A stretch of DNA of 64,000 nt, taken from positions 1 through 64,000 of the forward strand of contig JAOUOP010000001.1 in the NCBI GenBank assembly GCA_029880325.1, read 5' to 3'. The stretch comes from Myxococcales bacterium (GTDB lineage: Bacteria > Myxococcota_A > Polyangia > Polyangiales > JAFGIB01). Under the pieces are notes generated by a model. It was not told the origin of the DNA. It saw nothing but the letters and a program-made list of their open reading frames with translations, and did no database searches. The translations under genes and the position numbers were made by a program. Shown here piece by piece: positions 1 through 64,000 of this stretch (positions are counted from its first letter, which is position 1; each line of letters begins with the position of its first letter).

Positions 1-126
1 TCCCAAACGAACCCGCTTCAAAAACAGACCTCACGTCTCGACCGCACGACTGCTGGCCGAATGATTTCACCCGATGTCATGTTGACGTCACCCAGGTCGC
101 CTATGACGCACCTTGAAAGGGCTGGT

Positions 127-299
127 GTCTAGACCCTAAACAAGCGCATGTTGCAGGCGATCTCCACAAATCTCTTGCGTTCAGGCGCTCGCGAAACTGC
201 TCAACGCTCCTCCTGGTGCGCCTGCGCTTTTCGCAAACCCCTGATTCACAACATCTTTGCGCAGCTCATCCTCCACATGCGCTTGTTTAGGGTCTAGAC
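127..299. repeat. Fold-back element with 25-bp perfect inverted arms
   Basis: The 25 bases at 127-151 (starting GTCTAGACCC) recur as an exact reverse complement at 275-299. Inside the arms a further stretch of about 50 bases is still complementary with scattered mismatches and one gap, so the element can fold back almost completely. Translated from each arm inward, both copies keep LDPKQAHV and then diverge, which looks like two inverted copies of an old coding fragment. The right arm ends 7 bases before the TTG start of the next gene, so it may affect that gene's expression. No transposase or target duplication is visible. The region 1-126 shows no gene. Confidence 0.8.
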
Positions 300-306
300 T
301 GCAGCC

Positions 307-1185
307 TTGAAGTTCCGCATCAGCACCTGGAATTGCTTCGGCATGGGCCAAGGCCTTGCCGCGATCACCGCCCAGCGGGCACCACACGCAGCCCGGTTAC
401 GGGACGCCGAGGTTCTCTCGCAGTGCGCCGAGCCGGACATTCTATGTCTGCAGGAGCTGCTCTCGACTGACGCCCAGCGGTTTTTCGACGGGGTGGGCAA
501 AAAGCGTTTCACGTCGCGCTTCCGCGACGACAATCGCTTCCGCGTCAGCAACGGCTTGACCATGCGGGGCTGCGGTCTGGGCATCGGTTCACGTGCCCCC
601 CTGAGCAAGGCCGTCATCCGCAGCTTCCGCGGCGCAGGGGTCGGCTGGGATCGCTTCGCCCGCAAGGGGGTGATTCACACCCAGGTGCAGCTCTCCGATC
701 GCATCCTCATCGACCTGATCACAGTGCACTTGCAGGCTGGCTACGATGCCGCTGCCGTGGCCGTTCGCGAAGCACAGCTTTCGGATCTGCGGGACTTCAT
801 CGACGCGGCCGGGGACCCGCTCCGCCCTTTTATCGTCTGTGGCGATTTCAATATCGATGGGCTGAGTTCGGCGCGCGACAGCGCCGAATACGGACACCTG
901 TCGAGCACCCTGGCGGACTTCGAAGATCTGGGAGCGGCAGCAGATTTTGCCACCTATGACCCCGATCCCGGCGCCAACGCCCTCGCCCGCGCCTTCGCCA
1001 GCAACTCCTTTGCGCAACGCATCGACTACATCTTCTGGCGCCCTGGGCGCGGGCGCTTCGAGTTGGGCTGCACGGACATGCGCCTCTTCCTCAACGAGCC
1101 CCTCGGACAGCTCGAACAGCCCCGCGGCGTGGCGGATTGGGCTTCCGATCACTACGGCCTGAGCGCTACATTTCAGTTGTTCTAG
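307..1185 (+). CDS. Endonuclease/exonuclease/phosphatase (EEP) family hydrolase
   Basis: This 292-residue protein has the EEP fold pattern of DNase I and neutral sphingomyelinases. The N-terminal ISTWNCFGMG strand is followed by an LCLQEL metal-binding Glu segment, then VCGDFNIDG in the middle and ASDHYGLSA at the C terminus, which supplies the catalytic Asp-His pair. It is a metal-dependent phosphodiesterase or phosphatase, but the substrate (nucleic acid, phospholipid or inositol phosphate) cannot be told from sequence. No signal peptide is obvious, so a cytoplasmic location is the default. The start is the TTG at 307, which begins at the conserved first strand; the fold-back repeat sits directly upstream. 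It appears to be transcribed alone. Confidence 0.85.
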   Translation: MKFRISTWNCFGMGQGLAAITAQRAPHAARLRDAEVLSQCAEPDILCLQELLSTDAQRFFDGVGKKRFTSRFRDDNRFRVSNGLTMRGCGLGIGSRAPLSKAVIRSFRGAGVGWDRFARKGVIHTQVQLSDRILIDLITVHLQAGYDAAAVAVREAQLSDLRDFIDAAGDPLRPFIVCGDFNIDGLSSARDSAEYGHLSSTLADFEDLGAAADFATYDPDPGANALARAFASNSFAQRIDYIFWRPGRGRFELGCTDMRLFLNEPLGQLEQPRGVADWASDHYGLSATFQLF

Positions 1186-1204
1186 GCTCGACCGGGGCAC
1201 CGAC

Positions 1205-1570
1205 GTGGAAGAACAAGAGATCGATTTTGAGCGCGCGCACTTCGAACAGCACGCCAGCCCGGAGCTGCAGTGCAAGAGCTGTGGCGAATCGCTGACCACC
1301 TACCACACGCTCAACGGTGAGCCGCTGTGCGCTCGCTGCCTCGGGCAGGCCAACGCCGGGCGCCAAGGCTCCTTCATCAAGGCCGTGCTGCTCGGCAGCA
1401 TCGCCGGCACGCTCGGGGCCGCGCTCTACTACGGCATCTCCGCGCTCACGGGCTACGAATTGGGCTTGGTGGCGATCGTCGTGGGCATCATGGTGGGCGT
1501 GGCCGTCCGCATGGGCGGCGATGAGGCGATGCCGAGGCGCTTGAGCGCAGCCACGTGCCCCATCTCGTGA
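1205..1570 (+). pseudogene. Zinc-ribbon membrane protein, 3' end lost at a junction
   Basis: The reading frame opens with a soluble N terminus holding a zinc ribbon (CKSC at about residue 23, CARC at about residue 42), followed by two hydrophobic segments (roughly 58-78 and 83-102). This matches small zinc-ribbon/two-TM proteins of bacteria, in which the second segment is normally followed by a Gly-rich region and more membrane segments. Here the frame changes character after VAVRMGG: the last 16 or so codons are only the antisense of the M50 gene on the other strand. The gene has therefore lost its 3' part at about 1505-1526. The function of the intact family is unknown to me. Confidence 0.7.
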
Positions 1571-2097
1571 ATGTAGATGCCCATCACCAGCCCGAGGGCG
1601 AGCCACCAACCGAAGAGCGACCAGTAAATGCCCGCGAAGGCGAACATCGACGGCAGCGTCTTGCCCTTCGATAGGCCAAGAAACAGCCACTTGGCCTTGC
1701 TGAGCAGCATGAGGATCAGCGCCTTGCCCTTCCAGAGCAGCAACGCGAGGGCCCCAAGGGCGCCCCACGTACCCGCGCGCTTCTTGTCCTGCGGGCCGCC
1801 GGCCGCCGCCTGGGGCACCGGCAGGTCGGCAACCTGGCCACCGAGGGTCTGCACGCGAGCGACGACCTGCCGATGCTGGGCGCTACCCGCCGGTAACAAC
1901 GACAGCGCCTGGCGCCAGGTGAAAAGGGCGGCGCGTGGATCTCCTCCGCGCTCGTGAGAGCCGGCTTCAGACGCCAACTCGCGCAGACGCGCACCATGGC
2001 TGAGGCGCTGACAGCCGGGGTAGCTGAGCAAGGACGGCGCGTGCTCCAAACCACAATCCTCGCAGGTGAGGGCGCCGGGCGGCTTTGGTTCTTCCAC
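1453..2097 (-). pseudogene. M50-type (site-2-protease-like) peptidase, C-terminus lost
   Basis: From the GTG at 2097 the frame encodes a zinc ribbon (CEDCGLEH, later degenerate), a TPR-like segment (about 30-85), three hydrophobic segments and the zinc-metalloprotease motif HEMGH in GIYIHEMGHVAALKRLGIAS. This order is that of myxobacterial zinc-ribbon/TPR/M50 proteins. In intact M50 peptidases more than 100 residues, including the distal metal-binding Asp, follow HEMGH. Here the sequence leaves the family after about GIASSPPM and runs antisense through the convergent zinc-ribbon gene to a stop at 1453. It cannot be a complete protease. The start at 2097 is chosen because family-like sequence begins there. 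Confidence 0.75.
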
Positions 2098-2253
2098 CGC
2101 TGGAGCATATACCGGCCGCGCGCGCCCGAAGCGACCCGCTTGCGCGCTGACCTGCGGACCGAGCCTCCGACCGGGACAGAAGCGATCGGGACGGGCAGGG
2201 ACATCCACAGCCCCGCCGCATCGCCACCGCCCAGTGGTGCTACACTGCGCGCC

Positions 2254-2955
2254 ATGCACCGCGCGCTGCACGCGGCCGCCCCGCTGCTACTGCTGATCAT
2301 CGGCTCTCGCATGTTCTCGCTGGAGGCCAATGTCGCTGCGCTTTCCCTGGAGGTCAGTGGGACCGAGCGCGCCAGGGCCGCTGCTGGCGCCGAGGTTTCC
2401 GCCCCAGCAGCAGCCCCCGGACTCAAGCCCCAGCCCGCGCCGAGCGCGGTCGACCAGCAGCGCCTGCAGGCGCTGTCGAGAGAGCTGGAGCGCCTGCAGG
2501 AAGAACTCGTCAGCCTGCGCCGCGGTCTCGGCAAACCCCTGTCGCCCGACGCGCTTTCAGGCGCCGCCAGCCCCGAGAGCATTCTCACGGTCCTGCGCGA
2601 GCAGGACCGACAAATGCTCGAAAAGCGCTTCGCTTTTTTTCGCAAAAAGTGGACCCGAAAGCGCGTCGAGGGGGCCGAGCGCTTCGCCGATCATGCGCAG
2701 CTTTCCGCGCAGCAGCGCGCCCAGCTGCGGCGCTTGATCGAGGAAGAAGTGTCGGCGATGACGACCCTGCTCGCGCTACCCGAAACCATGGAAGATCCCA
2801 AAAATGGCGCCAGGCGCTGGAACGACATCCTGCGCGAGACCGACCGTGGCGCCGAGGCCGCCCTCGACGTCGACCAACTAGAGCAGTGGCAACAGCTGCG
2901 CAAAACCGAACGGCGACAGCTATGGCCATGGCTTCCGGGCAGCGAAGAAGAATGA
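2254..2955 (+). CDS. Single-pass coiled-coil protein, first of a paralogous pair
   Basis: I do not recognise a named family. The 233-residue product starts with an N-terminal hydrophobic segment (about 8-24) that could be an anchor or signal, followed by an Ala/Pro-rich linker, a coiled coil (about 70-100, many Leu/Glu/Arg) and a helical C-terminal domain ending in RRQLWPWLPG. The ATG at 2254 is used because it directly precedes the hydrophobic segment. The next gene overlaps it as ATGA and encodes a protein of the same layout with the matching end MWPWL, so the two arose by duplication and probably act together, perhaps as a membrane-attached hetero-oligomer. Confidence 0.75.
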   Translation: MHRALHAAAPLLLLIIGSRMFSLEANVAALSLEVSGTERARAAAGAEVSAPAAAPGLKPQPAPSAVDQQRLQALSRELERLQEELVSLRRGLGKPLSPDALSGAASPESILTVLREQDRQMLEKRFAFFRKKWTRKRVEGAERFADHAQLSAQQRAQLRRLIEEEVSAMTTLLALPETMEDPKNGARRWNDILRETDRGAEAALDVDQLEQWQQLRKTERRQLWPWLPGSEEE

Positions 2956-3668
2956 AGTACCTGGTCCCTGGACTGCTGCTCGCAGCCTGCCTCTTTCTCG
3001 GCTACCGGCAATTTGCGCTGGAAGCCGCTCTGGCCGAGCTCCAGGGCCAGCTCGCACGCCTGCACGCGGCCGGCAGCGGCTCCGATGACACGCCGGTCGC
3101 TGCGGCTGCCGGCGATGCAAGCGGCCCAAGGCCGGGCGCCATGGCCCCCGACGCCGGCGCCCCCGACCCACTGCACGACATCGAGGCCCAGCTCGCGCAG
3201 CTGCGCGGCGAGCTCGAAAGCCTCGAACGGGCCACCGGCGAAACCGCCACCCTGGAGGACCTGGACACCGCCGTGGACGAAGAACGCATTCTCGGCATCG
3301 TCAACCAGGAGCAGGCGCGCATCCGCGATCGCCACCTGGAGTTCCAGCGCGAACAGTGGATGCGCTGGCGCCATCGGACCCTGGACGCCTTCGCCAAGCA
3401 ACAGGGCATCGGCGACGAAGACAAGCAGGCGATCATGCAGATCCTCGAAGAAGAGGCTGACGGCCTGGTCGAAATCATGCGTCAGCCCGACGCCCACAGC
3501 GATCCCGCCCGCGTGACCAAGGCCTGGAATGATCAACTGGGTGTTACCGACCGCAAGGCTCGCGAGCTGCTGAAAGGACCGCAGCTCGAGGCCTGGGCGC
3601 GGGCCCGGCTCATCGAGCGCCGCGTGATGTGGCCCTGGCTCTCGGACGAACCGCAGCCCGCTCAATAG
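2952..3668 (+). CDS. Single-pass coiled-coil protein, second of a paralogous pair
   Basis: This 238-residue protein of unknown function has an N-terminal membrane segment (about 3-18, LVPGLLLAACLFLG), a coiled coil, an Ala/Pro/Gly linker, a second coiled coil near 80-100 and a helical domain with EEQ/EEEA-rich helices, ending in RRVMWPWLSDEP. Its ATG overlaps the stop of the preceding paralogue, indicating translational coupling. Equivalent segments in both copies are the DLD/ESI-LREQ segment, the EEEV/EEEA helix and the WPWL end. The stop overlaps by 7 bases the stop of the convergent membrane gene, one of several very tight convergent junctions here. Confidence 0.75.
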   Translation: MKYLVPGLLLAACLFLGYRQFALEAALAELQGQLARLHAAGSGSDDTPVAAAAGDASGPRPGAMAPDAGAPDPLHDIEAQLAQLRGELESLERATGETATLEDLDTAVDEERILGIVNQEQARIRDRHLEFQREQWMRWRHRTLDAFAKQQGIGDEDKQAIMQILEEEADGLVEIMRQPDAHSDPARVTKAWNDQLGVTDRKARELLKGPQLEAWARARLIERRVMWPWLSDEPQPAQ

Positions 3669-5608
3669 CCGTTTTCGATCACGAAGTTGCTCGGATGGGG
3701 CGCCGGCACACGGATCAAGCCCACGTCATCGAGTTCCACCTCGAGACGCTCGATGCGGCAGTCGGGCGCGCAGCGCAGTGCTTCATGGAAATGGTAAGAG
3801 AGCAACACCGGCTGTTCGGGTCGAGTGCCGCGCACGGCGATGCGATTGCTGCCGGCTGTGACCTCACCGGGGCCCTCGAGCACGCGGCTTGCCCTGAGCT
3901 TGACGCGGTAGATCTGGAAGTTGCCGAAGCTCTCCAGGGGATGCAGCAAGGCGGTCGCCGCCTCGAAGTCTTCGCGCTCCTGATGCAGGATCACCCAGCC
4001 GATGGCGAAGGTGCGAAAGTACTGCCGCAGGGTTTCGAGTGGCACCGGGTGGTTGCCAAAGCGACGGAAGAAATTTGCCCGCGCGTGCTGGATATTGCGC
4101 ATACGAAAGCCGCCCATCACCTCGACATCGGTGGCCCAGGCCAGGCGTTCGCCGAGTACGCCCATATCCACCAGCACGCGCTCGCCGTGCCCGATGTTCT
4201 CGCGCACCCAGCGCACCACGTCCCGGGCATCCTTGCCGGCCCCCTCGTCGCGCGGGATGCGGTAGGTCACGTGCTCGGGCCACTCGTAGTGGGTGAGGTA
4301 ACCCCAGCTCGAAAGCGGCGAGGGCGTGCCGTCGATCAGCGGCGGCGACTTGGGCACCAGCTCGGGAAAGAAATACAGGGCCTGGCGCGCCAGGTGTTGG
4401 CCGACCGAAAGCGAAAGCACCAGCAAAAGCGCGCGCTGCGGAAATGAAAGCCGCCCGAGCGCAGCGCTGTCTTTGAGCTGCGCAAGGAACACCCCCGACA
4501 TCAGCGCCGCGATCAGACCCGCCGGCAGCATGAAGCGATAGGGCTGGACCTGGCGCGCACCCGGCAGACTCCCGCCCACGTAGACGAAGAAGACCAGAAA
4601 GAGCAGCGTGAGGCCGACGGGTCCGAAGCGCCGGTCGCGCTCGCGCCGCCACAAAAGCAGCGTACAGCCGGCCAGCGCCAACAGCAGCATGCGAAAGCCC
4701 GTGCGCGTACCGATCACCCCGGTGTCGGTGGGGCTGAGGGTGATGCCCATGACGTCCGCAAGGGCATAGTGGGGCCCCGACTGACCGTAAAACGCGGAGT
4801 CCAGGATGTAGTGCCAGTGGCTCAGGGCGTTGTGCAGCCAGTAGCCATTGACCAGCAGCGGGCTGAGCACCACCAGGGCCACCACCCCATGTTCGCGCGC
4901 TCCGAGCTGTCGAAACGACCTGAAATAGGTCAACGCCAGCGGCAACAGCAGCACGAAGAAGCTGTAGGGATGGATCAGCAAGGTCAGCGCCGCGACCACA
5001 GCGCTGACCAGCCCGTAGCCGATGTGGCGCTCCTCCACGAAGCGATAGAAAAAGGCGAACGCCAACAGCGAGCTGCACGAGGCGGTAGCGAAGGAACACA
5101 TGCCGATCCACCACACCCAGTGGGCGAAGGAATCGAAGTACCAGAAGAGGCTGCCCAGGGCGGCCCCCGACAACGCCGCAACGCGCGAGAGCCGCAACGT
5201 TCGCGCGCAGACGAAAATCGCCAGCGGGCACAGCAGGTGCGGCAGCAAAACGAAGAGGTTGAAAGCGATGGCGCGGTCGAGCCCCAGCCGGTGCAGCGCC
5301 CAGGTCCACAGCGACCAGCCCTTGTTGCCGCTGTCGACGATCACGCCGGCGGGCTGACCCGCCAGCATGTCCACATCGTAGATCCAGGTATGGCCCCAGC
5401 CGTCGAGGCCCTCGATGGTTCGGTAGGTCTGGCCGATGTGCAGATCGAAGTCGTCACCCATGATGGGCTCGGCCGTGAGCACACGCGAAGGGGCGATGAA
5501 GTGCACGACCAGGGCCAGGTGCACCACCACCACGAGCCCGAGCGCGAGCGGCCAGCGAAGGCGCTCGGGGAACCAGCGCGGCTGCGATTGCTCGACCTGC
5601 TCAGCCAT
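3662..5608 (-). CDS. GT-C-like polytopic membrane protein
   Basis: The predicted 648-residue protein has about eleven or twelve hydrophobic segments in the first 440 residues, followed by a soluble C-terminal region of about 200 residues. An Asp pair (D52-D53, MGDDFDLHIG) lies in the first extracytoplasmic loop, where GT-C glycosyltransferases keep their acidic catalytic residues. The family guess is therefore a lipid-linked-sugar-dependent glycosyltransferase or a related integral membrane protein; the acceptor is unknown. The ATG at 5608 precedes the first membrane segment. It is divergent from the next gene, which has a similar layout and also a loop Asp pair, over a gap of about 80 bp that probably holds both promoters. 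Confidence 0.75.
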   Translation of the reverse strand: MAEQVEQSQPRWFPERLRWPLALGLVVVVHLALVVHFIAPSRVLTAEPIMGDDFDLHIGQTYRTIEGLDGWGHTWIYDVDMLAGQPAGVIVDSGNKGWSLWTWALHRLGLDRAIAFNLFVLLPHLLCPLAIFVCARTLRLSRVAALSGAALGSLFWYFDSFAHWVWWIGMCSFATASCSSLLAFAFFYRFVEERHIGYGLVSAVVAALTLLIHPYSFFVLLLPLALTYFRSFRQLGAREHGVVALVVLSPLLVNGYWLHNALSHWHYILDSAFYGQSGPHYALADVMGITLSPTDTGVIGTRTGFRMLLLALAGCTLLLWRRERDRRFGPVGLTLLFLVFFVYVGGSLPGARQVQPYRFMLPAGLIAALMSGVFLAQLKDSAALGRLSFPQRALLLVLSLSVGQHLARQALYFFPELVPKSPPLIDGTPSPLSSWGYLTHYEWPEHVTYRIPRDEGAGKDARDVVRWVRENIGHGERVLVDMGVLGERLAWATDVEVMGGFRMRNIQHARANFFRRFGNHPVPLETLRQYFRTFAIGWVILHQEREDFEAATALLHPLESFGNFQIYRVKLRASRVLEGPGEVTAGSNRIAVRGTRPEQPVLLSYHFHEALRCAPDCRIERLEVELDDVGLIRVPAPHPSNFVIENGY

Positions 5609-5687
5609 CGGCCCGAAGCATAGGGCCCGCCAGCGCTCGGACGCCACCGGGTGTTGCACGGTTGCAAGCCGTGCTACCCAGGCGGCG

Positions 5688-7628
5688 GTGTCTGTCGCGC
5701 GTTTTGCCCTGCGTTCCATCCTGCCGCTGTGCCTGTGCCTGGGGTGGGGGCTGTGGATTCTGTGGCCCTCGCTCGACGCGGGCCTGATCTCCGACGACTT
5801 CATCTTCCAGGCCATGATGGACGGCGCCTTCGCGGTCCCGCGCCACCCCCTCGACCTCTTCAACTTCGCCGCCGGCACCGCCGCCGAGAGCGCCGCCCTG
5901 CGCGAGCACGGTTACCCCTTTTGGATGGCCGAGGAGATGCGCATCATCATGCTGCGGCCCCTGGCCAGCGCGCTGATCTGGCTCGACCGCATCGCCCTTG
6001 GTGATCGCTTCTGGCTGCACCATGTCCACTCGCTCATGTGGTGGTGCCTGCTGGTGGTGCTCTGCCACCGCTTCTACCTGCGGAGCTTCGGCGCCGCCGT
6101 GGGCGCCCTCGCCCTGCTCTTCTTCATCACCGACGCCAGTCACCACAGCCCCGTGATCTGGCTGGCCAACCGCGGAGGGCTGGCATCGGTGACCCTGGGC
6201 GTCGGCGCCCTGTTGGCCCATCGCAGCTGGCAAGAAGGGGGCGGGCGCCGCTACGGCTGGCTCAGCGCGTTGCTCTTCGGCGTGGCCCTGCTCTTCGGCG
6301 AGTGGGTCTTTTCCATCTTGGGCTACGTGCTCTCCCATCAACTGCTGCTGGCACCCGGGCGCCTGCGACAAAGCCTTCGCGCGCGCGCCCTGGGCCTACT
6401 GCCGGCGGTGGTGCCGGCCCTGCTCTTCATCGCAGCGCGGCGCATCCTCGGCGCTGGCGTGCGCGGCTCGGGCGTCTACATCGATCCCGTGGCCGAGCCG
6501 CTGCAATTTCTGCAGCAGCTCGGGACACGGTTGCCGGTCTTTTTCGCCGATCTCTTTGCCGACGTCCCGGCCGGGTGGTGGGCCCACCTGCCGCCCTGGC
6601 GCGACACCATCCTCGGCCTCGAGCTGATCCCACCGCGGCTTTGGCAGCTGATGCCCCAGTGGCGACTGTGGCACATGGGCCTGGGCGTACTGGGCCTTTT
6701 CGCCACCCTGGGCCTCTTGCGAGCCTCCTGGAGCAGCATCGAAACCCAGCGACGCAAGGAGGTCTGGGCCTGCCTGCTCGGGGCGCTGCTATCGCTGATC
6801 CCGGTGGCCGGCTCGTTTCCGTCGCGCCGCCTGGTGCTCGTCGCCATGCTCGGTGTGGCGCCGGCCCTGGCGCTGGTGGTGCGCGGCCTTTTGCTGGCCC
6901 TCTACCGCACGGCACCCGCGCGACCTGGCAGATTCACTTTTAGTTATTTGCTGTTGCTGGGCCTGTGTCTGCTGCACCTGGGCTCCAGCGACCGCCAGGA
7001 CATGCTGGGGCATACCTATTGGGCGCGTGGCTCCCAGCTGTGGGTCAAGCGCGCCGAGCTCGACCCCACCCGCGTCGCCGACCAGGTCGTGGTGATGCTC
7101 AACCCCATCGACTTTGCGACCAGCGTCTACTTCCCGGCCACCTGGCGCGACGCCCACCGCCCCTTGCCGCGGGCCTTCTACACCCTGGCCCTGGCGCCCC
7201 ACCCCCTGCGCCTGAGGCGCCTCGACGACCGCGGCTTCGAGCTCACCGTGCTGGGCAGCAGCTGGCTCGGCAGCGACGAGGAGCTGCACTTCCGCTCCCG
7301 CGACAACCCCCTGATGCCGGGCCAGCGCCTCGAAGTCAGCGATTTTCGCGCCGAGGTCGCCGCCTGGATCGGCGGCCGCCCCGTGACCCTGCGCTTCGAG
7401 TTCCGCGACTCCCTGGACGCCCCCCACTACGTCTTCCTGCGCGCCACCCCGGCCGGCCTGCAACGCTTCGAAATGCCGAAGGTGGGCGAGCACAGCATCC
7501 TGCCCCGCGGCAGCAAGCCCAACTTCCTCGGCCTCGAGCAGGGCCGCCACTTGCGGCGCGTGGGGCCCTACCCCAGCTTCGTGGGCTTCGACCCGGTGCC
7601 GGACTTCATCGACTTCGGGGGTGAGTAG
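5688..7628 (+). CDS. GT-C-like polytopic membrane protein
   Basis: From the GTG at 5688 the frame gives 646 residues with about eleven membrane segments over the first 430 residues and a soluble C-terminal domain of about 200 residues. The first loop carries GLISDDF (D36-D37), the position of catalytic acids in GT-C glycosyltransferases. It is divergent from, and similar in size to, the preceding membrane gene, so the two may serve the same envelope-sugar pathway. The start is uncertain: the frame is open further upstream but lacks a good start there, and the GTG fits the first membrane segment. Confidence 0.7.
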   Translation: MSVARFALRSILPLCLCLGWGLWILWPSLDAGLISDDFIFQAMMDGAFAVPRHPLDLFNFAAGTAAESAALREHGYPFWMAEEMRIIMLRPLASALIWLDRIALGDRFWLHHVHSLMWWCLLVVLCHRFYLRSFGAAVGALALLFFITDASHHSPVIWLANRGGLASVTLGVGALLAHRSWQEGGGRRYGWLSALLFGVALLFGEWVFSILGYVLSHQLLLAPGRLRQSLRARALGLLPAVVPALLFIAARRILGAGVRGSGVYIDPVAEPLQFLQQLGTRLPVFFADLFADVPAGWWAHLPPWRDTILGLELIPPRLWQLMPQWRLWHMGLGVLGLFATLGLLRASWSSIETQRRKEVWACLLGALLSLIPVAGSFPSRRLVLVAMLGVAPALALVVRGLLLALYRTAPARPGRFTFSYLLLLGLCLLHLGSSDRQDMLGHTYWARGSQLWVKRAELDPTRVADQVVVMLNPIDFATSVYFPATWRDAHRPLPRAFYTLALAPHPLRLRRLDDRGFELTVLGSSWLGSDEELHFRSRDNPLMPGQRLEVSDFRAEVAAWIGGRPVTLRFEFRDSLDAPHYVFLRATPAGLQRFEMPKVGEHSILPRGSKPNFLGLEQGRHLRRVGPYPSFVGFDPVPDFIDFGGE

Positions 7629-7650
7629 AAAACCGCACGCAGGGCGGCAC

Positions 7651-8571
7651 TCACTCCTCGATTTCGAGCGGGCGGCGTTTGCGGGCATCGAGCTGAAGCC
7701 GCATCACGTCCGGGCGCGCGTAGTGGCCGGCGCCGTCGACAATGGCCTTGATGCGGTCGATGTCGGCAAAGTCGAGGTCGGCGTAAAGGATGCCCTCCCC
7801 CTCCGTGAGCGGCCCCACAAGCAACTTGCCGCGCGGCGAAATGACCATCGAGTAGCCGCCGCCCACGCTCAAGTGAACTCTCAGCTCCTCATCAAGACCC
7901 GCAATCGCCGCTTCGGTCAACACCGAGGTGACGCTCAGCACAAAGCACTGGCCCTCGAAGGCATAGTGGCGACAGGCCGCATCCATGATGTCATTGATGG
8001 AAGCCATGCCGCCGGGCCAGTTGGCCACGTGCACCTGCTCACCCTGGGCCTGCACAGCGTAGCGAAAGAGCGGGTTTACGTGCTCGTAGCAGATCAGGGC
8101 ACCGAGTTTGCCAACGGCGGTGTCATAGAGCTGGATGTCGGAGCCGTCGCCACGGCCCCAGACCAGCCGCTCGTGGCTGGTGGGCACGAGCTTGCGCCTG
8201 CAACCCAGGATAGCTCCGTCGGCTCCGATGAAGAGCTGGCTGTTGTAGAGGGTGCCGCCCTCGCGCTCATTGATGCCCATCACCACGACGCAGCCGGCTT
8301 CACGCGCGGCCGCGGCCAACGCCGCGGTCGTCTCCGAGTCGAGTTCGACCGCCTGCTCGTAAAGGCGCTGCTGGTAGCTGCCGATGCGGGTCGGAGCCAG
8401 ATAGAGCGCGAAGTAGGGGTAGCCCGGCAGAAAGGTCTCGGGAAAGGCGATCAGCTGGGCGCCCTTGCGTCCGGCTTCGACAATCGCCTCACAGGCCTTC
8501 TGCGTGGTCGCGTCGCGGTCGAAGAAGACGGGAGCGAGCTGGGCGGCGGCGACTTTGATCTTGCGGGTCAT
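7651..8571 (-). CDS. Nitrilase / carbon-nitrogen hydrolase
   Basis: This 306-residue protein carries the complete nitrilase triad: Glu45 in FPETFLPGYPYF, Lys127 in RRKLVPT and Cys161 in LICYEHVNPL. The YPYF and YEHVNPL contexts are those of true nitrilases rather than amidases, so it should hydrolyse an organic nitrile to the carboxylic acid and ammonia in the cytoplasm, usually as a large oligomer. Substrate preference cannot be read from sequence. The ATG at 8571 matches the usual family N terminus (KVAAAQLAPVFFD). It lies just downstream of the FIST gene on the same strand with a 38-bp gap and may be co-transcribed. Confidence 0.92.
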   Translation of the reverse strand: MTRKIKVAAAQLAPVFFDRDATTQKACEAIVEAGRKGAQLIAFPETFLPGYPYFALYLAPTRIGSYQQRLYEQAVELDSETTAALAAAAREAGCVVVMGINEREGGTLYNSQLFIGADGAILGCRRKLVPTSHERLVWGRGDGSDIQLYDTAVGKLGALICYEHVNPLFRYAVQAQGEQVHVANWPGGMASINDIMDAACRHYAFEGQCFVLSVTSVLTEAAIAGLDEELRVHLSVGGGYSMVISPRGKLLVGPLTEGEGILYADLDFADIDRIKAIVDGAGHYARPDVMRLQLDARKRRPLEIEE

Positions 8572-8609
8572 GGTGGCTGCGATCGGTTGGAGTTACACAG
8601 AGGCGGCGA

Positions 8610-9809
8610 TCAGTCGGCGCCGCCCTCGGGCTCGCAGAAGAGCGCGAAGGCGCTGCTGTTGGCATGAAGGTAGCTCACGCCACCGACCGGCCCCAACTCC
8701 CCGTTACCGAAGAAGCCCGACAGCGGCACGTGGCCGGCGCGCCGACAGAAGAGATCGGACTCGTGGTTGGGCTCGCCGTAGAAGCCCTCGCCGCGGCTAC
8801 TGCAGCTGAAGAGCAGCGCGCCCCGTTGCCGCGCGGCGGCCGGATCGTCGCGATGAAAGGCGCGTAACCGCGCGTTGAGGTCCTGGCTGCAGGTGCGGGA
8901 ATCGCGCACGTGGAACTGGATCACGTCGTAAGGCTTACAGCCGCCGTAGACCGCCAGCGCGCCACCCACGGGATCGACGCCAGCGATGTCGCGAATCAGA
9001 TAGCCCGGCGCCTCCCGCTGGTGAACCACCGATCCGGCTGCGATGCCGAGGTAAAGCGAGTGCCGCGCCAACTCCTGATCCTGGGGCGCAAGACGAGCCA
9101 TCACTTCGCGCAGCGCGTCCACCGGTCGCCCCACGTTGAGCATGCGAATGACCATGTCTTGACAATCGGTTACGATCATCGGCTCCCCGATGGGTCGACA
9201 ACCATGGGCGACCAGCGTGCGCATCTCCAGCTCACCGCTGAAGGCCAGACCGACGACACCCTCGTGCACCGCCTGCCCGTCGAGAAAGAGCGTGGAGCGT
9301 CCGGGCTCGCGCGCACCGCTGACCAGGGCGCCGCTCTTGGCCGTCTCGGGGTAGACGCGATCGAGCGAGCCCAAGACCGCTTCGATGTCGATGCTGAAGG
9401 GATCGGAGAGCAGCAACATGCCCTGCGCCACGCGCCCCGAAAGCCCGAGCAGGGTGTCCCAGTCGGCGCGGGAATCGGGAGCAAGCTCGAAGTGAAAGGG
9501 GTGCAAGCCCACCCCGGGTAGCCGCGCGGCCAGCACGCTCAGGGCCTCGCGCCGCTCCACCTCGCGGCCGTGGCCGATCACGCCGCTGGCGGCCGAGCCG
9601 ATGACCACCCTCGGCGAAAGCACCCGCTGCAACGCCTCCGGCAAACGCGCTTCGACCTGCCGATAGTGATCGGAGGCGAAGGCGATCACGAGGTCGGGCT
9701 CGCCGCCCAGGGCCTCGACCACCCCGTCGCCCACCTCCCGGAGCGCCTCCGACAGCTCGACCCGCTCCGAAAGGGCCGAGGCCCAGCGCATTCCGGAAGC
9801 GGTGGCCAT
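8610..9809 (-). CDS. FIST domain protein (FIST_N plus FIST_C)
   Basis: The 399-residue protein matches the FIST sensory module. The N-terminal part (about 35-230) contains LVIAFASDHY, GSAASGVIG and the ALVSGAREPG region. The C-terminal part has FSCSSRGEGFYG, GFFGNGELGPVG and a terminal ALF segment, which are FIST_C hallmarks. FIST domains are thought to bind small ligands, probably amino acids, and are often fused to signalling modules. Here the domain stands alone without a kinase, cyclase or membrane segment, so its partner is unknown. It may form a short operon with the nitrilase gene. Divergent pyrE starts 67 bp away. Confidence 0.88.
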   Translation of the reverse strand: MATASGMRWASALSERVELSEALREVGDGVVEALGGEPDLVIAFASDHYRQVEARLPEALQRVLSPRVVIGSAASGVIGHGREVERREALSVLAARLPGVGLHPFHFELAPDSRADWDTLLGLSGRVAQGMLLLSDPFSIDIEAVLGSLDRVYPETAKSGALVSGAREPGRSTLFLDGQAVHEGVVGLAFSGELEMRTLVAHGCRPIGEPMIVTDCQDMVIRMLNVGRPVDALREVMARLAPQDQELARHSLYLGIAAGSVVHQREAPGYLIRDIAGVDPVGGALAVYGGCKPYDVIQFHVRDSRTCSQDLNARLRAFHRDDPAAARQRGALLFSCSSRGEGFYGEPNHESDLFCRRAGHVPLSGFFGNGELGPVGGVSYLHANSSAFALFCEPEGGAD

Positions 9810-9876
9810 GGGGCAAGACTACCACGCCGCGTGCACCGATTGGCGAGCCGGCGCCCGCGACGTATGCTCGCGCCCG

Positions 9877-10557
9877 ATGCAAAGCCACAAGAGCGAGCTC
9901 ATCGAGTTGATGATGGAAAGCGGGGTACTCACCTTTGGCGACTTCACCACCAAGAGTGGGCGCAAAACCCCCTATTTCCTTGACGCCGGCCGCTACCGCA
10001 CGGGCCAGCAGCTAAGGCGCCTGTCGCGCATCTACGCCCTGGCCATCGGAGAGCACTTCGGTCAGGACTACGACCTGCTCTTCGGCCCCGCCTACAAGGG
10101 CATCCCACTGGTGGTCTCGACGGCCATGGCCCTGGCCGAGCAGGGCCGGCCGGACATACCCTTCGCCTTCAACAGGAAGGAAAGCAAGGACCACGGCGAG
10201 GGCGGCGTGCTGGTGGGCCAGCGCCCGCGCGACGGCGACCGCGTGCTGATCGTCGAAGACGTGACCACCGCCGGCACCTCCATCCGCGAGACCGTGCCCA
10301 TCCTGTGCGCCGCCGCCAACATCGAGCTGGCCGGCCTGATCGTCGCCGTCGACCGCAAGGAAAAGGGCCGGGGACCAGAGAGCGCGCTGTCGGAGCTGGC
10401 CCGGGAGTTCCAGATGAAAACCCACGCCATCGTCGACATCGACGAAATCGTGAGCCACCTGCGCACCCGGAGCGTCGACGGCAAGCCCGTGCTCGACGCC
10501 GAGACCCTGGCGCGCATCGAAAGCTACCGTGCCCTGCACGGTGCCCCTTCAGATTAG
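9877..10557 (+). CDS. pyrE: Orotate phosphoribosyltransferase
   Basis: PyrE joins orotate to PRPP, giving orotidine 5'-phosphate in de novo pyrimidine synthesis. The 226-residue product has FGDFTTKSGRKTPYF at the N terminus (orotate side), FGPAYKGIPL, FNRKESKDHGEGG (flexible catalytic loop with Lys) and the PRPP motif VLIVEDVTTAGTS. The start is the ATG at 9877, where the family begins (SHKSELIELMMESG). It is divergent from the FIST gene and convergent with the thioesterase gene, overlapping that gene's stop by 9 bases. No other pyrimidine genes are in the window, as expected for scattered pyr genes. Confidence 0.95.
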   Translation: MQSHKSELIELMMESGVLTFGDFTTKSGRKTPYFLDAGRYRTGQQLRRLSRIYALAIGEHFGQDYDLLFGPAYKGIPLVVSTAMALAEQGRPDIPFAFNRKESKDHGEGGVLVGQRPRDGDRVLIVEDVTTAGTSIRETVPILCAAANIELAGLIVAVDRKEKGRGPESALSELAREFQMKTHAIVDIDEIVSHLRTRSVDGKPVLDAETLARIESYRALHGAPSD

Positions 10558-11346
10558 CAGTGCCAGCTGCCGCGCCTGCATCAAGAGGCGCCCATCGCGG
10601 CTGAAAAGCGCAGCGCTCTCCTCGGTGAAGCCCTGGTCGGCCATGGTGCTCTCCACCTGGAGCAGGGCGAAGTCGCCCGGGCGGTCGTCGCAAAGGGGCA
10701 GCGGCCGCTTGAAGTAAACGCTAACCTCCACCGTGGGCGCGGCGCCGCGGAAGCGCTGCTCCATGGCGCGCGCGAAGGGCGCCGGCGGCCAGGCATCCCA
10801 CAACGCCGCCGCCGCCAGCGCATCGAGCGGCCGTGGGTCGGCAAAGCGAATCCAACCACCAGTCAAAGCACGCTCGCTCTTGCGAAACTCACCGCCGATG
10901 GCCCGGTACATGTCGTAGCGGTGATTCATGGGGATCTGCTTGGGCAGCGCCTCGCTCTCCTCGAGCGGCAGCGCCGCGGGCATCGCCACGTCTTGATAGG
11001 CCACCTCGGAAAACGGACGGCTGAAGCAGGCGCTGCCGGCCAGAAAGACGCGCCCCTCTTGGCGCATACGCAGCTCGAGGGTGGTCATGGAGCGCCCCTG
11101 CCGGAGCACCTCGGTCGACAACTCAAAGGGCCCGGCCACCGGCGCCGCCAGAAAGCGCGCGTGCAGGGAGCGCGGGATGCGTTCGGCGTCTTCGATGCAG
11201 AGCATGGCGCCGCGCAGGGCGATGGCCGCGAGATAGCCGCCGTTGGGGCCACTCTGGACCCAGTAGTCCTCGCTGATATGCCCGCTGAAACACCCGGGTT
11301 CGGCAGCGGATTCGAGGGCGGTGAGCCGGTCGAAGTGGGAACTCAT
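10549..11346 (-). CDS. Acyl-CoA thioesterase, double-hotdog (TesB-like) family
   Basis: The 265-residue protein has the layout of TesB-like thioesterases: an N-terminal hotdog with the GPNGGYLAAIALRGA helix and SLHARFLAAP strand, and a C-terminal hotdog with VEVSVYFKRPLP and the final strand with SRDGRLLMQARQLALL. It probably hydrolyses an acyl-CoA to free acid and CoA; chain-length preference is unknown. The ATG at 11346 gives the usual short N terminus. It lies downstream of the SDR gene on the same strand, but a terminator at 11393-11426 sits between them, so it probably has its own promoter or depends on read-through. Confidence 0.85.
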   Translation of the reverse strand: MSSHFDRLTALESAAEPGCFSGHISEDYWVQSGPNGGYLAAIALRGAMLCIEDAERIPRSLHARFLAAPVAGPFELSTEVLRQGRSMTTLELRMRQEGRVFLAGSACFSRPFSEVAYQDVAMPAALPLEESEALPKQIPMNHRYDMYRAIGGEFRKSERALTGGWIRFADPRPLDALAAAALWDAWPPAPFARAMEQRFRGAAPTVEVSVYFKRPLPLCDDRPGDFALLQVESTMADQGFTEESAALFSRDGRLLMQARQLALLI

Positions 11347-11392
11347 GGCGCTGCGATCTGGCACGCGGGCCAGGACCGCGCAAGCCCGCACG

Positions 11393-11426
11393 AAAAAGCC
11401 CCGCGCGGCACAGGCCGGGCGGGGCT
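11393..11426 (-). terminator. Rho-independent terminator of the MFE-2-type SDR gene
   Basis: Read on the minus strand, an 8-bp GC stem (AGCCCCGC with GCGGGGCT, some extra pairs inside) is followed directly by TTTTT. It lies about 20 bases past the SDR stop and before the thioesterase start, so it should end the SDR transcript. Confidence 0.75.
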
Positions 11427-11446
11427 CTCGAACTGCATCGAAGTTC

Positions 11447-12334
11447 TCAGGTGAAGATCTTCATCGTCACTTCGCCGCCCGCGTTGAAGGGCGTGGCTTC
11501 GCTCATGTCGCTGATCTTCTCCCAGTTGGCGGCCACATCTTCGACCGAGACGTTGTCGCCGAGCTTGACGCCCTTGCCCTCGACGATGTGCACCTTGGAG
11601 TAGTAGCCGGCGCCGGCTTCGACGATGGTGCCGGTGGGCGCGTCCTCGCTGCACAGGAAGAGCACCGCCGGGGTCACCAGCTCGGGCTTGAGGCGATTGA
11701 AGAGTTCCTCGGGAATGCCCAGGTTCTCGGTCATGCGCGTGCCGGCCACCGGTGCGATGGTGTTGACGCGGACGTTGTTCTTCTGCCCCTCGAGCTTGAG
11801 CGTGTTCATCAAGCCCACCAGGCCGAGCTTGGCGGCGCCGTAGTTCGACTGGCCGAAGTTGCCGTAGAGGCCGGACGACGACGTGGTCATCACGATGCGC
11901 CCGTAGCCCTGCTCGCGCATCACGGGCCAGACGGCCTTGGTGCAATAGGCGCTTCCGATCAGGTGCACCGAGACCACCGCTTCGAAGTCGTCGAGCCCCA
12001 TCTTGGCGAAGGTCTTGTCGCGCAGGATGCCAGCGTTGTTGATCAGAATGTCGACGCGACCGAAGGCGTCCAGCGCGTCCTTGACGATGCTCTCGGCACC
12101 GACGCGATCGGACACCGACGCGCCGTTGGCGATGGCCTCGCCGCCGGCCGCCTTGATCTCCTCGACCACGGCATTGGCCGCGTCGCTGGAACCGCCGCTG
12201 CCGTCGACCGAACCGCCAAGATCGTTGACCACCACCTTGGCGCCGCGGCGCGCGAGCTCCAGTGCGTGGGCCTTGCCCAGACCGGCACCCGAACCGGTGA
12301 CGATGGCGACTTTTCCTTCGAAGCTGACTGTCAT
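11447..12334 (-). CDS. MFE-2-type (3R)-hydroxyacyl-CoA dehydrogenase, SDR family
   Basis: This 295-residue classical SDR has the nucleotide motif VTGSGAGLGKAHAL, the NNAGILRDKTF segment, a catalytic Ser (TTSSSGLYGN) and YGAAK. The combination VVVNDLGGSVDGSG plus NNAGILRDKTFAKM is typical of the dehydrogenase domain of peroxisomal multifunctional enzyme 2 and its stand-alone bacterial relatives, which oxidise (3R)-hydroxyacyl-CoA with NAD+. The C-terminal extension beyond about residue 240 also fits that group. With the neighbouring thioesterase, and the MaoC hydratase further along, it points to acyl-CoA metabolism. It is followed by a clear terminator. Confidence 0.88.
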   Translation of the reverse strand: MTVSFEGKVAIVTGSGAGLGKAHALELARRGAKVVVNDLGGSVDGSGGSSDAANAVVEEIKAAGGEAIANGASVSDRVGAESIVKDALDAFGRVDILINNAGILRDKTFAKMGLDDFEAVVSVHLIGSAYCTKAVWPVMREQGYGRIVMTTSSSGLYGNFGQSNYGAAKLGLVGLMNTLKLEGQKNNVRVNTIAPVAGTRMTENLGIPEELFNRLKPELVTPAVLFLCSEDAPTGTIVEAGAGYYSKVHIVEGKGVKLGDNVSVEDVAANWEKISDMSEATPFNAGGEVTMKIFT

Positions 12335-12398
12335 GGAACTCTCCTACTTGCTTGGCGTCCGGCCCGAAAAAAAGCCTTCGGATCGGTGTCGAGGTGCC

Positions 12399-12466
12399 CC
12401 GCCGGTGGCGTTGCGAATCCGACGGCATACTCCATGTATTTCGAGGATTCGCAACGCCACCGGCGG
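12399..12466. repeat. Perfect 22-bp inverted repeat, 24-nt loop
   Basis: Bases 12399-12420 (start CCGCCGGTGGCG) are the exact reverse complement of 12445-12466, giving a very stable hairpin in the gap between the D-2-hydroxyacid dehydrogenase gene (ends 12599) and the SDR gene (starts 12334), both on the minus strand. There is no T-run, so it is not a textbook Rho-independent terminator. It may still stop or protect the upstream transcript, or be a dispersed palindromic (REP-like) element. The rest of 12335-12598 shows no gene. Confidence 0.85.
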
Positions 12467-12598
12467 CAATGGATCGGCGCCGAGGCGATCGCTTGATTTC
12501 GGGACGGACGCTGACATGGGGGGTGGAGGGCGAAGTCGGCAGCAGTACCCGCAGCCGGGCGCTGGCGTCAAGCCGGGGCGCCGGAGGGGAGCTGCCCG

Positions 12599-13600
12599 TC
12601 AGCCCCCGGCCACGACGTTTTGAGGCGCCCCGGCCAGAAAAGCGCGCACGTTGTCCACCGCCACCTGCAATAGCCGCCCGCGGGCGGCGCGCGTGGCCCA
12701 GCCGATGTGGGGCGTGACCAGGCAGCGCGGCGAGGTCAGCAGCGGGTGGTCGCGCGGCGGAGGCTCCTGCTCGAGCACATCCAGGGCCGCCCCGGCGAGC
12801 TGCCCGGCCAGGAGCGCCCGCGCCAGCGCCGCCGAGTCCACGAGCCCCCCGCGGGCGGTGTTGATCAGCAGCGCCGTGGGCTTCATGGAAGCCAGACGCT
12901 CGGCGTTCACCAGCCCCGCGGTCGCAGCCGTCAGCGGGCAGTGCAGGCTCAGCACATCGCTTTCGGCAAAGAGCTGCTCGAGCGAGACCAGCGCGATGGG
13001 CAGCCCGCCGGGCGCGCTCAGCTTGCTCGAGTGGGCCAGAAGCTCCATGCCGAAGGCCTGGCCCAGGCGCGCCACCGCCTGGCCGATGCGGCCAAGTCCG
13101 ACCAGCCCCAGGCGCAGGCCGGCCAGTTCCAGCATCGGCCGCTCGTAGAGCGAAAATTCACCCGACGCCGTCCAGCGGCCGGCGCTGGCGGCTTCGCCGT
13201 GCAGGGCCGCGTGATTGGTCAGCTCCAGCAGCAGCGCGAAGGTATGCTGGGCCACCGATGCCGTGCTGTAGGCCGGCACGTTGCACACGACGATGCCCCC
13301 CTCGGCCGCCGCCGCCGCATCGACCACGTCATGGCCGGTCGCCAGCACGCCCACATAGCGCAGCGCCGACAGCGCAGACAGCAGCTCGCCCTTCAGCGGC
13401 GTCTTGTTGGTCAGCACGACGGAGGCGCCGGCGGCCCGCTCGAGCACCTGCTCGGGCGCGCTGCGGTCGTGGATGGTGGTGTCGCCGAGCGCCGCAAGCC
13501 CCTGCCAGCTCAGGTCCCCCGGATTGAGGGTGTGGGCGTCGAGCACCACGATGCGCGGCCGCCCCGCCGTAGCCTCGGAACGGCCCTGGCCCCCCATCAT
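12599..13600 (-). CDS. D-2-hydroxyacid dehydrogenase, NAD-binding
   Basis: The 333-residue protein belongs to the D-isomer-specific 2-hydroxyacid dehydrogenase family. It shows the Rossmann motif GLVGLGRIGQAVA, the catalytic Arg in LINTARGGLVD, the catalytic Glu region (LDVLEQEPPP) and the catalytic His in TPHIGWATRAAR. The closest well-known types are glycerate/hydroxypyruvate reductases, suggested by GHDVVDAAAA and PAYSTASVAQ, but the substrate is not certain. The ATG at 13597 or 13600 is used; the frame is open further upstream without family-like sequence. It is transcribed away from the permuted binding-protein gene. Confidence 0.88.
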   Translation of the reverse strand: MMGGQGRSEATAGRPRIVVLDAHTLNPGDLSWQGLAALGDTTIHDRSAPEQVLERAAGASVVLTNKTPLKGELLSALSALRYVGVLATGHDVVDAAAAAEGGIVVCNVPAYSTASVAQHTFALLLELTNHAALHGEAASAGRWTASGEFSLYERPMLELAGLRLGLVGLGRIGQAVARLGQAFGMELLAHSSKLSAPGGLPIALVSLEQLFAESDVLSLHCPLTAATAGLVNAERLASMKPTALLINTARGGLVDSAALARALLAGQLAGAALDVLEQEPPPRDHPLLTSPRCLVTPHIGWATRAARGRLLQVAVDNVRAFLAGAPQNVVAGG

Positions 13601-13781
13601 GCGGAGCCCCCCCGGCACGGCCACGCTCGAGGGCGCCGGGCGCGCGTGCCGAAGAAGCCCAATTGGGCCGGCCAAAACGTGAAATACGCTCGCAGCATCG
13701 CGCCATGGTCGCGCACACCTCGACCGACACGCAACGGCCCCAATCGTGACTTGCTTCGGCTTTTTGGCTACCGTTAGCGCC

Positions 13782-14636
13782 ATGTTCGCGATTCGGATGA
13801 TCCCTGGCGCAGCACCCTCGCCGCAGCGCATTGCGGCTTTCGTCGCCCTGATGGCAACCGCCGCCGTCACCGTCGCCTGTGGCGGCCCCGCCGAGATGGT
13901 GGTCAACACCTTCCCGACGACCCCGCGCGCGGTCAGCGAGATCCACCGCGGTCAGGCCGACGCCGTCGTCGGCGACTACCCGGTGATGGCCCACACGGCC
14001 CGCGAGTCCATGGGCCAACTGGAAGTCGTGGGCAGCCAATTCGACACCGCCCAATTCGGCATCGGCATCCGCAAGAACTCCATCGACCTCAAGCCCGCCA
14101 TGGTCGCCGCCCTGCGCAAGATCGTCGAAGACCAGAGCTACATCCAGGCCCTGCGCAACTGGGCCGTGCACATCGGCGCCATCGATCCACCGGCAGCACC
14201 CGCCGGCGTTCCCGCCAAGGAAGCGATTCCGGAGCTGCAAGACGGCAAGCTGCAGGTGGGCATCGAGCTCGACTTCGCGCCCATGGAATTCCAGGACGAG
14301 CTGCACAAGCCGGCCGGTGCCGACGTGGAGCTGGCCACCGCCCTGGCCAAGGCCCTGGAGGTCGAGGTCGAGTTCGTGAACGTGAAGTTCGACACCCTGC
14401 TCGACCAGCTGACGACCGACAAGGTCGACGTCGTGATCTCGGCCATGACCATCACCCCCGAGCGCTCCGCGGAAGTCGACTTCATCCCCTACCTGGAGAT
14501 GGGCTCCGGCATCCTGGTCGCCAAGGGCAACCCCCACGCCATCAAAACCCCGCAGGACCTCTGCGGCCGCACCGTGGCGCTGCAGGAGGGCACCTCCCAG
14601 ATCGCAGTGCTCAAGAAGGTGCGCTGCTGGGAGTAA
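13782..14636 (+). CDS. Lipoprotein with circularly permuted solute-binding (SBP_bac_3-like) domain
   Basis: The 284-residue product starts with a lipoprotein signal (VTVACGG, Cys33). Residues 38-140 then look like the second half of a periplasmic amino-acid-binding protein: EMVVNTFPTTPRAV, then RGQADAVVGDYPV, then a C-terminal helical part (ALRKIVEDQSYIQALRNW). Only after this comes the usual N-terminal half: LQVGIELDFAPMEF at about 156, GADVELATALAKAL, VDVVISAMTITPER, and CGRTVALQEGTSQIAVLKKV, ending at RCWE. The two halves together make about one full domain in swapped order, cut in the lobe-2 loop. No ABC permease or ATPase lies nearby. It may be a real permutation or the remnant of a tandem-domain gene with both outer halves lost. 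Confidence 0.75.
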   Translation: MFAIRMIPGAAPSPQRIAAFVALMATAAVTVACGGPAEMVVNTFPTTPRAVSEIHRGQADAVVGDYPVMAHTARESMGQLEVVGSQFDTAQFGIGIRKNSIDLKPAMVAALRKIVEDQSYIQALRNWAVHIGAIDPPAAPAGVPAKEAIPELQDGKLQVGIELDFAPMEFQDELHKPAGADVELATALAKALEVEVEFVNVKFDTLLDQLTTDKVDVVISAMTITPERSAEVDFIPYLEMGSGILVAKGNPHAIKTPQDLCGRTVALQEGTSQIAVLKKVRCWE

Positions 14637-14705
14637 CGGCTGTCGCAGGTGCCGACCGCTGCGGGCTCGATCCGCGCCGTCGAAGTGTGAGATCCTCGGG
14701 CGTCC

Positions 14706-17700
14706 ATGGGGCGCCCACCGATGACTAGCCTGCTCGAACGCTGGTTTCAGATCCGCCGCGACGAGCGCTCGCTGGCGTTTGCGTTCTTCGCGTTTTTCGT
14801 CGGCATCGGCATGTTCTACACCGTCGGCTCGACGGTGGGCGACACGCTCTTTCTGTCGAGCCTCCCGAGCAGCCGCGTGCCCCGGATGTTGCCCTGGGTG
14901 TACGTGGGCATCGCCTTCACCAACGTGGCGTCGACCTTCGCCTTCGACGCCCTGCAGGCGCGCATTTCGCGCACCGCCGCCATCATCGGCACCCAACTGG
15001 TGATGTCCGCCACGGTGCTGCTGGCCCGCAAGCTGGTGGAGGGCGGGGGGGAGGCGGTCTACTTCGGCCTGGTGATCTGGCTGGAAGCCTGCGCCCTGCT
15101 GTCGATCACGCTCTTCTTCTCATTCGCGGGTGACTACTTCACGCCGCGCGTGGCGCGCCGCCTCTACGGCTTCATCGCCGGTGGCATGGCCGTCGGCACG
15201 GTGGTCTCCGGGTACGCCATTCGACTCGTGGCCGGACTCGTCGATGTCGCCGACCTGCTCTACGTGGGTGCCGGGCTGTTGCTCGCAAACGCAGCCACCG
15301 CCGCCTGGATCTTCCGCATCGGCACCGTCACCAGCGCAGCGAGCGAGGCCGACGGCAAAGAGCGGGTCGCGCTCAAGGCCATCTTCGCGCGCCCCTACGT
15401 GCGCCTGCTGTCGCTGATGATCCCGCTGGGCATCCTGGTCACGGTCACCGTCGACTACCAGATGAAGTGGGCGGCGAGCACCAAGAGCGAGCAGGAGCTG
15501 GCGCAGTTTTTCGGCAGCTTCTACGGCACCGTGGGGGCTGCCCAGATCCTCTTTCAGTTCCTCGTGGTGCCGCGTCTGCTGCAGCGCCTGGGCATCATCC
15601 CCTGCCTGAGCATCCTGCCCATCGGCATCGCCGCCGGCAGCTTCCTGCTCTACGGCGGTGCCGCCGTCGACTACTTCGGGCTGTCGCTTCTGGGCATGTC
15701 GGCGGCGGTGAACTTCCTGCGCCTGACCCTGTCGGAAACCCTGGACCTGCCGTCGCGGGAGCTGCTCTTTTTGCCGCTGCCACCACGCCTGCGCATGCGC
15801 GTACAGCCACTGCTCGGCGGCGCGCTGGCACCGGCGGCCCAGGGGCTGGCGGGCCTGATCATGCTGGGCGCCCTGAGCCTGGGCTTCGGCGCCGCGGCGC
15901 TGTCGCTGATCGCCGCCAGCGCCGCCCTCCTGCTGGTCGTGGTGCTCCTGAACCTGCGACCGCTCTACCGACGCACCCTGGCCGAGACCCTGCGCCGCCA
16001 TCAGCTCGACTCCACCGACCTCGACCACGTACTGGGGCGCCCCGAGGCGGCCAATGTGCTCAGCGAGCTGCTGCACAGCCCCGACGCTCTGGTAGTCAAA
16101 GCCACCCTGAACCTGCTGCGGGGCCGCAGCGTCGCCGATCTCTTGCCGCGGGTGGCCGAGCTGGTGGCCGCCGAAAACGCCGAGGTGTCGGTGGCGGCGC
16201 TGCAGCTGCTCTCCGAGCAAAAGGAAGAGGACTTCCTGAAAGACATCGAGGCCGCCTTCACGGCCGACGACCGCCAGGTGCGCCGGGCCGCGGTGCTGGC
16301 CTACGCCCAGTCGCGGGGCGACGGGGCCGCCGAACGCCTACGCGAGCTGCTGGCCGACGACGACCGAGCGCTGAGGGATGCGGCGGTGGTGGCCCTCGGA
16401 AGGCACTGCGGCGAACGCGGGCGTTCCCTGGCGCGGCCGCGCCTCGAAGTGCGACTCGAAACCGACGACCTGGGCGAACACCTGGCAGCCATCGGTCTGA
16501 TCGGGGCAATCGGCCGCCGCGAGCTGAGCGACCTGCTGGCCGACTACCTGCAGGAGGGCCATCCGCGCGAACGCCTGGCGGCCTGCGAGGCCTGCGCGTC
16601 CATCGGCGATCCGCAGCTGCTTTCGCCCCTGCTCGATGCCCTGGCGGTACCCGAGCTGCGCGCGGCGGCCATGCGCGCCCTGGGCGCCATGCCACCCGAA
16701 GCCGTGGGCGCCATCGCCGGGGTGCTCGAGGATCCCCTGCATCCGCGCGGCCAGCGCGTGGCCCTGGCCCAGGTGCTCGCGCGCATCGGGGGCTCGGCCG
16801 CCGTCTCGGCCCTCTACCGGCGCCTGTCGCCCCAGGAAGAGCTCTCGGTACGCCTGGCCGCGGCCGAGGGGCTCAGGGAGCTGCGCATGGGCCCCAACTG
16901 GCCGCGGGTCCTGTTGGAGGGCTACGAGGGGCGCATCGAGGAGGTCTGTGCGGCCATCGAGCTACTCGACCGGGCGCGGCGCCAGGTGGTCAGCGGCGAC
17001 GACTTCGTGGGCCGCATCTACGCCGAACACGCGCGCCTGCACGTCGAACTCTTGCTGTCGATGCTGGCCCTGCGCCACGACCCGCGCAACCTGGCCCGCA
17101 TCCGCTACAACCTGCTGGTGGTGCCCGACGCCGAACGCGGGCGCGCCCTGGAGCTATTCGAAGTGGTGCTGTCGCGGCGGCTGGCCCCGCGCGTGGTGCC
17201 GACACTGCAGCGCTGGCTCGAAGGCGGCGAAGAGCGCGAGAGCCGGCTCGATCTGGGCGTGCGCTCGCAGCTGATGGACGGCGAACCTTGGCTGAGGGTC
17301 TCCACCATCCGCCACCTCAACGCCGGCGCCACCACCCCCACCGTAGGCGCCGAGAAGATGAGCGCCCGCGACAAGACGCTCTACTCCAGCCTCGACGTGG
17401 TGGCCTTCCTCAAGCACGTGCCGCTCTTCGAGGAGCTGCCGGCCTATTACCTGCTGGAACAGGCCGAGCACGCCGAGTGGCTGCGCCTGAAGCACGGCGA
17501 GATTCTCTTCGAGCAGGACGACCGCGGCGACGCCCTCTACATCATCTGCCAGGGCGCCATCGACGTGCGCGTGCTCGACCGCACCCTGGCGTGCTTGACT
17601 GCGGGTGAATGCCTCGGGGAGCTGGCCCTGCTCGACGGTCAGCCGCGTTCAGCCTCGGCCGTGGTCGCCGACGACTGCCTGCTCCTGCGCGTCTCCTCCC

Positions 17701-18302
17701 AGCGCTTTCGCTCGCTGATCGGCGCCCAGCCCGCCGCCGGCCGCGCCATGCTGCGCACCCTCGACAAGCGCATCCGCGAGACCCAGGCGGGGCTGCGCCG
17801 TGGCGATCGCGGCGCCGAGCCGACCCTGCTCAGGCACTCCCAGCTGATGCGCGCCCACACCCAGGGCCTCAAGCAGCTGGTCTCCACGATTTCCTTCCTG
17901 CAGCAGGTGGAACTCTTCCGCGACCTGACCACCGCGGCCCTGGCCAATCTGGCGGCCATCACCAAGGAAATCGACATCTACGAGGGCGACGTGATCTTCA
18001 ACGAGGGCGAAGCCGGCGAGTCGCTCTACCTGGTCTGCTCCGGCCGCATCGGCGTCTCGCTCGAGGGGCGGCAGCTGGCCGTGCTCGAACGCAATGCCTG
18101 CCTCGGCGAGATGGCGTTAATCAGCGGCCGCCCGCGCTCGGCCAGCGCCCACGCCCTGGAAGCCGGGCACCTGCTCGAGATCGGCTCCGAGGACTTCCAC
18201 CGGCTGCTCGCGACCGAGAGCGAGATCACGATGGCGCTCTTGACCACCCTGGCCCGGCGGCTGCGCAACGTCTCCCACGGCCAGCGGGAGGATGCGGCCT
18301 GA
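14706..18302 (+). CDS. ATP/ADP-translocase/MFS-like transporter fused to HEAT repeats and two cNMP-binding domains
   Basis: The 1198-residue protein has three parts. Residues 1-425 hold about twelve membrane segments resembling the ATP/ADP translocase (Npt)/MFS family. Residues about 430-800 are Ala/Leu-rich helical pairs typical of HEAT repeats (RRAAVLAYAQSRGDGAAERL and similar). Two cyclic-nucleotide-binding domains follow (about 897-1010 and 1065-1180). Both keep the phosphate-binding cassette: CLGELALLDGQPRSASA and CLGEMALISGRPRSASA, with the key Glu and Arg. The simplest reading is a membrane transporter or sensor gated by cAMP/cGMP-like nucleotides. The ATG at 14706 or 14721 could be the start. 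The substrate is unknown and no cyclase is near. Confidence 0.85.
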   Translation: MGRPPMTSLLERWFQIRRDERSLAFAFFAFFVGIGMFYTVGSTVGDTLFLSSLPSSRVPRMLPWVYVGIAFTNVASTFAFDALQARISRTAAIIGTQLVMSATVLLARKLVEGGGEAVYFGLVIWLEACALLSITLFFSFAGDYFTPRVARRLYGFIAGGMAVGTVVSGYAIRLVAGLVDVADLLYVGAGLLLANAATAAWIFRIGTVTSAASEADGKERVALKAIFARPYVRLLSLMIPLGILVTVTVDYQMKWAASTKSEQELAQFFGSFYGTVGAAQILFQFLVVPRLLQRLGIIPCLSILPIGIAAGSFLLYGGAAVDYFGLSLLGMSAAVNFLRLTLSETLDLPSRELLFLPLPPRLRMRVQPLLGGALAPAAQGLAGLIMLGALSLGFGAAALSLIAASAALLLVVVLLNLRPLYRRTLAETLRRHQLDSTDLDHVLGRPEAANVLSELLHSPDALVVKATLNLLRGRSVADLLPRVAELVAAENAEVSVAALQLLSEQKEEDFLKDIEAAFTADDRQVRRAAVLAYAQSRGDGAAERLRELLADDDRALRDAAVVALGRHCGERGRSLARPRLEVRLETDDLGEHLAAIGLIGAIGRRELSDLLADYLQEGHPRERLAACEACASIGDPQLLSPLLDALAVPELRAAAMRALGAMPPEAVGAIAGVLEDPLHPRGQRVALAQVLARIGGSAAVSALYRRLSPQEELSVRLAAAEGLRELRMGPNWPRVLLEGYEGRIEEVCAAIELLDRARRQVVSGDDFVGRIYAEHARLHVELLLSMLALRHDPRNLARIRYNLLVVPDAERGRALELFEVVLSRRLAPRVVPTLQRWLEGGEERESRLDLGVRSQLMDGEPWLRVSTIRHLNAGATTPTVGAEKMSARDKTLYSSLDVVAFLKHVPLFEELPAYYLLEQAEHAEWLRLKHGEILFEQDDRGDALYIICQGAIDVRVLDRTLACLTAGECLGELALLDGQPRSASAVVADDCLLLRVSSQRFRSLIGAQPAAGRAMLRTLDKRIRETQAGLRRGDRGAEPTLLRHSQLMRAHTQGLKQLVSTISFLQQVELFRDLTTAALANLAAITKEIDIYEGDVIFNEGEAGESLYLVCSGRIGVSLEGRQLAVLERNACLGEMALISGRPRSASAHALEAGHLLEIGSEDFHRLLATESEITMALLTTLARRLRNVSHGQREDAA

Positions 18303-18344
18303 GAACGACCGACACCCGCATATCCAGCCACATTTCTGGCAATT

Positions 18345-18372
18345 TTGGCCACCAGAACAATGCTGCTAGAAT
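18345..18372 (+). promoter_or_regulatory. Candidate sigma-70-type promoter
   Basis: TTGGCC (18345-18350), a 16-base spacer and TAGAAT (18367-18372) with a TG one base before the -10 (extended -10). It sits in a locally AT-rich gap 26 bases before the small gene at 18399. The call rests on motif match only. Confidence 0.4.
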
Positions 18373-18398
18373 AAGGCCGCGTTAACGGAATACGGGTC

Positions 18399-18623
18399 AT
18401 GGAATCGGACATTGCGAATCTGCGTGGAAGGGTCATGGGGCTGACGGGCATGTCCCTGGGAGATGCCGACGTCGTCAAGCTCCTGAGCGATGTGCTCTCG
18501 GGTGGCGGCGGGGTGCAGATCCACCTGGACGACACGGGCTTCAAGCTCACCCGTCGTGAGGGCAAATTCGTGATCACGCGCGAGCCCCGCGCCTACCCGT
18601 CGAATACACCGCCTCGGATGTAG
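18399..18623 (+). CDS. Small protein of unknown function
   Basis: A 74-residue product from the ATG at 18399, with no signal peptide, membrane segment or recognised domain. Its middle (LSGGGGVQIHLDDTGFKLTRREG) reads as a short beta-rich unit, with a Ser/Gly-rich turn. A plausible extended -10 promoter lies just upstream, which supports a real gene, but there is no good Shine-Dalgarno sequence (the nearest purine run is weak). It is convergent with the ferritin-like gene, 24 bp apart. I considered a RiPP precursor, but no modifying enzyme is nearby. Confidence 0.55.
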   Translation: MESDIANLRGRVMGLTGMSLGDADVVKLLSDVLSGGGGVQIHLDDTGFKLTRREGKFVITREPRAYPSNTPPRM

Positions 18624-18647
18624 CCGAGCCCGCGTGGCGCAGCGCCT

Positions 18648-19667
18648 TCAGGCCGCGTCGGCCAGGGCGTCGAACTGCCGCAGGATACGCTCGCCCTCGG
18701 CGTGCTCGAGGATGCGCGCACTGAGCATCTCGCGGTTGCGATCGGCCAGCAGCTGCGGCTGCTCCACGGTGGCCCAGTTCACCAGCGACTGCCAGAAAGG
18801 GTCGATCAGCTCCGCCCCGAGCACGTGGCCGCCGTCACCGGTCTTGAAATGAAGGTCGCGGGCCTCGCCCAGCATCACGCGCAGGGAGGTGACGTGCACC
18901 TCCTCGTCCAGACGGATGCGCTGGACCACGTCGGCGGCCTGCTCGGCCTCGGCCTGGCGCGTGCTGAATAACTCCGGGTCGCGCAGCAGCGCTTCGGTGG
19001 CGGCGAAACCGATTTCGGCCCGGAACTCGATCATCAAGAGGTTCATCAGGAAGGCGAGAATGCGCGCGTGGGGACGGCCGATCTGGGGCATCGGCTCCGA
19101 GCTTTCGGGGCGCGTGATATTGGCCGGGATCACGGGCTCGGGGTAGTCGGTTTCACCGAAAGCCAAGTCCCGCAGGGCAAACCACATCACGTCATGGCCA
19201 CCGATGCCGCGCTCCGGCTCACCCCCTTCGTCGAGGCCGTGGGCCTTCATCAAGCCGCGGTGCAGGTGCCCCAGGGCCATCTCCGAGATGTCTTCCTCGA
19301 CCGCGCTCTGGTAGTCGGGAATCGGCGCCTGGACCAAAAAACGCCCGCGCGCCTCGATCACGCCGGTGATGGTCAAGGAGTTCCAGAACGTCTGGCCGAG
19401 CCCCTCGAGCAGCAGCAGCTTCTGCTGGGCGGTATTGGGCGTGCGCACGCCCGAAAGCAGCGACGCGTCTGCCTCGAAGAGCTGTCCGCCACGCTGCAAA
19501 AGGGCTTGGGCCCAATTGTCGATGGCCTGCTGCCGGAGGGCCGTGCGCGGGCACAGGTAGTTGCCCGCGGCGTCGAAACCGCCGTGGATGCGGTGGCCGG
19601 CCACCACCTGGGGCGCGGCGTAGTCGTGCTCGCGCATCAGCTCTTCTTCGGTAAATCGCAGCTGCAT
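18648..19667 (-). CDS. Ferritin-like protein of unknown function
   Basis: The 339-residue product is mostly helical. Two helices carry acidic/His pairs of the kind that bind di-iron in ferritin-like bundles: EEDISEMALGHLH near residue 115 and RLDEEVHVTSLR near 260, with another Glu helix (IEFRAEIGFAATEAL) between. This suggests a ferritin-like oxidase or oxygenase, or a relative that has kept the fold only; I cannot place it in a named family. The start at 19667 is supported by AGGAG seven bases upstream of the ATG. It is the terminal gene before a 149-bp gap to the haem-motif lipoprotein gene on the same strand. Confidence 0.7.
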   Translation of the reverse strand: MQLRFTEEELMREHDYAAPQVVAGHRIHGGFDAAGNYLCPRTALRQQAIDNWAQALLQRGGQLFEADASLLSGVRTPNTAQQKLLLLEGLGQTFWNSLTITGVIEARGRFLVQAPIPDYQSAVEEDISEMALGHLHRGLMKAHGLDEGGEPERGIGGHDVMWFALRDLAFGETDYPEPVIPANITRPESSEPMPQIGRPHARILAFLMNLLMIEFRAEIGFAATEALLRDPELFSTRQAEAEQAADVVQRIRLDEEVHVTSLRVMLGEARDLHFKTGDGGHVLGAELIDPFWQSLVNWATVEQPQLLADRNREMLSARILEHAEGERILRQFDALADAA

Positions 19668-19816
19668 GGGGACTCCTGCTAGCGATCCAGACATCGACTT
19701 ACAGCAATGTCAATAGTGGCCCGAGGCCCGAATTGCACAGCCCGGCGACGCTGGGTTGCAGCGCGCCGGGCCGTGTGCGGCAAGCGGTGGGCTCGGGGCC
19801 CTGCTGTGCGCCCCGA

Positions 19817-21967
19817 TTACTCGAGCGCGATGAAGCCGCAGAAGCCGCCGAGGCACTTGTTTTGCGGCTCGTCCGGGCTCTCCGGCGGGCAGCAATCGGC
19901 GTCGGTCTCGCACTTCTCGTTGGTCTTGGCGCACTCGGGGATCTCGAGGCAGCACTGGCCCTTGGGGGCGCCATCGAGCACGGTGCAGAAGCCGCAGCAG
20001 CAGTCCAGGCCCGAGGCGCACTCGGCCAGGTCCGGCAGGCAGGGGTTGAGCGCGGCGAAGGCGCGCACGTTGCCCGACGCGCTCTGGCCGTCGAGGTAGA
20101 AGCCCGGGAAGCTGGGGTCGGTGAGCGGCGCGGGTTCAGCCACGATCTCGCCGCCCTGGGGGATGCGGGGCTTGATGGCCGCCACCCAGATGCGCTTCTT
20201 GACGGCGTCCAGGTAGGCATTGGGCAGCGCGTTCGGGTCTTGACCCGCGACCTTGTGGCCGTAGTCGCGAACCGCCGTCCAGAACACCCAGAAGTAGCCG
20301 CCCACGGCCACGGGCATCACCGTCGGGTAGTGGTTGGCCGTCAAGTCCAGCGGCTGCCGTCCCGTATTGGCCCGGTCGAGGCGCACGATCTCCTGCGTTT
20401 CGATGTCGACGTACCAGAGCTCGCTCTTGGAGGGCACATCACGACCCGGAAAGGCCTGTGCGAAGTCCGGATCGCTGATCATGGAGAAGATGACCGCCTT
20501 GCCGTCCGGCGTGAAGAAGGGCCAGGCGGGGTAGCAGGGACCGCTACAGCTACCGCCTGGGATGCCGCCGACCTGGCGAACGGGATCGAGCGCGTCATCC
20601 GGCGCGGTGCAACCTTCATAGCCCTGCGGAACCAACCCGGCGCCGGCGGGACCGGGCTGGTAGAGGTTGGTTCCCTGGGGAGCACCCAGTGCGTCGGCGC
20701 TGACCACCACACGCAGGTTCGAGAAGGTATTGGTGGTGTAGTCGTAGTCCATCACCGCCAGCTCGCGCCGATCGGTGCCGCCAACGCCATCGGGCTTGGC
20801 GTGGTTGAAGACGACCTTGTCACCGTCAGGCGAGAACTGGGCCATCCACATGTAGTTCTCGTTGGTGAGCCCGACCGCTCCGGTGTCGTTGCCATTGGAG
20901 GTATCGAGCACGCGCGCCACGGCGGCGCCTTCGACCAACGGGAAATTGTTGGGCTTGCGCGGGAAGGTTTCAGCGTTCTGCGTGCACTCGGGATTGCCCA
21001 TGGCCAGGATGCGCGAACCATCCGGAGTCAGCGCACCGAAGTTGGCGTTGTGAATCATGCCGCTCGCGGTGGGCTGCGTATTCTGGGTGACGTCGTACTT
21101 CTCGACCTCGAAGATCTTGGCCGTGTAGTCGTGGAAGGAGGCCACCATGGTCGAGCCATCGAACGAGACCGAGTGACACGAGTAGCAGGGACCCAGCGGC
21201 CCCAGGACAAGGCCCGTGTACTGCTTGTAGATCTCGAAGGTGGACCCGAGGGTCACGCGCATCACAGCGCCCTGCCCTTCGACGCCAGGCGGGGGCGCCT
21301 GGTAGGTGTTGTAGTAGATGGCGCCGGTCATGTTGCCGGGGGCGATGCGCCACTGCAGCTCGCAGGTGCTGACCGAGCCTCCGTTCATCACCGAAAGCGT
21401 GACCACAAGCGGCAGATTGTTGGTGCGGCGCGTGATCTCGTTCCAGGCATCGCGCGGGATCTGCAGCTCGCCGGGACTGGTGCCGCCGGTGGCGTACTCG
21501 TAGTTGACCTTGTCGCTCTGCGAATAGGCGAAGCGCACGTAGGCCGCGTCGGCGCCGCCCTGCCACATGATGATCGGCGGCGCCAGGGCGCCGGGGAACA
21601 TGGTGTCGTTGTAGGGGTAGACCACGTCGGTCGCGCACGTGCCGCCGCCGGCCTTGAGCGCATCGATGGTGCCCTGGTCGAGCCCGCTACCGCCGGTGTC
21701 ATCCTGCACGTACGGCCCGGCGTTCATGTCCACCGTGGGCGGCGTGTAAATCGGGACGCCAGAGTCGCCGGTCAGCATCTGCGCCACACCCGGCTTCTGC
21801 CCGAAGCTCATGTCCGTGGGAGTGCCGCTGCCACCGCCCGCACCTGCGGTCGTGGTGGGCGTCTTGATCCCGCCGCGGGCGCCTCCGCCCGCGTCACCGG
21901 TTTCCGAACAACCACCGATTCCCAGCACGCACACGAGCGCGGCCGCCAAGCTACTTTTACGCACCAT
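19817..21967 (-). CDS. Lipoprotein with PD40-like propeller, c-type haem motif and Cys-rich tail
   Basis: The 716-residue protein has a lipoprotein signal (lipobox LGIGGC, Cys20) and a Gly/Thr-rich linker, and is then a long secreted domain. Around residue 260 a single CYSCH (CxxCH) motif could bind haem c. The following segments (TPDGSRILAMGNPE, FSPDGDKVVFNHA, FTPDGKAVIFSMI) are WD40-like PD40 propeller blades. The C-terminal 90 residues carry clustered Cys (CASGLDCCCGFC, CETDADCCPP), like the disulfide-rich repeats of myxobacterial surface proteins. It may be an outer-surface redox or binding protein. The ATG at 21967 has GAGAAGG upstream. Similar secreted proteins are frequent in Myxococcota; no function is assigned. 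Confidence 0.82.
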   Translation of the reverse strand: MVRKSSLAAALVCVLGIGGCSETGDAGGGARGGIKTPTTTAGAGGGSGTPTDMSFGQKPGVAQMLTGDSGVPIYTPPTVDMNAGPYVQDDTGGSGLDQGTIDALKAGGGTCATDVVYPYNDTMFPGALAPPIIMWQGGADAAYVRFAYSQSDKVNYEYATGGTSPGELQIPRDAWNEITRRTNNLPLVVTLSVMNGGSVSTCELQWRIAPGNMTGAIYYNTYQAPPPGVEGQGAVMRVTLGSTFEIYKQYTGLVLGPLGPCYSCHSVSFDGSTMVASFHDYTAKIFEVEKYDVTQNTQPTASGMIHNANFGALTPDGSRILAMGNPECTQNAETFPRKPNNFPLVEGAAVARVLDTSNGNDTGAVGLTNENYMWMAQFSPDGDKVVFNHAKPDGVGGTDRRELAVMDYDYTTNTFSNLRVVVSADALGAPQGTNLYQPGPAGAGLVPQGYEGCTAPDDALDPVRQVGGIPGGSCSGPCYPAWPFFTPDGKAVIFSMISDPDFAQAFPGRDVPSKSELWYVDIETQEIVRLDRANTGRQPLDLTANHYPTVMPVAVGGYFWVFWTAVRDYGHKVAGQDPNALPNAYLDAVKKRIWVAAIKPRIPQGGEIVAEPAPLTDPSFPGFYLDGQSASGNVRAFAALNPCLPDLAECASGLDCCCGFCTVLDGAPKGQCCLEIPECAKTNEKCETDADCCPPESPDEPQNKCLGGFCGFIALE

Positions 21968-22322
21968 ATCCGACCTTCTCCCAGATGGATTTGAACCTAG
22001 CTCAAAGCGCCGATGGAAGCGAGGTCCAAGATGGCCACATCTTGGGATTCCATTCGGATTCGATCGGTCCAAACAACACCGTGTGGCCCACCCAGGGTAG
22101 AAACGGCTCACCAGAGCGCGGCAAGCAGGCGAGCGATGGCTCGAAATGGGGACAGACTGCGGTGTCGGGAATCGAGCAGGGGACGGGGCGGCGGCGGGGC
22201 GCCGAAGTCGTGCCAAGCGCGGCCGGTGGGAGCGCATCAGGACCCGGGCGCGTCGGATTTTGCACAGCCGCGATGGCGGGATGCCACTGCCGGGCCCTCC
22301 GCCCTTTACTCCCGTCGCATCC
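21968..22322. other. Intergenic region between divergent genes
   Basis: This 355-bp gap separates the minus-strand haem-motif lipoprotein gene from the plus-strand serine hydrolase remnant. It should carry the lipoprotein promoter. I see one short hairpin (8-bp arms at 22026-22033 and 22038-22045) and no open frame with family-like content. A TTCAAAT stretch near 21990 resembles a tRNA T-loop but lacks pairing arms. Confidence 0.6.
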
Positions 22323-23094
22323 ATGCGCGACCGCATCGTCAGCATCCTCGACGAACGAATCAGCCGCTACCGGCAGGGCTTCGGCATCGTCGTGGGCCTT
22401 GCGACCCCTGACGACACGCTTGTGGTCGCCGCTGGCAGCCGGGACCCTGCGCGACAGCTGCCCATGGACGAAGACGGCCTCTTCGCCATCGGCTCGGTCA
22501 CGAAGGTCTTCACGACGACGCTGCTGGCGACCATGGTCGAGCGCGGTGAGCTTGAGCTGGACCAGCCGGTCCAGAGCCTGCTCCCGGGAGACATCACCCT
22601 GCCGACGCGGGACGGCCAGCCGATCACGCTGGAGCACCTGGCCACGCACAGCTCGGGACTGCCCAACCTGCCCGACAACATGACGCCCAACGACGGCTTG
22701 CGACCGGCGGTTGAGTACAGCGTCGGGGAAATGCACCGGTTCCTCTCCAGCTGTACTCTCTCCGATGCATTCGGGCGGGCGGCCCGCTACTCGAACCTGG
22801 GCATCGGATTGCTGGGGCACGCGCTTGGGCTCCGGGCGGGAGCGGACTTTGGGCGGGTGCTCCACGACCGAGTGCTTTCGGTCCTGGGCATGGACAGCAC
22901 GCACCTCTTTGCGGTGCCTTGGCATCTGCAAGACCGCCGTGTGCCCGACATCAACCCCTCAGCGGACCGGTCCTCAGCTGGCAGAGCCGCACGCTTGCGG
23001 GATGTGGACCGCTCTATACGAGCGCCAGAGACCTCCTCAGATTCGTGCAGGCCAACCTCGGTCTGCTCGACTCACCGCTGGGCGCGGCCCTGAA
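22323..23094 (+). pseudogene. Beta-lactamase-family serine hydrolase, frameshifted and truncated
   Basis: The frame from the ATG at 22323 begins as a class-C-like serine hydrolase: AIGSVTKVFTT (SxxK nucleophile and Lys), LEHLATHSSGLPNLP and RYSNLGIGLLGHAL (YxN). Near 22960 family sequence jumps to another frame (GPVLSWQSRTLAGCGPLYTSARDLLRF), consistent with loss of one base or gain of two. It then ends near 23094, where it runs into the 3' end of the convergent GFA gene, so the C-terminal third with the HxG-type motif is missing. It cannot make a full enzyme unless the base call is wrong; even then the 3' loss remains. Confidence 0.8.
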
Positions 23095-23530
23095 ACAAAG
23101 TCATCGCCGCAAAGAACTCCTCCGGCGTCGGCTGGCTCTCGAAGCGGGCCACGCCTTCGGGCGCTTGCATCCAGGCCGGAGCGCTGCGCCTCCAGACCAG
23201 GGCATCGGGCTCGAGGGCGGCAGCATCGTCGAGGGTGCCGGCCTTGAGCCGGATCATGGCCGGGTCGTCGGGGTTTTCGTGGAAGATACGATTGCCGCAT
23301 TCGGGGCACATCCAGGCCCGATTGCGCGCGCCGGTCTCCGACGAACGCTCCCATGACCTGGGCTCGCCGCTGACGATGCGCAGCGCCTCGCGCGGCAGAA
23401 CCATCGAATAACTACCGATGCCGGCCGAAAGTTTCTGGCACTCGGTGCACTGGCAGAAGACCAGGGCGAGCGAATCGCCTTCGACCTCGTAACGAATGGT
23501 TCCGCACTGGCAGCTTCCCGTTCGACCCAT
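23072..23530 (-). CDS. GFA family (CENP-V-like) zinc protein
   Basis: The 152-residue protein has the full Cys set of the GFA fold: GSCQCGTIRYEV, FCQCTECQKLSAG and MCPECGNRIFHENP. The family is named after glutathione-dependent formaldehyde-activating enzyme, but most members have no proven reaction, so only a small zinc-bound, possibly thiol-conjugate-handling protein can be claimed. Its last codons (LFQGRAQR) overlap the truncated serine hydrolase, and the usual C-terminal end may have been altered at that junction. The ATG at 23530 matches the family start. Upstream is a 9-bp inverted repeat (23538-23546 and 23576-23584) that could be an operator. Confidence 0.85.
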   Translation of the reverse strand: MGRTGSCQCGTIRYEVEGDSLALVFCQCTECQKLSAGIGSYSMVLPREALRIVSGEPRSWERSSETGARNRAWMCPECGNRIFHENPDDPAMIRLKAGTLDDAAALEPDALVWRRSAPAWMQAPEGVARFESQPTPEEFFAAMTLFQGRAQR

Positions 23531-23703
23531 GGCTCATTTCCCTTCGTCGCGTCGGATCTTGCCAGAGCCACACTCCGAAGGGAACGCGTACGCAGTCGTA
23601 CGATGCGGCCGCGCATCGCGAAGGCTGCACCGGCGTCAGGGCGATGCGGGTTCTTCTCTCGCGTCCGCTGCCACCTGCGCCAAGGACGTTCGCGCCAGTT
23701 CGA

Positions 23704-24420
23704 TCAAACGCCAGCGTCGGCGTCGACGTTGTTATTGCGCGGCATGCCGCAGCGGCCCGAGGGACGGCAGATGTCGGGAGCGGTGCAGTCGTTGTCGTCG
23801 CGGCACTCGCGGCAGCCGTTGTCCACGCAGAAGGGAGCACCGCCGCCGCAGTCATCGTCGGCCAGGCACTCCACACAGAGTTTGGCGGCGGTATCACACA
23901 CGGCGGCCTGGGGATCGGTGCAGTCGGGGTTGCTGGTGCAGGTCTGCTGACACTGACCGTTGCCCGTGTTGCAGACCATGCCATCGCCGCAGTGACCATC
24001 GTTGACGCACTCCACGCATTCCATGGCCGCGGTGTCACAGATGGGCTGGCCCGCAGCGCAGTCCGTATCCTGCAGGCAGTCGACACACTGCATGGTGGTC
24101 GTATCGCAAACGGGGCTCCAGGTGGGACACGTCATCGTCCCGCACGTCTGACCGCTGCTCATGTCGGTGGCGCCGCTACCACCGCTGCCACCTGTGGCGC
24201 CGGTATCGCCCGCGCCACCGCTGGCCGCAGCGCCGCCGCTGCCACCGGTTGCGGTGGAGACATTGCCGTCGCTGCCGCCGCTACCGCCGGTCGCTCCCGA
24301 GTCCGCTGCGCCACTGCCACCGGTGGCATCGGAACCGTTCGAGTCGTCATCACCGCAAGCGGCGAGCGCACCACACAAACACCCCGCAATGAATAGATTT
24401 GCCCACACGCGCCGATACAT
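23704..24420 (-). CDS. Cys-rich repeat lipoprotein
   Basis: The 238-residue product has a signal peptide with lipobox (LAACGDDD, Cys22), a long Gly/Ser/Ala/Thr linker (about 27-88) rich in GGSG units, and then five Cys-rich repeats of the type CVDCLQDTDCAAGQPICDT, CVECVNDGHCGDGMVCNT, CVECLADDDCGGGAPFCVD. These disulfide-stabilised repeats are common in surface lipoproteins of Myxococcota. It is probably outer-membrane anchored and exposed; binding partners are unknown. The low-complexity linker makes this a likely hot spot for length variation. The ATG at 24420 starts the signal peptide. Confidence 0.85.
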   Translation of the reverse strand: MYRRVWANLFIAGCLCGALAACGDDDSNGSDATGGSGAADSGATGGSGGSDGNVSTATGGSGGAAASGGAGDTGATGGSGGSGATDMSSGQTCGTMTCPTWSPVCDTTTMQCVDCLQDTDCAAGQPICDTAAMECVECVNDGHCGDGMVCNTGNGQCQQTCTSNPDCTDPQAAVCDTAAKLCVECLADDDCGGGAPFCVDNGCRECRDDNDCTAPDICRPSGRCGMPRNNNVDADAGV

Positions 24421-24654
24421 TCTCTTGCTCCTGAGGTGCTGGCTCTCCGCCTGTTCGAAACAACACAGTTCCGTAGTGCGGCAGTGGCGTCAACCCGGAG
24501 TCCAGACAACGCAGGCTGAACCCGCGCTCCCTCGCGATTTTGCGGCGCTTTCAAACCGCTCGCCGCGCCAGAGCCCCCCTGCGCTCTGGTGATGTGGGCG
24601 CCCGTGGAACTCGTTCTTCACGGATTCTCTCGTCACCGGGGCCCAGACCCGGGA

Positions 24655-25053
24655 TCACGGCCGCCGTGAAGCCCGCGTGAGACGCTGCTGCAAGCGCGTG
24701 AGATCCAGCGTCGGCGGGGCGTTGGTCAGGATGTGGGGTGCTAGATAGCGCATGGGATCGAGGACGACTTCGCCGTCGAACAACCCGAAGTGCAAGTGCG
24801 CATCCGAGGCGTGGACTCCGGTCAGCCCGACGCGCCCCAGCAGCTGCCCGCGTCGCACCCGTTGCCCGGTCTCCACAGTGTATTCGCCCAGATGCACGTA
24901 GAGCGAATCCAGGCCCTGTGCGTGTGCCACACGTATGAAGAGCCCGCGCGCGAGCAGGGACTGTCCTTGCCGGACGTGGTCGACCAACCGCTCGACGGCA
25001 TCTACTTGCTCGCTCTCGACCGCATCGAGCGGCAGGACTCGCGCGCATTCCAT
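24655..25053 (-). pseudogene. M23-family peptidase fragment, 5' end lost
   Basis: The 132-residue frame has the second half of a lysostaphin-type (LytM/M23) metallopeptidase domain: LYVHLGEYTVETGQRVRRGQ, then GRVGLTGVHASDAHLHFGLF. HxH and the upstream YVHL His are zinc ligands or catalytic residues. The first part of the domain, with the HxxxD zinc ligands near its N terminus, is missing: just upstream of the first Met (25053) the frame is closed by a stop and the DNA belongs to an oppositely oriented transpeptidase remnant. It could be a truncated gene joined at about 25040-25065 rather than a functional short protein. Confidence 0.65.
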
Positions 25054-25060
25054 CGCACCG

Positions 25061-25446
25061 TCAGAGGACTACGACAGCTATGTCCGTGTCGAGGACGTCG
25101 ACCCCAAGCCGCTGCCCGCCATGCGCGGAGAGTTGCTCGACAAGGAGCGGCGCCTGCCGCTGGCCTCTGTCCACGCCGACGACGGCGCACCGCTCTTTCG
25201 CCGGCAAGAGGGGGAGTGCGAACGGCGGGCCACGCCGACACCCACGCGCGCTTCGAGGTATCCAAGATGGAGCGCTGGGGCGGTCGTGAAATGGTCGTCG
25301 CAGCGGACGGCCTGGCCGCCGAACGCGAGCGCGTTCGCATCGCGCGCCCGAGGAGCCCAACGCAATCGGTCGGGGCGCGCGACAAGTGGATCCACGTCGA
25401 CCTGGACGAGTGCGCTTCGAAAGCTTCGGGGAACGTGGGTGTACCT
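25061..25446 (+). pseudogene. L,D-transpeptidase (YkuD-type) fragment, broken
   Basis: Scattered over frames on the plus strand is sequence like the N-terminal part of secreted L,D-transpeptidases. SEDYDSYVRVEDVDPKPLP and RLPLASVHADDGAPLFRR lie in one frame. RFEVSKMERWGG, RERVRIARPRS and DKWIHVDLDE lie in a second frame, and FESFGER follows in a third. In intact proteins WIHVDL is followed by QTLVAYEG and the catalytic HxxxxxxxxSHGC region, which is absent here. So the gene is frameshifted at about 25220-25260 and again near 25412, lacks its 5' end, and stops before the catalytic domain. It abuts the M23 fragment head to head. Confidence 0.55.
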
Positions 25447-25533
25447 GACGCGCGAGCGGGCACCACAGTGAGCGACGCCGGACGGAACCGTCGAGGCGGG
25501 AAACTAGACGTGCGCGGCGGAAGTCTCGCACAT

Positions 25534-25959
25534 CTAGCGGCGCCCCCCGCGCTTGCTCTTTGGCTTTTTGGGCTTGGGCTTGGGCTTGCCGCGCGCTCTG
25601 GGCGAATCAACGCGCTGGCTGCCCTGATGCGACAGGGGCATCCAGCACATGTCCTCTTCGGGGCCCAGCCAAAGCGCACCGGGCAGGATGGCCAGCACGG
25701 GACGTCCGTCGACGTAGCTGCCCACCCCGATCATGCGCCCGCCCCCGCGGCCGGCCGCGATCATCGCATAGGATTTCTCCGGACGGGTGTCGTTGTAGAC
25801 CAGGGCCATCACATCGAGACGCTCGTCGATTTCGCAGCGCGGGGCCCTGGAGACGTCACCCATCGGAGGCACGGCCAGGGCCGCTTTCGCCCCCAACAGG
25901 CTGGCGGCAAGTCCAGCCACCATGGTGATGATGCGCGCTGTATCGACTCGGGCATTCAC
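25534..25959 (-). CDS. GspC-like (type II secretion HR-domain) orphan
   Basis: The 141-residue protein has an N-terminal hydrophobic segment (about 10-29) and then a small domain resembling the homology region of type II secretion protein GspC: LDVMALVYNDTRPEKSYAMI, then GGRMIGVGSYVDGRPVLAILPGALWL. The usual C-terminal PDZ domain is missing, replaced by a Lys/Pro/Arg-rich tail (PKPKPKKPKSKRGGRR). No other type II secretion gene is in the window. It may be a stand-alone inner-membrane protein or a truncated GspC. The similarity is read from the pattern only, and the start (ATG at 25959) is the first in frame. Confidence 0.55.
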   Translation of the reverse strand: MNARVDTARIITMVAGLAASLLGAKAALAVPPMGDVSRAPRCEIDERLDVMALVYNDTRPEKSYAMIAAGRGGGRMIGVGSYVDGRPVLAILPGALWLGPEEDMCWMPLSHQGSQRVDSPRARGKPKPKPKKPKSKRGGRR

Positions 25960-26237
25960 GGTCGCACCGGGAGACGCTCCAGCTCAACGAACGTCCACTA
26001 GGGACGAAGAATGGAGGCAAAGTGCTTTGAAGTCAAAGGACTTTGCCGATCGTAGGCAAACCATTCCTCAAGGTTTTTGGGGGGGTTCTGCCGCAGCGTG
26101 CGTCGCAATGGCATCCGGAAGCGCGCACGAGGCATCCCCATATGGCTCAGCAGGCTTCGATCCGAGGTATGAATTCCGGGTATCGGCGTCCATTCAGCGA
26201 GCCCCCGGAACCCGTGGATTGCGGACGATGCCCCGGA

Positions 26238-26275
26238 TTGGGGACAAATTCGGATAGATACAATTTGAGTTCAAA
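26238..26275 (+). promoter_or_regulatory. Candidate promoter/operator of the betaine operon
   Basis: In the AT-richer last 100 bases of the 366-bp gap 25960-26325 lie TTGGGG (26238-26243), a short 15-base spacer, TACAAT (26259-26264) and, at once downstream, the palindrome TTTGAGTTCAAA (26264-26275). This is the only promoter-like stretch before the GSMT gene. The rest of 25960-26325 holds no gene that I can support. Confidence 0.35.
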
Positions 26276-26325
26276 CAATAAATGCCCGTACACTCACTCC
26301 TCCGGCCCAAGCGCCGGCAATCCCT

Positions 26326-27189
26326 ATGCAAGCCACTGAACTCGCCAAGATTAATCAGGAATATGGAAAGGCGCCGCTGCAAGTCCGCGACACGGGCCAG
26401 TACCGCGCTGAGTATGTAAAGAGCTTCGTCGAGAAATGGGACGAGCTGATCGATTGGGATCGCCGGGCCGAAACGGAGGGTGACTTCTTCATCCGTCAAC
26501 TGCATCGCCAGGGTGCCACCCGCGTGCTCGACGTCGCCACCGGCACCGGCTTTCACTCGGTCCGACTGCTCGAAGCCGGCTTCGAAGTCACGAGCGCCGA
26601 CGGCAACGCGAATATGTTGGCGCGGGCCTTCGACAACGCGCGCTCGCGGGGGCGCATCCTGCGCACGATCCACGCCGATTGGCGCTGGCTGACGCGGCAC
26701 GTGCACGAGAAGTACGACGCCATCATCTGCCTCGGCAACTCGTTCACACACCTCTTTTCAGAGCGCGACCGCCGGCGCGCACTGGCCGAGTTCTACGCCG
26801 TGCTTCGCCACGACGGAGTGCTGATTTTGGACCAGCGCAACTACGACAACATCCTCGACAACGGATTCACCACCAAGCACACCTATTACTACTGTGGGCG
26901 GGACATACGCGCCGAACCCGAGCATGTAGACGAGGGGCTCGCGCGTTTCCGCTACACCTTCCCCGACGGCTCCACCTTCCACCTCAACATGTTTCCGCTG
27001 CGACGCGCCTACACCACAAAGCTGGCGCGGCAGGTCGGCTTTCAGGGCATCGAAACCTACGGCGACTTCAAGGAGACGTTCCGCGAGGAAGAACCCGACT
27101 TCTTCGTTCACGTCGCGCAGAAGCGCTTCATCGCGGAGGAAGACAACGACGCCGAGGGAGCAGTGAAGGACGCCAACGGTGGCGAATGA
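26326..27189 (+). CDS. Glycine/sarcosine N-methyltransferase (GSMT)
   Basis: The 287-residue enzyme is a class I SAM methyltransferase with VLDVATGTGFHSVRLLEAGF as motif I, SADGNANMLARA, and YDAIICLGNSFTHLF. The IDWDRRAETEGDFF N terminus and the conserved LGNSFTHL and DQRNYDNILDNGF segments are those of extremophile GSMT. It methylates glycine to sarcosine and then to dimethylglycine, the first two steps of de novo betaine synthesis. It is followed by an 11-base overlap with the SDMT gene and then the betaine transporter, a complete osmoprotection operon. The ATG at 26326 fits the family N terminus. Confidence 0.92.
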   Translation: MQATELAKINQEYGKAPLQVRDTGQYRAEYVKSFVEKWDELIDWDRRAETEGDFFIRQLHRQGATRVLDVATGTGFHSVRLLEAGFEVTSADGNANMLARAFDNARSRGRILRTIHADWRWLTRHVHEKYDAIICLGNSFTHLFSERDRRRALAEFYAVLRHDGVLILDQRNYDNILDNGFTTKHTYYYCGRDIRAEPEHVDEGLARFRYTFPDGSTFHLNMFPLRRAYTTKLARQVGFQGIETYGDFKETFREEEPDFFVHVAQKRFIAEEDNDAEGAVKDANGGE

Positions 27190-28015
27190 ACAGAATGTTG
27201 TCGCGCTGGCCGAACGCTACTACGACAGCGACGACGCCGACCGCTTCTACTTTCACGTCTGGGGTGGCCAGGACATCCACATCGGCATCTACGAGCAGCC
27301 CGGTGAGAGCATCCGGCAGGCGAGCGAACGCAGTGTTCAACTGCTGGCCCAATCGCTGGACGGCGCCGGCCCTGACACCCGCGTGCTCGATCTGGGGGCG
27401 GGCTACGGCGGCGCCGCACGCTACCTGGCCACACGCTTCGGCTGTCACGTGACCTGCCTCAATCTCAGCGAGACGCAAAACCGACGCAATCGCGAGTTCA
27501 CGCAAGACGCCGCCCTGTCCCACCGGATCCGGATCGTGCACGGAAACTTCGAGCGAGTCTTCGAACCCGACGCGAGTTTCGACGTGGTCTGGTCCCAGGA
27601 CGCGATCCTGCACAGCGCCGACCGCACGCGGGTGATGGGCGAGGCCCGTCGCGTCCTCAAGCCGGGCGGCCTGATGATCTTCACCGACCCGATGCAGGCC
27701 GACGAAGTCCCCGATGGTGTGCTCGCGCCGGTACTCGAGCGAATTCACCTGGACTCGATGGGCTCCTTTGGCTTCTACCACGCAGCTGCGCGCGAGCTGG
27801 GCATGGTCGCCGAAGCGACCACCGTTCTGACGCCCCATCTCATCACCCACTACGCCCGGGTCCGCGAAGAGCTGACGCGCCGCCGCGAGGAACTCGAGGG
27901 GCTGGTGAGCCGCGCCTACATCGACCGCATGCTCATCGGCCTCACCCATTGGGTGCAGGCGGCCGAAGCCGGTCATCTCGCCTGGGGCGTGATGCGCTAT
28001 CGCGTCCCGACCTGA
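27179..28015 (+). CDS. Sarcosine/dimethylglycine N-methyltransferase (SDMT)
   Basis: The 278-residue enzyme has VLDLGAGYGGAARYLATRFG as SAM motif I, CLNLSETQNRRNRE, and the WSQDAILHSADR segment typical of SDMT and related enzymes. It finishes the pathway by methylating sarcosine and dimethylglycine to glycine betaine. The GTG at 27179 overlaps the GSMT stop by 11 bases and gives the expected N terminus (VALAERYYDSDDADRFY), indicating translational coupling and matched amounts of both enzymes. The stop is 8 bases before the transporter start. Confidence 0.93.
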   Translation: MANEQNVVALAERYYDSDDADRFYFHVWGGQDIHIGIYEQPGESIRQASERSVQLLAQSLDGAGPDTRVLDLGAGYGGAARYLATRFGCHVTCLNLSETQNRRNREFTQDAALSHRIRIVHGNFERVFEPDASFDVVWSQDAILHSADRTRVMGEARRVLKPGGLMIFTDPMQADEVPDGVLAPVLERIHLDSMGSFGFYHAAARELGMVAEATTVLTPHLITHYARVREELTRRREELEGLVSRAYIDRMLIGLTHWVQAAEAGHLAWGVMRYRVPT

Positions 28016-28022
28016 ACCACCC

Positions 28023-29549
<1,527 letters not shown>

Positions 29550-29609
29550 AGACGGCCGTAGCGGGGTCAGCCCCGGGGCGCCGCTTCGGCCCCGACGAAC
29601 TCGAGCCAG

Positions 29610-29790
29610 CCAAACGTCCCCAGCCAAACGTCCCTGGCACGTTCCAGCCGCCGCGTTCCAGCCGCCGCGTTCCAGCCGCCGCGTTCCAGCCGCCCGCGTT
29701 CCAGCCGCCCGGCCAAACGTCCCTGGCACGTTCCAGCCGCGTTCCAGCCGCGTTCCAGCCGCCCGCGTTCCAGCTCGCCGTTCGTCCGCC
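29610..29790. repeat. Tandem short-repeat patch downstream of the betaine operon
   Basis: Nine copies of GTTCCAGC lie at irregular spacing (14, 14, 14, 15, then 10 and 17 bases apart), preceded twice by the same 27-base lead-in (29624-29650 and 29713-29739) that contains the interrupted palindrome AACGTCCCTGGCACGTT. The repeat occupies much of the 421-bp gap between the BCCT gene and the DUF1592 gene. No open frame with real protein character was found in 29550-29970. There are no CRISPR-like spacers. A degenerate relative occurs at 33926. Confidence 0.8.
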
Positions 29791-29970
29791 ACGCGGCCCG
29801 CTCCGAGCCCGGCACGGGCCTCGCCAGCCCACCGGGCCGCCCTGGCGATCTCCGCGATCTGGAATCTCCCCGAGACACTCTACCCCGTGACCCGAAAGCC
29901 GTGGCAGCCGTCACTGTACCCCCGAAGCAGATGACGCGCCCCGGCGCGGTCAGATACCTGGAGACTTCGG

Positions 29971-32589
29971 ATGTGGCAGCAACGCAGGTGTGTCGGGATG
30001 CTGGCTCGAGAGCAGCGCCGCCGTGGGGCGGCACTCGCCGGCATGGCAGCCGCTGCGCTCTTGGGGAGTGGCTGCAGCCCGAGCGCAAGCGGCGAGGGCG
30101 CTCGGCTAGCCGGCGCGGACGGGCCCACGGCGGGTGCGGGTTCCGCCTCGGACGCGCCGGGCGACTTCGACGGCGAGTTGGGACTTGCGACCTGGAAGCA
30201 GCTGTGCGCGAGCTGCCACGGGGACTTCGCGCCGGGCTCCACCCTGAGTTCGGGCAACATGAACGGCGATTTTCGGCTCGACGCGAGCGCGGCCATCGAG
30301 CGCCACGGCGATGGGCTCGAGGGCTACATCGAGGCCGCGATGCCCATGGGCTCACCCGAGCTTTGCACCGGCACCTGCGCGGAACTCCTCGGCGCCTATT
30401 TGCGTTCGCTGAACCCGCCCGGGGCGCTCTCGTGCAGTGGTGAAAGCGGCCCGGCGATGGGCGCGCGCCAGGTCGTGCTGCTGTCGAGTCGGGAGTACCA
30501 GAATGCACTCGAGGACCTGCTCGACGTGCCGACGGACTACGGCGAAGGGGTCGCCAATCACGATGGCAGGCGGGGCGGCTTCGTCGACATGACAGGGCAG
30601 CTTGTCTCGAGCACGCTGCTCGACAGCTACCGCCGAAACGCCGAGGCGGTCGCGGCATGGGCCTTACAAAACGGCCGACCCTTCGCCTGCGACGACGCCA
30701 GCGCCTGCGCAAACCGCTTCGTCGACGAGTTCCTGCCCCGGGCCTTTCGCGGACCCGTGTCCGACGCGCAAAAGGACGCCTACCGAAAGCTCTTTGCCGA
30801 CTACCCCGACGAAGCGCTCGAGCTGTCGCTGAGGGCCGCGCTGACCTCTCCCATGTTCCTGTATCGCATCGAGGTGGGAGTCGAACTCGAGCAGGCCCGC
30901 GCCGCCGGCTACTACGACCCGGGCGCAACCAAGGACACAGGCATCGCCCCGGCAGAAGCGGCCTCGGAAATTCACTCGCCCTCGCAGTTCGCCGCCGAAA
31001 GCAATGGCTACCTCAACGGCGAGGCCTGGATGCTCGACCAGAACGGTCGCATCGTGGTGGCGTTCAACACCCCGTTTTCCGATCCCTCCAGCGTCGAGGT
31101 CATGGCCCGTGGCGAAAACCACGGCGAAACTTGGCCCGAGATGATCTTTCGGGTCAACGGCAGCGAGTTCGGCCGACAGCGCGTCGACAGCCTGGAACTG
31201 CGTTCCCATCGCTTCGATATCACGGGCATCGAAGGCGCCGCCCGTGTCGAGATCGCATTCGAAAACGACTCCGGGGTACCCCCCTATGGTTCGGGCGAGG
31301 ACGCCAACCTGCTGATCGAAGAGGTGCGACTGTTCACCGAGGCAGGCGGCCCGACGCCGACCCCAGAGCCCGCGCCCGCCCCCACACCCAGCTCCGACGC
31401 CGCTGGCGGCCTGCTCGACGAGGCCGACAGCGACGCCTTCGTGCTGACGCCCTTCGAACTCGCCTCCGCCCTGGCATTTCGCGTCACCGGATCGACCCCT
31501 GACCAGCAGCTGCTGGAGGCAGCACGCACCGGAAGGCTGGCCTCGCGCGCGAACATTCGAGCCCAGGTCGAGCGCCTCATCGACAGCCCGCGCGGACGCG
31601 CGCAGATGGCCCGCTTCGTGACCCGCTGGTTTCGCCTGGATGAACTGCAACAGGTCTCCCGCCCCGAGGTTCCGGAACTGACGGCGGAGGTGAAGGCCGC
31701 AATGCTGGAAGAGGTCGCCACCCACTTCCTGCATGTCTTCTACGACGAGTCGGTGGCCTACTCCGAGTTCTTCGGGGGCGACTACACCTTCCTCAACGCC
31801 ACGCTGGCTCAGTTCTACGGCATCCCCGGACAGTTCGGAGACAGCTTTCAGCAGACGCAAGTGGAGGGTCGCGGCGGACCACTGGCGAGCGGCGCTTTCA
31901 TGACCGTCAACGCCCACGCCGACCGTACGGCGCCGATCCTACGGGCCGTGCGCGCGCGCCAGACGGCGCTCTGCCACTACATCGATCCCCCGAACTCACC
32001 CATCGCGGGCGATGACATCGACGCCCAGCGCGCCGCAGCGCAGCAGCGCGTGACCGAACGCGAGCAGACGGAAGGAACGCTCAGCAGCCGCGAGTTCTAC
32101 TTTCTCTACACCGACGGCATCGATGCCTGTGCGGGCTGCCACGAGCGCATCATCAATCCCATGTTCGGCATGGAGGACTTCGACAACGTGGGCCGGCTGC
32201 GCCAGAGTGCCGGTGCCACCACTGTCATCGAGATGGTTCATGGTGCCGAGACCCTCGTCTCCACAGAGGGCACGCTTCACGGTGTAACTTCGACAAGCGA
32301 TCCCACCACCCTCGAGTACGCCGGCGCCAAGGATCTCTCCAATCAACTCGCAGACACCGACGCCATCGGCCACTGCCTGGCGCGGAAGGCTTTTCGTTTT
32401 CTGACCGACTTGACCTACGTCGATCGGGACCTGGACGCGACCCATCAAGAAGTTCTCACGGCCGCCCAGCGCAACGCCTACAGCTGCGTGGCCGCCAGGG
32501 CGCTTCAGGCCTACGAGGCGGGTGGGCAGAGCCCGCGCGCGCTCTTTATCGAACTCGCCACCGACAGCATGCTCCTTTTCCGACGTTGA
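29971..32589 (+). CDS. DUF1592/DUF1588-type lipoprotein with two haem motifs and inserted CBM
   Basis: The 872-residue protein has a lipoprotein signal (LGSGC, Cys35), a CASCHG haem-c motif near residue 79, and the DUF1587/1592/1588/1585-type helical domains that make up large planctomycete/myxobacterial outer proteins: EYQNALEDLLDV, ALTSPMFLYRIEVG, RFVTRWFRLDELQ and FLNATLAQFYGIPG. A second haem motif, ACAGCHE, lies near residue 720. Between about 335 and 457 sits an insertion resembling a CBM36/60 module (GEAWMLDQNGRIVVAFNTPF ... RVEIAFENDSGVPPYG ... LLIEEVRLF). It is followed 14 bases later by its usual partner, a DUF1552 gene. The pair is presumed to act at the surface on a polymer; no reaction is proven. 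Confidence 0.88.
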   Translation: MWQQRRCVGMLAREQRRRGAALAGMAAAALLGSGCSPSASGEGARLAGADGPTAGAGSASDAPGDFDGELGLATWKQLCASCHGDFAPGSTLSSGNMNGDFRLDASAAIERHGDGLEGYIEAAMPMGSPELCTGTCAELLGAYLRSLNPPGALSCSGESGPAMGARQVVLLSSREYQNALEDLLDVPTDYGEGVANHDGRRGGFVDMTGQLVSSTLLDSYRRNAEAVAAWALQNGRPFACDDASACANRFVDEFLPRAFRGPVSDAQKDAYRKLFADYPDEALELSLRAALTSPMFLYRIEVGVELEQARAAGYYDPGATKDTGIAPAEAASEIHSPSQFAAESNGYLNGEAWMLDQNGRIVVAFNTPFSDPSSVEVMARGENHGETWPEMIFRVNGSEFGRQRVDSLELRSHRFDITGIEGAARVEIAFENDSGVPPYGSGEDANLLIEEVRLFTEAGGPTPTPEPAPAPTPSSDAAGGLLDEADSDAFVLTPFELASALAFRVTGSTPDQQLLEAARTGRLASRANIRAQVERLIDSPRGRAQMARFVTRWFRLDELQQVSRPEVPELTAEVKAAMLEEVATHFLHVFYDESVAYSEFFGGDYTFLNATLAQFYGIPGQFGDSFQQTQVEGRGGPLASGAFMTVNAHADRTAPILRAVRARQTALCHYIDPPNSPIAGDDIDAQRAAAQQRVTEREQTEGTLSSREFYFLYTDGIDACAGCHERIINPMFGMEDFDNVGRLRQSAGATTVIEMVHGAETLVSTEGTLHGVTSTSDPTTLEYAGAKDLSNQLADTDAIGHCLARKAFRFLTDLTYVDRDLDATHQEVLTAAQRNAYSCVAARALQAYEAGGQSPRALFIELATDSMLLFRR

Positions 32590-32602
32590 CCCGGACAACG
32601 CC

Positions 32603-33904
32603 ATGCAGAAACGCAGACAATCAGTCGTTACAAACCGTCGCGAATTCCTGCGACTTGCGGGCCGTGCAAGTGCGGGCGCCGCGATGCTCGGCGCGGCCCC
32701 GATAATCGGCGGCCTGCTCTCCAACCGTGCTGCGCGAGCCCAGGGAAGCGGCGTCAAGCGCGCGGTCTTCGTGTACACGCCCGGCGGAGCGCCCCGAGGA
32801 CTCTGGCTGCCCAAGGGCCGTACGCTGAACACGGCCACCCAGGCCTTCGAAGGTCTGCAGCAACTCTGCAACTTCCGAGAAGTCGAGGTGCTTGAAAGTG
32901 GTCACGGATTGGCACGCAAGTGCCTCGGCCAGCTGCGCTGGGACTCGGATTGGACCGGCGACACCATCGACCAACAGATCGCCAGCGTGCTGAGCACATC
33001 CACGCCGTACCAGTCCTACGTGCTGGGGGTGCAGACCAGCACCGAGGACTACGTGGTGCGCAGGTCGGGTGCAGCAGTGCCGGCCGAAAACAGCCCCGCC
33101 GCGGCGTATCAGCAGCTTTTTGGCGGCGCTGCCAGTGGCGGCGACAGCGCCGGCTTCCTCGCACGGCAGCGCAGCGTCATGGACATCAACCGTGCCGCAT
33201 TGGCCGAGCTGAAGGAGCGCGCAGGTAGCCTCGGGCGAGCCTTCGATGAACACGCCGCGGCCCTCGAAGAGCTGGAGCGCCGCATCGTCGACACCGCGAC
33301 GATGCCACGCGCCGAGGGCTGCGACTCGCCGAGCTGGAACGCCGCCGGACACGCCACCTCTGGCGACACCTCGGTTCCATTTCAGCACACCGCAGAGCTG
33401 CAATCCGACATCATCGTAGCGGCCCTCCAATGCGGCTTGACCCACGTCATGACCTTGCAATTGGGCTGGCATCAACAGCTCTGGTACGGACACGACACCG
33501 CCTACCAGGGAGACCATCACAGTTCCGCCCATGCAGCCCAGGGGGGAGAAAACGCGGAGATGACCAACTATTTGAGCCGCTGCGTGGCCTATCTCGTGCG
33601 CCGCCTGCTCGACACCGACGACCCGGCGGTTCCGGGTAGCAAGATGATCGACAACACCGTGGTGGTGCAGGTAAGCGACATGGGAGACGGTCGCGACCAC
33701 AGTGGCGAAGCCGGCCCCAGCATGGTGGCGACACGTCTGCCGGGCTTCAAGCACGGCACCGTGACGCAGGGCGGCAACAACCTGATGGTCCTTGAAACGG
33801 TAGTCGAGGGGCTCGGCCTCGGCGCCTACGTGGGCAAAGACCCTGGCACCCACAAAATTTGGCCCTGCGCCGACGGCCAGCTCATCACGGACCTTCTCGG
33901 GTAA
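32603..33904 (+). CDS. DUF1552 protein, TAT-exported
   Basis: The 433-residue product opens with a twin-arginine signal (NRREFLRLAG, followed by a hydrophobic stretch and SNRAARAQG), so it is exported folded, probably with a bound cofactor. The rest matches DUF1552, which is almost always encoded next to DUF1592: VYTPGGAPRGLWLPKG, the LGVQTS segment, HTAELQSDIIVAALQCGLTHV, and HHSSAHAAQGG. Related sequences belong to a sulfatase/alkaline-phosphatase-like fold, but that assignment is weak. The ATG at 32603 is chosen because it starts the TAT signal. It ends the two-gene cassette. Confidence 0.9.
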   Translation: MQKRRQSVVTNRREFLRLAGRASAGAAMLGAAPIIGGLLSNRAARAQGSGVKRAVFVYTPGGAPRGLWLPKGRTLNTATQAFEGLQQLCNFREVEVLESGHGLARKCLGQLRWDSDWTGDTIDQQIASVLSTSTPYQSYVLGVQTSTEDYVVRRSGAAVPAENSPAAAYQQLFGGAASGGDSAGFLARQRSVMDINRAALAELKERAGSLGRAFDEHAAALEELERRIVDTATMPRAEGCDSPSWNAAGHATSGDTSVPFQHTAELQSDIIVAALQCGLTHVMTLQLGWHQQLWYGHDTAYQGDHHSSAHAAQGGENAEMTNYLSRCVAYLVRRLLDTDDPAVPGSKMIDNTVVVQVSDMGDGRDHSGEAGPSMVATRLPGFKHGTVTQGGNNLMVLETVVEGLGLGAYVGKDPGTHKIWPCADGQLITDLLG

Positions 33905-33925
33905 GGGCACGCTCGCAGCTGCAAT

Positions 33926-33956
33926 GTCCCGGGCACGTTTGCGACACGTTTGCGAC
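33926..33956. repeat. Degenerate copy of the GTTCCAG-type repeat
   Basis: GTCCCGGGCACGTT at 33926-33939 matches 13 of 14 bases of the head of the tandem-repeat patch at 29630-29643, and is likewise followed by a short tandem unit, here ACGTTTGCGAC twice. It lies in the 118-bp gap after the DUF1552 gene. The pair flanks the DUF1592/DUF1552 cassette. Confidence 0.55.
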
Positions 33957-34022
33957 AGGTGGCGCGTTCACAGCCACATGTGGGCGGAAGCGGTCGCACG
34001 GCCTGTGCGCCGCAGCGGCGGC

Positions 34023-34829
34023 TCAGAACAGCTCGGTCTGATGCGGTGCGGGAGTCAGCAGCCGGCGCACGGGGCCGAAGCTCTTGCGATGGATGGGGCT
34101 GACCCCGAGCTTTTCGATGGCGCGCACGTGGGCGGCTACCGGGTAGCCCTTGTGCTGGGCGAAGCCGTAGCCGGGGTAGGTCTGGTCGTATTCGACCATG
34201 ATGGCGTCGCGCCGGGTCTTGGCCAGGATCGAAGCGGCCGCGATGGAGATGCTCTTGGCGTCGCCTTTGATGATGGATTGCTGCGGGATGTCGAGTTCTT
34301 TGAGGGGACGGGCGTCGATTAGCAGGTGGCTGGGCACAACCCCGAGCGCTTCGACCGCCCGCCGCATGGCGAGCAGGCCGGCGCGGTAAATGTTGATGGC
34401 GTCGATTTCAGCCGGCTCGACGCGGCCGATGCCCCAGGCCACAGCCTCCCGCCTGAGTTCGGCGGCCAGCTGCTCACGGCGGGCCGCGCTGAGCTTCTTG
34501 GAGTCGTCCAGGCCCGCCAACCGGTAGCCCCGGGGCAGGATCGCAGCGCCGGCCACGACCGGTCCGGCGAGCGGGCTCATGCCAGCTTCATCGACACCGG
34601 CCACGTGCATGTGCCCCGCGTCCCACAGTTCCCGCTCGAAACGCGAGAGCTGGCGCAGGCGCTGCCCCTCGATCCGATTGCGCTGCCGCCGCCGTTCCAC
34701 GGCCTGCAGGATGCGGGCCGCCCCCGCGCGCGGGTCGCTCTCGAGGGCCGCAGCCAGCTCCCGTGGCATGGGCAGGCCGTCGCGCACGTAGCGCTGCTCG
34801 ATCTCGGCCAAGGTGAGGTGGGAATACAC
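34023..34829 (-). CDS. rnhB: Ribonuclease HII
   Basis: RNase HII cuts RNA in RNA/DNA hybrids and removes single ribonucleotides from DNA. The 268-residue protein has the catalytic Asp-Glu in GVDEAGMSPLAGPVVAGA, a central Asp in LLIDARPL, and KGDAKSISIAAASILAKTRRD with the last metal-binding Asp. The common GVDEVGRG pattern reads GVDEAGMS here; the Arg/Gly change is noted, but the core acids are intact. An N-terminal extension of about 70 residues (helical, Arg-rich) is present compared with short RNases HII. The start is a GTG at 34829. It is divergent from ribF. Confidence 0.92.
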   Translation of the reverse strand: MYSHLTLAEIEQRYVRDGLPMPRELAAALESDPRAGAARILQAVERRRQRNRIEGQRLRQLSRFERELWDAGHMHVAGVDEAGMSPLAGPVVAGAAILPRGYRLAGLDDSKKLSAARREQLAAELRREAVAWGIGRVEPAEIDAINIYRAGLLAMRRAVEALGVVPSHLLIDARPLKELDIPQQSIIKGDAKSISIAAASILAKTRRDAIMVEYDQTYPGYGFAQHKGYPVAAHVRAIEKLGVSPIHRKSFGPVRRLLTPAPHQTELF

Positions 34830-34858
34830 GGGCAGAGACTACACTATGCTCGCAACCG

Positions 34859-35692
34859 ATGGCCCACCTGCTCGCCGGCGACGACCCCGGAGACCGCCCC
34901 CGCGCCCTCGCACGCGGGACCTTCGACGGGCTGCACCGCGGCCACCGGGCGCTGCTCTCAGCGCTTCGCGAGCAGGCCCGCCGTCGCGACGCTGCCGCCT
35001 GTGTGGTGTTGCGCACCGACACGGCGCCGAGACTGCTGGCCCCCGACGAACGCATCGAGGCCCTGCTTTCCGCCGGAGTCGAGACGATCTACGCCGCCTC
35101 GGAGGGCACCGCCCCCGCCCATGGGTTCGCCGTCGAAGTGCGCGGCGCCTGCCGCTCCCCACGCACGCCAGCCGCAGTCTCGCCGCCACCACCCGCGACC
35201 ATCGAGGTTGCCCGCGTGACCTGGAACGGCGCCGCCATCACGGTCGCGCGTATCGCGGAGCGGCTCGAGCGCGCGAACTTCGAGGCCGCAGCAGCCATGC
35301 TCGGACGCCGTTTCACCCTGCGCGGGCGCGTGATCCACGGCCGACAGCTGGGCCGCAAGCTGGGCGCCCCCACCGCCAACCTGGCGCTGCAGCTGGACCC
35401 ACCCCTGCGCGGGATCTACGCCGCCCAGGTGCAGCTCACCGACGAGTCCGAGCCGCCCTGGCCGGCCATGGCCTATCTGGGCAAGCGCCCCACCCTGGAC
35501 GCCGCGGCGGACGCCAGGCTGCAGCTTGAGGTGCACCTGCTCGATTTCAGCGGCGACCTCTACGGGCGCAGGCTGACGGTGGAGCCCCTGGCCCGCGTGG
35601 CCGACGAGGTCACCCTGCCCGATCTGCCGGCCCTGCGCCGCCGCATCGCCGAAAACGTCGCCCGGGTGCGCGCCCACTTCGCCACGGGCTGA
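34859..35692 (+). CDS. ribF: RibF-like riboflavin kinase with degenerate FAD-synthetase domain
   Basis: The 277-residue protein has a normal C-terminal riboflavin kinase domain: GRVIHGRQLGRKLGAPTANL, GIYAAQVQL, MAYLGKRPTL and EVHLLDFSGDLYGRRL with the catalytic Glu. The N-terminal nucleotidyltransferase domain keeps GTFDGLHRGH. It lacks the TFDPHP motif (here VVLRTDTAPRL), the FRFGxxRxG loop (here a Pro/Ala stretch) and the SSTxIR motif (here ITVARIAER), and is about 30 residues shorter than usual. It probably still phosphorylates riboflavin to FMN but may not adenylate FMN to FAD. The ATG at 34859 lies 30 bases from the divergent rnhB start. Confidence 0.85.
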   Translation: MAHLLAGDDPGDRPRALARGTFDGLHRGHRALLSALREQARRRDAAACVVLRTDTAPRLLAPDERIEALLSAGVETIYAASEGTAPAHGFAVEVRGACRSPRTPAAVSPPPPATIEVARVTWNGAAITVARIAERLERANFEAAAAMLGRRFTLRGRVIHGRQLGRKLGAPTANLALQLDPPLRGIYAAQVQLTDESEPPWPAMAYLGKRPTLDAAADARLQLEVHLLDFSGDLYGRRLTVEPLARVADEVTLPDLPALRRRIAENVARVRAHFATG

Positions 35693-35728
35693 CTTGACCC
35701 GCCGCCGCGTTCTTGCCACGTAATCGCC

Positions 35729-36385
35729 GTGGACGAGTCAAACGATCTCTACTTCGAGCAGGTGGCCATCGGGCCGATGCAGAACTTCATCTACTTCATC
35801 GGCAGCCGCCGCACCCGCGAGTGCCTGGTGGTGGATCCGGCCTGGAGCACCGAGGGCATCATGGAGTTCGCCGGCGAGGCCGACATGCGCATCGTCGGCT
35901 CCCTGGTCACCCACTACCATCCCGACCACGTGGGCGGGCGCATGGGCTTCTTCGGCGTGCCCGGCGGTGTGGCGGAGTTGGCAGGGCAAACCGACGCCAT
36001 CGCCCATGTGAGCAAGCACGAGGCCGACGGGCTGATCAAGATCACGGGCCTGAGCGAGAGCGATCTGGTGCGCCACGACAGCGGCGACGTGATCACCCTG
36101 GGCGATGTCAGCATCGAGTTGATCCACACCCCCGGTCATACCCCGGGCAGTCAGTGCTTTTTGGTGCGCGAACGACTGGTGACCGGCGACACCCTCTTCG
36201 TCGACGGCTGCGGCCGCGTGGACCTGCCCGGTGGCGACGCTGGCGCCCTGCGCGAAAGCTTGCGCACGCTGGCCAAGCTACCCGATACGGTCACCATCTG
36301 CCCGGGACACAACTACGGCCGCACGCCCACCAACACGATGGCCGAGCAGAAGCAGAGCAACTGGTCGATGATCGACGCGCTCTGA
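35729..36385 (+). CDS. MBL-fold metallo-hydrolase (glyoxalase II-like)
   Basis: The 218-residue protein has the MBL metal motif THYHPDHVGG, then HTPGHTPGSQCF, VTGDTLFVDGCGRVDLPGGD and CPGHNYG, which supply the two-metal site. The overall order and GCGRVDLPGG resemble persulfide dioxygenase/glyoxalase II relatives, so a thioester or persulfide substrate is possible, but it is not assigned. The start is the GTG at 35729, which gives the expected N terminus (YFEQVAIGPMQNFIYFIG). It follows ribF by 36 bases on the same strand and may share its transcript. Confidence 0.88.
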   Translation: MDESNDLYFEQVAIGPMQNFIYFIGSRRTRECLVVDPAWSTEGIMEFAGEADMRIVGSLVTHYHPDHVGGRMGFFGVPGGVAELAGQTDAIAHVSKHEADGLIKITGLSESDLVRHDSGDVITLGDVSIELIHTPGHTPGSQCFLVRERLVTGDTLFVDGCGRVDLPGGDAGALRESLRTLAKLPDTVTICPGHNYGRTPTNTMAEQKQSNWSMIDAL

Positions 36386-36409
36386 GCCACTGCGCCCGGC
36401 GCGATGGCC

Positions 36410-37204
36410 CTACAACAGCCCCGGCGGCTCGATGCCCAGGGCCTGCTGCAAAAACGCCAACTCGTCCTCGCGATCGGGCAGCGGCGCCGGCCGCGTGATC
36501 ATCTTGTCGCGCTTGAGTTCCTCGACCACTTCGGCCTTGCGCTCGAAGGGCGTGCTGAAGTGGTTCATCTGGTAAAGTTCCTCGAAGGGCAGACGCGGCC
36601 TTTGACCCCCCGCCTCCCAGTGCTCCGCAGGATAACCCACAGTTTGCAACAGTAACACGCGGCAGTGCTCGGGAATGCCCAGGCCTTTCTTGATCTTCTC
36701 GCCGTGGGGCGTGCCAAGGCAGCAGGTTCCCAGACCCATGTCATAGGCCATCAGCGTCGCCTGGGCGATGCCCTGACCGCAGTCGACCTCGTTGAGGCCG
36801 GGCTCCTTCAGGCTCTCGCCGATGGCCGCGAAGATCGGAAGCAGGGTTTTTTCCAGCGCCTCGACGCGCTCTTTCTTGGGACCGAAACCCAGGGCCCCCG
36901 CGTCCAGGAGCTCCCGCAGCCGGTCGCCCTGCACGTCGACGGCGTTGGGGTCCAGATACCAGACCAGGATCACGGGCGCGATGCGAATCTGCCAGCCCAC
37001 GATGAAACCCTCGATCGAGTCGAGCACTTCCTTGGGCGCAGTATCTCGAAAGACTGCCACCGCGCGCAGGCTTTGCACGTTGCCCCAGTGGGAGGCCAGG
37101 CGCGAGGCCTCGAGCATCATCTGAATCTTCTCCGGTTCGACCATTTTGTAGGGCCGGACAAAACGAATCGACCGCCGGCGTCCGATGACTTCCCTCAACT
37201 CCAT
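36410..37204 (-). CDS. Nitroreductase family protein
   Basis: The 264-residue protein has the FMN-binding nitroreductase layout: the N-terminal RRRSIRFVRPYKMVEPEKI, SHWGNVQSLRAVAVF, CGQGIAQATLMAYDMGLGTC and VLLLQTVGYPAE. The residues contact FMN phosphate and the flavin ring. It likely reduces a nitro or quinone compound with NAD(P)H, as a homodimer in the cytoplasm. The C-terminal 60 residues (RPRLPFEELYQMNHFS) extend beyond short family members. It is convergent with the MBL gene, 24 bp away, and lies downstream of an M24 gene on the same strand. Confidence 0.88.
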   Translation of the reverse strand: MELREVIGRRRSIRFVRPYKMVEPEKIQMMLEASRLASHWGNVQSLRAVAVFRDTAPKEVLDSIEGFIVGWQIRIAPVILVWYLDPNAVDVQGDRLRELLDAGALGFGPKKERVEALEKTLLPIFAAIGESLKEPGLNEVDCGQGIAQATLMAYDMGLGTCCLGTPHGEKIKKGLGIPEHCRVLLLQTVGYPAEHWEAGGQRPRLPFEELYQMNHFSTPFERKAEVVEELKRDKMITRPAPLPDREDELAFLQQALGIEPPGLL

Positions 37205-37300
37205 GACGTACCTCGATTTGGCTAGCGCGCTATGCAGTGACCAAACGATCTGCGCGCAAAATTCTCCCGGCAGGCCGCCCTTCGACCTGCCACGAAGTCC

Positions 37301-38137
37301 TCAGGCCGCGTCGACCTTCTTTCGCGACCAGCGGCGCACGTGCGGCAGGTCGTCGTCGAGCCAGTAGGCGTCGTCCTCGGTGACCACCAGCAGCTCCTCC
37401 CACTTGGCGCCGATGGGGCCGAGTCCCAGGTGCGGCTCCACCGCCCAAAGCCCCGGATCGATGCGCACGTCACTGGCCTTGTGGTCGTTCCAGTAGGGCC
37501 AGGCCTGGGCCCGTCCAAAGCGCGCCGCGCGCGTCGAGCGCCCCAGCCCGCGCAGGGCCCGCACACCAAAACCCGCCAGCTCCACGCGCCTGAGCCATGA
37601 GGGCTCCATGCGAAAGACCTTGTGGGCCAGCACGCGCAGCGGATAGGCCTGGTGGCGATTGGCGTAACCCTGCCGCTCGATGATGCGGTCGACCTCGGCG
37701 TAGACCTCCTTGGCGGTCCTGCCCTGCTTGACCATCTGGGCGATGACGCCGCGGTACTCCTCCAGGTCGTCCTGCATCTTCTCGAGCGTGGGGTTTTCGC
37801 CGAGACAGCAGCTGTAGCCGATGTCACAGCTGTATCCGTCGCTCGCGGGAGCCACGTCGAGAATGACCGGCATGCCAGGCTCGAGCCTGCGCCCGCTGGG
37901 CCGAAACTTCAGAGGCGTACGAAAGCCGGTGAAGCTGGTGCGGTCACCGAACCACACGAAGGGCACGTGGAAGTATTCGACGATGCCGTGATCGCCCAGC
38001 CAGCGCCGCATCATGCGCGCCACTTCTTTTTCGGTTTGCCCTTCGCGCAGCTCGGCTTCGATGGCCTCGGTACACTGGTAGGCCAGCTGCTGGACCTCCC
38101 TGAAGCGCTCGAGCTCGCGGTCGGAATAGACGGTCAT
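37301..38137 (-). CDS. M24-family metallopeptidase (aminopeptidase P/creatinase fold)
   Basis: The 278-residue protein has the pita-bread metal site: His in VEYFHVPFVWFGDRTSF, Asp in VILDVAPASDGYSCDIGYS (two Asp), His in LAHKVFRM, Glu in GLWAVEPHLG and Glu in KWEELLVVTED. These metal-ligand positions fit a creatinase/Xaa-Pro-like or methionine-aminopeptidase-like fold; the true substrate is unknown. The ATG at 38137 gives a short N terminus before the helix TVYSDRELERF. Upstream sequence in the same frame shows no family likeness. It is divergent from a small hypothetical gene. Confidence 0.85.
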   Translation of the reverse strand: MTVYSDRELERFREVQQLAYQCTEAIEAELREGQTEKEVARMMRRWLGDHGIVEYFHVPFVWFGDRTSFTGFRTPLKFRPSGRRLEPGMPVILDVAPASDGYSCDIGYSCCLGENPTLEKMQDDLEEYRGVIAQMVKQGRTAKEVYAEVDRIIERQGYANRHQAYPLRVLAHKVFRMEPSWLRRVELAGFGVRALRGLGRSTRAARFGRAQAWPYWNDHKASDVRIDPGLWAVEPHLGLGPIGAKWEELLVVTEDDAYWLDDDLPHVRRWSRKKVDAA

Positions 38138-38233
38138 GGCAGAAGCCTCCAGGAAAGGGCGATGCGCGCGCAACTCCTCCTCGGCGAGCATTGGACAAGC
38201 GCCGAGGCGTGACCTATGTAAGATCAAGCAGCG

Positions 38234-38653
38234 ATGACCCGCAAGCGCAGCAAGAAGCCCCTCACGGACGTGGCCCTGCTTTCCGGTCCCACCGAGGACG
38301 GTCGTGGCGCGCGCATGCTGCGCTACAAGGAAGGCGCGCTCTACGCTGGCGAGATTCGACCGGCGCGGGAAGGCCAGGCGCTCGGCGGCCAAGAACTGGT
38401 ACGGCTGGAGCCGCTGCACGAGGAACTGCCCCTGTGCCGCGTGGAGGTGCTGCACGGCGGCGACGGGGATGGCAAGGCGTCCGCCACGGAGGCCGCCGGC
38501 GCTGGACGACCCGAGGGGCACCCCGCCGCGGGCAACCAGGGGCGCAAGCAGGGCAGCGGTCCGGCACGCATCGCCACCGACAGCTACCGCAAGAACTGGG
38601 CGGCGGTATTCGGCGGCGCGCGCAAGAAGCGGACCGACTACTCGGTCAACTGA
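38234..38653 (+). CDS. Hypothetical Lys/Arg-rich small protein
   Basis: The 139-residue product has no recognised domain. It begins with a basic stretch (TRKRSKKPL), has a central segment with ALLSGPTEDGRGARMLRY and EIRPAREGQALGGQELVRLEP (beta-rich in feel), and ends in a Gly/Ala-rich low-complexity stretch and RKNWAAVFGGARKKRTDYSVN. No signal or membrane segment. The ATG at 38234 follows weak purines. It is squeezed between two convergent/divergent genes (96 bp after the M24 start, 6 bp before the next stop). Confidence 0.6.
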   Translation: MTRKRSKKPLTDVALLSGPTEDGRGARMLRYKEGALYAGEIRPAREGQALGGQELVRLEPLHEELPLCRVEVLHGGDGDGKASATEAAGAGRPEGHPAAGNQGRKQGSGPARIATDSYRKNWAAVFGGARKKRTDYSVN

Positions 38654-38659
38654 CCAGCT

Positions 38660-39721
38660 TCAAAACGCCACCATGGCGCGCACCATGGCCCTGTCGCGCC
38701 CAACGCTCGGCTGCAGCGCGAAGCTCCGGCGGGGGCGGTGACCGGCCCGATCCGACTCCCCGTCGCCATCGAGCAAAAAGTAGGCGCCCAGACCACCGGC
38801 CAGCGCGGCGGTGCCGAGAAAGACGTACTGCAGGAGCTCAAAGGTCTCGCCGCTGCTGCAAATGTCGCGGACCGACTCCAGCTGTTGGGCGCTGAGCCCG
38901 TAGCCCGCGCCGTCGCCCGCCTCGACGCAGACATCGGGGACGTCCGGATCGATGTCGTGAATCCTCTGGCGGTAGTCCGTGTAGATGGGATCGTCGTTGG
39001 CGGCCGAGATCTGCAGCCACGAGTACACCGTCAGGCCGAGGGACACGCCGGCCACGCCCAGCAGGGTGTAGCCCGCCCAGTCGTTGCTACCGCCGCCGCT
39101 GGGCCGGGGCTCCCAGGGGGACTCGTGATCGTCGGTGTCGACGGCGCCGGCTTGCTCCGGAGCCGGGGCGGCCTGCGGCGGACCGCCGGCGGGCGGCGCC
39201 TGCACCGGCATCGGCTCCAGCGGGGGCAGGCCGCGCAGCTCGCGCAGCAGACCCGACGCCACCGTCGGCAGGGCTGCGCGATTCTGCGGATCGATTTCGG
39301 TTTGGGCCGACGCCACGATGGCTCCGCCGGAGCTGTCGAACATCATCAGCTGCACCGAGACCGCGCGGCCATCGCCGACCCGCGCCAGAGTCCCGTAGAC
39401 GACCTGCTGGGCGCCCAGGCCCGAGCCGATGGTCGCCCGGCACGACTCCGAACTCATCTCGCAGTCGTTGACCATGGTCATCTGGCTCAAGGAGGGGCGG
39501 TTGGAGCTGAGGTTCCATTCCGCCACCTGAGCCGCCTCCTGGTAGACACTGTCGCTGAGTTCGGTTGCCAGACCGTCGTCGCCGTCCTCGCTGATGAGGC
39601 CGAGCATGACCACGCTCTGCTGTGCCTCGGCCACGGCTGCCGGAGCGGCCACCGCCAGCAAAGCGAGTAATGGCCAGCAGCCAGCGGGGCGCAGGAGTGT
39701 GGGGAACGACGGGGTGTTCAT
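38660..39721 (-). CDS. Secreted protein with C-terminal membrane segments, unknown function
   Basis: The 353-residue product has a signal peptide (about 1-34, LLALLAVAAPAAVAEAQ) and an extracytoplasmic alpha/beta domain of about 130 residues (SVVMLGLISEDGDDG, VVYGTLARVGDGRAVSVQLMMFDS). This is the pattern of proteins that compute a parameter from a CREDO-like beta strand layout, common in myxobacterial TolB-like/FlgO-like proteins. A Pro/Ala linker and two hydrophobic segments (about 215-235 and 295-315) follow. The fold guess is tentative. The ATG at 39721 begins the signal peptide; an AT-rich divergent gap lies upstream. Confidence 0.7.
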   Translation of the reverse strand: MNTPSFPTLLRPAGCWPLLALLAVAAPAAVAEAQQSVVMLGLISEDGDDGLATELSDSVYQEAAQVAEWNLSSNRPSLSQMTMVNDCEMSSESCRATIGSGLGAQQVVYGTLARVGDGRAVSVQLMMFDSSGGAIVASAQTEIDPQNRAALPTVASGLLRELRGLPPLEPMPVQAPPAGGPPQAAPAPEQAGAVDTDDHESPWEPRPSGGGSNDWAGYTLLGVAGVSLGLTVYSWLQISAANDDPIYTDYRQRIHDIDPDVPDVCVEAGDGAGYGLSAQQLESVRDICSSGETFELLQYVFLGTAALAGGLGAYFLLDGDGESDRAGHRPRRSFALQPSVGRDRAMVRAMVAF

Positions 39722-39815
39722 GCGGGCATCTTACAACCCGTCCGCGAAGTCGGAACACCCGAATTCGGGAACATCTCCGGCCAAAACACCTGCCCCGATG
39801 CGCATCGAGAAAAGC

Positions 39816-39858
39816 TTTGCGCATAAATAGTTACTCAGTTATACAATCAATGATTGAC
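39816..39858. promoter_or_regulatory. AT-rich divergent promoter/operator region
   Basis: The gap 39722-39972 between divergent genes has an unusually AT-rich core. It holds TTGCGC (39817-39822), 17 bases, TATACA (39840-39845) as a possible rightward promoter, and the 11-base palindrome TCAATGATTGA at 39847-39857, which could be an operator; TTGACA overlaps its end. No coding content. Motif match only. Confidence 0.35.
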
Positions 39859-39972
39859 ATCGGTCGGGTCGGGGTAACGGCGGCCACAGGGCCGTGACAT
39901 TTGGCGACCCATTGGGGATAAGAGTGCGCAGTATCGGCGGAGCCAGGCCACGGCCCGCCCCGCGGAGGCAGC

Positions 39973-40812
39973 ATGGCGATCGATTTGAGCACCGTCGGCC
40001 ACAGCGTCGAGCCCCACAGCAAGAGCTACGACTGGCGCGACGTCTCCCTCTACGCCCAGGCCCTGGGCGCCGGCACCGGAGACCTCAAGTACGTGTTGGA
40101 TCCGAGCCCCCAGGTGCTGCCGACCTGGGGCGTGATCCCGGCCTTCGAGCCGGTCTTCGACGCCATGCGCGCCACCGGCGGCGACCTGGTGCAGCTGCTG
40201 CACACAGCCCAACGAACCGAGCTCGTGCGCCCCTTCCCCGCCGCAGGCGAGATGAAGACCCGCGCCCGCATCCGCGGCATCTGGGACATGAAGATCGGCG
40301 CCATCTGCTTCCTCGACACCGAGACCGAGGTCGACTCCGAGCTGGCCTGCCGCACCAGTTGGCAGCTGCTGGTGCGGGGTGCAGGCGGCTTCGGTGGCGA
40401 GCGCCCACCCGGCAGCCTGCGTACCAAGCCGCCGCGCGGCGCCGAGCCGGATTTCGAAGTCGAGGTGGAGACCAGCGCCGATCAGGCCCTGCTCTACCGT
40501 CTGACGGGCGACGTCAATCCCATCCACTCGCATCCGGAAGTCGCAGCCCAGGCCGGCTTCGATCGCCCGATCCTCCACGGCCTGTGCACCTACGGCATCG
40601 CCGGCCGCGTCGCGCTCAAGGCGCTGGCGGGCGACGAACCGGCGCGCTTCAAAGCCCTGGAGACGCGCTTCAACAAGGTCGTGATGCCCGGCGATACGCT
40701 GGTCGTGCGCGGCTACAAGCTCGAAGCAGCCGGCCAGGCGGCGGTCACGGTCACGGTGAAAGCCTCCGGAGACGTCGCCATCGCCAACGGGCTCTTCGAA
40801 TACGCGCCGTAG
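39973..40812 (+). CDS. MaoC-type 2-enoyl-CoA hydratase (hydratase 2)
   Basis: The 279-residue protein is a double-hotdog MaoC-like dehydratase. The C-terminal hotdog carries the hydratase-2 motif YRLTGDVNPIHSHPEVA with the catalytic Asp and His, followed by GFDRPILHGLCTYGIAGRV. The N-terminal half is the partner hotdog (YAQALGAG, VIPAFEPVFDAM). It should hydrate trans-2-enoyl-CoA to (3R)-hydroxyacyl-CoA, the substrate of the MFE-2-type dehydrogenase encoded at 11447-12334. It starts at the ATG at 39973 after GAGG and leads a likely unit with the alcohol dehydrogenase gene (114 bp gap). Confidence 0.92.
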   Translation: MAIDLSTVGHSVEPHSKSYDWRDVSLYAQALGAGTGDLKYVLDPSPQVLPTWGVIPAFEPVFDAMRATGGDLVQLLHTAQRTELVRPFPAAGEMKTRARIRGIWDMKIGAICFLDTETEVDSELACRTSWQLLVRGAGGFGGERPPGSLRTKPPRGAEPDFEVEVETSADQALLYRLTGDVNPIHSHPEVAAQAGFDRPILHGLCTYGIAGRVALKALAGDEPARFKALETRFNKVVMPGDTLVVRGYKLEAAGQAAVTVTVKASGDVAIANGLFEYAP

Positions 40813-40925
40813 GGCGTCGTTACGACCTCGACCGGGCCGCGACCACGCGTTGGCGGGTGCGGGCCGATGCTGTAGGGTCACGCCCCGGCCGGCGGCGCCT
40901 GCCGGCCGCATCGCGAGGATCTGCC

Positions 40926-41972
40926 ATGAAAGCCTTCCAGACCGGCGCCCCGGGCGCCCCGCTGATCGACAAAGAGCTGCCCACCCCCGAGCCCACGGGC
41001 ACCGAGGTATTGCTCAAGACCGTCGCCGCCGGCGTCTGCCACTCCGACGTGCACATCCACGAGGCCAAGTTCGACCTGGGCGAGGGCAAAGTCATGCCCG
41101 CCGGCTTTCCCGGCATGACCCTGGGCCACGAGATCACCGGCGAGGTTGTGGCGCTGGGGCCTGACGCCGAAGGCGTGGCCGTGGGCGACAGGGTCGTGGC
41201 CTTCCCCTGGATCGGATGCGGCAGCTGCCGGCAGTGCGAGCGCGGCGAAGAAAATCTCTGCGGCAGGGCCCAAAATCTCGGCATCGCGCGCAGCGGCGGC
41301 TTCGGCGACCACGTGCTGGTGCCCCACCCCCGCTACCTTTTCGACAAGGGCGAGACCGCCGATGCCCTCTCCTGCACCTACGCCTGCTCGGGCCTGACGG
41401 CCTATGGGGCGCTGCGCAAGGTGGGCGAGCTGCCGTCCGGCGCGCGCATCGTGATCGTGGGCGCTGGCGGCGTGGGCATGAATGCGGTGCAGATCGCACG
41501 CTCGGCATTCGATATCGATCCCATCGTCTGCGATATCGACGAGGCCAAGCTCGAGGCGGCCAAGGCCGCTGGCGTCGAGCACGTCTTCAATGCCGCCGAT
41601 CCGGAGTCGGCCAAGGCGATCAAGACGCTCACCGGCGGCGGCGCCTATGCGGCCCTGGACTTCGTGGGTTCCGAAAACTCCACCCAGTTCGCCCTCAAGA
41701 CACTGGAGAAGGGCGGCAAGCTGGTGGTTGTTGGCCTTTTCGGCGGCTCGCTGAAATTTCCACTGCCGATGATCCCGATCCTGGCGCGCACCATCCAGGG
41801 CAGCTACGTGGGCAGCCTGGCGGAGATGGGCGAGCTCATGGAGCTCGTACGGGCCGGCAAGATCCCGGCGATTCCCATCGAAGAGCGTCCGGCTTCGGCC
41901 GAGAATGCGACCCGGACCCTGCAAGATCTGCGCGACGGCAAGGTCGCCGGGCGCGCCGTGCTGATGTACTGA
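40926..41972 (+). CDS. Zinc-dependent alcohol dehydrogenase
   Basis: The 348-residue MDR-family protein has the catalytic zinc ligands in GVCHSDVH and GHEITGEVV, the structural zinc Cys set in CGSCRQCERGEENLC, and the NAD motif VGAGGVGMNAV followed by DIDEAKLEAAKAAG. The acidic residue after the second strand favours NAD(H). It should oxidise an alcohol or reduce an aldehyde or ketone; the closest class cannot be fixed by eye. It is downstream of the MaoC gene on the same strand. The ATG at 40926 gives the standard N terminus (MKAFQTGAPG). Confidence 0.92.
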   Translation: MKAFQTGAPGAPLIDKELPTPEPTGTEVLLKTVAAGVCHSDVHIHEAKFDLGEGKVMPAGFPGMTLGHEITGEVVALGPDAEGVAVGDRVVAFPWIGCGSCRQCERGEENLCGRAQNLGIARSGGFGDHVLVPHPRYLFDKGETADALSCTYACSGLTAYGALRKVGELPSGARIVIVGAGGVGMNAVQIARSAFDIDPIVCDIDEAKLEAAKAAGVEHVFNAADPESAKAIKTLTGGGAYAALDFVGSENSTQFALKTLEKGGKLVVVGLFGGSLKFPLPMIPILARTIQGSYVGSLAEMGELMELVRAGKIPAIPIEERPASAENATRTLQDLRDGKVAGRAVLMY

Positions 41973-42089
41973 CGCCATCTCGAGCGATGATCGGTCGCTC
42001 TCCCCTGCCGCCTGGCACACCCATTGCTTATCTCTGAGTGTGCCCCGATGCACGTGCCATTGTGTGCCAGCGGGCAAGGGAGATGACCG

Positions 42090-43919
42090 ATGATCAAGCA
42101 CGGATTGCACACGGGCCCGCTGGCCGCAGCCCTCGGGACCACCCTGCTGTCGACCCTGCTGCTGCCCTTGCTGTGGCCGCAACCGGCCCACGCCTGCGGC
42201 GGTCTATTTTGCAACTCCACCCAGAGCCAAGCGGTCAATCAGGCCGCCGAGCGCATCATCTTCAGCCACAACGAAGATGGCACGGTCACGGCGGTGATCG
42301 AGATCATGTACGAGGGCGCCGCCGACCGCTTCGCCTGGTTATTGCCAGTGCCCGGGGTGCCCAAGATCGAGGTCAGCTCCTCCCAGGTCTTCGACCAGCT
42401 GCAGCGTCTGACCGCCCCCACCTACACCCTGCAGGTCCAGGTCGAGGGGGAATGCCAGAACTTCGCCTTCGCCAACGGTGGTAGCGGCGGGGCCTCCTTC
42501 GGGACGCCTACCACCACCGCTTCGGATGCCGCGCCTTCTGAGCCGGCCGTCATGCTCGAAGCCTCCGGCACCGTGGGCCCCTACGACTTCGCCGTCATCT
42601 CGCTCATGGACGGCCTCGACGATCCGGCCCAGGTGGCCATCGACTGGCTCACCACTGAGGGTTATGACGTGGGCGAGCTGGGGCCGGAGGTACTGCGCCC
42701 CTACCTGCTCGAAGGCCTGAACCTCCTGGCATTCCGCCTGACCAAAGGCAACCAGACAGGCTCGATCCGCCCGGTGCGCCTGACCTACCCGGCCGACAGC
42801 CCCTCGATTCCGATCCGCCCCACCGCCGTCGCGGCCAACGACAACATGGGCGTAATGGTCTTCATGCTGGCCCAGGGACGGGCGGTACCCACCAACTACC
42901 GCGCACTGGAGCTGAACGAAGCCCTGATCAACTGGTTCAATCCCTCGTCGAACTACAACGACGTGATCAACCAGGCGGCCGACCAAGCCGGAGGCCACGG
43001 CTTCGTCACCGAGTTCGCCGGCTCGACCGAATTCCTGCGCAATCAGATCTTCGGCCCCGGGCAGCGTGCCCAGTGGAATGACTTCCAGTCAGGCAGCTTC
43101 ACAAATGGCCAGGAGTTGCTCAGGCAGGCGATCGAGCTCTACGGCAGCTGGGACGGTTTCGAGCTAGCGCTGCAGGCCGGGGTCACGCCAAGCGATCCGG
43201 AGTCCATCGAGACCCTGGTCAACTGCTTCCAGTGCCCGGTCAACGACGAGCTTGTCGTCGACAGCGCGGCCTTCGTCGAGGCGCTCTTCGACAAGGTAAT
43301 CTCACCGGTCCTGCAGACCCACGAGCTATTGACCTCCCAGGGCAAGCTCACGCGCCTCTACACCACCATGAGCGCCGACGAGATGACGGTCGACCCGGTC
43401 TTCGACGACAACCACGACCTGCCCGACGTGGACAATCTTCACCAGGCCACGCGCTTCATCGAATGCAGCTCCGAGTTCGATCAGAGCGCCGCCCCCTGGC
43501 GCATCGAGCTGCCCCAGGGCGATGTGGTGCGCGGCATGGGCAGCACCCTGACCTGGCCCGTAAGCCTGGAAGCGCAGCCGGCCAACCTGCGGGTGATGCA
43601 GCTGTCGACCTCGGGTGAGGGCGAGGTCATCGCGGACAACCGAGGCCGTGTCACCGAAATGCTGATCGAGCTGGCGGGGGACTTCGAGGTCGCCGCTGCC
43701 AACACCAACGCCGGTGGTGGTGGCAGCGGCGGTGGCTCGGTTTCGGGCTCGCCCGCGCCCCGGGGCAACCCATCGGAGTCGGATGCCAGCACCATGAGCA
43801 GCAGCGGATTGTGCAGCGCGGTCCCGGGGCGGGCGGCCGGCGGCGACCTCGCCTGGCTCGGCCTCGGCGCCCTGTGGCTCGTGCGCTGCCGGCGCTCAAA
43901 GCGCTCGAAGCTCGCGTAA
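42090..43919 (+). CDS. DUF2330 protein with MYXO-CTERM-like tail
   Basis: The 609-residue product has a long signal peptide ending in AHACGGLFCN, the CGG-x-FC start that marks DUF2330, then FSHNEDGTVTAVIEIMYEG and FAWLLPVPGVPKIEVSSS, also typical. The C terminus has a Gly/Ser-rich linker, then SSGLCSAVPG, a hydrophobic stretch (GGDLAWLGLGALWLV) and an Arg/Lys cluster (RCRRSKRSK), matching the MYXO-CTERM sorting tail, so the protein is probably processed and surface-attached. The function of DUF2330 is unknown. The ATG at 42090 follows AGGGAGATGACCG. Confidence 0.9.
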   Translation: MIKHGLHTGPLAAALGTTLLSTLLLPLLWPQPAHACGGLFCNSTQSQAVNQAAERIIFSHNEDGTVTAVIEIMYEGAADRFAWLLPVPGVPKIEVSSSQVFDQLQRLTAPTYTLQVQVEGECQNFAFANGGSGGASFGTPTTTASDAAPSEPAVMLEASGTVGPYDFAVISLMDGLDDPAQVAIDWLTTEGYDVGELGPEVLRPYLLEGLNLLAFRLTKGNQTGSIRPVRLTYPADSPSIPIRPTAVAANDNMGVMVFMLAQGRAVPTNYRALELNEALINWFNPSSNYNDVINQAADQAGGHGFVTEFAGSTEFLRNQIFGPGQRAQWNDFQSGSFTNGQELLRQAIELYGSWDGFELALQAGVTPSDPESIETLVNCFQCPVNDELVVDSAAFVEALFDKVISPVLQTHELLTSQGKLTRLYTTMSADEMTVDPVFDDNHDLPDVDNLHQATRFIECSSEFDQSAAPWRIELPQGDVVRGMGSTLTWPVSLEAQPANLRVMQLSTSGEGEVIADNRGRVTEMLIELAGDFEVAAANTNAGGGGSGGGSVSGSPAPRGNPSESDASTMSSSGLCSAVPGRAAGGDLAWLGLGALWLVRCRRSKRSKLA

Positions 43920-44021
43920 CGTCGGGGCGGCCCCGGCGTATGCGCAGGGGTGGTCACGCTCGCGGATTTCGCGGTCCGACACGGGTCGCCGGCACAACCC
44001 CAGCGCGCTAGCCTCGGCGCG

Positions 44022-44579
44022 GTGAACGAAGAGCAAAGCGACGAGGCGCTGATGCTGGCCTACGTCGGGGGCGACGTTCGGGCTTTCGATCGGCTTTTCG
44101 AGCGCTATGCGCCCGTGATCCTCGGCATCGGTCGCCGCCACCTGCGCAACGAAGACGACGCCCGCGAGCTGCTCCAGAAAACCTTCCTGCGCCTACACGG
44201 CGCCCGCCGCGACTACCGTCCAAGCCAGCCCCTTCACCCCTGGCTGATGACCATCACCATGAACCTGGTGCGCGACAGCTGGCGCCGCAGCAAGCGCAAA
44301 CCCGTCAGCCCCCTGCAGGAGGAACCTACGCCGCCCGAAGCCGACGCAAGCGAGGGCGAGCCCCTCGACGCCGGCCGGCGTGCCGAGATGTTGCGCGCGG
44401 CCCTACGCGAACTGCCGCCGGGACAACGGGAAGTCATCGAGCTGCACTGGCTGCAGGAGCGCCCCTACGCCGAGGTGGCCGAGATCGTGGGCTCGAGCGA
44501 AGGCGCCGTGCGCGTGCGCGCCCATCGCGCCTACGCCAAACTCAAGGCGCGCTTGTCGAAGTTGTTGGAGGACGAGTGA
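44022..44579 (+). CDS. ECF-type RNA polymerase sigma factor
   Basis: The 185-residue protein has sigma-70 region 2 (ALMLAYVGGDVRAFDRLFERY, NEDDARELLQKTFLRLHGAR) and region 4 (ALRELPPGQREVIELHWLQE, YAEVAEIVGSSEGAVRVRAHRAYAKL). There is no extra C-terminal domain. It probably directs transcription of a stress or envelope regulon and is held by the membrane protein encoded directly after it (GTGA overlap). The GTG at 44022 is chosen because it gives the normal N terminus (EEQSDEALMLAY); a frame extension upstream to 43950 has no family content. Confidence 0.9.
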   Translation: MNEEQSDEALMLAYVGGDVRAFDRLFERYAPVILGIGRRHLRNEDDARELLQKTFLRLHGARRDYRPSQPLHPWLMTITMNLVRDSWRRSKRKPVSPLQEEPTPPEADASEGEPLDAGRRAEMLRAALRELPPGQREVIELHWLQERPYAEVAEIVGSSEGAVRVRAHRAYAKLKARLSKLLEDE

Positions 44580-45313
44580 GCGACTTGAGTGAACGAAACG
44601 CCAGCGAAGATGCGGTCGAGGTCGAGCTTTCGCGACTGCGCGCCGCGACCGATCGCGAGCCGGACCTCTCCCCCATGCTCGGCGAGCTGCACGCGCGCAT
44701 CTCGCAAGGCGACACGGCGCTCGAAGGCGTGCGTGCGCTGCCCTCGGGCTGGCGGCTTTCGATCGCCGCGCTCTCGGCTTTGGCCATCGTGCTCCTGGTG
44801 CTGCTCCTGATGCCGCAGCCCGAGCTTGCCGACTATCCGCGGGCGCGCTTGCTGCCGGTGATGGGCGCGCTGGGCGTCTTACTGTGGCCCACCCTGCGCG
44901 CTGCGCTGCGCCCCCTGCACCTGCCGGCCCTCGGCGGTGGTCGGGCCTGGTTGCTGTGGCTCGTGGCCGCGGCGGCGACCTTTGGGCTGGCGCTGCTGCC
45001 AGCCCCCGAGGCACTGCTCACCGACGCCGCGGCAGCGGCCGGACATGACTCCCTACGCCATGCCCTGCCCTGCCTGCTATTCGGACTGGTCACCGGCGCG
45101 CCGGTCTTCGCCGCCATTGCGGTACTCGACCGCGGCAATCGCTTCGCCCCACTACTTGCGGCTGCTGCGGTCGGTCTGGTCGGAAACCTCTCGCTTCAGA
45201 TTCACTGTGCGCTAATCAACCGGGCGCATCTCCTGTGGGGCCACGCCGGCGTGAGCGTGGTGGCGCTTTTGGGCGGGCTTTTGCTCTGGCTTGCGTTGCG
45301 ACGCCGGCACTGA
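44576..45313 (+). CDS. NrsF/DUF1109-like anti-sigma membrane protein
   Basis: The 245-residue product has a short cytoplasmic N terminus (about 60 residues, acidic and Arg-rich) followed by about six membrane segments, ending LLLWLALRRRH. This layout, plus translational coupling to the ECF sigma gene (GTGA overlap at 44576-44579), matches NrsF/DUF1109-type anti-sigma factors. It is presumed to hold the sigma factor at the membrane and release it on a stress signal. A CxxH-like sensor is not clear; one Cys-His pair (IHCALINRAH) lies in the last part and could be relevant. Confidence 0.75.
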   Translation: MSDLSERNASEDAVEVELSRLRAATDREPDLSPMLGELHARISQGDTALEGVRALPSGWRLSIAALSALAIVLLVLLLMPQPELADYPRARLLPVMGALGVLLWPTLRAALRPLHLPALGGGRAWLLWLVAAAATFGLALLPAPEALLTDAAAAAGHDSLRHALPCLLFGLVTGAPVFAAIAVLDRGNRFAPLLAAAAVGLVGNLSLQIHCALINRAHLLWGHAGVSVVALLGGLLLWLALRRRH

Positions 45314-45336
45314 GGCGACGTGCTATCCTGAAGACC

Positions 45337-45891
45337 TTGCCACCTGTGCTACCACTGCTGCTCGTCGCCGCCGCCGCCCTGGTCGCCGGGCACGCCGAGC
45401 GGAGCGGCGTCGACCCCAGCCATGGCCGGCGCGACATACCCGCGACACTATGGTTGGCACTGGGCGTAGGCACGCTCGAGCTGCTGCTCGCAGGCGTAAT
45501 CGGCGTACGATCGGGCGCGCTCTTCGGCCTCGAAGCCGCCACCGCCGCTGCGGCGCTGCTGGTCGCCGTCACACCCGCTTGGCCGAAGGCGGGCATGGTC
45601 GGCGCCAGCGTGGCCATCGCCTGCGGCCTCGCGGCCCTGGGCTGGTGGCAGCTCGACGCCGGAGAGGTGAGCATACCCGCCGGGCACATCACCGATGCCA
45701 GTAGCGGCGAGGTACTCGGAAAGGTCGCACGCTCCGAGTCCGGCGGCGGGCGTTTCGCCTTCGCGGTCGCTGCCTCGCTGTGCAGCGTGCTGTGGTACTG
45801 GCGCGTGCGTCCCCGCGGCGCCCCGGCGCCCCCCCCAATGCCCTCCGAGCACGCCCGCGGGCGTGCAGAGCGGCGCCGCGATCGCACATGA
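45337..45891 (+). CDS. Small membrane protein, unknown function
   Basis: About 184 residues with four hydrophobic segments and a loop that carries SIPAGHITDASSGEVLGKVARS. It ends in a basic/Pro-rich tail (RPRGAPAPPPMPSEHARGRAERRRD). It lies 23 bp after the anti-sigma gene on the same strand and may be part of the same unit; it resembles the anti-sigma protein in size of membrane part but lacks its cytoplasmic domain. No family recognised. The start is uncertain: TTG at 45337 or GTG at 45346; there is no ATG in a sensible place. Confidence 0.6.
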   Translation: MPPVLPLLLVAAAALVAGHAERSGVDPSHGRRDIPATLWLALGVGTLELLLAGVIGVRSGALFGLEAATAAAALLVAVTPAWPKAGMVGASVAIACGLAALGWWQLDAGEVSIPAGHITDASSGEVLGKVARSESGGGRFAFAVAASLCSVLWYWRVRPRGAPAPPPMPSEHARGRAERRRDRT

Positions 45892-45898
45892 AAAGGCC

Positions 45899-46327
45899 TC
45901 ATCCGTCGGGCAGGCCGTAGTCGTTGCGTTCCGGGGGACTGTCCGAGTGATACTCGACGAACTCCCAATCATTGCCCTCGGGATCGAGGAAATACACGCG
46001 CGTGCGGTGGGGATGGCGATTGCCCACGGTCGACTCCCGGTAGCCAGCTGCGGTCAGTCGCGCACGCACCGCCTCCGCGTCATCCACGACCCAACCCAGA
46101 TGGTTGACACCCACCGCGCCGTCGTAGGGTTTGCGCGTAGCTGGCGTCCGGTGTTCGGCCTGATCAAAGGCCAAATAGAAGTCGTCGCTGCCCACGTGCA
46201 CCCAGCGACGGCCGTCGCCCGTGCGACCTTCGCCGCGCACCCGAAAATCGGGAAACGCGATCTGCACGAAGCGCAACATCTCGTCCACGTCGGCCACGCT
46301 AAAATTTCCATGTTCGAGCTTTGCCAT
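45899..46327 (-). CDS. VOC (glyoxalase/bleomycin resistance) family protein
   Basis: The 142-residue product has the paired betaalphabetabetabeta modules of the VOC superfamily: LEHGNFSVADVDEMLRFVQ, RWVHVGSDDFYLAFDQ, GVNHLGWVVDDAEAVRARL and RVYFLDPEGNDWEFVEY. The Glu/His pattern (HG..., HLG, FVE) fits a metal site of a glyoxalase/dioxygenase-like member. The substrate is unknown. The ATG at 46327 begins just before the first strand. It is convergent with the small membrane gene (8-bp gap) and divergent from the SDR gene. Confidence 0.88.
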   Translation of the reverse strand: MAKLEHGNFSVADVDEMLRFVQIAFPDFRVRGEGRTGDGRRWVHVGSDDFYLAFDQAEHRTPATRKPYDGAVGVNHLGWVVDDAEAVRARLTAAGYRESTVGNRHPHRTRVYFLDPEGNDWEFVEYHSDSPPERNDYGLPDG

Positions 46328-46448
46328 TGCCGCAATCCTCCTTGGAGTGACTCTGCTATCGAATTCCATTGTCATATACCGTCGTCGTCGGAGCATCCGG
46401 ATTGCTATTTGATTGGCAACTGGCTATCGAGTGGACATGGAGGCGCAG

Positions 46449-47327
46449 ATGCGACGAATTCTGGTCACGGGAGCGAATAAGGGCATCGGAGCGGCCATCG
46501 TCCGAGCCATCCTCGATGAATACGACGACACCATGGCGTTGCTCGCCTGTCGGGACCGCGGACGCGGTGAGGCCGCGGTCGCGGCACTCGTCAGCGAGCG
46601 GCCCGCCTGGCGCGAGCGGCTGATGCTGGTCGAACTTGATGTGGGCAGCGACGCGTCCGTGTCGGCAGCGGCCGCGACCGTCGGTGGGGCCCTGGGAAGC
46701 TCGCCGACGCCGCTCTACGCCCTGGTGAACAACGCCGGTATCGGCCTTGGATCGAACGATGTCGCATCGGTGCTGAACGTGAACCTGCTGGGGCCGCGGC
46801 GAGTCTGCGAAGCTTTTGTGCCGCTTCTCGATCCCGAGCGGGGCCGTGTGGTGCACATCAGTTCCGCCTCCGGACCGAACTTCGTCAATCGCTGCAGCCC
46901 CGAGCGCCAGCGCTTCTTTGTCGACCCCGAACTCCAGTGGTCGGCGCTCGAAGCCTTGATCGACGAGTGCACGAAGCTCGGCGCAACCCCCGAGGCCTAC
47001 GCGGCCGCTGGCCTCGGCAGCAGCGACGCCTACGGCCTCTCAAAAGCCTGTCTCAACAGCTACACCATGCTGCTGGCGCGCGAGCACCCAACGCTGCGCA
47101 TCAACGCCTGCACCCCGGGCTACATCGAGACCGATCTCACGCGCCCCCACGCCAGCGGCACTTCGCCCGCAGCGCTCGGGATGAAGCCGCCGAGCGCCGG
47201 TGCGCGAGCGGCCATGTTCCTGCTCTTCGGCCAGCCGGACGGCAGCGGTCACTACTATGGCAGCGACGCCGTGCGCAGCCCCCTCGATCGCTACCGAGCC
47301 CCCGGTGACCCGCCTTTCTTGGGCTGA
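46449..47327 (+). CDS. SDR-family carbonyl reductase-like enzyme
   Basis: The 292-residue protein has the SDR cofactor motif VTGANKGIGAAIVRA, NNAGIGLG, the Ser in HISSASGPNF and the catalytic YGLSKACLNSYT. The long insertion between Ser and Tyr (FVNRCSPERQRFFVD... LIDECTKLGA) and TPGYIETDL are typical of monomeric carbonyl reductases (CBR1-like). It likely reduces a carbonyl compound with NADPH. The ATG at 46449 is chosen because GGAGG lies five bases upstream (46440-46444); upstream in-frame ATGs at 46413 and 46437 lack this. It is divergent from the VOC gene. Confidence 0.88.
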   Translation: MRRILVTGANKGIGAAIVRAILDEYDDTMALLACRDRGRGEAAVAALVSERPAWRERLMLVELDVGSDASVSAAAATVGGALGSSPTPLYALVNNAGIGLGSNDVASVLNVNLLGPRRVCEAFVPLLDPERGRVVHISSASGPNFVNRCSPERQRFFVDPELQWSALEALIDECTKLGATPEAYAAAGLGSSDAYGLSKACLNSYTMLLAREHPTLRINACTPGYIETDLTRPHASGTSPAALGMKPPSAGARAAMFLLFGQPDGSGHYYGSDAVRSPLDRYRAPGDPPFLG

Positions 47328-47579
47328 GTCGAACGCGCCACGCGAAGGCGAACCTCGCGCACCGACTGGATTGATGCACGCACCGCACCGGCCGCGAGGT
47401 CGACGCCGCTGCCTTGACATCTCCCCCCAAGAGACACCGTCAACCCCGAGATGTTCCAGCAAGCCGCGTTGATGCACGCCGCCACGGGCAGCGCGACCCG
47501 TGGCAACGCACCGACCAGCGACCGGGACAGAGCCGCCCCCCGACTCACACCACCGCCATTTCTGTGGTAGCGATGGGGA

Positions 47580-49955
47580 ATGCGCCGCGGCCTGCTCGCC
47601 ATCGCCCTGCTCTGCTCGGCTGTCAGCTCCCCGACGTCGGCTCAGGACGGCTGTCAGCCCGACGCCCAATGCCGCTTCAAGAAGCCCAATGTCCTGGTGC
47701 TACTCGACTACTCGAGTTCCATGCGGGGCTTCGAGCAGGCGCCCGCCTATTTTCCGGCGGGGCAAACCCTGAGCACGCGCTGGGACGCCCAGCTCGACGC
47801 GACAGCCTGGATCCTGCGCTACGACGGCGGCTTCTTCAGCGACAACGCGCGCATCGGTCTGGCGCGCTTCGCCCACGACCCGCACCTCGACATGCCCGGC
47901 ACCGTCCTGGCAACCGACCTATCGTTTCCGCCCATCACCGACGGTTTCGCCCTCGACCTCCCCTTTGACGGGAGCGATGGGACCTACCTTGAATGCAAGG
48001 GCTCGGCCGTCGAAGCCGAGGTGGCGGTACTGCGAACCACACCGCCCCCTTTCATCACAAACGAGTTCGACGTCGAACGCATGATGCTGACCTGGACCCG
48101 CGGCGCGCTCGCCAGCGCCCATGCGGTGGTGCGGCAGACCCGCGTGCGCCACCAGCACGAGCCGGGCGAAGACGAACGCAGCTACGAAGTGGTGCTGATG
48201 ACCGACGGTGACTGGACCTGCCCCGACATGATAGGCCAGGGCTGCAACGAGGACCCCGCCGACCAGGCCGCGCTACTCCGGGCCGACGGCATCCGCGTGC
48301 ATGTGGTGGCCTTCGGGGACGCCGCGATGGTGCCCTCGCTCGACGAGGTGGCGCTGCAAGGCGGCACCGCCGCTTCGATCGACGCCACCTCCCCCGAAGG
48401 CATCATCGATGCGCTCAGCTCGGTGCTCGACGACATCCGCAACTCGGTGATCGTACCCGAATGCACCGCGGGACTGCCGCGGGTCTTGCTGATCATGGAT
48501 GGCTCGAGTTCGATGATCGACGGCACGGCACCGGGCACGACCAAATGGGATAAGGCGCGCTTTGCGCTGACGGGAAATCCCCAGGCACCCAATCCAAGCG
48601 ACCCCGGCTACGTGGAACCGATCTTCAGCCGACAGCTCGACCTCGACGGGCGTACCGTGGCCATCGAGGACGTGGTTCACCTGGGGCTGATGACCTTCAG
48701 CGACGCCGACACCCAGGTACTGCTCGCGGGCTTTGCCCCCTGCATGCGCGACAACTTCGCCTGGGCCATGGACCCGGCCACCTCCTGCGTGGCGCCGGGC
48801 TGCAGCGATCCCTACGCGGGCTTTCCCATCGAGTGGAGCTTCCAGTCGAGCGAGAACCTGCAAACGCCCCTCGTCCGGCCGACCCAGAGTTTCATGCCGG
48901 CCTGCAACCAATCGCCCGACGGAGGCTGCCAGGGACAGACGCCCAATACCTTCACCGGACAGGGGCTGGAATTCGCGCGCCAGGTGATCGCCGATTACCG
49001 CAAAAACCCCTCCCCTTTCCATGCCGACAGCGCCACGCGCTACGTGAACATCCTCATCACTGATGGTCAAACATCGCAGGGTTCGAGCGACGTGCAAGCA
49101 GCGCTGACCGCGCTGGTCACCGAAGGCGTCGAGACCCACGTCATCGGCTTCGGCAGTGACACAGAGCTCGACGTCGCCCAGCTCGAGCAATACGCGACCT
49201 GGGGCAACACCTCGGCGGCCATCGTGGTCGACCCGGACCAGGGCGACAGTGCAAACGCGCTGGCCGCGGCACTCGCGGGCGTGGTCGCCGAGATCGGGCT
49301 CGACGCGTGCTGCGTTCTGAATGACTGCAGCGAACAGCCCGAGCCCCAGGACCCCGCACCCCTCTGCGGCGACGGCCGCGTGGAGGGCGGTGAGCTGTGC
49401 GACGACGGTGCCCTGAACGCGACCTACGGCCACTGCGCCGCGCGCTGCGATGGCCTGCACCTCTACTGCGGGGACGGGCGGGTCGACGGCGATGAGGGCT
49501 GCGACGACGGCAACGGCGAGGATGGCGATGGCTGTAGCGCCGTCTGCCAGCGCGAAGACGCCGACGAGGACGGAGGGATGGGAGCGGCTGCGAACGGAGT
49601 GGTCACCCCGCGGCCGAATATTCCGCCCCAGGGACCACCCCAGTTGATCGCTCGGCCGGCTGTGGATGGCGGACTCGATGCTGGACCTACCGGCGACAGC
49701 AACGCCGCCGATGGCTGCGGCTGCGCGACGATTGGCGCGCCAAAGACGGCAGCTACCCGAACGCACTACCCATGGCTAGTGCTCGGCCTTGCCATCACCG
49801 CTCGCCGCCGGCAGCGGGTCCGGGCGCAACGCCTCAACGGCAGATGGCGCGAGTATCACCAGGGGAGTCCTGCAGCATCAGCAGCGCCCGGCACTCGGCG
49901 TCGCCCTCGCAGCCCACAAACTCGCAGCGCCCCTCGAGGCAGACCTCAAAGCTAG
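47580..49955 (+). CDS. Secreted protein with two vWA domains, Cys-rich repeats and a MYXO-CTERM-like tail
   Basis: The 791-residue protein has a signal peptide (about 1-22) and two vWA domains, each with an intact MIDAS: D43-Y-S-S-S in VLLDYSSSMRG and D307-G-S-S-S in LIMDGSSSM. ALMTDGDW and LITDGQTS strands complete them. Two Cys-rich repeats follow (CGDGRVEGGELCDDG, CGDGRVDGDEGCDDGNGEDG), then a linker and a MYXO-CTERM-like end (GCGCATIG, hydrophobic YPWLVLGLAIT, ARRRQR). The last 45 or so residues after the Arg cluster are antisense to the next gene and look like read-through after loss of the natural stop. It likely binds divalent ions and a surface ligand. The 252-bp gap 47328-47579 before it shows no gene. 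Confidence 0.88.
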   Translation: MRRGLLAIALLCSAVSSPTSAQDGCQPDAQCRFKKPNVLVLLDYSSSMRGFEQAPAYFPAGQTLSTRWDAQLDATAWILRYDGGFFSDNARIGLARFAHDPHLDMPGTVLATDLSFPPITDGFALDLPFDGSDGTYLECKGSAVEAEVAVLRTTPPPFITNEFDVERMMLTWTRGALASAHAVVRQTRVRHQHEPGEDERSYEVVLMTDGDWTCPDMIGQGCNEDPADQAALLRADGIRVHVVAFGDAAMVPSLDEVALQGGTAASIDATSPEGIIDALSSVLDDIRNSVIVPECTAGLPRVLLIMDGSSSMIDGTAPGTTKWDKARFALTGNPQAPNPSDPGYVEPIFSRQLDLDGRTVAIEDVVHLGLMTFSDADTQVLLAGFAPCMRDNFAWAMDPATSCVAPGCSDPYAGFPIEWSFQSSENLQTPLVRPTQSFMPACNQSPDGGCQGQTPNTFTGQGLEFARQVIADYRKNPSPFHADSATRYVNILITDGQTSQGSSDVQAALTALVTEGVETHVIGFGSDTELDVAQLEQYATWGNTSAAIVVDPDQGDSANALAAALAGVVAEIGLDACCVLNDCSEQPEPQDPAPLCGDGRVEGGELCDDGALNATYGHCAARCDGLHLYCGDGRVDGDEGCDDGNGEDGDGCSAVCQREDADEDGGMGAAANGVVTPRPNIPPQGPPQLIARPAVDGGLDAGPTGDSNAADGCGCATIGAPKTAATRTHYPWLVLGLAITARRRQRVRAQRLNGRWREYHQGSPAASAAPGTRRRPRSPQTRSAPRGRPQS

Positions 49956-50868
49956 TCCCCTGCTCGGCGCAATCGCTGTCGCGGACGCAAGGCACGTCGC
50001 AGGCGCCCTCCCGGCACACCGCGAGCGCGTCGCTGCGCAGGAATACGCACTCGCGATCCGACTGGCAGCCAACGTCGACGCACTCCCCCTCCCGACAGGC
50101 GTGCAGCGGCGGGCAGTTTTCGTCGACCGAGCAGGGGCCCAGGCAAGCGCCGCCGGTGCAGATGGTGCCGACACCCGGGCAGTCGCTGGCCTCGCCGCAC
50201 TGAACGCATTGCTCATCGACACAGAAGGGCGTCTGCTGCGACAAGCACTCCTCGTCGCTCGAACATCCCGGCGCCCGAGCCACGCACAGGGCATCGACAC
50301 AATCCTGGCTGCAGACGCAGAGGCTTCGATAGGTGTTGCAAAAAATGGGATCGGTCTCGCAGTTGGCCTGGTAGATCTCGCAATCCGGGCTGGGCGCGAA
50401 GTTCTCACAGCAATCTGCAGCCTCCTCGCATTCAACACGCACGCACTCGCGCCCCGTGTAGGACAGGCCGAGGGTGGCCTCCCGACAGGTGCCCGCGATG
50501 CACGAAAGCCCCTCCTGGCAGTCGTTGGCGCCGGCGCAGCTCTCTCCGCGCCCGCCGTAGCGCCAGTCGGAATTCATGCCCACAGCGGCCGCACCGCAGA
50601 CATTTTCGAGGCAGCGCAGGCCTGCCATACAGTCGGCGCGCCCGCTGCAGGCGCCGCCGGCCATGCCGCCCACGCCGGCATCACCAGCGCCGCTCGACGC
50701 GGCGGAACGGGAAACGCAAACCCCGGCGAAGCATTGCAGCCCGGCGCCGCAGTCATCTCGCGAGCCGCACGACTCGCCGGCCTTGCCCCGCAGACGGCCA
50801 TCACAGGCCGAAATCAGCGCCAACGCCGCGCACATCCCCGAGATCATCCACCCTGCTCGCTGCCTCAT
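49834..50868 (-). CDS. Cys-rich repeat lipoprotein
   Basis: The 344-residue product has a lipoprotein signal (LALISACDG, Cys22) followed by about eight Cys-rich repeats of the form GESCGSRDDCGAGLQCFAGVC, GACSGRADCMAGLRCLENVC, GPCSVDENCPPLHACREGEC, DVPCVRDSDCAEQGTSFEVC. All are disulfide-rich and probably surface-exposed. A more spaced central part (CEEAADCCENFAPSPDCEIY) deviates from the repeat. The C terminus (RALLMLQDSPGDTRAICR) overlaps the 3' end of the vWA gene by 122 bp, an unusually long convergent overlap. The gene is divergent from the following vWA lipoprotein gene, with a 92-bp gap. Confidence 0.85.
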   Translation of the reverse strand: MRQRAGWMISGMCAALALISACDGRLRGKAGESCGSRDDCGAGLQCFAGVCVSRSAASSGAGDAGVGGMAGGACSGRADCMAGLRCLENVCGAAAVGMNSDWRYGGRGESCAGANDCQEGLSCIAGTCREATLGLSYTGRECVRVECEEAADCCENFAPSPDCEIYQANCETDPIFCNTYRSLCVCSQDCVDALCVARAPGCSSDEECLSQQTPFCVDEQCVQCGEASDCPGVGTICTGGACLGPCSVDENCPPLHACREGECVDVGCQSDRECVFLRSDALAVCREGACDVPCVRDSDCAEQGTSFEVCLEGRCEFVGCEGDAECRALLMLQDSPGDTRAICR

Positions 50869-50960
50869 GCCTCGTAAGACCTCCGAGCCGGCGACGCTAC
50901 TCTCTCGTGCGGCCGATGCAAAGCGTCGCCATCGGCTGCGCGAAGCGCTATTAACCCCCT

Positions 50961-52181
50961 GTGGCTCGGAACGGCGGTTTATGTGCGGGGACTTTGCTGC
51001 TCGCGCTCGTGGCGAGCGGCTGCCATGAAAAGGACTGCCAAGACCAAGACTGCGGCAGCGCCGATATCGAGTCCCCACTTTCAGACGCCTCCCTTGCCCC
51101 GGTAGCCGCCGAGCAAGCCTGCGTGATGCAATCGACGCGCGCGCGCCGCGGCGTGGACAAGCCCGTCGACGTCATCCTGGTGATCGACAACTCCGGCAGC
51201 ATGGCCGACGAAATCGAAGCCATTCGCCAAAACATCAACGACAACTTCGCGCGCATCATCGAGGACAGCGGCGTCGACTACCGCGTCATCATGCTCTCCC
51301 TCTTCGGCCAGCAAGGCGCCCAGGTCTGCGTCGACCCGCCGCTCGCAGGCAACGGCTGCCAGCTCGGAATCTTCGGCACCAATAACGAGCGCTACTTCCA
51401 CTACAACCTCGAAATCGCCAGCAACGATCCCTTCTGCAAGATCCTCGACAGCCTGGGCCGAGCCGACCCCGACGGTCGTGCGCCCAACGGCTGGCGGGCG
51501 TGGCTTCGGCCCGAGGCCGAGAAAGCCTTCGTGCTGGTCACCGACGACAGCGCGCGCTGCGGTACCGCGGCCGGCGACGACCAAATCTTCTTCGGCGATG
51601 AGAGCAGCGATGCCTTCAGCGACGCCCTGCTCTTCCACGAAACCCTCCTGCGGCGCGCACCCGAGCACTTCGGAATGCCGCCGGATGTGCGCTACCGCTT
51701 CTACAGCATCGTCGGCATGCCCGCCTCGGAGCCTGCAACGCAGCCCTGGTTCCCCCATCAGGAAGTGCAAAGCAGCCTGTGCGACACCGCCGCCTCGGCG
51801 GGCGCTTCCTACCAGGCGCTGAGCATCATCACCGACGCCCTGCGCTACCCGGTATGCGAAGGGCGCGGTTTCGACGCCGTCTTTCAGGTCCTCGCCAGCA
51901 ACGTGGTCGAAACCGCCAAGGCCGACTGCGTATTCGAGATCCCAGACGCCCCCCGCGGGCAAGGCATCGACCTGCTCACCATCAACGTCGAGTATCGTCC
52001 GGGCGACGGCGGCGCCCCGGTGCGCGTCGCCCGCGCGCAAGATGCCGGCGACTGCGACGCCCACTCCTTCACCATCGCCGATAACCGCATTCGGCTATGC
52101 CCTGATGCTTGTGAGATTGTGGAAGGCGATCGCGGTGCAGAAGTCAATGTACTCTACGCCTGCGTGAGCACACCCGAGTAG
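50961..52181 (+). CDS. vWA-domain lipoprotein
   Basis: The 406-residue product has a short lipoprotein signal (LLLALVASGC, Cys21), a Cys-rich start (KDCQDQDCGS) and one vWA domain with an intact MIDAS D76-N-S-G-S in VILVIDNSGSMADE. The rest (FVLVTDDSARC, RYRFYSIVGMP, DAVFQVLASNVVETAK) completes the fold and resembles myxobacterial vWA lipoproteins. The start is the GTG at 50961. Together with the divergent Cys-rich lipoprotein and the large vWA protein, it forms a surface-protein cluster. Confidence 0.85.
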   Translation: MARNGGLCAGTLLLALVASGCHEKDCQDQDCGSADIESPLSDASLAPVAAEQACVMQSTRARRGVDKPVDVILVIDNSGSMADEIEAIRQNINDNFARIIEDSGVDYRVIMLSLFGQQGAQVCVDPPLAGNGCQLGIFGTNNERYFHYNLEIASNDPFCKILDSLGRADPDGRAPNGWRAWLRPEAEKAFVLVTDDSARCGTAAGDDQIFFGDESSDAFSDALLFHETLLRRAPEHFGMPPDVRYRFYSIVGMPASEPATQPWFPHQEVQSSLCDTAASAGASYQALSIITDALRYPVCEGRGFDAVFQVLASNVVETAKADCVFEIPDAPRGQGIDLLTINVEYRPGDGGAPVRVARAQDAGDCDAHSFTIADNRIRLCPDACEIVEGDRGAEVNVLYACVSTPE

Positions 52182-52356
52182 AGCGGACGATTCATGAAGG
52201 TGCGTAGCAAAGACGCGAAAACACCTTGCAGGACAGCGTGGCACGGAGCGCCGCGCTCCTGCCTGGCGCCGCGCCTCAGCGGGTCGGAGGCGTGTGGCAT
52301 TCCCCTCGCTCGGTGAACACCCAACAACGCGCGATTCTGCGCCAGGCAGTGTCCTC

Positions 52357-52656
52357 ATGCCATCGAAGAAGAAAAGGACTGACAAGAACAAGAAGCAGCG
52401 GCGACCTCGGCGGGCGTTCACTGACAAATTCCGGGTGGTGAGTCTCTGGAACTTCAGCGTAGACGACGCCCAGCACGTGATTGGCGCGTACATCGACGAC
52501 TTCTACGACCCTGAGCGGCTGCACTCGACCATCAACCACTTCAGCCCCATGGAGGTCGAAATCACTTCCGCTTCTGGCAAAGCACTGACACAGTCCAACT
52601 TGTCCACTTTTCTGGGGAACGCGCTCGCCAAGGATTCGCTATTCGGTCAAACGTAG
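52357..52656 (+). mobile_element. Internally deleted IS3-family remnant
   Basis: A 99-codon frame joins the start of an IS3-type OrfA (basic MPSKKKRTDKNKKQRRPRRA, then FTDKFR) directly to the C-terminal end of the OrfB integrase (AYIDDFYDPERLHSTINHFSPMEVE). The region between, including the DDE catalytic core, is gone, so only about 300 bp of an element of over 1 kb remains. The last bases overlap the 3' end of nadD by 10 bp. Clear terminal inverted repeats could not be matched by eye. It could only move if a full copy elsewhere supplied transposase. Confidence 0.75.
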
Positions 52657-53195
52657 AGCCCGTGGCGCTTGGCGTAGTCAGCCACACGTGGGTCGAGCAG
52701 CCCTTCGGTGGAGCGGCCCTCGCGCAGCCTGGCGCGCACTTCGGTGGAACTCACCTCGGGCAATGCCGGACCACCTTCACCTGGAGTTTCATGGCCTGCG
52801 CGCGCCACCACGATCGGAGGCGCCAACTCAGCGACCCGATCGAAACGGTGCCAGTTCGGGGTCTCGGCCAGGAGATCAGATCCGATGATGAGGCGCAGGT
52901 CAGAGGCTGGATGCGCTTGCTTCAGAAGTTCGAGCGTGCGCAGCGTGACACTCGGGCCCTCGAGCTGCCCCTCGATGGTGCTGATCTCGACGTGGGCGAG
53001 GTTGCGCATGGCAATCTCGAGCATACGCAGGCGATGTTCGAACGGCGTGAGTGATTTATCGAAGGGGTGGCGCCCCGTGGGCACCACGATCAGGCTGTCG
53101 ACTTCGTAGGCCGAAAGCACGTAGGTCGCCACCAGGGTGTGGGCGACGTGGGGCGGATCGAAGCTCCCCCCGTAGACCGCAAGCACCTCACTCAC
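52647..53195 (-). CDS. nadD: Nicotinate-nucleotide adenylyltransferase
   Basis: NadD adenylates nicotinate mononucleotide with ATP, giving deamido-NAD in NAD synthesis. The 182-residue product has the nucleotidyltransferase motif YGGSFDPPHVAHTLVATYVL, a central VVPTGRHPFDKSL, LRLIIGSDLLAETPNW and the C-terminal SSTEVRARLREG (ISSTxIR-type). The start is a GTG at 53195 overlapping the upstream stop (GTGA), so it is coupled to the gene for the unknown 197-residue protein. It is the last gene of the TPR operon. Its 3' end now meets an IS3 remnant, yet the protein ends normally (HGLYV). Confidence 0.93.
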   Translation of the reverse strand: MSEVLAVYGGSFDPPHVAHTLVATYVLSAYEVDSLIVVPTGRHPFDKSLTPFEHRLRMLEIAMRNLAHVEISTIEGQLEGPSVTLRTLELLKQAHPASDLRLIIGSDLLAETPNWHRFDRVAELAPPIVVARAGHETPGEGGPALPEVSSTEVRARLREGRSTEGLLDPRVADYAKRHGLYV

Positions 53196-53785
53196 GTGGC
53201 CACCACGACGTTGGCGCTGCGCGCGCGCAGCGTCTCCCTGCTCAAGGTCTTGCCTTCGAGGTCGATGAGCTGCACCTCCAGGCTGCCGTCGGCCATGGCG
53301 TCGAGCACGCCCAGACCACCGGCCGAGAGCGGTCCCGGCGTGAAGAAGGCACGCGGACCGAAGCGCTTGAAGTCGGGCTGCTGGGCCTGGCCGTAGACGA
53401 AGATGTGAGCGCTGGCAATGTCGTCTTCGTCCAGCACCGACTTGTCGAAAACGGCGACCACTACCCAGGTGTCGAGCATCTCGATGGCGCGCGCGGGCGA
53501 AGGAGGCAGCTGACGCACGACCGCCCAACGCCTTGCCGCCCGCTCCTGCTCGAGCAAATCGTCGATTTCACGTCCACTCCCGATGCAGGCGAGCTCAGCG
53601 GCCCGATCCAGAAAGCGGTCCGGATCGACCCGGTCTCGCGCCCAGCCTTCGATCGTGCGCGCAGCGGCGCCGTCCTGGCCGAGGTAGATGATCTGACTGA
53701 AGCCCTCGTCTTGCAGAAGCATCTCGAGCGCTTGCTCGAGTTCTGCAACTGCATCCTGGGCGGGACCGATGAGGGCGATTCGCAT
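53192..53785 (-). CDS. Unknown protein in the nadD operon
   Basis: The 197-residue product has no recognised domain. It begins MRIALIGPAQDAVAELEQAL and later has DTWVVVAVFDKSVLDEDDIASAHIFVYG, LKRFGPRAFFTPGPLS-like sequence and a final VQLIDLEGKTL. The alternating hydrophobic strands suggest an alpha/beta protein, maybe phosphoesterase-like, but metal-binding motifs are not clear. Its stop overlaps the nadD GTG start (4 bases) and its ATG lies 24 bp after the second giant TPR gene, so it is translated as part of this operon. Conserved coupling to nadD would need a genome comparison to test. Confidence 0.75.
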   Translation of the reverse strand: MRIALIGPAQDAVAELEQALEMLLQDEGFSQIIYLGQDGAAARTIEGWARDRVDPDRFLDRAAELACIGSGREIDDLLEQERAARRWAVVRQLPPSPARAIEMLDTWVVVAVFDKSVLDEDDIASAHIFVYGQAQQPDFKRFGPRAFFTPGPLSAGGLGVLDAMADGSLEVQLIDLEGKTLSRETLRARSANVVVAT

Positions 53786-53809
53786 GGCTCGCGATTTCCA
53801 GATGATCAA

Positions 53810-56800
53810 CTACGCGCCAATGACTTCGAAGTAGACGTCTCCAAGAGCAAAGCGCAGCAGCTCGCGCGCCGGCCCTCGCCTGTCGACCGCAGCTACCACG
53901 GCGGTTGCACCGTCGCCCACAACCCGAGCATGAATGGCGCTGGCGTGGAGCGCGCGACAGCCGACGGCACACGAACCGGCGGCCACAAGAGCAAGGCGAG
54001 CCCCGGCCTCGAGCGCCAACGCGGACAAGGCGCCGGGTGCGAGTTCGGCCCCGGTCACGGTCTCGAAAACGAAGGTCTCCAGCGACCGCCGCTGCCCCGC
54101 CGGCAACGCTTCGATCCGGGCGGCCGCCTCGCGGTGTTCGTCCTTCAATCCCAGCGTCGGGTTGGCAAGCGCCGACGCCGCCCCGCACAGGGCCTCGATC
54201 TGGTCGGGCGTGCTGCGCGCCAGGGCGAGCAGGCCGGCCCGCGCCGCGCAAAGCGCCCTCGACATCAGGAAGGCGAGTTCGTCGGCGTCGCAAATCGTAC
54301 ACAGTTCGACTCCCACACCCAGAGTCAAGGGCCGCTCCGACAGGGGAACGCAGTCGAAGCCGGCGATGCCGACCAGGCGGGGTGTCTCGCCGCCCAACCA
54401 GGCCTGCGACCGCGCCAGCGCTGTGCGTACCAGGCCCGAGTCACTGTCCAACGCCACCCTTTGCTGCGACTCGGGAAGGAGCCGATCCACGCGTTCGCCC
54501 AGCCAACGGGAAAGCGTTCGCGCCGATGAACTCAAGGCCGGAGGCCACATTCGACGCATGGATGAGTCCGCAAATGCCTTGCCTCCGAGCGCGAGCCGGG
54601 CCGGCTGCAGCGCTTGAGCCTTCAATTCGACCCCCAGGTCGCGCGCCAGGGCGAGCGCGACTTGCGCCGCATCTTCGCGCTCGCGATGTTGCAGTAGATC
54701 GATAAGCGCGTGCCACCGCTGGACGTCATCCGGCGCCTCCGCGAGCGCAGCTCCGAGTGCGCGAATCGAACGATCGAGGTGAACCGCAAGCGCGGGATGG
54801 TCGAGCTGGGACTCGTACATTTCCGCTGTGGCCTCGATCAGGGGAACGCTTGCTGGACGCGACTTGCGACGCATGTCCAGCAACGTGTCGGCGCGCCGCT
54901 GCTCGCCAAAGCGCATCAACATGGTGGCCAAACCCACCGTCGCCAAATCCAGTTCGTCTTCGGTCCGCGCAAGCTCCACCAAACGCCGACTCGCCCTGAG
55001 CGCCCGGTCGCGATTGCCAAGGTCGGCGTACACGCTTACCAGCCGCTCGATGCCCTCCCGATCATCGGGCCGAATGCCCACGGCGCGGCTGTAGGCGATT
55101 TCAGCCCGCCGCAAATCGGGCATGTGGCGCTGGTAGATCTCCCCGAGCTGGGAGAGCGCCTGATGGAGCATGCTCGGCTGTTGGCTGGTGCGCGCCAGCT
55201 CGATCAACGCGTCGGCCGCGCTCGCCCAGCGCTCCTCCGCCAGCTCGATGTCGGCCAAGCTGCGGAGCACACTGGCATTTTGCGGAGCGAGGTGGCGCGC
55301 CTTGCCCAGGGCCCTGCGCGCCGCATCCGCTTCACCCATGCTCCTGAGCAAGGCGAAGCGTTCGGCCTGAAGCTCGGCCGCCTCGACATTATCGACGCCG
55401 TGGCGCAGGCGCAGGGCGATCAGTTCCAGCAGTGCGCGCTCTTCCCCCGCCTCACGCAAGAGCCCCGCAAGCCGCGGGAAGACATCGCGGTAGGTGGGGT
55501 TCAACTCACAGGCCAACTCCAGCACATGCCGGGCACGCGCCACATCGCCAAGTTGATCCTGCCACAGCACAGCCGAGCGATAGTACATGCGCTGGGCTCG
55601 CTCGTCGGAGGGCGCAACCCGCGCGGCCGCTTCATAGGCACGGGCCGCTTCTTCGTATTCGCCGGCAAGTACGCACAAGCGCCCAAGCCGCTCGTGGATC
55701 AAGGGGTGACGAGGCGATCGTGCCGCACCGTCTCGCAGTAGCGACAGGGCGCGGGTGCTGTCCTGGGCCTCCACCCAGTCGGCCGAACGCAGCAAGAACG
55801 CGGTCGCGTCGAAGGGATGGACGAAGTGCTCGGCCTGGGCCATTGCCGCCTCCAGGGCGACGGCGATATCGCCGGCATCCACGGCCGCCGCTTCGCGCCG
55901 GCTCTGCCACCACAGGTCGTCTTCGAGACCTTCATCGTCAGTGATGGAAGCGCCTTCGCGGTAGGCGATGCGCGCATAGGCCGCTCGCTGCCGCGAGTCG
56001 TGGACGAGCGGTCCGAGCGCTCGAGCGCAGGTCACCAGCCCGTAGCGATCACCACGGCCCATCGCCAAGCGCTCGACAGCGCGCAACGCCGTCAACGACG
56101 CGGGTTCGATCTCGAGCAGGCGCCGAAAGCTCTCGATGGCAGCGCTCAAATTACCGCTGGCGACCTGCGTGAAGGCCCGCTCCTCGAGCATCTCCGACTT
56201 GAGCCTGAGGTCCTGGGCCCGAGCCAGGCGCCCCTCGTCGGCTGCGCTCAGTAGCGCCGAGTTGCCGGTTTCCTCCAGCGTGCGCTCGAGCGCCATGTCG
56301 GCGTGGGCCGCCAGCGCACCGGGGGCATCGAGCAACTCCCTGTAGAGGGCCGAAGCCCGCATCACATCCCCCGAAGCCTCTGCCTCCATCGCAGCACGCA
56401 GGGTTCCCAAAAGCCCCAACGAACGCCCCCGATAGGGCGAAAGCTCGAGCACCGGAACCGCGCCGTCCGCCTCTGCGCTACGCCGCAGGCGTTCGGCCTG
56501 CAAGACCGCGTCGTGCGGCAGCAGTTCGATGGCGTCCTTGATGAAGGTTTCCGCATCATGCGGCGAGCTGGCCGCAGCAAGTCGTGCCGCCCGAATCGAG
56601 CGGGCCGCGCGCTCACCAACATCGCTGCCGGCACCGCGGCCGAGCGCCCACTGCAGCCGCCTGCTAGCCGATGCGTCGGCGCCGCGGGCCAGCAATGCCT
56701 CAAGGCTAAAGGCCGCCGACAGATGTCCGGGGGAAGCGGCCAGTGCCAGCTCGTAGGCCTCGCGGCTGCGATCGGCGGCGCTGAGCAAATCACCGGCGGT

Positions 56801-58816
56801 GCTGGCGGCGTAGGCGGCGAAGTCACCCTCGGCACGACGACTGAGCTCCAACCACAAGAGCCCCGCGCCCGCCGGATCGTTTGACTCCAAGTGAAGACTG
56901 GCGATACGTGCCATGGTGGACAGGGCCGTGCCGTCGTCGCGTGCATCCACGGCGCCAGCGCCGAGTTCGGCACGGGCAAGGCTCAGGCCGATATCGCGGT
57001 CGGGTCCGGCAGCCTGGGCCGCGCGGTCGAGGGCTTCGAGCGCGAGCGGCAGGCGCCCCGCCTCGATGGCTACATCGAGCCGTAGTGACGCGACGCGCGG
57101 ATCCTCGACGCCTTCCAGCAAGGCCAGCTCCGATTGCGCCTGCCCGGAATCGCCTGGGCGGGCCACAGCCTGTCGAGCTGCGGCGGCCGTGCGCTCGTCA
57201 TCGCCTGTGGCCGCGGGCGAGCTGCCGTCGAAGTTCGGCTGACCTACCAGACGCACGAGCCGTTCGCGGACCAGGGCCTGGTAGGGCAGCTCCGGGGCGG
57301 CCACGGCAGCATCCGCCACGGCCTGCCACGCCGGCTCCGAACGACCGGCGCGCGCGTGCCACTGCGCCAGGTCCAGCAACCAAAGGGCGCGCCGGCTACC
57401 GGCACTGGTCCCGGCCAGCGCCGACAGCACCACGACGACCTCATCATCGCGTTCGAGGGCACGACTGAGCCTCAGGCGCAGCGTTTCACTGGGCGCGCTG
57501 GTGGTTCCGGCCAGGGCCTCGAGCGCCGCCTCCCGCTCGCCCGCTTGCGCCAGTAGCCGAGCCCGCCGCCGCTGCAGCGCATCGGCGACGGCACTGCCGG
57601 CGGGGGTCGCATCGCAGAGCTGCGCGAGCGATTCAGCGCCTGCAGATGGTTCACTGGCCGTCAATCGTACCCGCAATAGCGCCACGAGCAGCTCGCGGCC
57701 CTCGTCACGCTCGGCCGCATCGAGCAACTCGCGGGCCTCGTCGACGCGCCCAGCCCCCAAAAGCCCATGGGCCGCCGCGCCCCGCAAGCGGGCACGCGCG
57801 CCCTTCGACGGCCACAGACCCGCCACGCGCGCGAGCCCATCGGCCGCTTCGAGCCCCGCGCGCAGCGCCGCCGGCAGCAGGTCCTCGGGTAGCGCGTCAT
57901 CCATGGACGTAAGCAGCTGCGATAACCGAGCGCTGCCCTCGCCGCTGCTCGCAAGCAGCTCGAAGAGCAACGCCTCGGTATAGGCGCGCTCCGCCGGCTC
58001 GAGCACGAGTTCGAGTTCGGCCTCGACCAACTCCACGGCCCGCGCCCGGTCGCCTTCGGCGATGGCCAACTTGCGCAGCTCGCGAAGAGGCAGGGGATCG
58101 CCCGAACCGTATTCCAAGGCGCGGTCGTAGAGCCTCCGCGCCTTGGCGCGCTCCCCTATACGCAACGCCACTTCGGCCGCACCACAGAGCAGTCGCCCGC
58201 GGGCCGGACCGTCGACGCGCGCAGCGATGTGCTCCATCAGGGAAAGGCGCTCGCCGAGCACCTCCGGAGCCTGCATGGCCCGAACCACCGTGCGCCGCCG
58301 GGGAATTCGAGCGCGTGCGGCGGTAGCCCCGGGATCGGAATCGACCGCCGGCGGTGGCAGCGGCGTGTGGGCGCGACCGGCGGGCGGCTCCGAGGGTGCC
58401 TGAGGCTGCCGCGACGCCGAAACGGCCTCGGTCTCGGCCTTGGCTTCAGCGGCGGCGACCACCTCGCGCTCGAGCGGCGATTGTGGGGGCGGCTCCGATT
58501 CGGCCGCTGCCTGGGCCACCAGCAAATCGCTCGCCTCCTCGGCCGCCTCCGCCTCCGGCCGCAGAGCCGACAGCAGACTGTCGATGTCATCGTCGGTGGG
58601 CGGCGGAAAGAAGCTCGGAACTCCGCGGGCTCCGAGCAGACGATCGACGACATCCGAGTCGGCGTCGGGGCTCTCGATCCAGGCCATGTCGGAAGCCATC
58701 GGCGCCTCGCCTTCGGCCGCGCCCAGCAGCTCGACTTCCGGTTGATCGGCGGCCTGTTCCTCGGCCGCAGCACCCTCTCGCAGTTCGGACATCTCCGCCG
58801 GGACGTCGTCGCTCAT
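53810..58816 (-). CDS. Giant TPR-repeat protein
   Basis: The 1668-residue protein is almost all helical Ala/Leu/Glu/Arg-rich pairs of the TPR/SEL1 type, for example ARRLYDRALEYGSGDPLPLRELRKLA and AYSRAVGIRPDDREGIERLVSVYADLG. The first 200 residues are acidic and Pro/Ala-rich (low complexity), likely disordered. The last 250 or so (FDCVPLSERPLTLGVGVELCTI on) form a different, beta-containing end domain. No signal peptide or membrane segment is seen, so it is probably a cytoplasmic scaffold. Its ATG overlaps the stop of the preceding giant TPR gene (ATGA), so the two are made together. Such paired giant TPR proteins occur in Myxococcota with unknown roles. Confidence 0.88.
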   Translation of the reverse strand: MSDDVPAEMSELREGAAAEEQAADQPEVELLGAAEGEAPMASDMAWIESPDADSDVVDRLLGARGVPSFFPPPTDDDIDSLLSALRPEAEAAEEASDLLVAQAAAESEPPPQSPLEREVVAAAEAKAETEAVSASRQPQAPSEPPAGRAHTPLPPPAVDSDPGATAARARIPRRRTVVRAMQAPEVLGERLSLMEHIAARVDGPARGRLLCGAAEVALRIGERAKARRLYDRALEYGSGDPLPLRELRKLAIAEGDRARAVELVEAELELVLEPAERAYTEALLFELLASSGEGSARLSQLLTSMDDALPEDLLPAALRAGLEAADGLARVAGLWPSKGARARLRGAAAHGLLGAGRVDEARELLDAAERDEGRELLVALLRVRLTASEPSAGAESLAQLCDATPAGSAVADALQRRRARLLAQAGEREAALEALAGTTSAPSETLRLRLSRALERDDEVVVVLSALAGTSAGSRRALWLLDLAQWHARAGRSEPAWQAVADAAVAAPELPYQALVRERLVRLVGQPNFDGSSPAATGDDERTAAAARQAVARPGDSGQAQSELALLEGVEDPRVASLRLDVAIEAGRLPLALEALDRAAQAAGPDRDIGLSLARAELGAGAVDARDDGTALSTMARIASLHLESNDPAGAGLLWLELSRRAEGDFAAYAASTAGDLLSAADRSREAYELALAASPGHLSAAFSLEALLARGADASASRRLQWALGRGAGSDVGERAARSIRAARLAAASSPHDAETFIKDAIELLPHDAVLQAERLRRSAEADGAVPVLELSPYRGRSLGLLGTLRAAMEAEASGDVMRASALYRELLDAPGALAAHADMALERTLEETGNSALLSAADEGRLARAQDLRLKSEMLEERAFTQVASGNLSAAIESFRRLLEIEPASLTALRAVERLAMGRGDRYGLVTCARALGPLVHDSRQRAAYARIAYREGASITDDEGLEDDLWWQSRREAAAVDAGDIAVALEAAMAQAEHFVHPFDATAFLLRSADWVEAQDSTRALSLLRDGAARSPRHPLIHERLGRLCVLAGEYEEAARAYEAAARVAPSDERAQRMYYRSAVLWQDQLGDVARARHVLELACELNPTYRDVFPRLAGLLREAGEERALLELIALRLRHGVDNVEAAELQAERFALLRSMGEADAARRALGKARHLAPQNASVLRSLADIELAEERWASAADALIELARTSQQPSMLHQALSQLGEIYQRHMPDLRRAEIAYSRAVGIRPDDREGIERLVSVYADLGNRDRALRASRRLVELARTEDELDLATVGLATMLMRFGEQRRADTLLDMRRKSRPASVPLIEATAEMYESQLDHPALAVHLDRSIRALGAALAEAPDDVQRWHALIDLLQHREREDAAQVALALARDLGVELKAQALQPARLALGGKAFADSSMRRMWPPALSSSARTLSRWLGERVDRLLPESQQRVALDSDSGLVRTALARSQAWLGGETPRLVGIAGFDCVPLSERPLTLGVGVELCTICDADELAFLMSRALCAARAGLLALARSTPDQIEALCGAASALANPTLGLKDEHREAAARIEALPAGQRRSLETFVFETVTGAELAPGALSALALEAGARLALVAAGSCAVGCRALHASAIHARVVGDGATAVVAAVDRRGPARELLRFALGDVYFEVIGA

Positions 58817-61800
58817 GGTGCAGCTTCCTCGTCGCCTTCGCTCTCCGATGCCACGTCGCTCGGCAGTGCCTGCAGCAACCAGGCGCCCAGCGCGGTGAGC
58901 ATCGTGGGATGCTCGCGTACGGCATCCGGGTCCACCGGATCGGGACCGAGCACGTCCAGTACCAGGCCCGCTGGATCATCGGCGTAGCGCAGACCGGCCC
59001 GTTCGCAGATCACGCGCCCGGAAGCCAAAGCATCATCCAGACTTTGACCGTCGCCCAGGGCCTCCACGGCTTCCCGCACCGCACGCCGCCCCGATCGCCC
59101 GAGGCGCTGAACCACCCCCACCACATCGGTAGCCTCCTCGTCTTGGGAAGCCTCGACCAGCAACTGCAGTCGCCGGCGCTGCTCGGCCGGTTGCTGTCCG
59201 AGAAGCCGCCCGCAGCCGATGCGGATAGCCATCAACTGCCGGCCAAGTCGATGCCGCTCGAGCACCGACAGCTCAGCGCCGTGCTGGGAAGCCACCCGGA
59301 AGTAGACGTGCCCAGGATCTTCCTCGACCACCTCGATGCCCTCGAAGTCCTCGACGGTACGCGCACCCAGCGCCTGCAGTCCAAAGGCGACGGCAAGTGC
59401 CTGCAGCCGCCCGACCAGCGCCTGGCCGCACTCCCAGGTGGTGGGCGCCGCCGGACGCTCGGGCGTCGGGAAGACGGCGGCGCTGGCCGCAAGCAGCTCG
59501 CGACAACCCGGGGTGAGTTCATCGACCAGGGCCGTGATGGCCTCCGGGTCGATTTCGGTTCGCGGTGGAGGCAGCCGCTCGATCTTCGCGGCTTGGTCCT
59601 CGGAGGCAAAGCCCAAGGACCTCAAAACCAAGAGTGAACGGCGTGCGAGTTCGGAGTTCGCCCCCATCTCACCCAGGTACACACTCGCCAGCAGCAGATT
59701 CGAGTTATCGGGCTCGCGCGAGAGGGCCGGCCCCAGGTGCTGCACGAAGCGCAACAGCAGAGCCTCCCGCGCGTCGGCTTCGATCAGCCCGTGCAAGCCG
59801 CGCAGCGCCTCGTAGTGCAATGGCTGGGCCTCCAGGGCGGCACGATAGGCTGCCACCGCGGCCTCGCGGTCATCGAGTTCGCTCTCGAGCAACTGCGCCG
59901 CCTGGAGTTCCAGTTCCGCAGCGGCGGACCCCCGCGCCAGCAGAGCAGCCGCGCGCAGGGCCTTCGCACGCTCGCCGACGAGACCGGCACGAGCGGCCAG
60001 ACGCGCCATGTGCAGCCACAGTTCCGGATCGTCGTCGACGTAGCACGCCAGGGCCGCAAGCTGCCGATAGGCGCCTTCGGCATCGTCGAGCTGGTGTTCG
60101 AGCCATGTGGCGGCATTGCGATGGGCCTCGATGCGCTGGGAGACCTCCGGTGCCAGTTCCACCACGCGCTCTAGCTCGGGCAGAGCCTCGCGGTAACGCC
60201 CAAAATTAGCCAGCAGCTCCGCACGCAACGAAAGCGCTTCCACCTCGTCCCGGTGGTCTTCGAGGTACTCCTCGACCTCGCCCAACGCCTCTTCTTTCCA
60301 GCCCATGGCGCGCAGCACCCAGGCCCGCTCCAGGCGCAGCTCCGCACGGCGCTCCGGATCGTCGGGAAGCATCTCCAGCAATTCGTAGAGGCCGGCGAAG
60401 TCCCCCCGTGCCGCGATCAAATCGTGTAGATGATCAAAAGCGCTGGGACGACCGGGTTCGGCCTCGAGCGCCTCCCGCAGCAGCTGCTCGGCTTGGACCG
60501 AATCGCCCAGCTCACCATCTAGCACCTGGGCGATTTCCTCGAGCAGCGCGGCCTTTTCGGGGCCCTCGCAGAGATTGGCCAGGCGCCGCGAAGTGGCCAT
60601 CAGCTGTTCCCAATCGCCCAGCGCCCGCGAGGCCATGCGCAGCACCTCCAGCGCGGCAGGCTCGCCCTTCTGCTTGGAAAGCACCCGCCGTGCCGCATCG
60701 GCAGCCTCCCGGCTGCGGCCGGCGGCCAAAAGCGCGCGGGCCCGCGCCAGCGACAGCGGCAGGGCGCTTTGCTCGCCCGTGTGGGCGATGCGACCGAAGA
60801 GGGCACGGGCGCGGACCTCGGGGTCATCTCCTGCCGACAGGGTCTCGTCGAGCGCCAGCTGCGCGGCCAGAGACGACGGCGCCTGGGCCGCCAGCTCCAG
60901 CGCCCGCAGCAGCGCGTCGTCGGCCTCCCCGCGCCCGCCCTCGATCAACTGACAGCGAATCGCATGAAGCACCAGGCCGGCGCCCTTGGCCCCCTCTCCC
61001 AGATCCGCGTGGGCCGCGACGCCGAGCAGTGCATCGGCCCGATCGCGACCACCGGCCGCGGCGCGTAGGCCGACCAGGGCGGGCAACGGATCGTCATCAT
61101 CTGGCGCCGCTTCCGACGTGGGCGGCAGCCCGGGCGTGTCGGCCGAAGCGGCCGACGCCAGCAGGCGGTCGGTCGCGAGCAACCCCGCGAGTTCACCCTC
61201 GAGCTGCGCTTCGAGCAGCGCCCGGGCCCGCTCCACCGCAGTCGCGTCGGCTCCAGCACCGAGCCACACGCCCAATGCCGCAGCCACGGAGCTGCCATTG
61301 CTTGCGAGCAAGGCCTCGAAGCCGCCCCCAGGGTCAGCCCCCAGGGCCGCGCGCGTTTCGGCCCGCTCCAGGCGCGCCGCAGCAGCCGCCGCCCGCAACT
61401 CCTCGGGCAGCTCCGAAGCGCCCCCCCCGGTCGCATCCGCCAGGCCGTCGAGCGCCTGCTGCCACAGTTCGGCATCCGCCTGATCCTCGGCCAGACGCAG
61501 CAAGCCCCAGCGCGCCGACAGCGAGTTGGGCGCGTGTGCCACGGCCTCGCGCAACAGCTTCAGGGCCACGCCCGGGTCGTCCGCCGCAGCAGCCGCCGCC
61601 TGCAACAGCGAGCGCTCGCGCTCCCGCGCACTGCCATGCTCCGACGCCGCGCGTTCGAGCAACTCGGCCGCCATCGCAGTCTCACCCCGGGCGAGCAAGA
61701 GTTCCTGCAGCGCCGAAAGCGCCCAGCGATGATCGGGCGTGTGGACCAGGGCGGCGCGCAGGTCGCGCTCGGCTGCCTCCTGGTCGCCAGCGCGCAGCTC

Positions 61801-63531
61801 TGCCCGGGCCGCTGCACAGAGATGGCCGCCGGCGCTCACACCGTCACCAGCCTGCTCGGCCAACACGCGATGGGCGCGCGCCAGCAGCGCTGGACGCTGT
61901 TCCCGGGCGCCGACGACCCACGCCAGGTCGGCCGCCCAGCGCGCGCTGTCCGCCCCCGCGAGCGCCGCCTCCAGGGCCGCCGCCCGTTCCCGTCCGGCGC
62001 GTCCCAGAAGCCACATGCGCTGTAGTTCGAGCAACGCCCGCTCCGCGCTGGGCAATGCCTCGCAACCCGGACCTTCGAGGATCTCCTGAAGCACGGCGAG
62101 GGGCGTGGCCGGGTCACTCGCGCGCAGCGCCACCGCATGGCGTTCGTGCAACAAGAGGCGTCTGAGGGCCGCGGCCTCGCCGAGCGGGGGCTGCTCCGGC
62201 GCGAGTTCGGAACACAGCTCGATGGCCTCTCCGAGCCAGCCATGGGCCTGCTCGAATTCGCCGTCGGCCACGGCCAGACGCGCCGCACGCAGAAGATGAC
62301 GCGCCCGCGTCAGCCCGGTGTGGCCGTAGGCGCGCTCCACCAAATGCTCGCACAAAAGCCCCAGAAGGCCCCGCTCTAGCAGCGCATCCTCGAAGCTTGC
62401 CAGGGCCGCAGCCGAGCGGCGATCGGCCAGGACCGCCCCACGCAGCGCCTCCAACTCCCCATCAGAGTCACCCAGGGCCCTGCGCAGGACCGCGATCTCG
62501 GTGAGCAGGAGCGCGCGGTCGCCACCGGGCAGCTCCAGTTCCAGGAAGGCCTCCAGGTCGGCGCAGGCGCGTTCGAGGTCGCCCTGCTGGCGGTGGAGTT
62601 GGTGCCGCTCGACGCGGCACAGGGGGTCGTCGGGCACCAGTGAAAGCGCGCGATCGTAGGCGGCCATGGCCGCGGCCGGACGGCCCAGGCGCCCGGCTTC
62701 GAGCGCCCCCAGCTGCCGAAGCAGGGCGGCGGCGCGACTGCGCGCCCAGGGCTCCTCGGTCTGCGTGGCCAGCCGCTCGGCCCGCCGACACAGGGCCAAA
62801 AGCGCCTGGCCCTGCTCTTCGGCGCGACCGCCCTCGCGCGCCATGCGCTCGAGCTGCTGCAGCACACCGAGCGACTCGACCCCCACGTCGGCCGCGGCTT
62901 GCACCTCCACGAACGCCGCCTCGCGCTCACCCTGGCGCTCGAGCTGCAAACCCAGCTCGAGCCTGAGCAGGGCCTCGAGCTGGGGATCGGTGGTGGCCTC
63001 GGTGCGCACGCGCAGGGCCCGATCGGCGGCGCCGAAGTCACCGCGACCGCGGGCCTCCAGCTCCAGCATATGAGCGGCCATCAGGCAGCTGGGGTCAGCC
63101 CGCAGCGCCGCCTCCCAGGCGCGCTGCGCAGCGGCCCGATCGCCCAGCTCATCCCAGGCCAAAAGCCCGGCCTCCACCAGGGCCCGCGCCCGGTCGACCG
63201 GCACCGGCGTCAGATCGGCAAAGCGCCGGTAGCCCGCCTCCGCAAGCGCCGAGCGCCCCAGGCGCTGGCACAGCGCGGCATGGGCCCACAGCGATGGCAG
63301 GAGCCGCGGCCACAGTGCGTTGGCCTTCTCATAGTGCTCGAGAGCGGGCTCGCTTTGCCCCATCCGCCGCTCCAGCAGCGAACCTATCTCGTAGTGAAAG
63401 GCGGCGCGCGCCCGCGGTTCCTCGAAGGCTGCGAGGTCCCGCTCCAGCGTGCGCACTCGGGCCTGCGCCGAGACTTCGGGAGGAAGCTTGGGTGGCGGCT
63501 TTTGTGGCATCGGCGAAGCAGCGGCCATCAT
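58813..63531 (-). CDS. Giant TPR-repeat protein, operon leader
   Basis: The 1572-residue product has TPR-like helical repeats from about residue 30 to 1250, for example [57 protein letters not shown] and [26 protein letters not shown]. The C-terminal 250 residues ([27 protein letters not shown]... [21 protein letters not shown]) form an end domain similar in placement to that of its neighbour. No signal peptide is seen. The start at 63531 gives an Ala/Pro-rich N terminus. It is the first gene of the four-gene minus-strand operon ending in nadD, and is divergent from the MeaA-like gene. The gap 63532-63747 holds no gene but should contain both promoters. Confidence 0.88.
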
Positions 63532-63747
63532 TGCACAATCCCCATCACTTGTGCGCCCCCGTGCACAGCCGGAGCGGCGACACCGGCGCGCCCGCGAGCC
63601 CCGCTTTCGGCCTCGCCCGGTGCTGAACGGATTTACCAGCCGAAGCAGCCGAGGCAGGAGCCCGCGGCGGTTGAAAAGCCCCGGGTGGAGCGCTACATGC
63701 CTGGGCGCATGGGCCGCTCCCTCTCACGGCCCGGAAAGGAACGGCCC

Positions 63748-64000
63748 GTGGGCAGCAACGGCGACAGCGGAGTGCAAGAGCGAGATCGCCCGTGGATCAT
63801 GCGCACCTACGCCGGTCACAGCACGGCCGAGGCCTCCAATGCGCTGTACCGGAGCAACCTGGAAAAGGGCCAAACCGGTCTGAGCGTGGCCTTCGATTTG
63901 CCCACGCAGACCGGCTACGACCCCGATCACCCGCTGTCGCGCGGTGAAGTGGGCAAGGTCGGCGTGCCGGTCTCCCATCTGGGCGACATGCGCAAGCTCT
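63748..64000 (+). CDS. MeaA-like acyl-CoA mutase (partial, runs off window)
   Basis: The last 253 bases open a frame with [20 protein letters not shown], then [20 protein letters not shown] and [20 protein letters not shown]. This is the start of the large catalytic domain of B12-dependent methylmalonyl-CoA mutase relatives; the [13 protein letters not shown] beginning without a long N-terminal extension fits the MeaA/ethylmalonyl-CoA-mutase-like branch. The frame is open to the window end. The GTG at 63748 has AAAGGA a few bases upstream; ATGs at 63697 and 63709 are in frame too. Its product would feed propionyl/ethylmalonyl-type carbon metabolism. Confidence 0.8.

Follow-up and report, generated by a model that had tools for sequence, protein, structure and literature searches.

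The permuted gene and its neighbours

The window considered here, that is the whole stretch of 64,000 nucleotides analysed, comes from a Myxococcales bacterium and carries on its forward strand a gene (13782-14636) for a protein of 284 amino acids, which the reading frame, phmmer matches and orthologues together characterise as a circularly permuted lipoprotein of the SBP_bac_3 type. The protein opens with a lipoprotein signal peptide (13782-13880, +) ending in a lipobox at Cys33, an assignment that had already been made, with the right coordinates, in an earlier note drawn from the sequence alone; the cysteine is invariant in all five orthologous proteins. There follows the original C-terminal half of the domain, comprising the end of lobe 2 and the return to lobe 1 (residues 36-132; 13887-14177, +), then a new Pro/Ala-rich linker joining the old C-terminus to the old N-terminus (residues 133-154; 14178-14243, +) and, finally, the original N-terminal half with lobe 1, the hinge and the first part of lobe 2 (residues 155-284; 14244-14633, +). 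The linker, which was delimited by alignment and by the AlphaFold2 (AF2) model, varies between orthologues and is predicted to be strand-free with just three-residue helix fragments.

Downstream on the same strand lies a gene (14706-18302) for a protein of 1198 amino acids with an NTT-like membrane domain followed by HEAT repeats and two cyclic-nucleotide-binding domains (hereafter NTT-HEAT-cNBD), recognised by Pfam, by a fold match to AtNTT1 and by its adjacency at all five loci. The nearest neighbour on the left is a D-2-hydroxyacid dehydrogenase gene (12599-13909, -), the adjacency of which is not kept at the orthologous loci.

One domain with exchanged halves

The earlier note had proposed that the second half of the domain precedes the first, and comparison with PDB chains using phmmer bears this out: residues 10-135 of AncQR (4zv1) match residues 155-280 of the query, while residues 142-230 of the same chain match residues 40-127, the order being reversed. 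At the cut about six residues are absent relative to AncQR, all inside one lobe-2 loop, as had been supposed. Likewise, in a canonical actinobacterial protein of 233 amino acids (L126) the back piece corresponds to residues 1-140 and the front piece to 143-232, so that the two add up to about one domain; in a second canonical protein (L071, 241 amino acids) the front piece aligns to residues 149-240. The alignment scores of the halves (131-152 and 226-256) lie far above those of 200 shuffles per half, which gave means near 29, standard deviations below 5 and maxima of 44-52, and identity to the canonical relatives is about 36-37% for the C-terminal half versus 40-46% for the N-terminal half.

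The Pfam profile PF00497 matches residues 157-254 (profile positions 1-97) with 105.6 bits, the curated cut-off being 26.4, and thus picks up the N-terminal half only (98 residues of the domain); reversal and completeness emerge from the phmmer matches and the alignment to L126. The profile and both domain parts of SBP_bac_3 are therefore present and the canonical N-to-C order of the halves is absent. As in a natural permutant, both pieces match one unpermuted protein in reversed order and with nearly single coverage, and judged by its sequence the open reading frame is one complete SBP_bac_3 domain with exchanged halves. The partial report by Pfam implies that such permuted proteins may be mistaken for truncated ones.

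Orthologues and the origin of the arrangement

The permuted protein has a single match across the whole 8.16 Mb source genome. Full-length orthologues occur in a genome of the same genus (G001, 64% identity) and in two of the same family (G004 and G005, 57%), and a further one (L070) in the metagenome-assembled genome (MAG) STA_58 (G141) from another family of the class, on a contig that starts within or at the beginning of the signal peptide. These four, at 53-63% identity, come from two families and separate assemblies; three other genomes of the source family (G002, G003 and G006) yielded no match. In the alignment of all five proteins (A2) each runs from signal to C-terminal half to linker to N-terminal half and stops one or two residues past an invariant cysteine, and none of the four orthologues has a tandem SBP-SBP arrangement, the outcome that the earlier note had named as refuting its reading. 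Both halves evolve under purifying selection, dN/dS for the pairs that include the gene of the window being 0.36-0.55 in each, rough values given the large synonymous distances.

The contig scan for relatives returned no match with a single protein as query and returned matches with the alignment. Several candidates for the same permutation were rejected: those of L071-L079 that were translated show the canonical order or tandem SBPs, and three tblastn matches on plasmids that crossed the junction were traced to an SBP of canonical order carrying a spurious extension (Sinorhizobium), to two adjoining SBP genes (Roseomonas) and, going by its annotation, to a fusion of SBP and permease (Enterococcus).

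The alternative raised in the earlier note, a tandem SP-SBP-SBP gene that recently lost its outer halves and left a decaying or non-functional remnant, would leave exactly the observed order of pieces; tandem SBD1-SBD2 proteins do exist (GlnPQ; 6h30 is among the Foldseek matches), and adjoining SBP genes, as in Roseomonas, yield the same junction-spanning match. Against it stand four orthologues of 53-63% identity with the same order and end points, all open and none tandem, the purifying selection on both halves and a source genome without a second SBP_bac_3 gene. Since order and end points are common to non-tandem orthologues, the gene is best read as a circular permutant and not as the decayed remnant of a tandem arrangement, and we regard a recent deletion as refuted and its residual probability as very small. 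What survives of the idea is its ancient form. A tandem duplication that later shed its outer halves is the probable source of the permutation, which makes the two options of the note partly one history, and ancient duplication with deletion belongs to the best explanation. Similarly, an assembly artefact or chimera of a metagenome-derived contig draws some support from the MAGs among the related genomes, but the recurrence of identical joints in separately assembled genomes at 37-47% protein-level divergence rules out a chimera and makes this explanation negligible.

Ancestry of the two halves

A maximum-likelihood tree of 74 domains, for which the permuted sequences were restored to canonical order by script, places the five permuted proteins in one clade (100/100) with canonical actinobacterial SBPs as its sister (100/99). 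When the halves are treed separately, L071 and L124-L127 are nearest to both by tree distance, support being weak at that depth and modest in the tree of the C-terminal half. Because the permuted clade is single and each half is nearest the same relatives, the sequences point to one protein that was permuted once, which, with the orthologues and the selection on both halves, upholds the reading of a natural permutation.

It might be argued instead that halves of two different, complementing SBPs were fused, or that the protein completes its fold only as a segment-swapped dimer. The lower similarity of the C-terminal half to canonical relatives and the modest support of its tree lend this some weight; however, both halves, taken singly, have the same actinobacterial SBPs as closest relatives, AF2 models the monomer with confidence and the length of the linker suffices for a monomer, such that we consider it improbable.

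The permuted proteins also have an invariant pair of cysteines, Cys261 (14562-14564, +) and Cys282 (14625-14627, +), and all five end one or two residues beyond the second. The pattern, DLC...C, recurs in the canonical relatives L071, L072, L124, L125 and L126, and the cut sits immediately behind the pair. From the conservation of the pattern the two cysteines probably form a disulfide, which would staple the new C-terminus.

Predicted fold and binding site

The AF2 model, the check that the earlier note had proposed, gives a confident predicted fold with a mean pLDDT of 88, most of the mature domain scoring over 90, and a pTM of 0.77, from which alone the packing of the lobes was judged; the underlying alignment had 13 rows (the five permuted proteins and eight canonical half-fragments). 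In Foldseek the N-terminal half fits SBP_bac_3 structures within about 1 Å (82 columns at 0.7 Å for 5t0w). No full-length sequential match to an SBP_bac_3 structure was returned; the matches are part-wise, as would be expected of a sequential aligner that meets a permutant. Among the longer sequential matches is OpuAC (2b4l), weak at 256 columns and a TM-score of 0.41.

Three residues of the putative binding site are invariant in all five permuted proteins. Asp65 (13974-13976, +), which is aligned in the phmmer match, corresponds to the lobe-2 aspartate that contacts the α-amino group of the ligand in HisJ and GlnBP; Arg228 (14463-14465, +), likewise aligned, corresponds to Arg77 of HisJ and Arg75 of GlnBP, which hold the ligand carboxylate; and Thr271, also aligned, occupies the amino-acid clamp position (Thr/Ser) of the family. 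Thr223 is replaced by Ala in L070.

A second permutation, cut at the hinge

A phylum-wide scan with alignment A2 as query gave matches spanning the junction of C-terminal and N-terminal half in G295, G296, G298 and G299, all of one genus, and in G544. Three of the loci, L098 (1327-2202), L101 (1327-2202) and L088 (1495-2343, -), encode lipoproteins of another permuted form, which start at the beginning of lobe 2 (ITSVSDL..., ITTLEQL...) and end with the first hinge strand. Three Actinomycetota genomes (L128-L130) also encode the hinge-cut form. These proteins are placed elsewhere in the tree than the protein of the window and its orthologues, and a common origin of the two kinds of permutant is disfavoured (AU p = 0.037, a long branch being involved). 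All the permutants read, of both cuts, are lipoproteins.

At L143 and L144 the hinge-cut gene is followed by BPD_transp_1 and ABC_tran genes, an adjacency which makes it plausible that a permuted SBP_bac_3 protein is able to serve in transport. L143 itself has a canonical SBP (912-1931), then the hinge-cut SBP (2055-2936), then permease and ATPase, a layout that may have captured permutation by duplication midway, or may belong to an ABC importer with two receptors. Two further candidates from the search for hinge-cut forms were discarded: L112 is a canonical SBP-permease, and L113 (G342, Myxococcota) is a glutamate-receptor-like channel, that is a prokaryotic channel whose SBP_bac_3 domain is split by a pore carrying a TTVGYGD filter.

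The NTT-HEAT-cNBD neighbour and the missing permease

At all five loci the NTT-HEAT-cNBD gene lies 39-69 bp downstream of the permuted gene on the same strand. The neighbours are orthologous (46-67% identity), and their adjacency is kept on the right while the left flanks vary between genera. In the window, Pfam recognises the HEAT repeats and the two cNMP-binding domains of this protein. For the N-terminal membrane domain no sequence match was found in the PDB, and the assignment derives from the AF2 model (pLDDT 70, moderate; pTM 0.75), the best fold matches of which are the ATP/ADP translocators AtNTT1 (TM-score 0.69) and Chlamydia NTT1. Among the 57 relatives searched and G141, every orthologue above 45% identity came from a genome that also has the permuted SBP. 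More distant relatives of the neighbour in the order had no SBP in the flanks examined, which counts against a functional link between the two genes.

The source genome, G004, G005 and G141 each encode exactly one PF00497 protein, the permuted one, and G001 one more, a fusion of SBP and chorismate mutase, so that the permuted protein is the only transport-type SBP_bac_3 protein in all five. This fusion (L142, 741-1925, -), with SBP_bac_3 and CM_2 domains, is likely an enzyme of the cyclohexadienyl-dehydratase type. A search for TIGR01726, the family of His/Glu/Gln/Arg ABC permeases, which was the one permease family covered, found none in the five genomes, drafts of 93-98% completeness, and detected its positive controls. 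That an amino-acid permease gene was missed in the drafts is possible, but five times over it is unlikely. The absence of TIGR01726 together with the single PF00497 protein indicates that the permuted protein left, or never had, the usual ABC permease partner.

Since the adjacency is conserved and the permease missing, our best guess is a functional link between the SBP and the NTT-type protein. Alternatively, the protein could be an ordinary binding protein of an ABC importer whose permease is encoded elsewhere in the genome, and the NTT gene beside it would be there by coincidence. Unlinked SBPs are common and the hinge-cut permutants do adjoin ABC permease and ATPase genes; the lack of the TIGR01726 domain in all five genomes and the constancy of the NTT adjacency despite differing left flanks argue in the other direction and leave this alternative on the unlikely side, with some weight all the same.

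Slightly less weight falls to a role as a periplasmic sensor or moonlighting enzyme outside transport, an unlikely reading which would account for the lack of a permease partner. Cyclohexadienyl dehydratase evolved from this binding-protein fold, AncCDT structures come up among the close matches both by fold and by sequence, and G001 encodes the chorismate mutase fusion; the invariance of the amino-acid clamp residues Asp65, Arg228 and Thr271 speaks against it.

A proposed mechanism

The sequence of events and functions that we propose has four steps. In the first, an actinobacterial-type SBP gene would have been tandemly duplicated, its outer halves deleted, with the cut in the loop behind the lobe-2 helix bearing the second Cys of the pair, and a lipoprotein signal fused to the new N-terminus. 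In the second, the protein would still close around an amino-acid-like ligand in the manner of other type II binding proteins, Asp65 being contributed by the new front half and Arg228 and Thr271 by the back half; these two steps we consider likely. The third follows from the anatomy: the lipid anchor would sit on lobe 2 over a very short spacer of about 4-9 residues, and lobe 1, its old termini joined by the linker of about 20 residues, would be free to swing. Taken jointly, the three steps describe a natural permutant of a type II polar-amino-acid-binding protein that is folded and binds a ligand, and we hold this to be likely. In the fourth and weakest step, the ligand-bound form would signal to, or feed, the NTT-HEAT-cNBD protein with no ABC permease, which is rather doubtful.

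The most far-reaching version of this scheme would make the permuted lipoprotein the dedicated binding protein of a HEAT/cNMP-gated NTT-type (MFS-fold) secondary transporter, serving transport or sensing unrelated to ABC or TRAP systems, with lobe-2 anchoring by permutation having been selected; as a whole this is unlikely, and we offer it as a speculation. To fusions of the NTT-HEAT-cNBD type, a widespread class of unknown function (PMC5381601), the pairing with an SBP offers a candidate ligand handle.

Comparison with known binding proteins and transporters

Canonical SBP_bac_3 proteins (TmArgBP, GlnBP, HisJ, AncQR; L071, L124-L127) have the domain and the clamp positions in common with the permuted protein, and the actinobacterial ones also the Cys pair, whereas the permuted protein differs in the opposite order of its halves, the cut in a lobe-2 loop, the anchor on lobe 2 and the lack of an ABC permease. 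Many canonical SBPs are likewise lipoproteins. The hinge-cut permutants (L098, L101, L088, L128-L130) resemble the source protein in Pfam family, permutation and lipoprotein nature; however, their cut falls where lobe 2 begins and not within that lobe, and they have a separate place in the tree. For the neighbour, both the NTT-HEAT-cNBD architecture (PMC5381601) and the fold of AtNTT1 and Chlamydia NTT1 have precedents, and in its accessible part the description of these fusions does not mention an accompanying binding protein.

Permutation of binding proteins as such is known from other groups. TpMglB-2 (Tp0684) and its relatives, 'Cluster Bc', are natural circular permutants of an SBP and lipoproteins, and easier tethering was suggested by the authors as a possible reason for the permutation (PMC4990184). 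The permutants read here, all lipoproteins, agree with that suggestion, though lipoproteins are frequent among canonical SBPs as well. In contrast to the permuted protein, TpMglB-2 has the type I, cluster B sugar-binding fold, is cut in the N-lobe and lies beside ABC transporter genes; the permuted protein is not of cluster B, the phmmer matches listed being type II chains of the SBP_bac_3 type. OpuAC and ProX, type II glycine-betaine-binding proteins, are placed in one circular-permutation family (PMC2395249) and thus have in common with the permuted protein a permutation among type II binding proteins, but they belong to PF04069 and bind another ligand, and the compared proteins are less than 24% identical; PF04069 gave no match to the permuted protein at E-values up to 10. 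In the literature searched, which included few subscription journals, no natural permutation of an amino-acid-binding SBP_bac_3 protein was found. What would be new relative to the type I sugar binder and to OpuAC/ProX is the existence of two cuts within SBP_bac_3. As the carriers of both are all lipoproteins, the idea that permutation is an answer to the problem of tethering becomes testable, and nature would seem to have re-wired a textbook binding protein so as to tether it by a different lobe.
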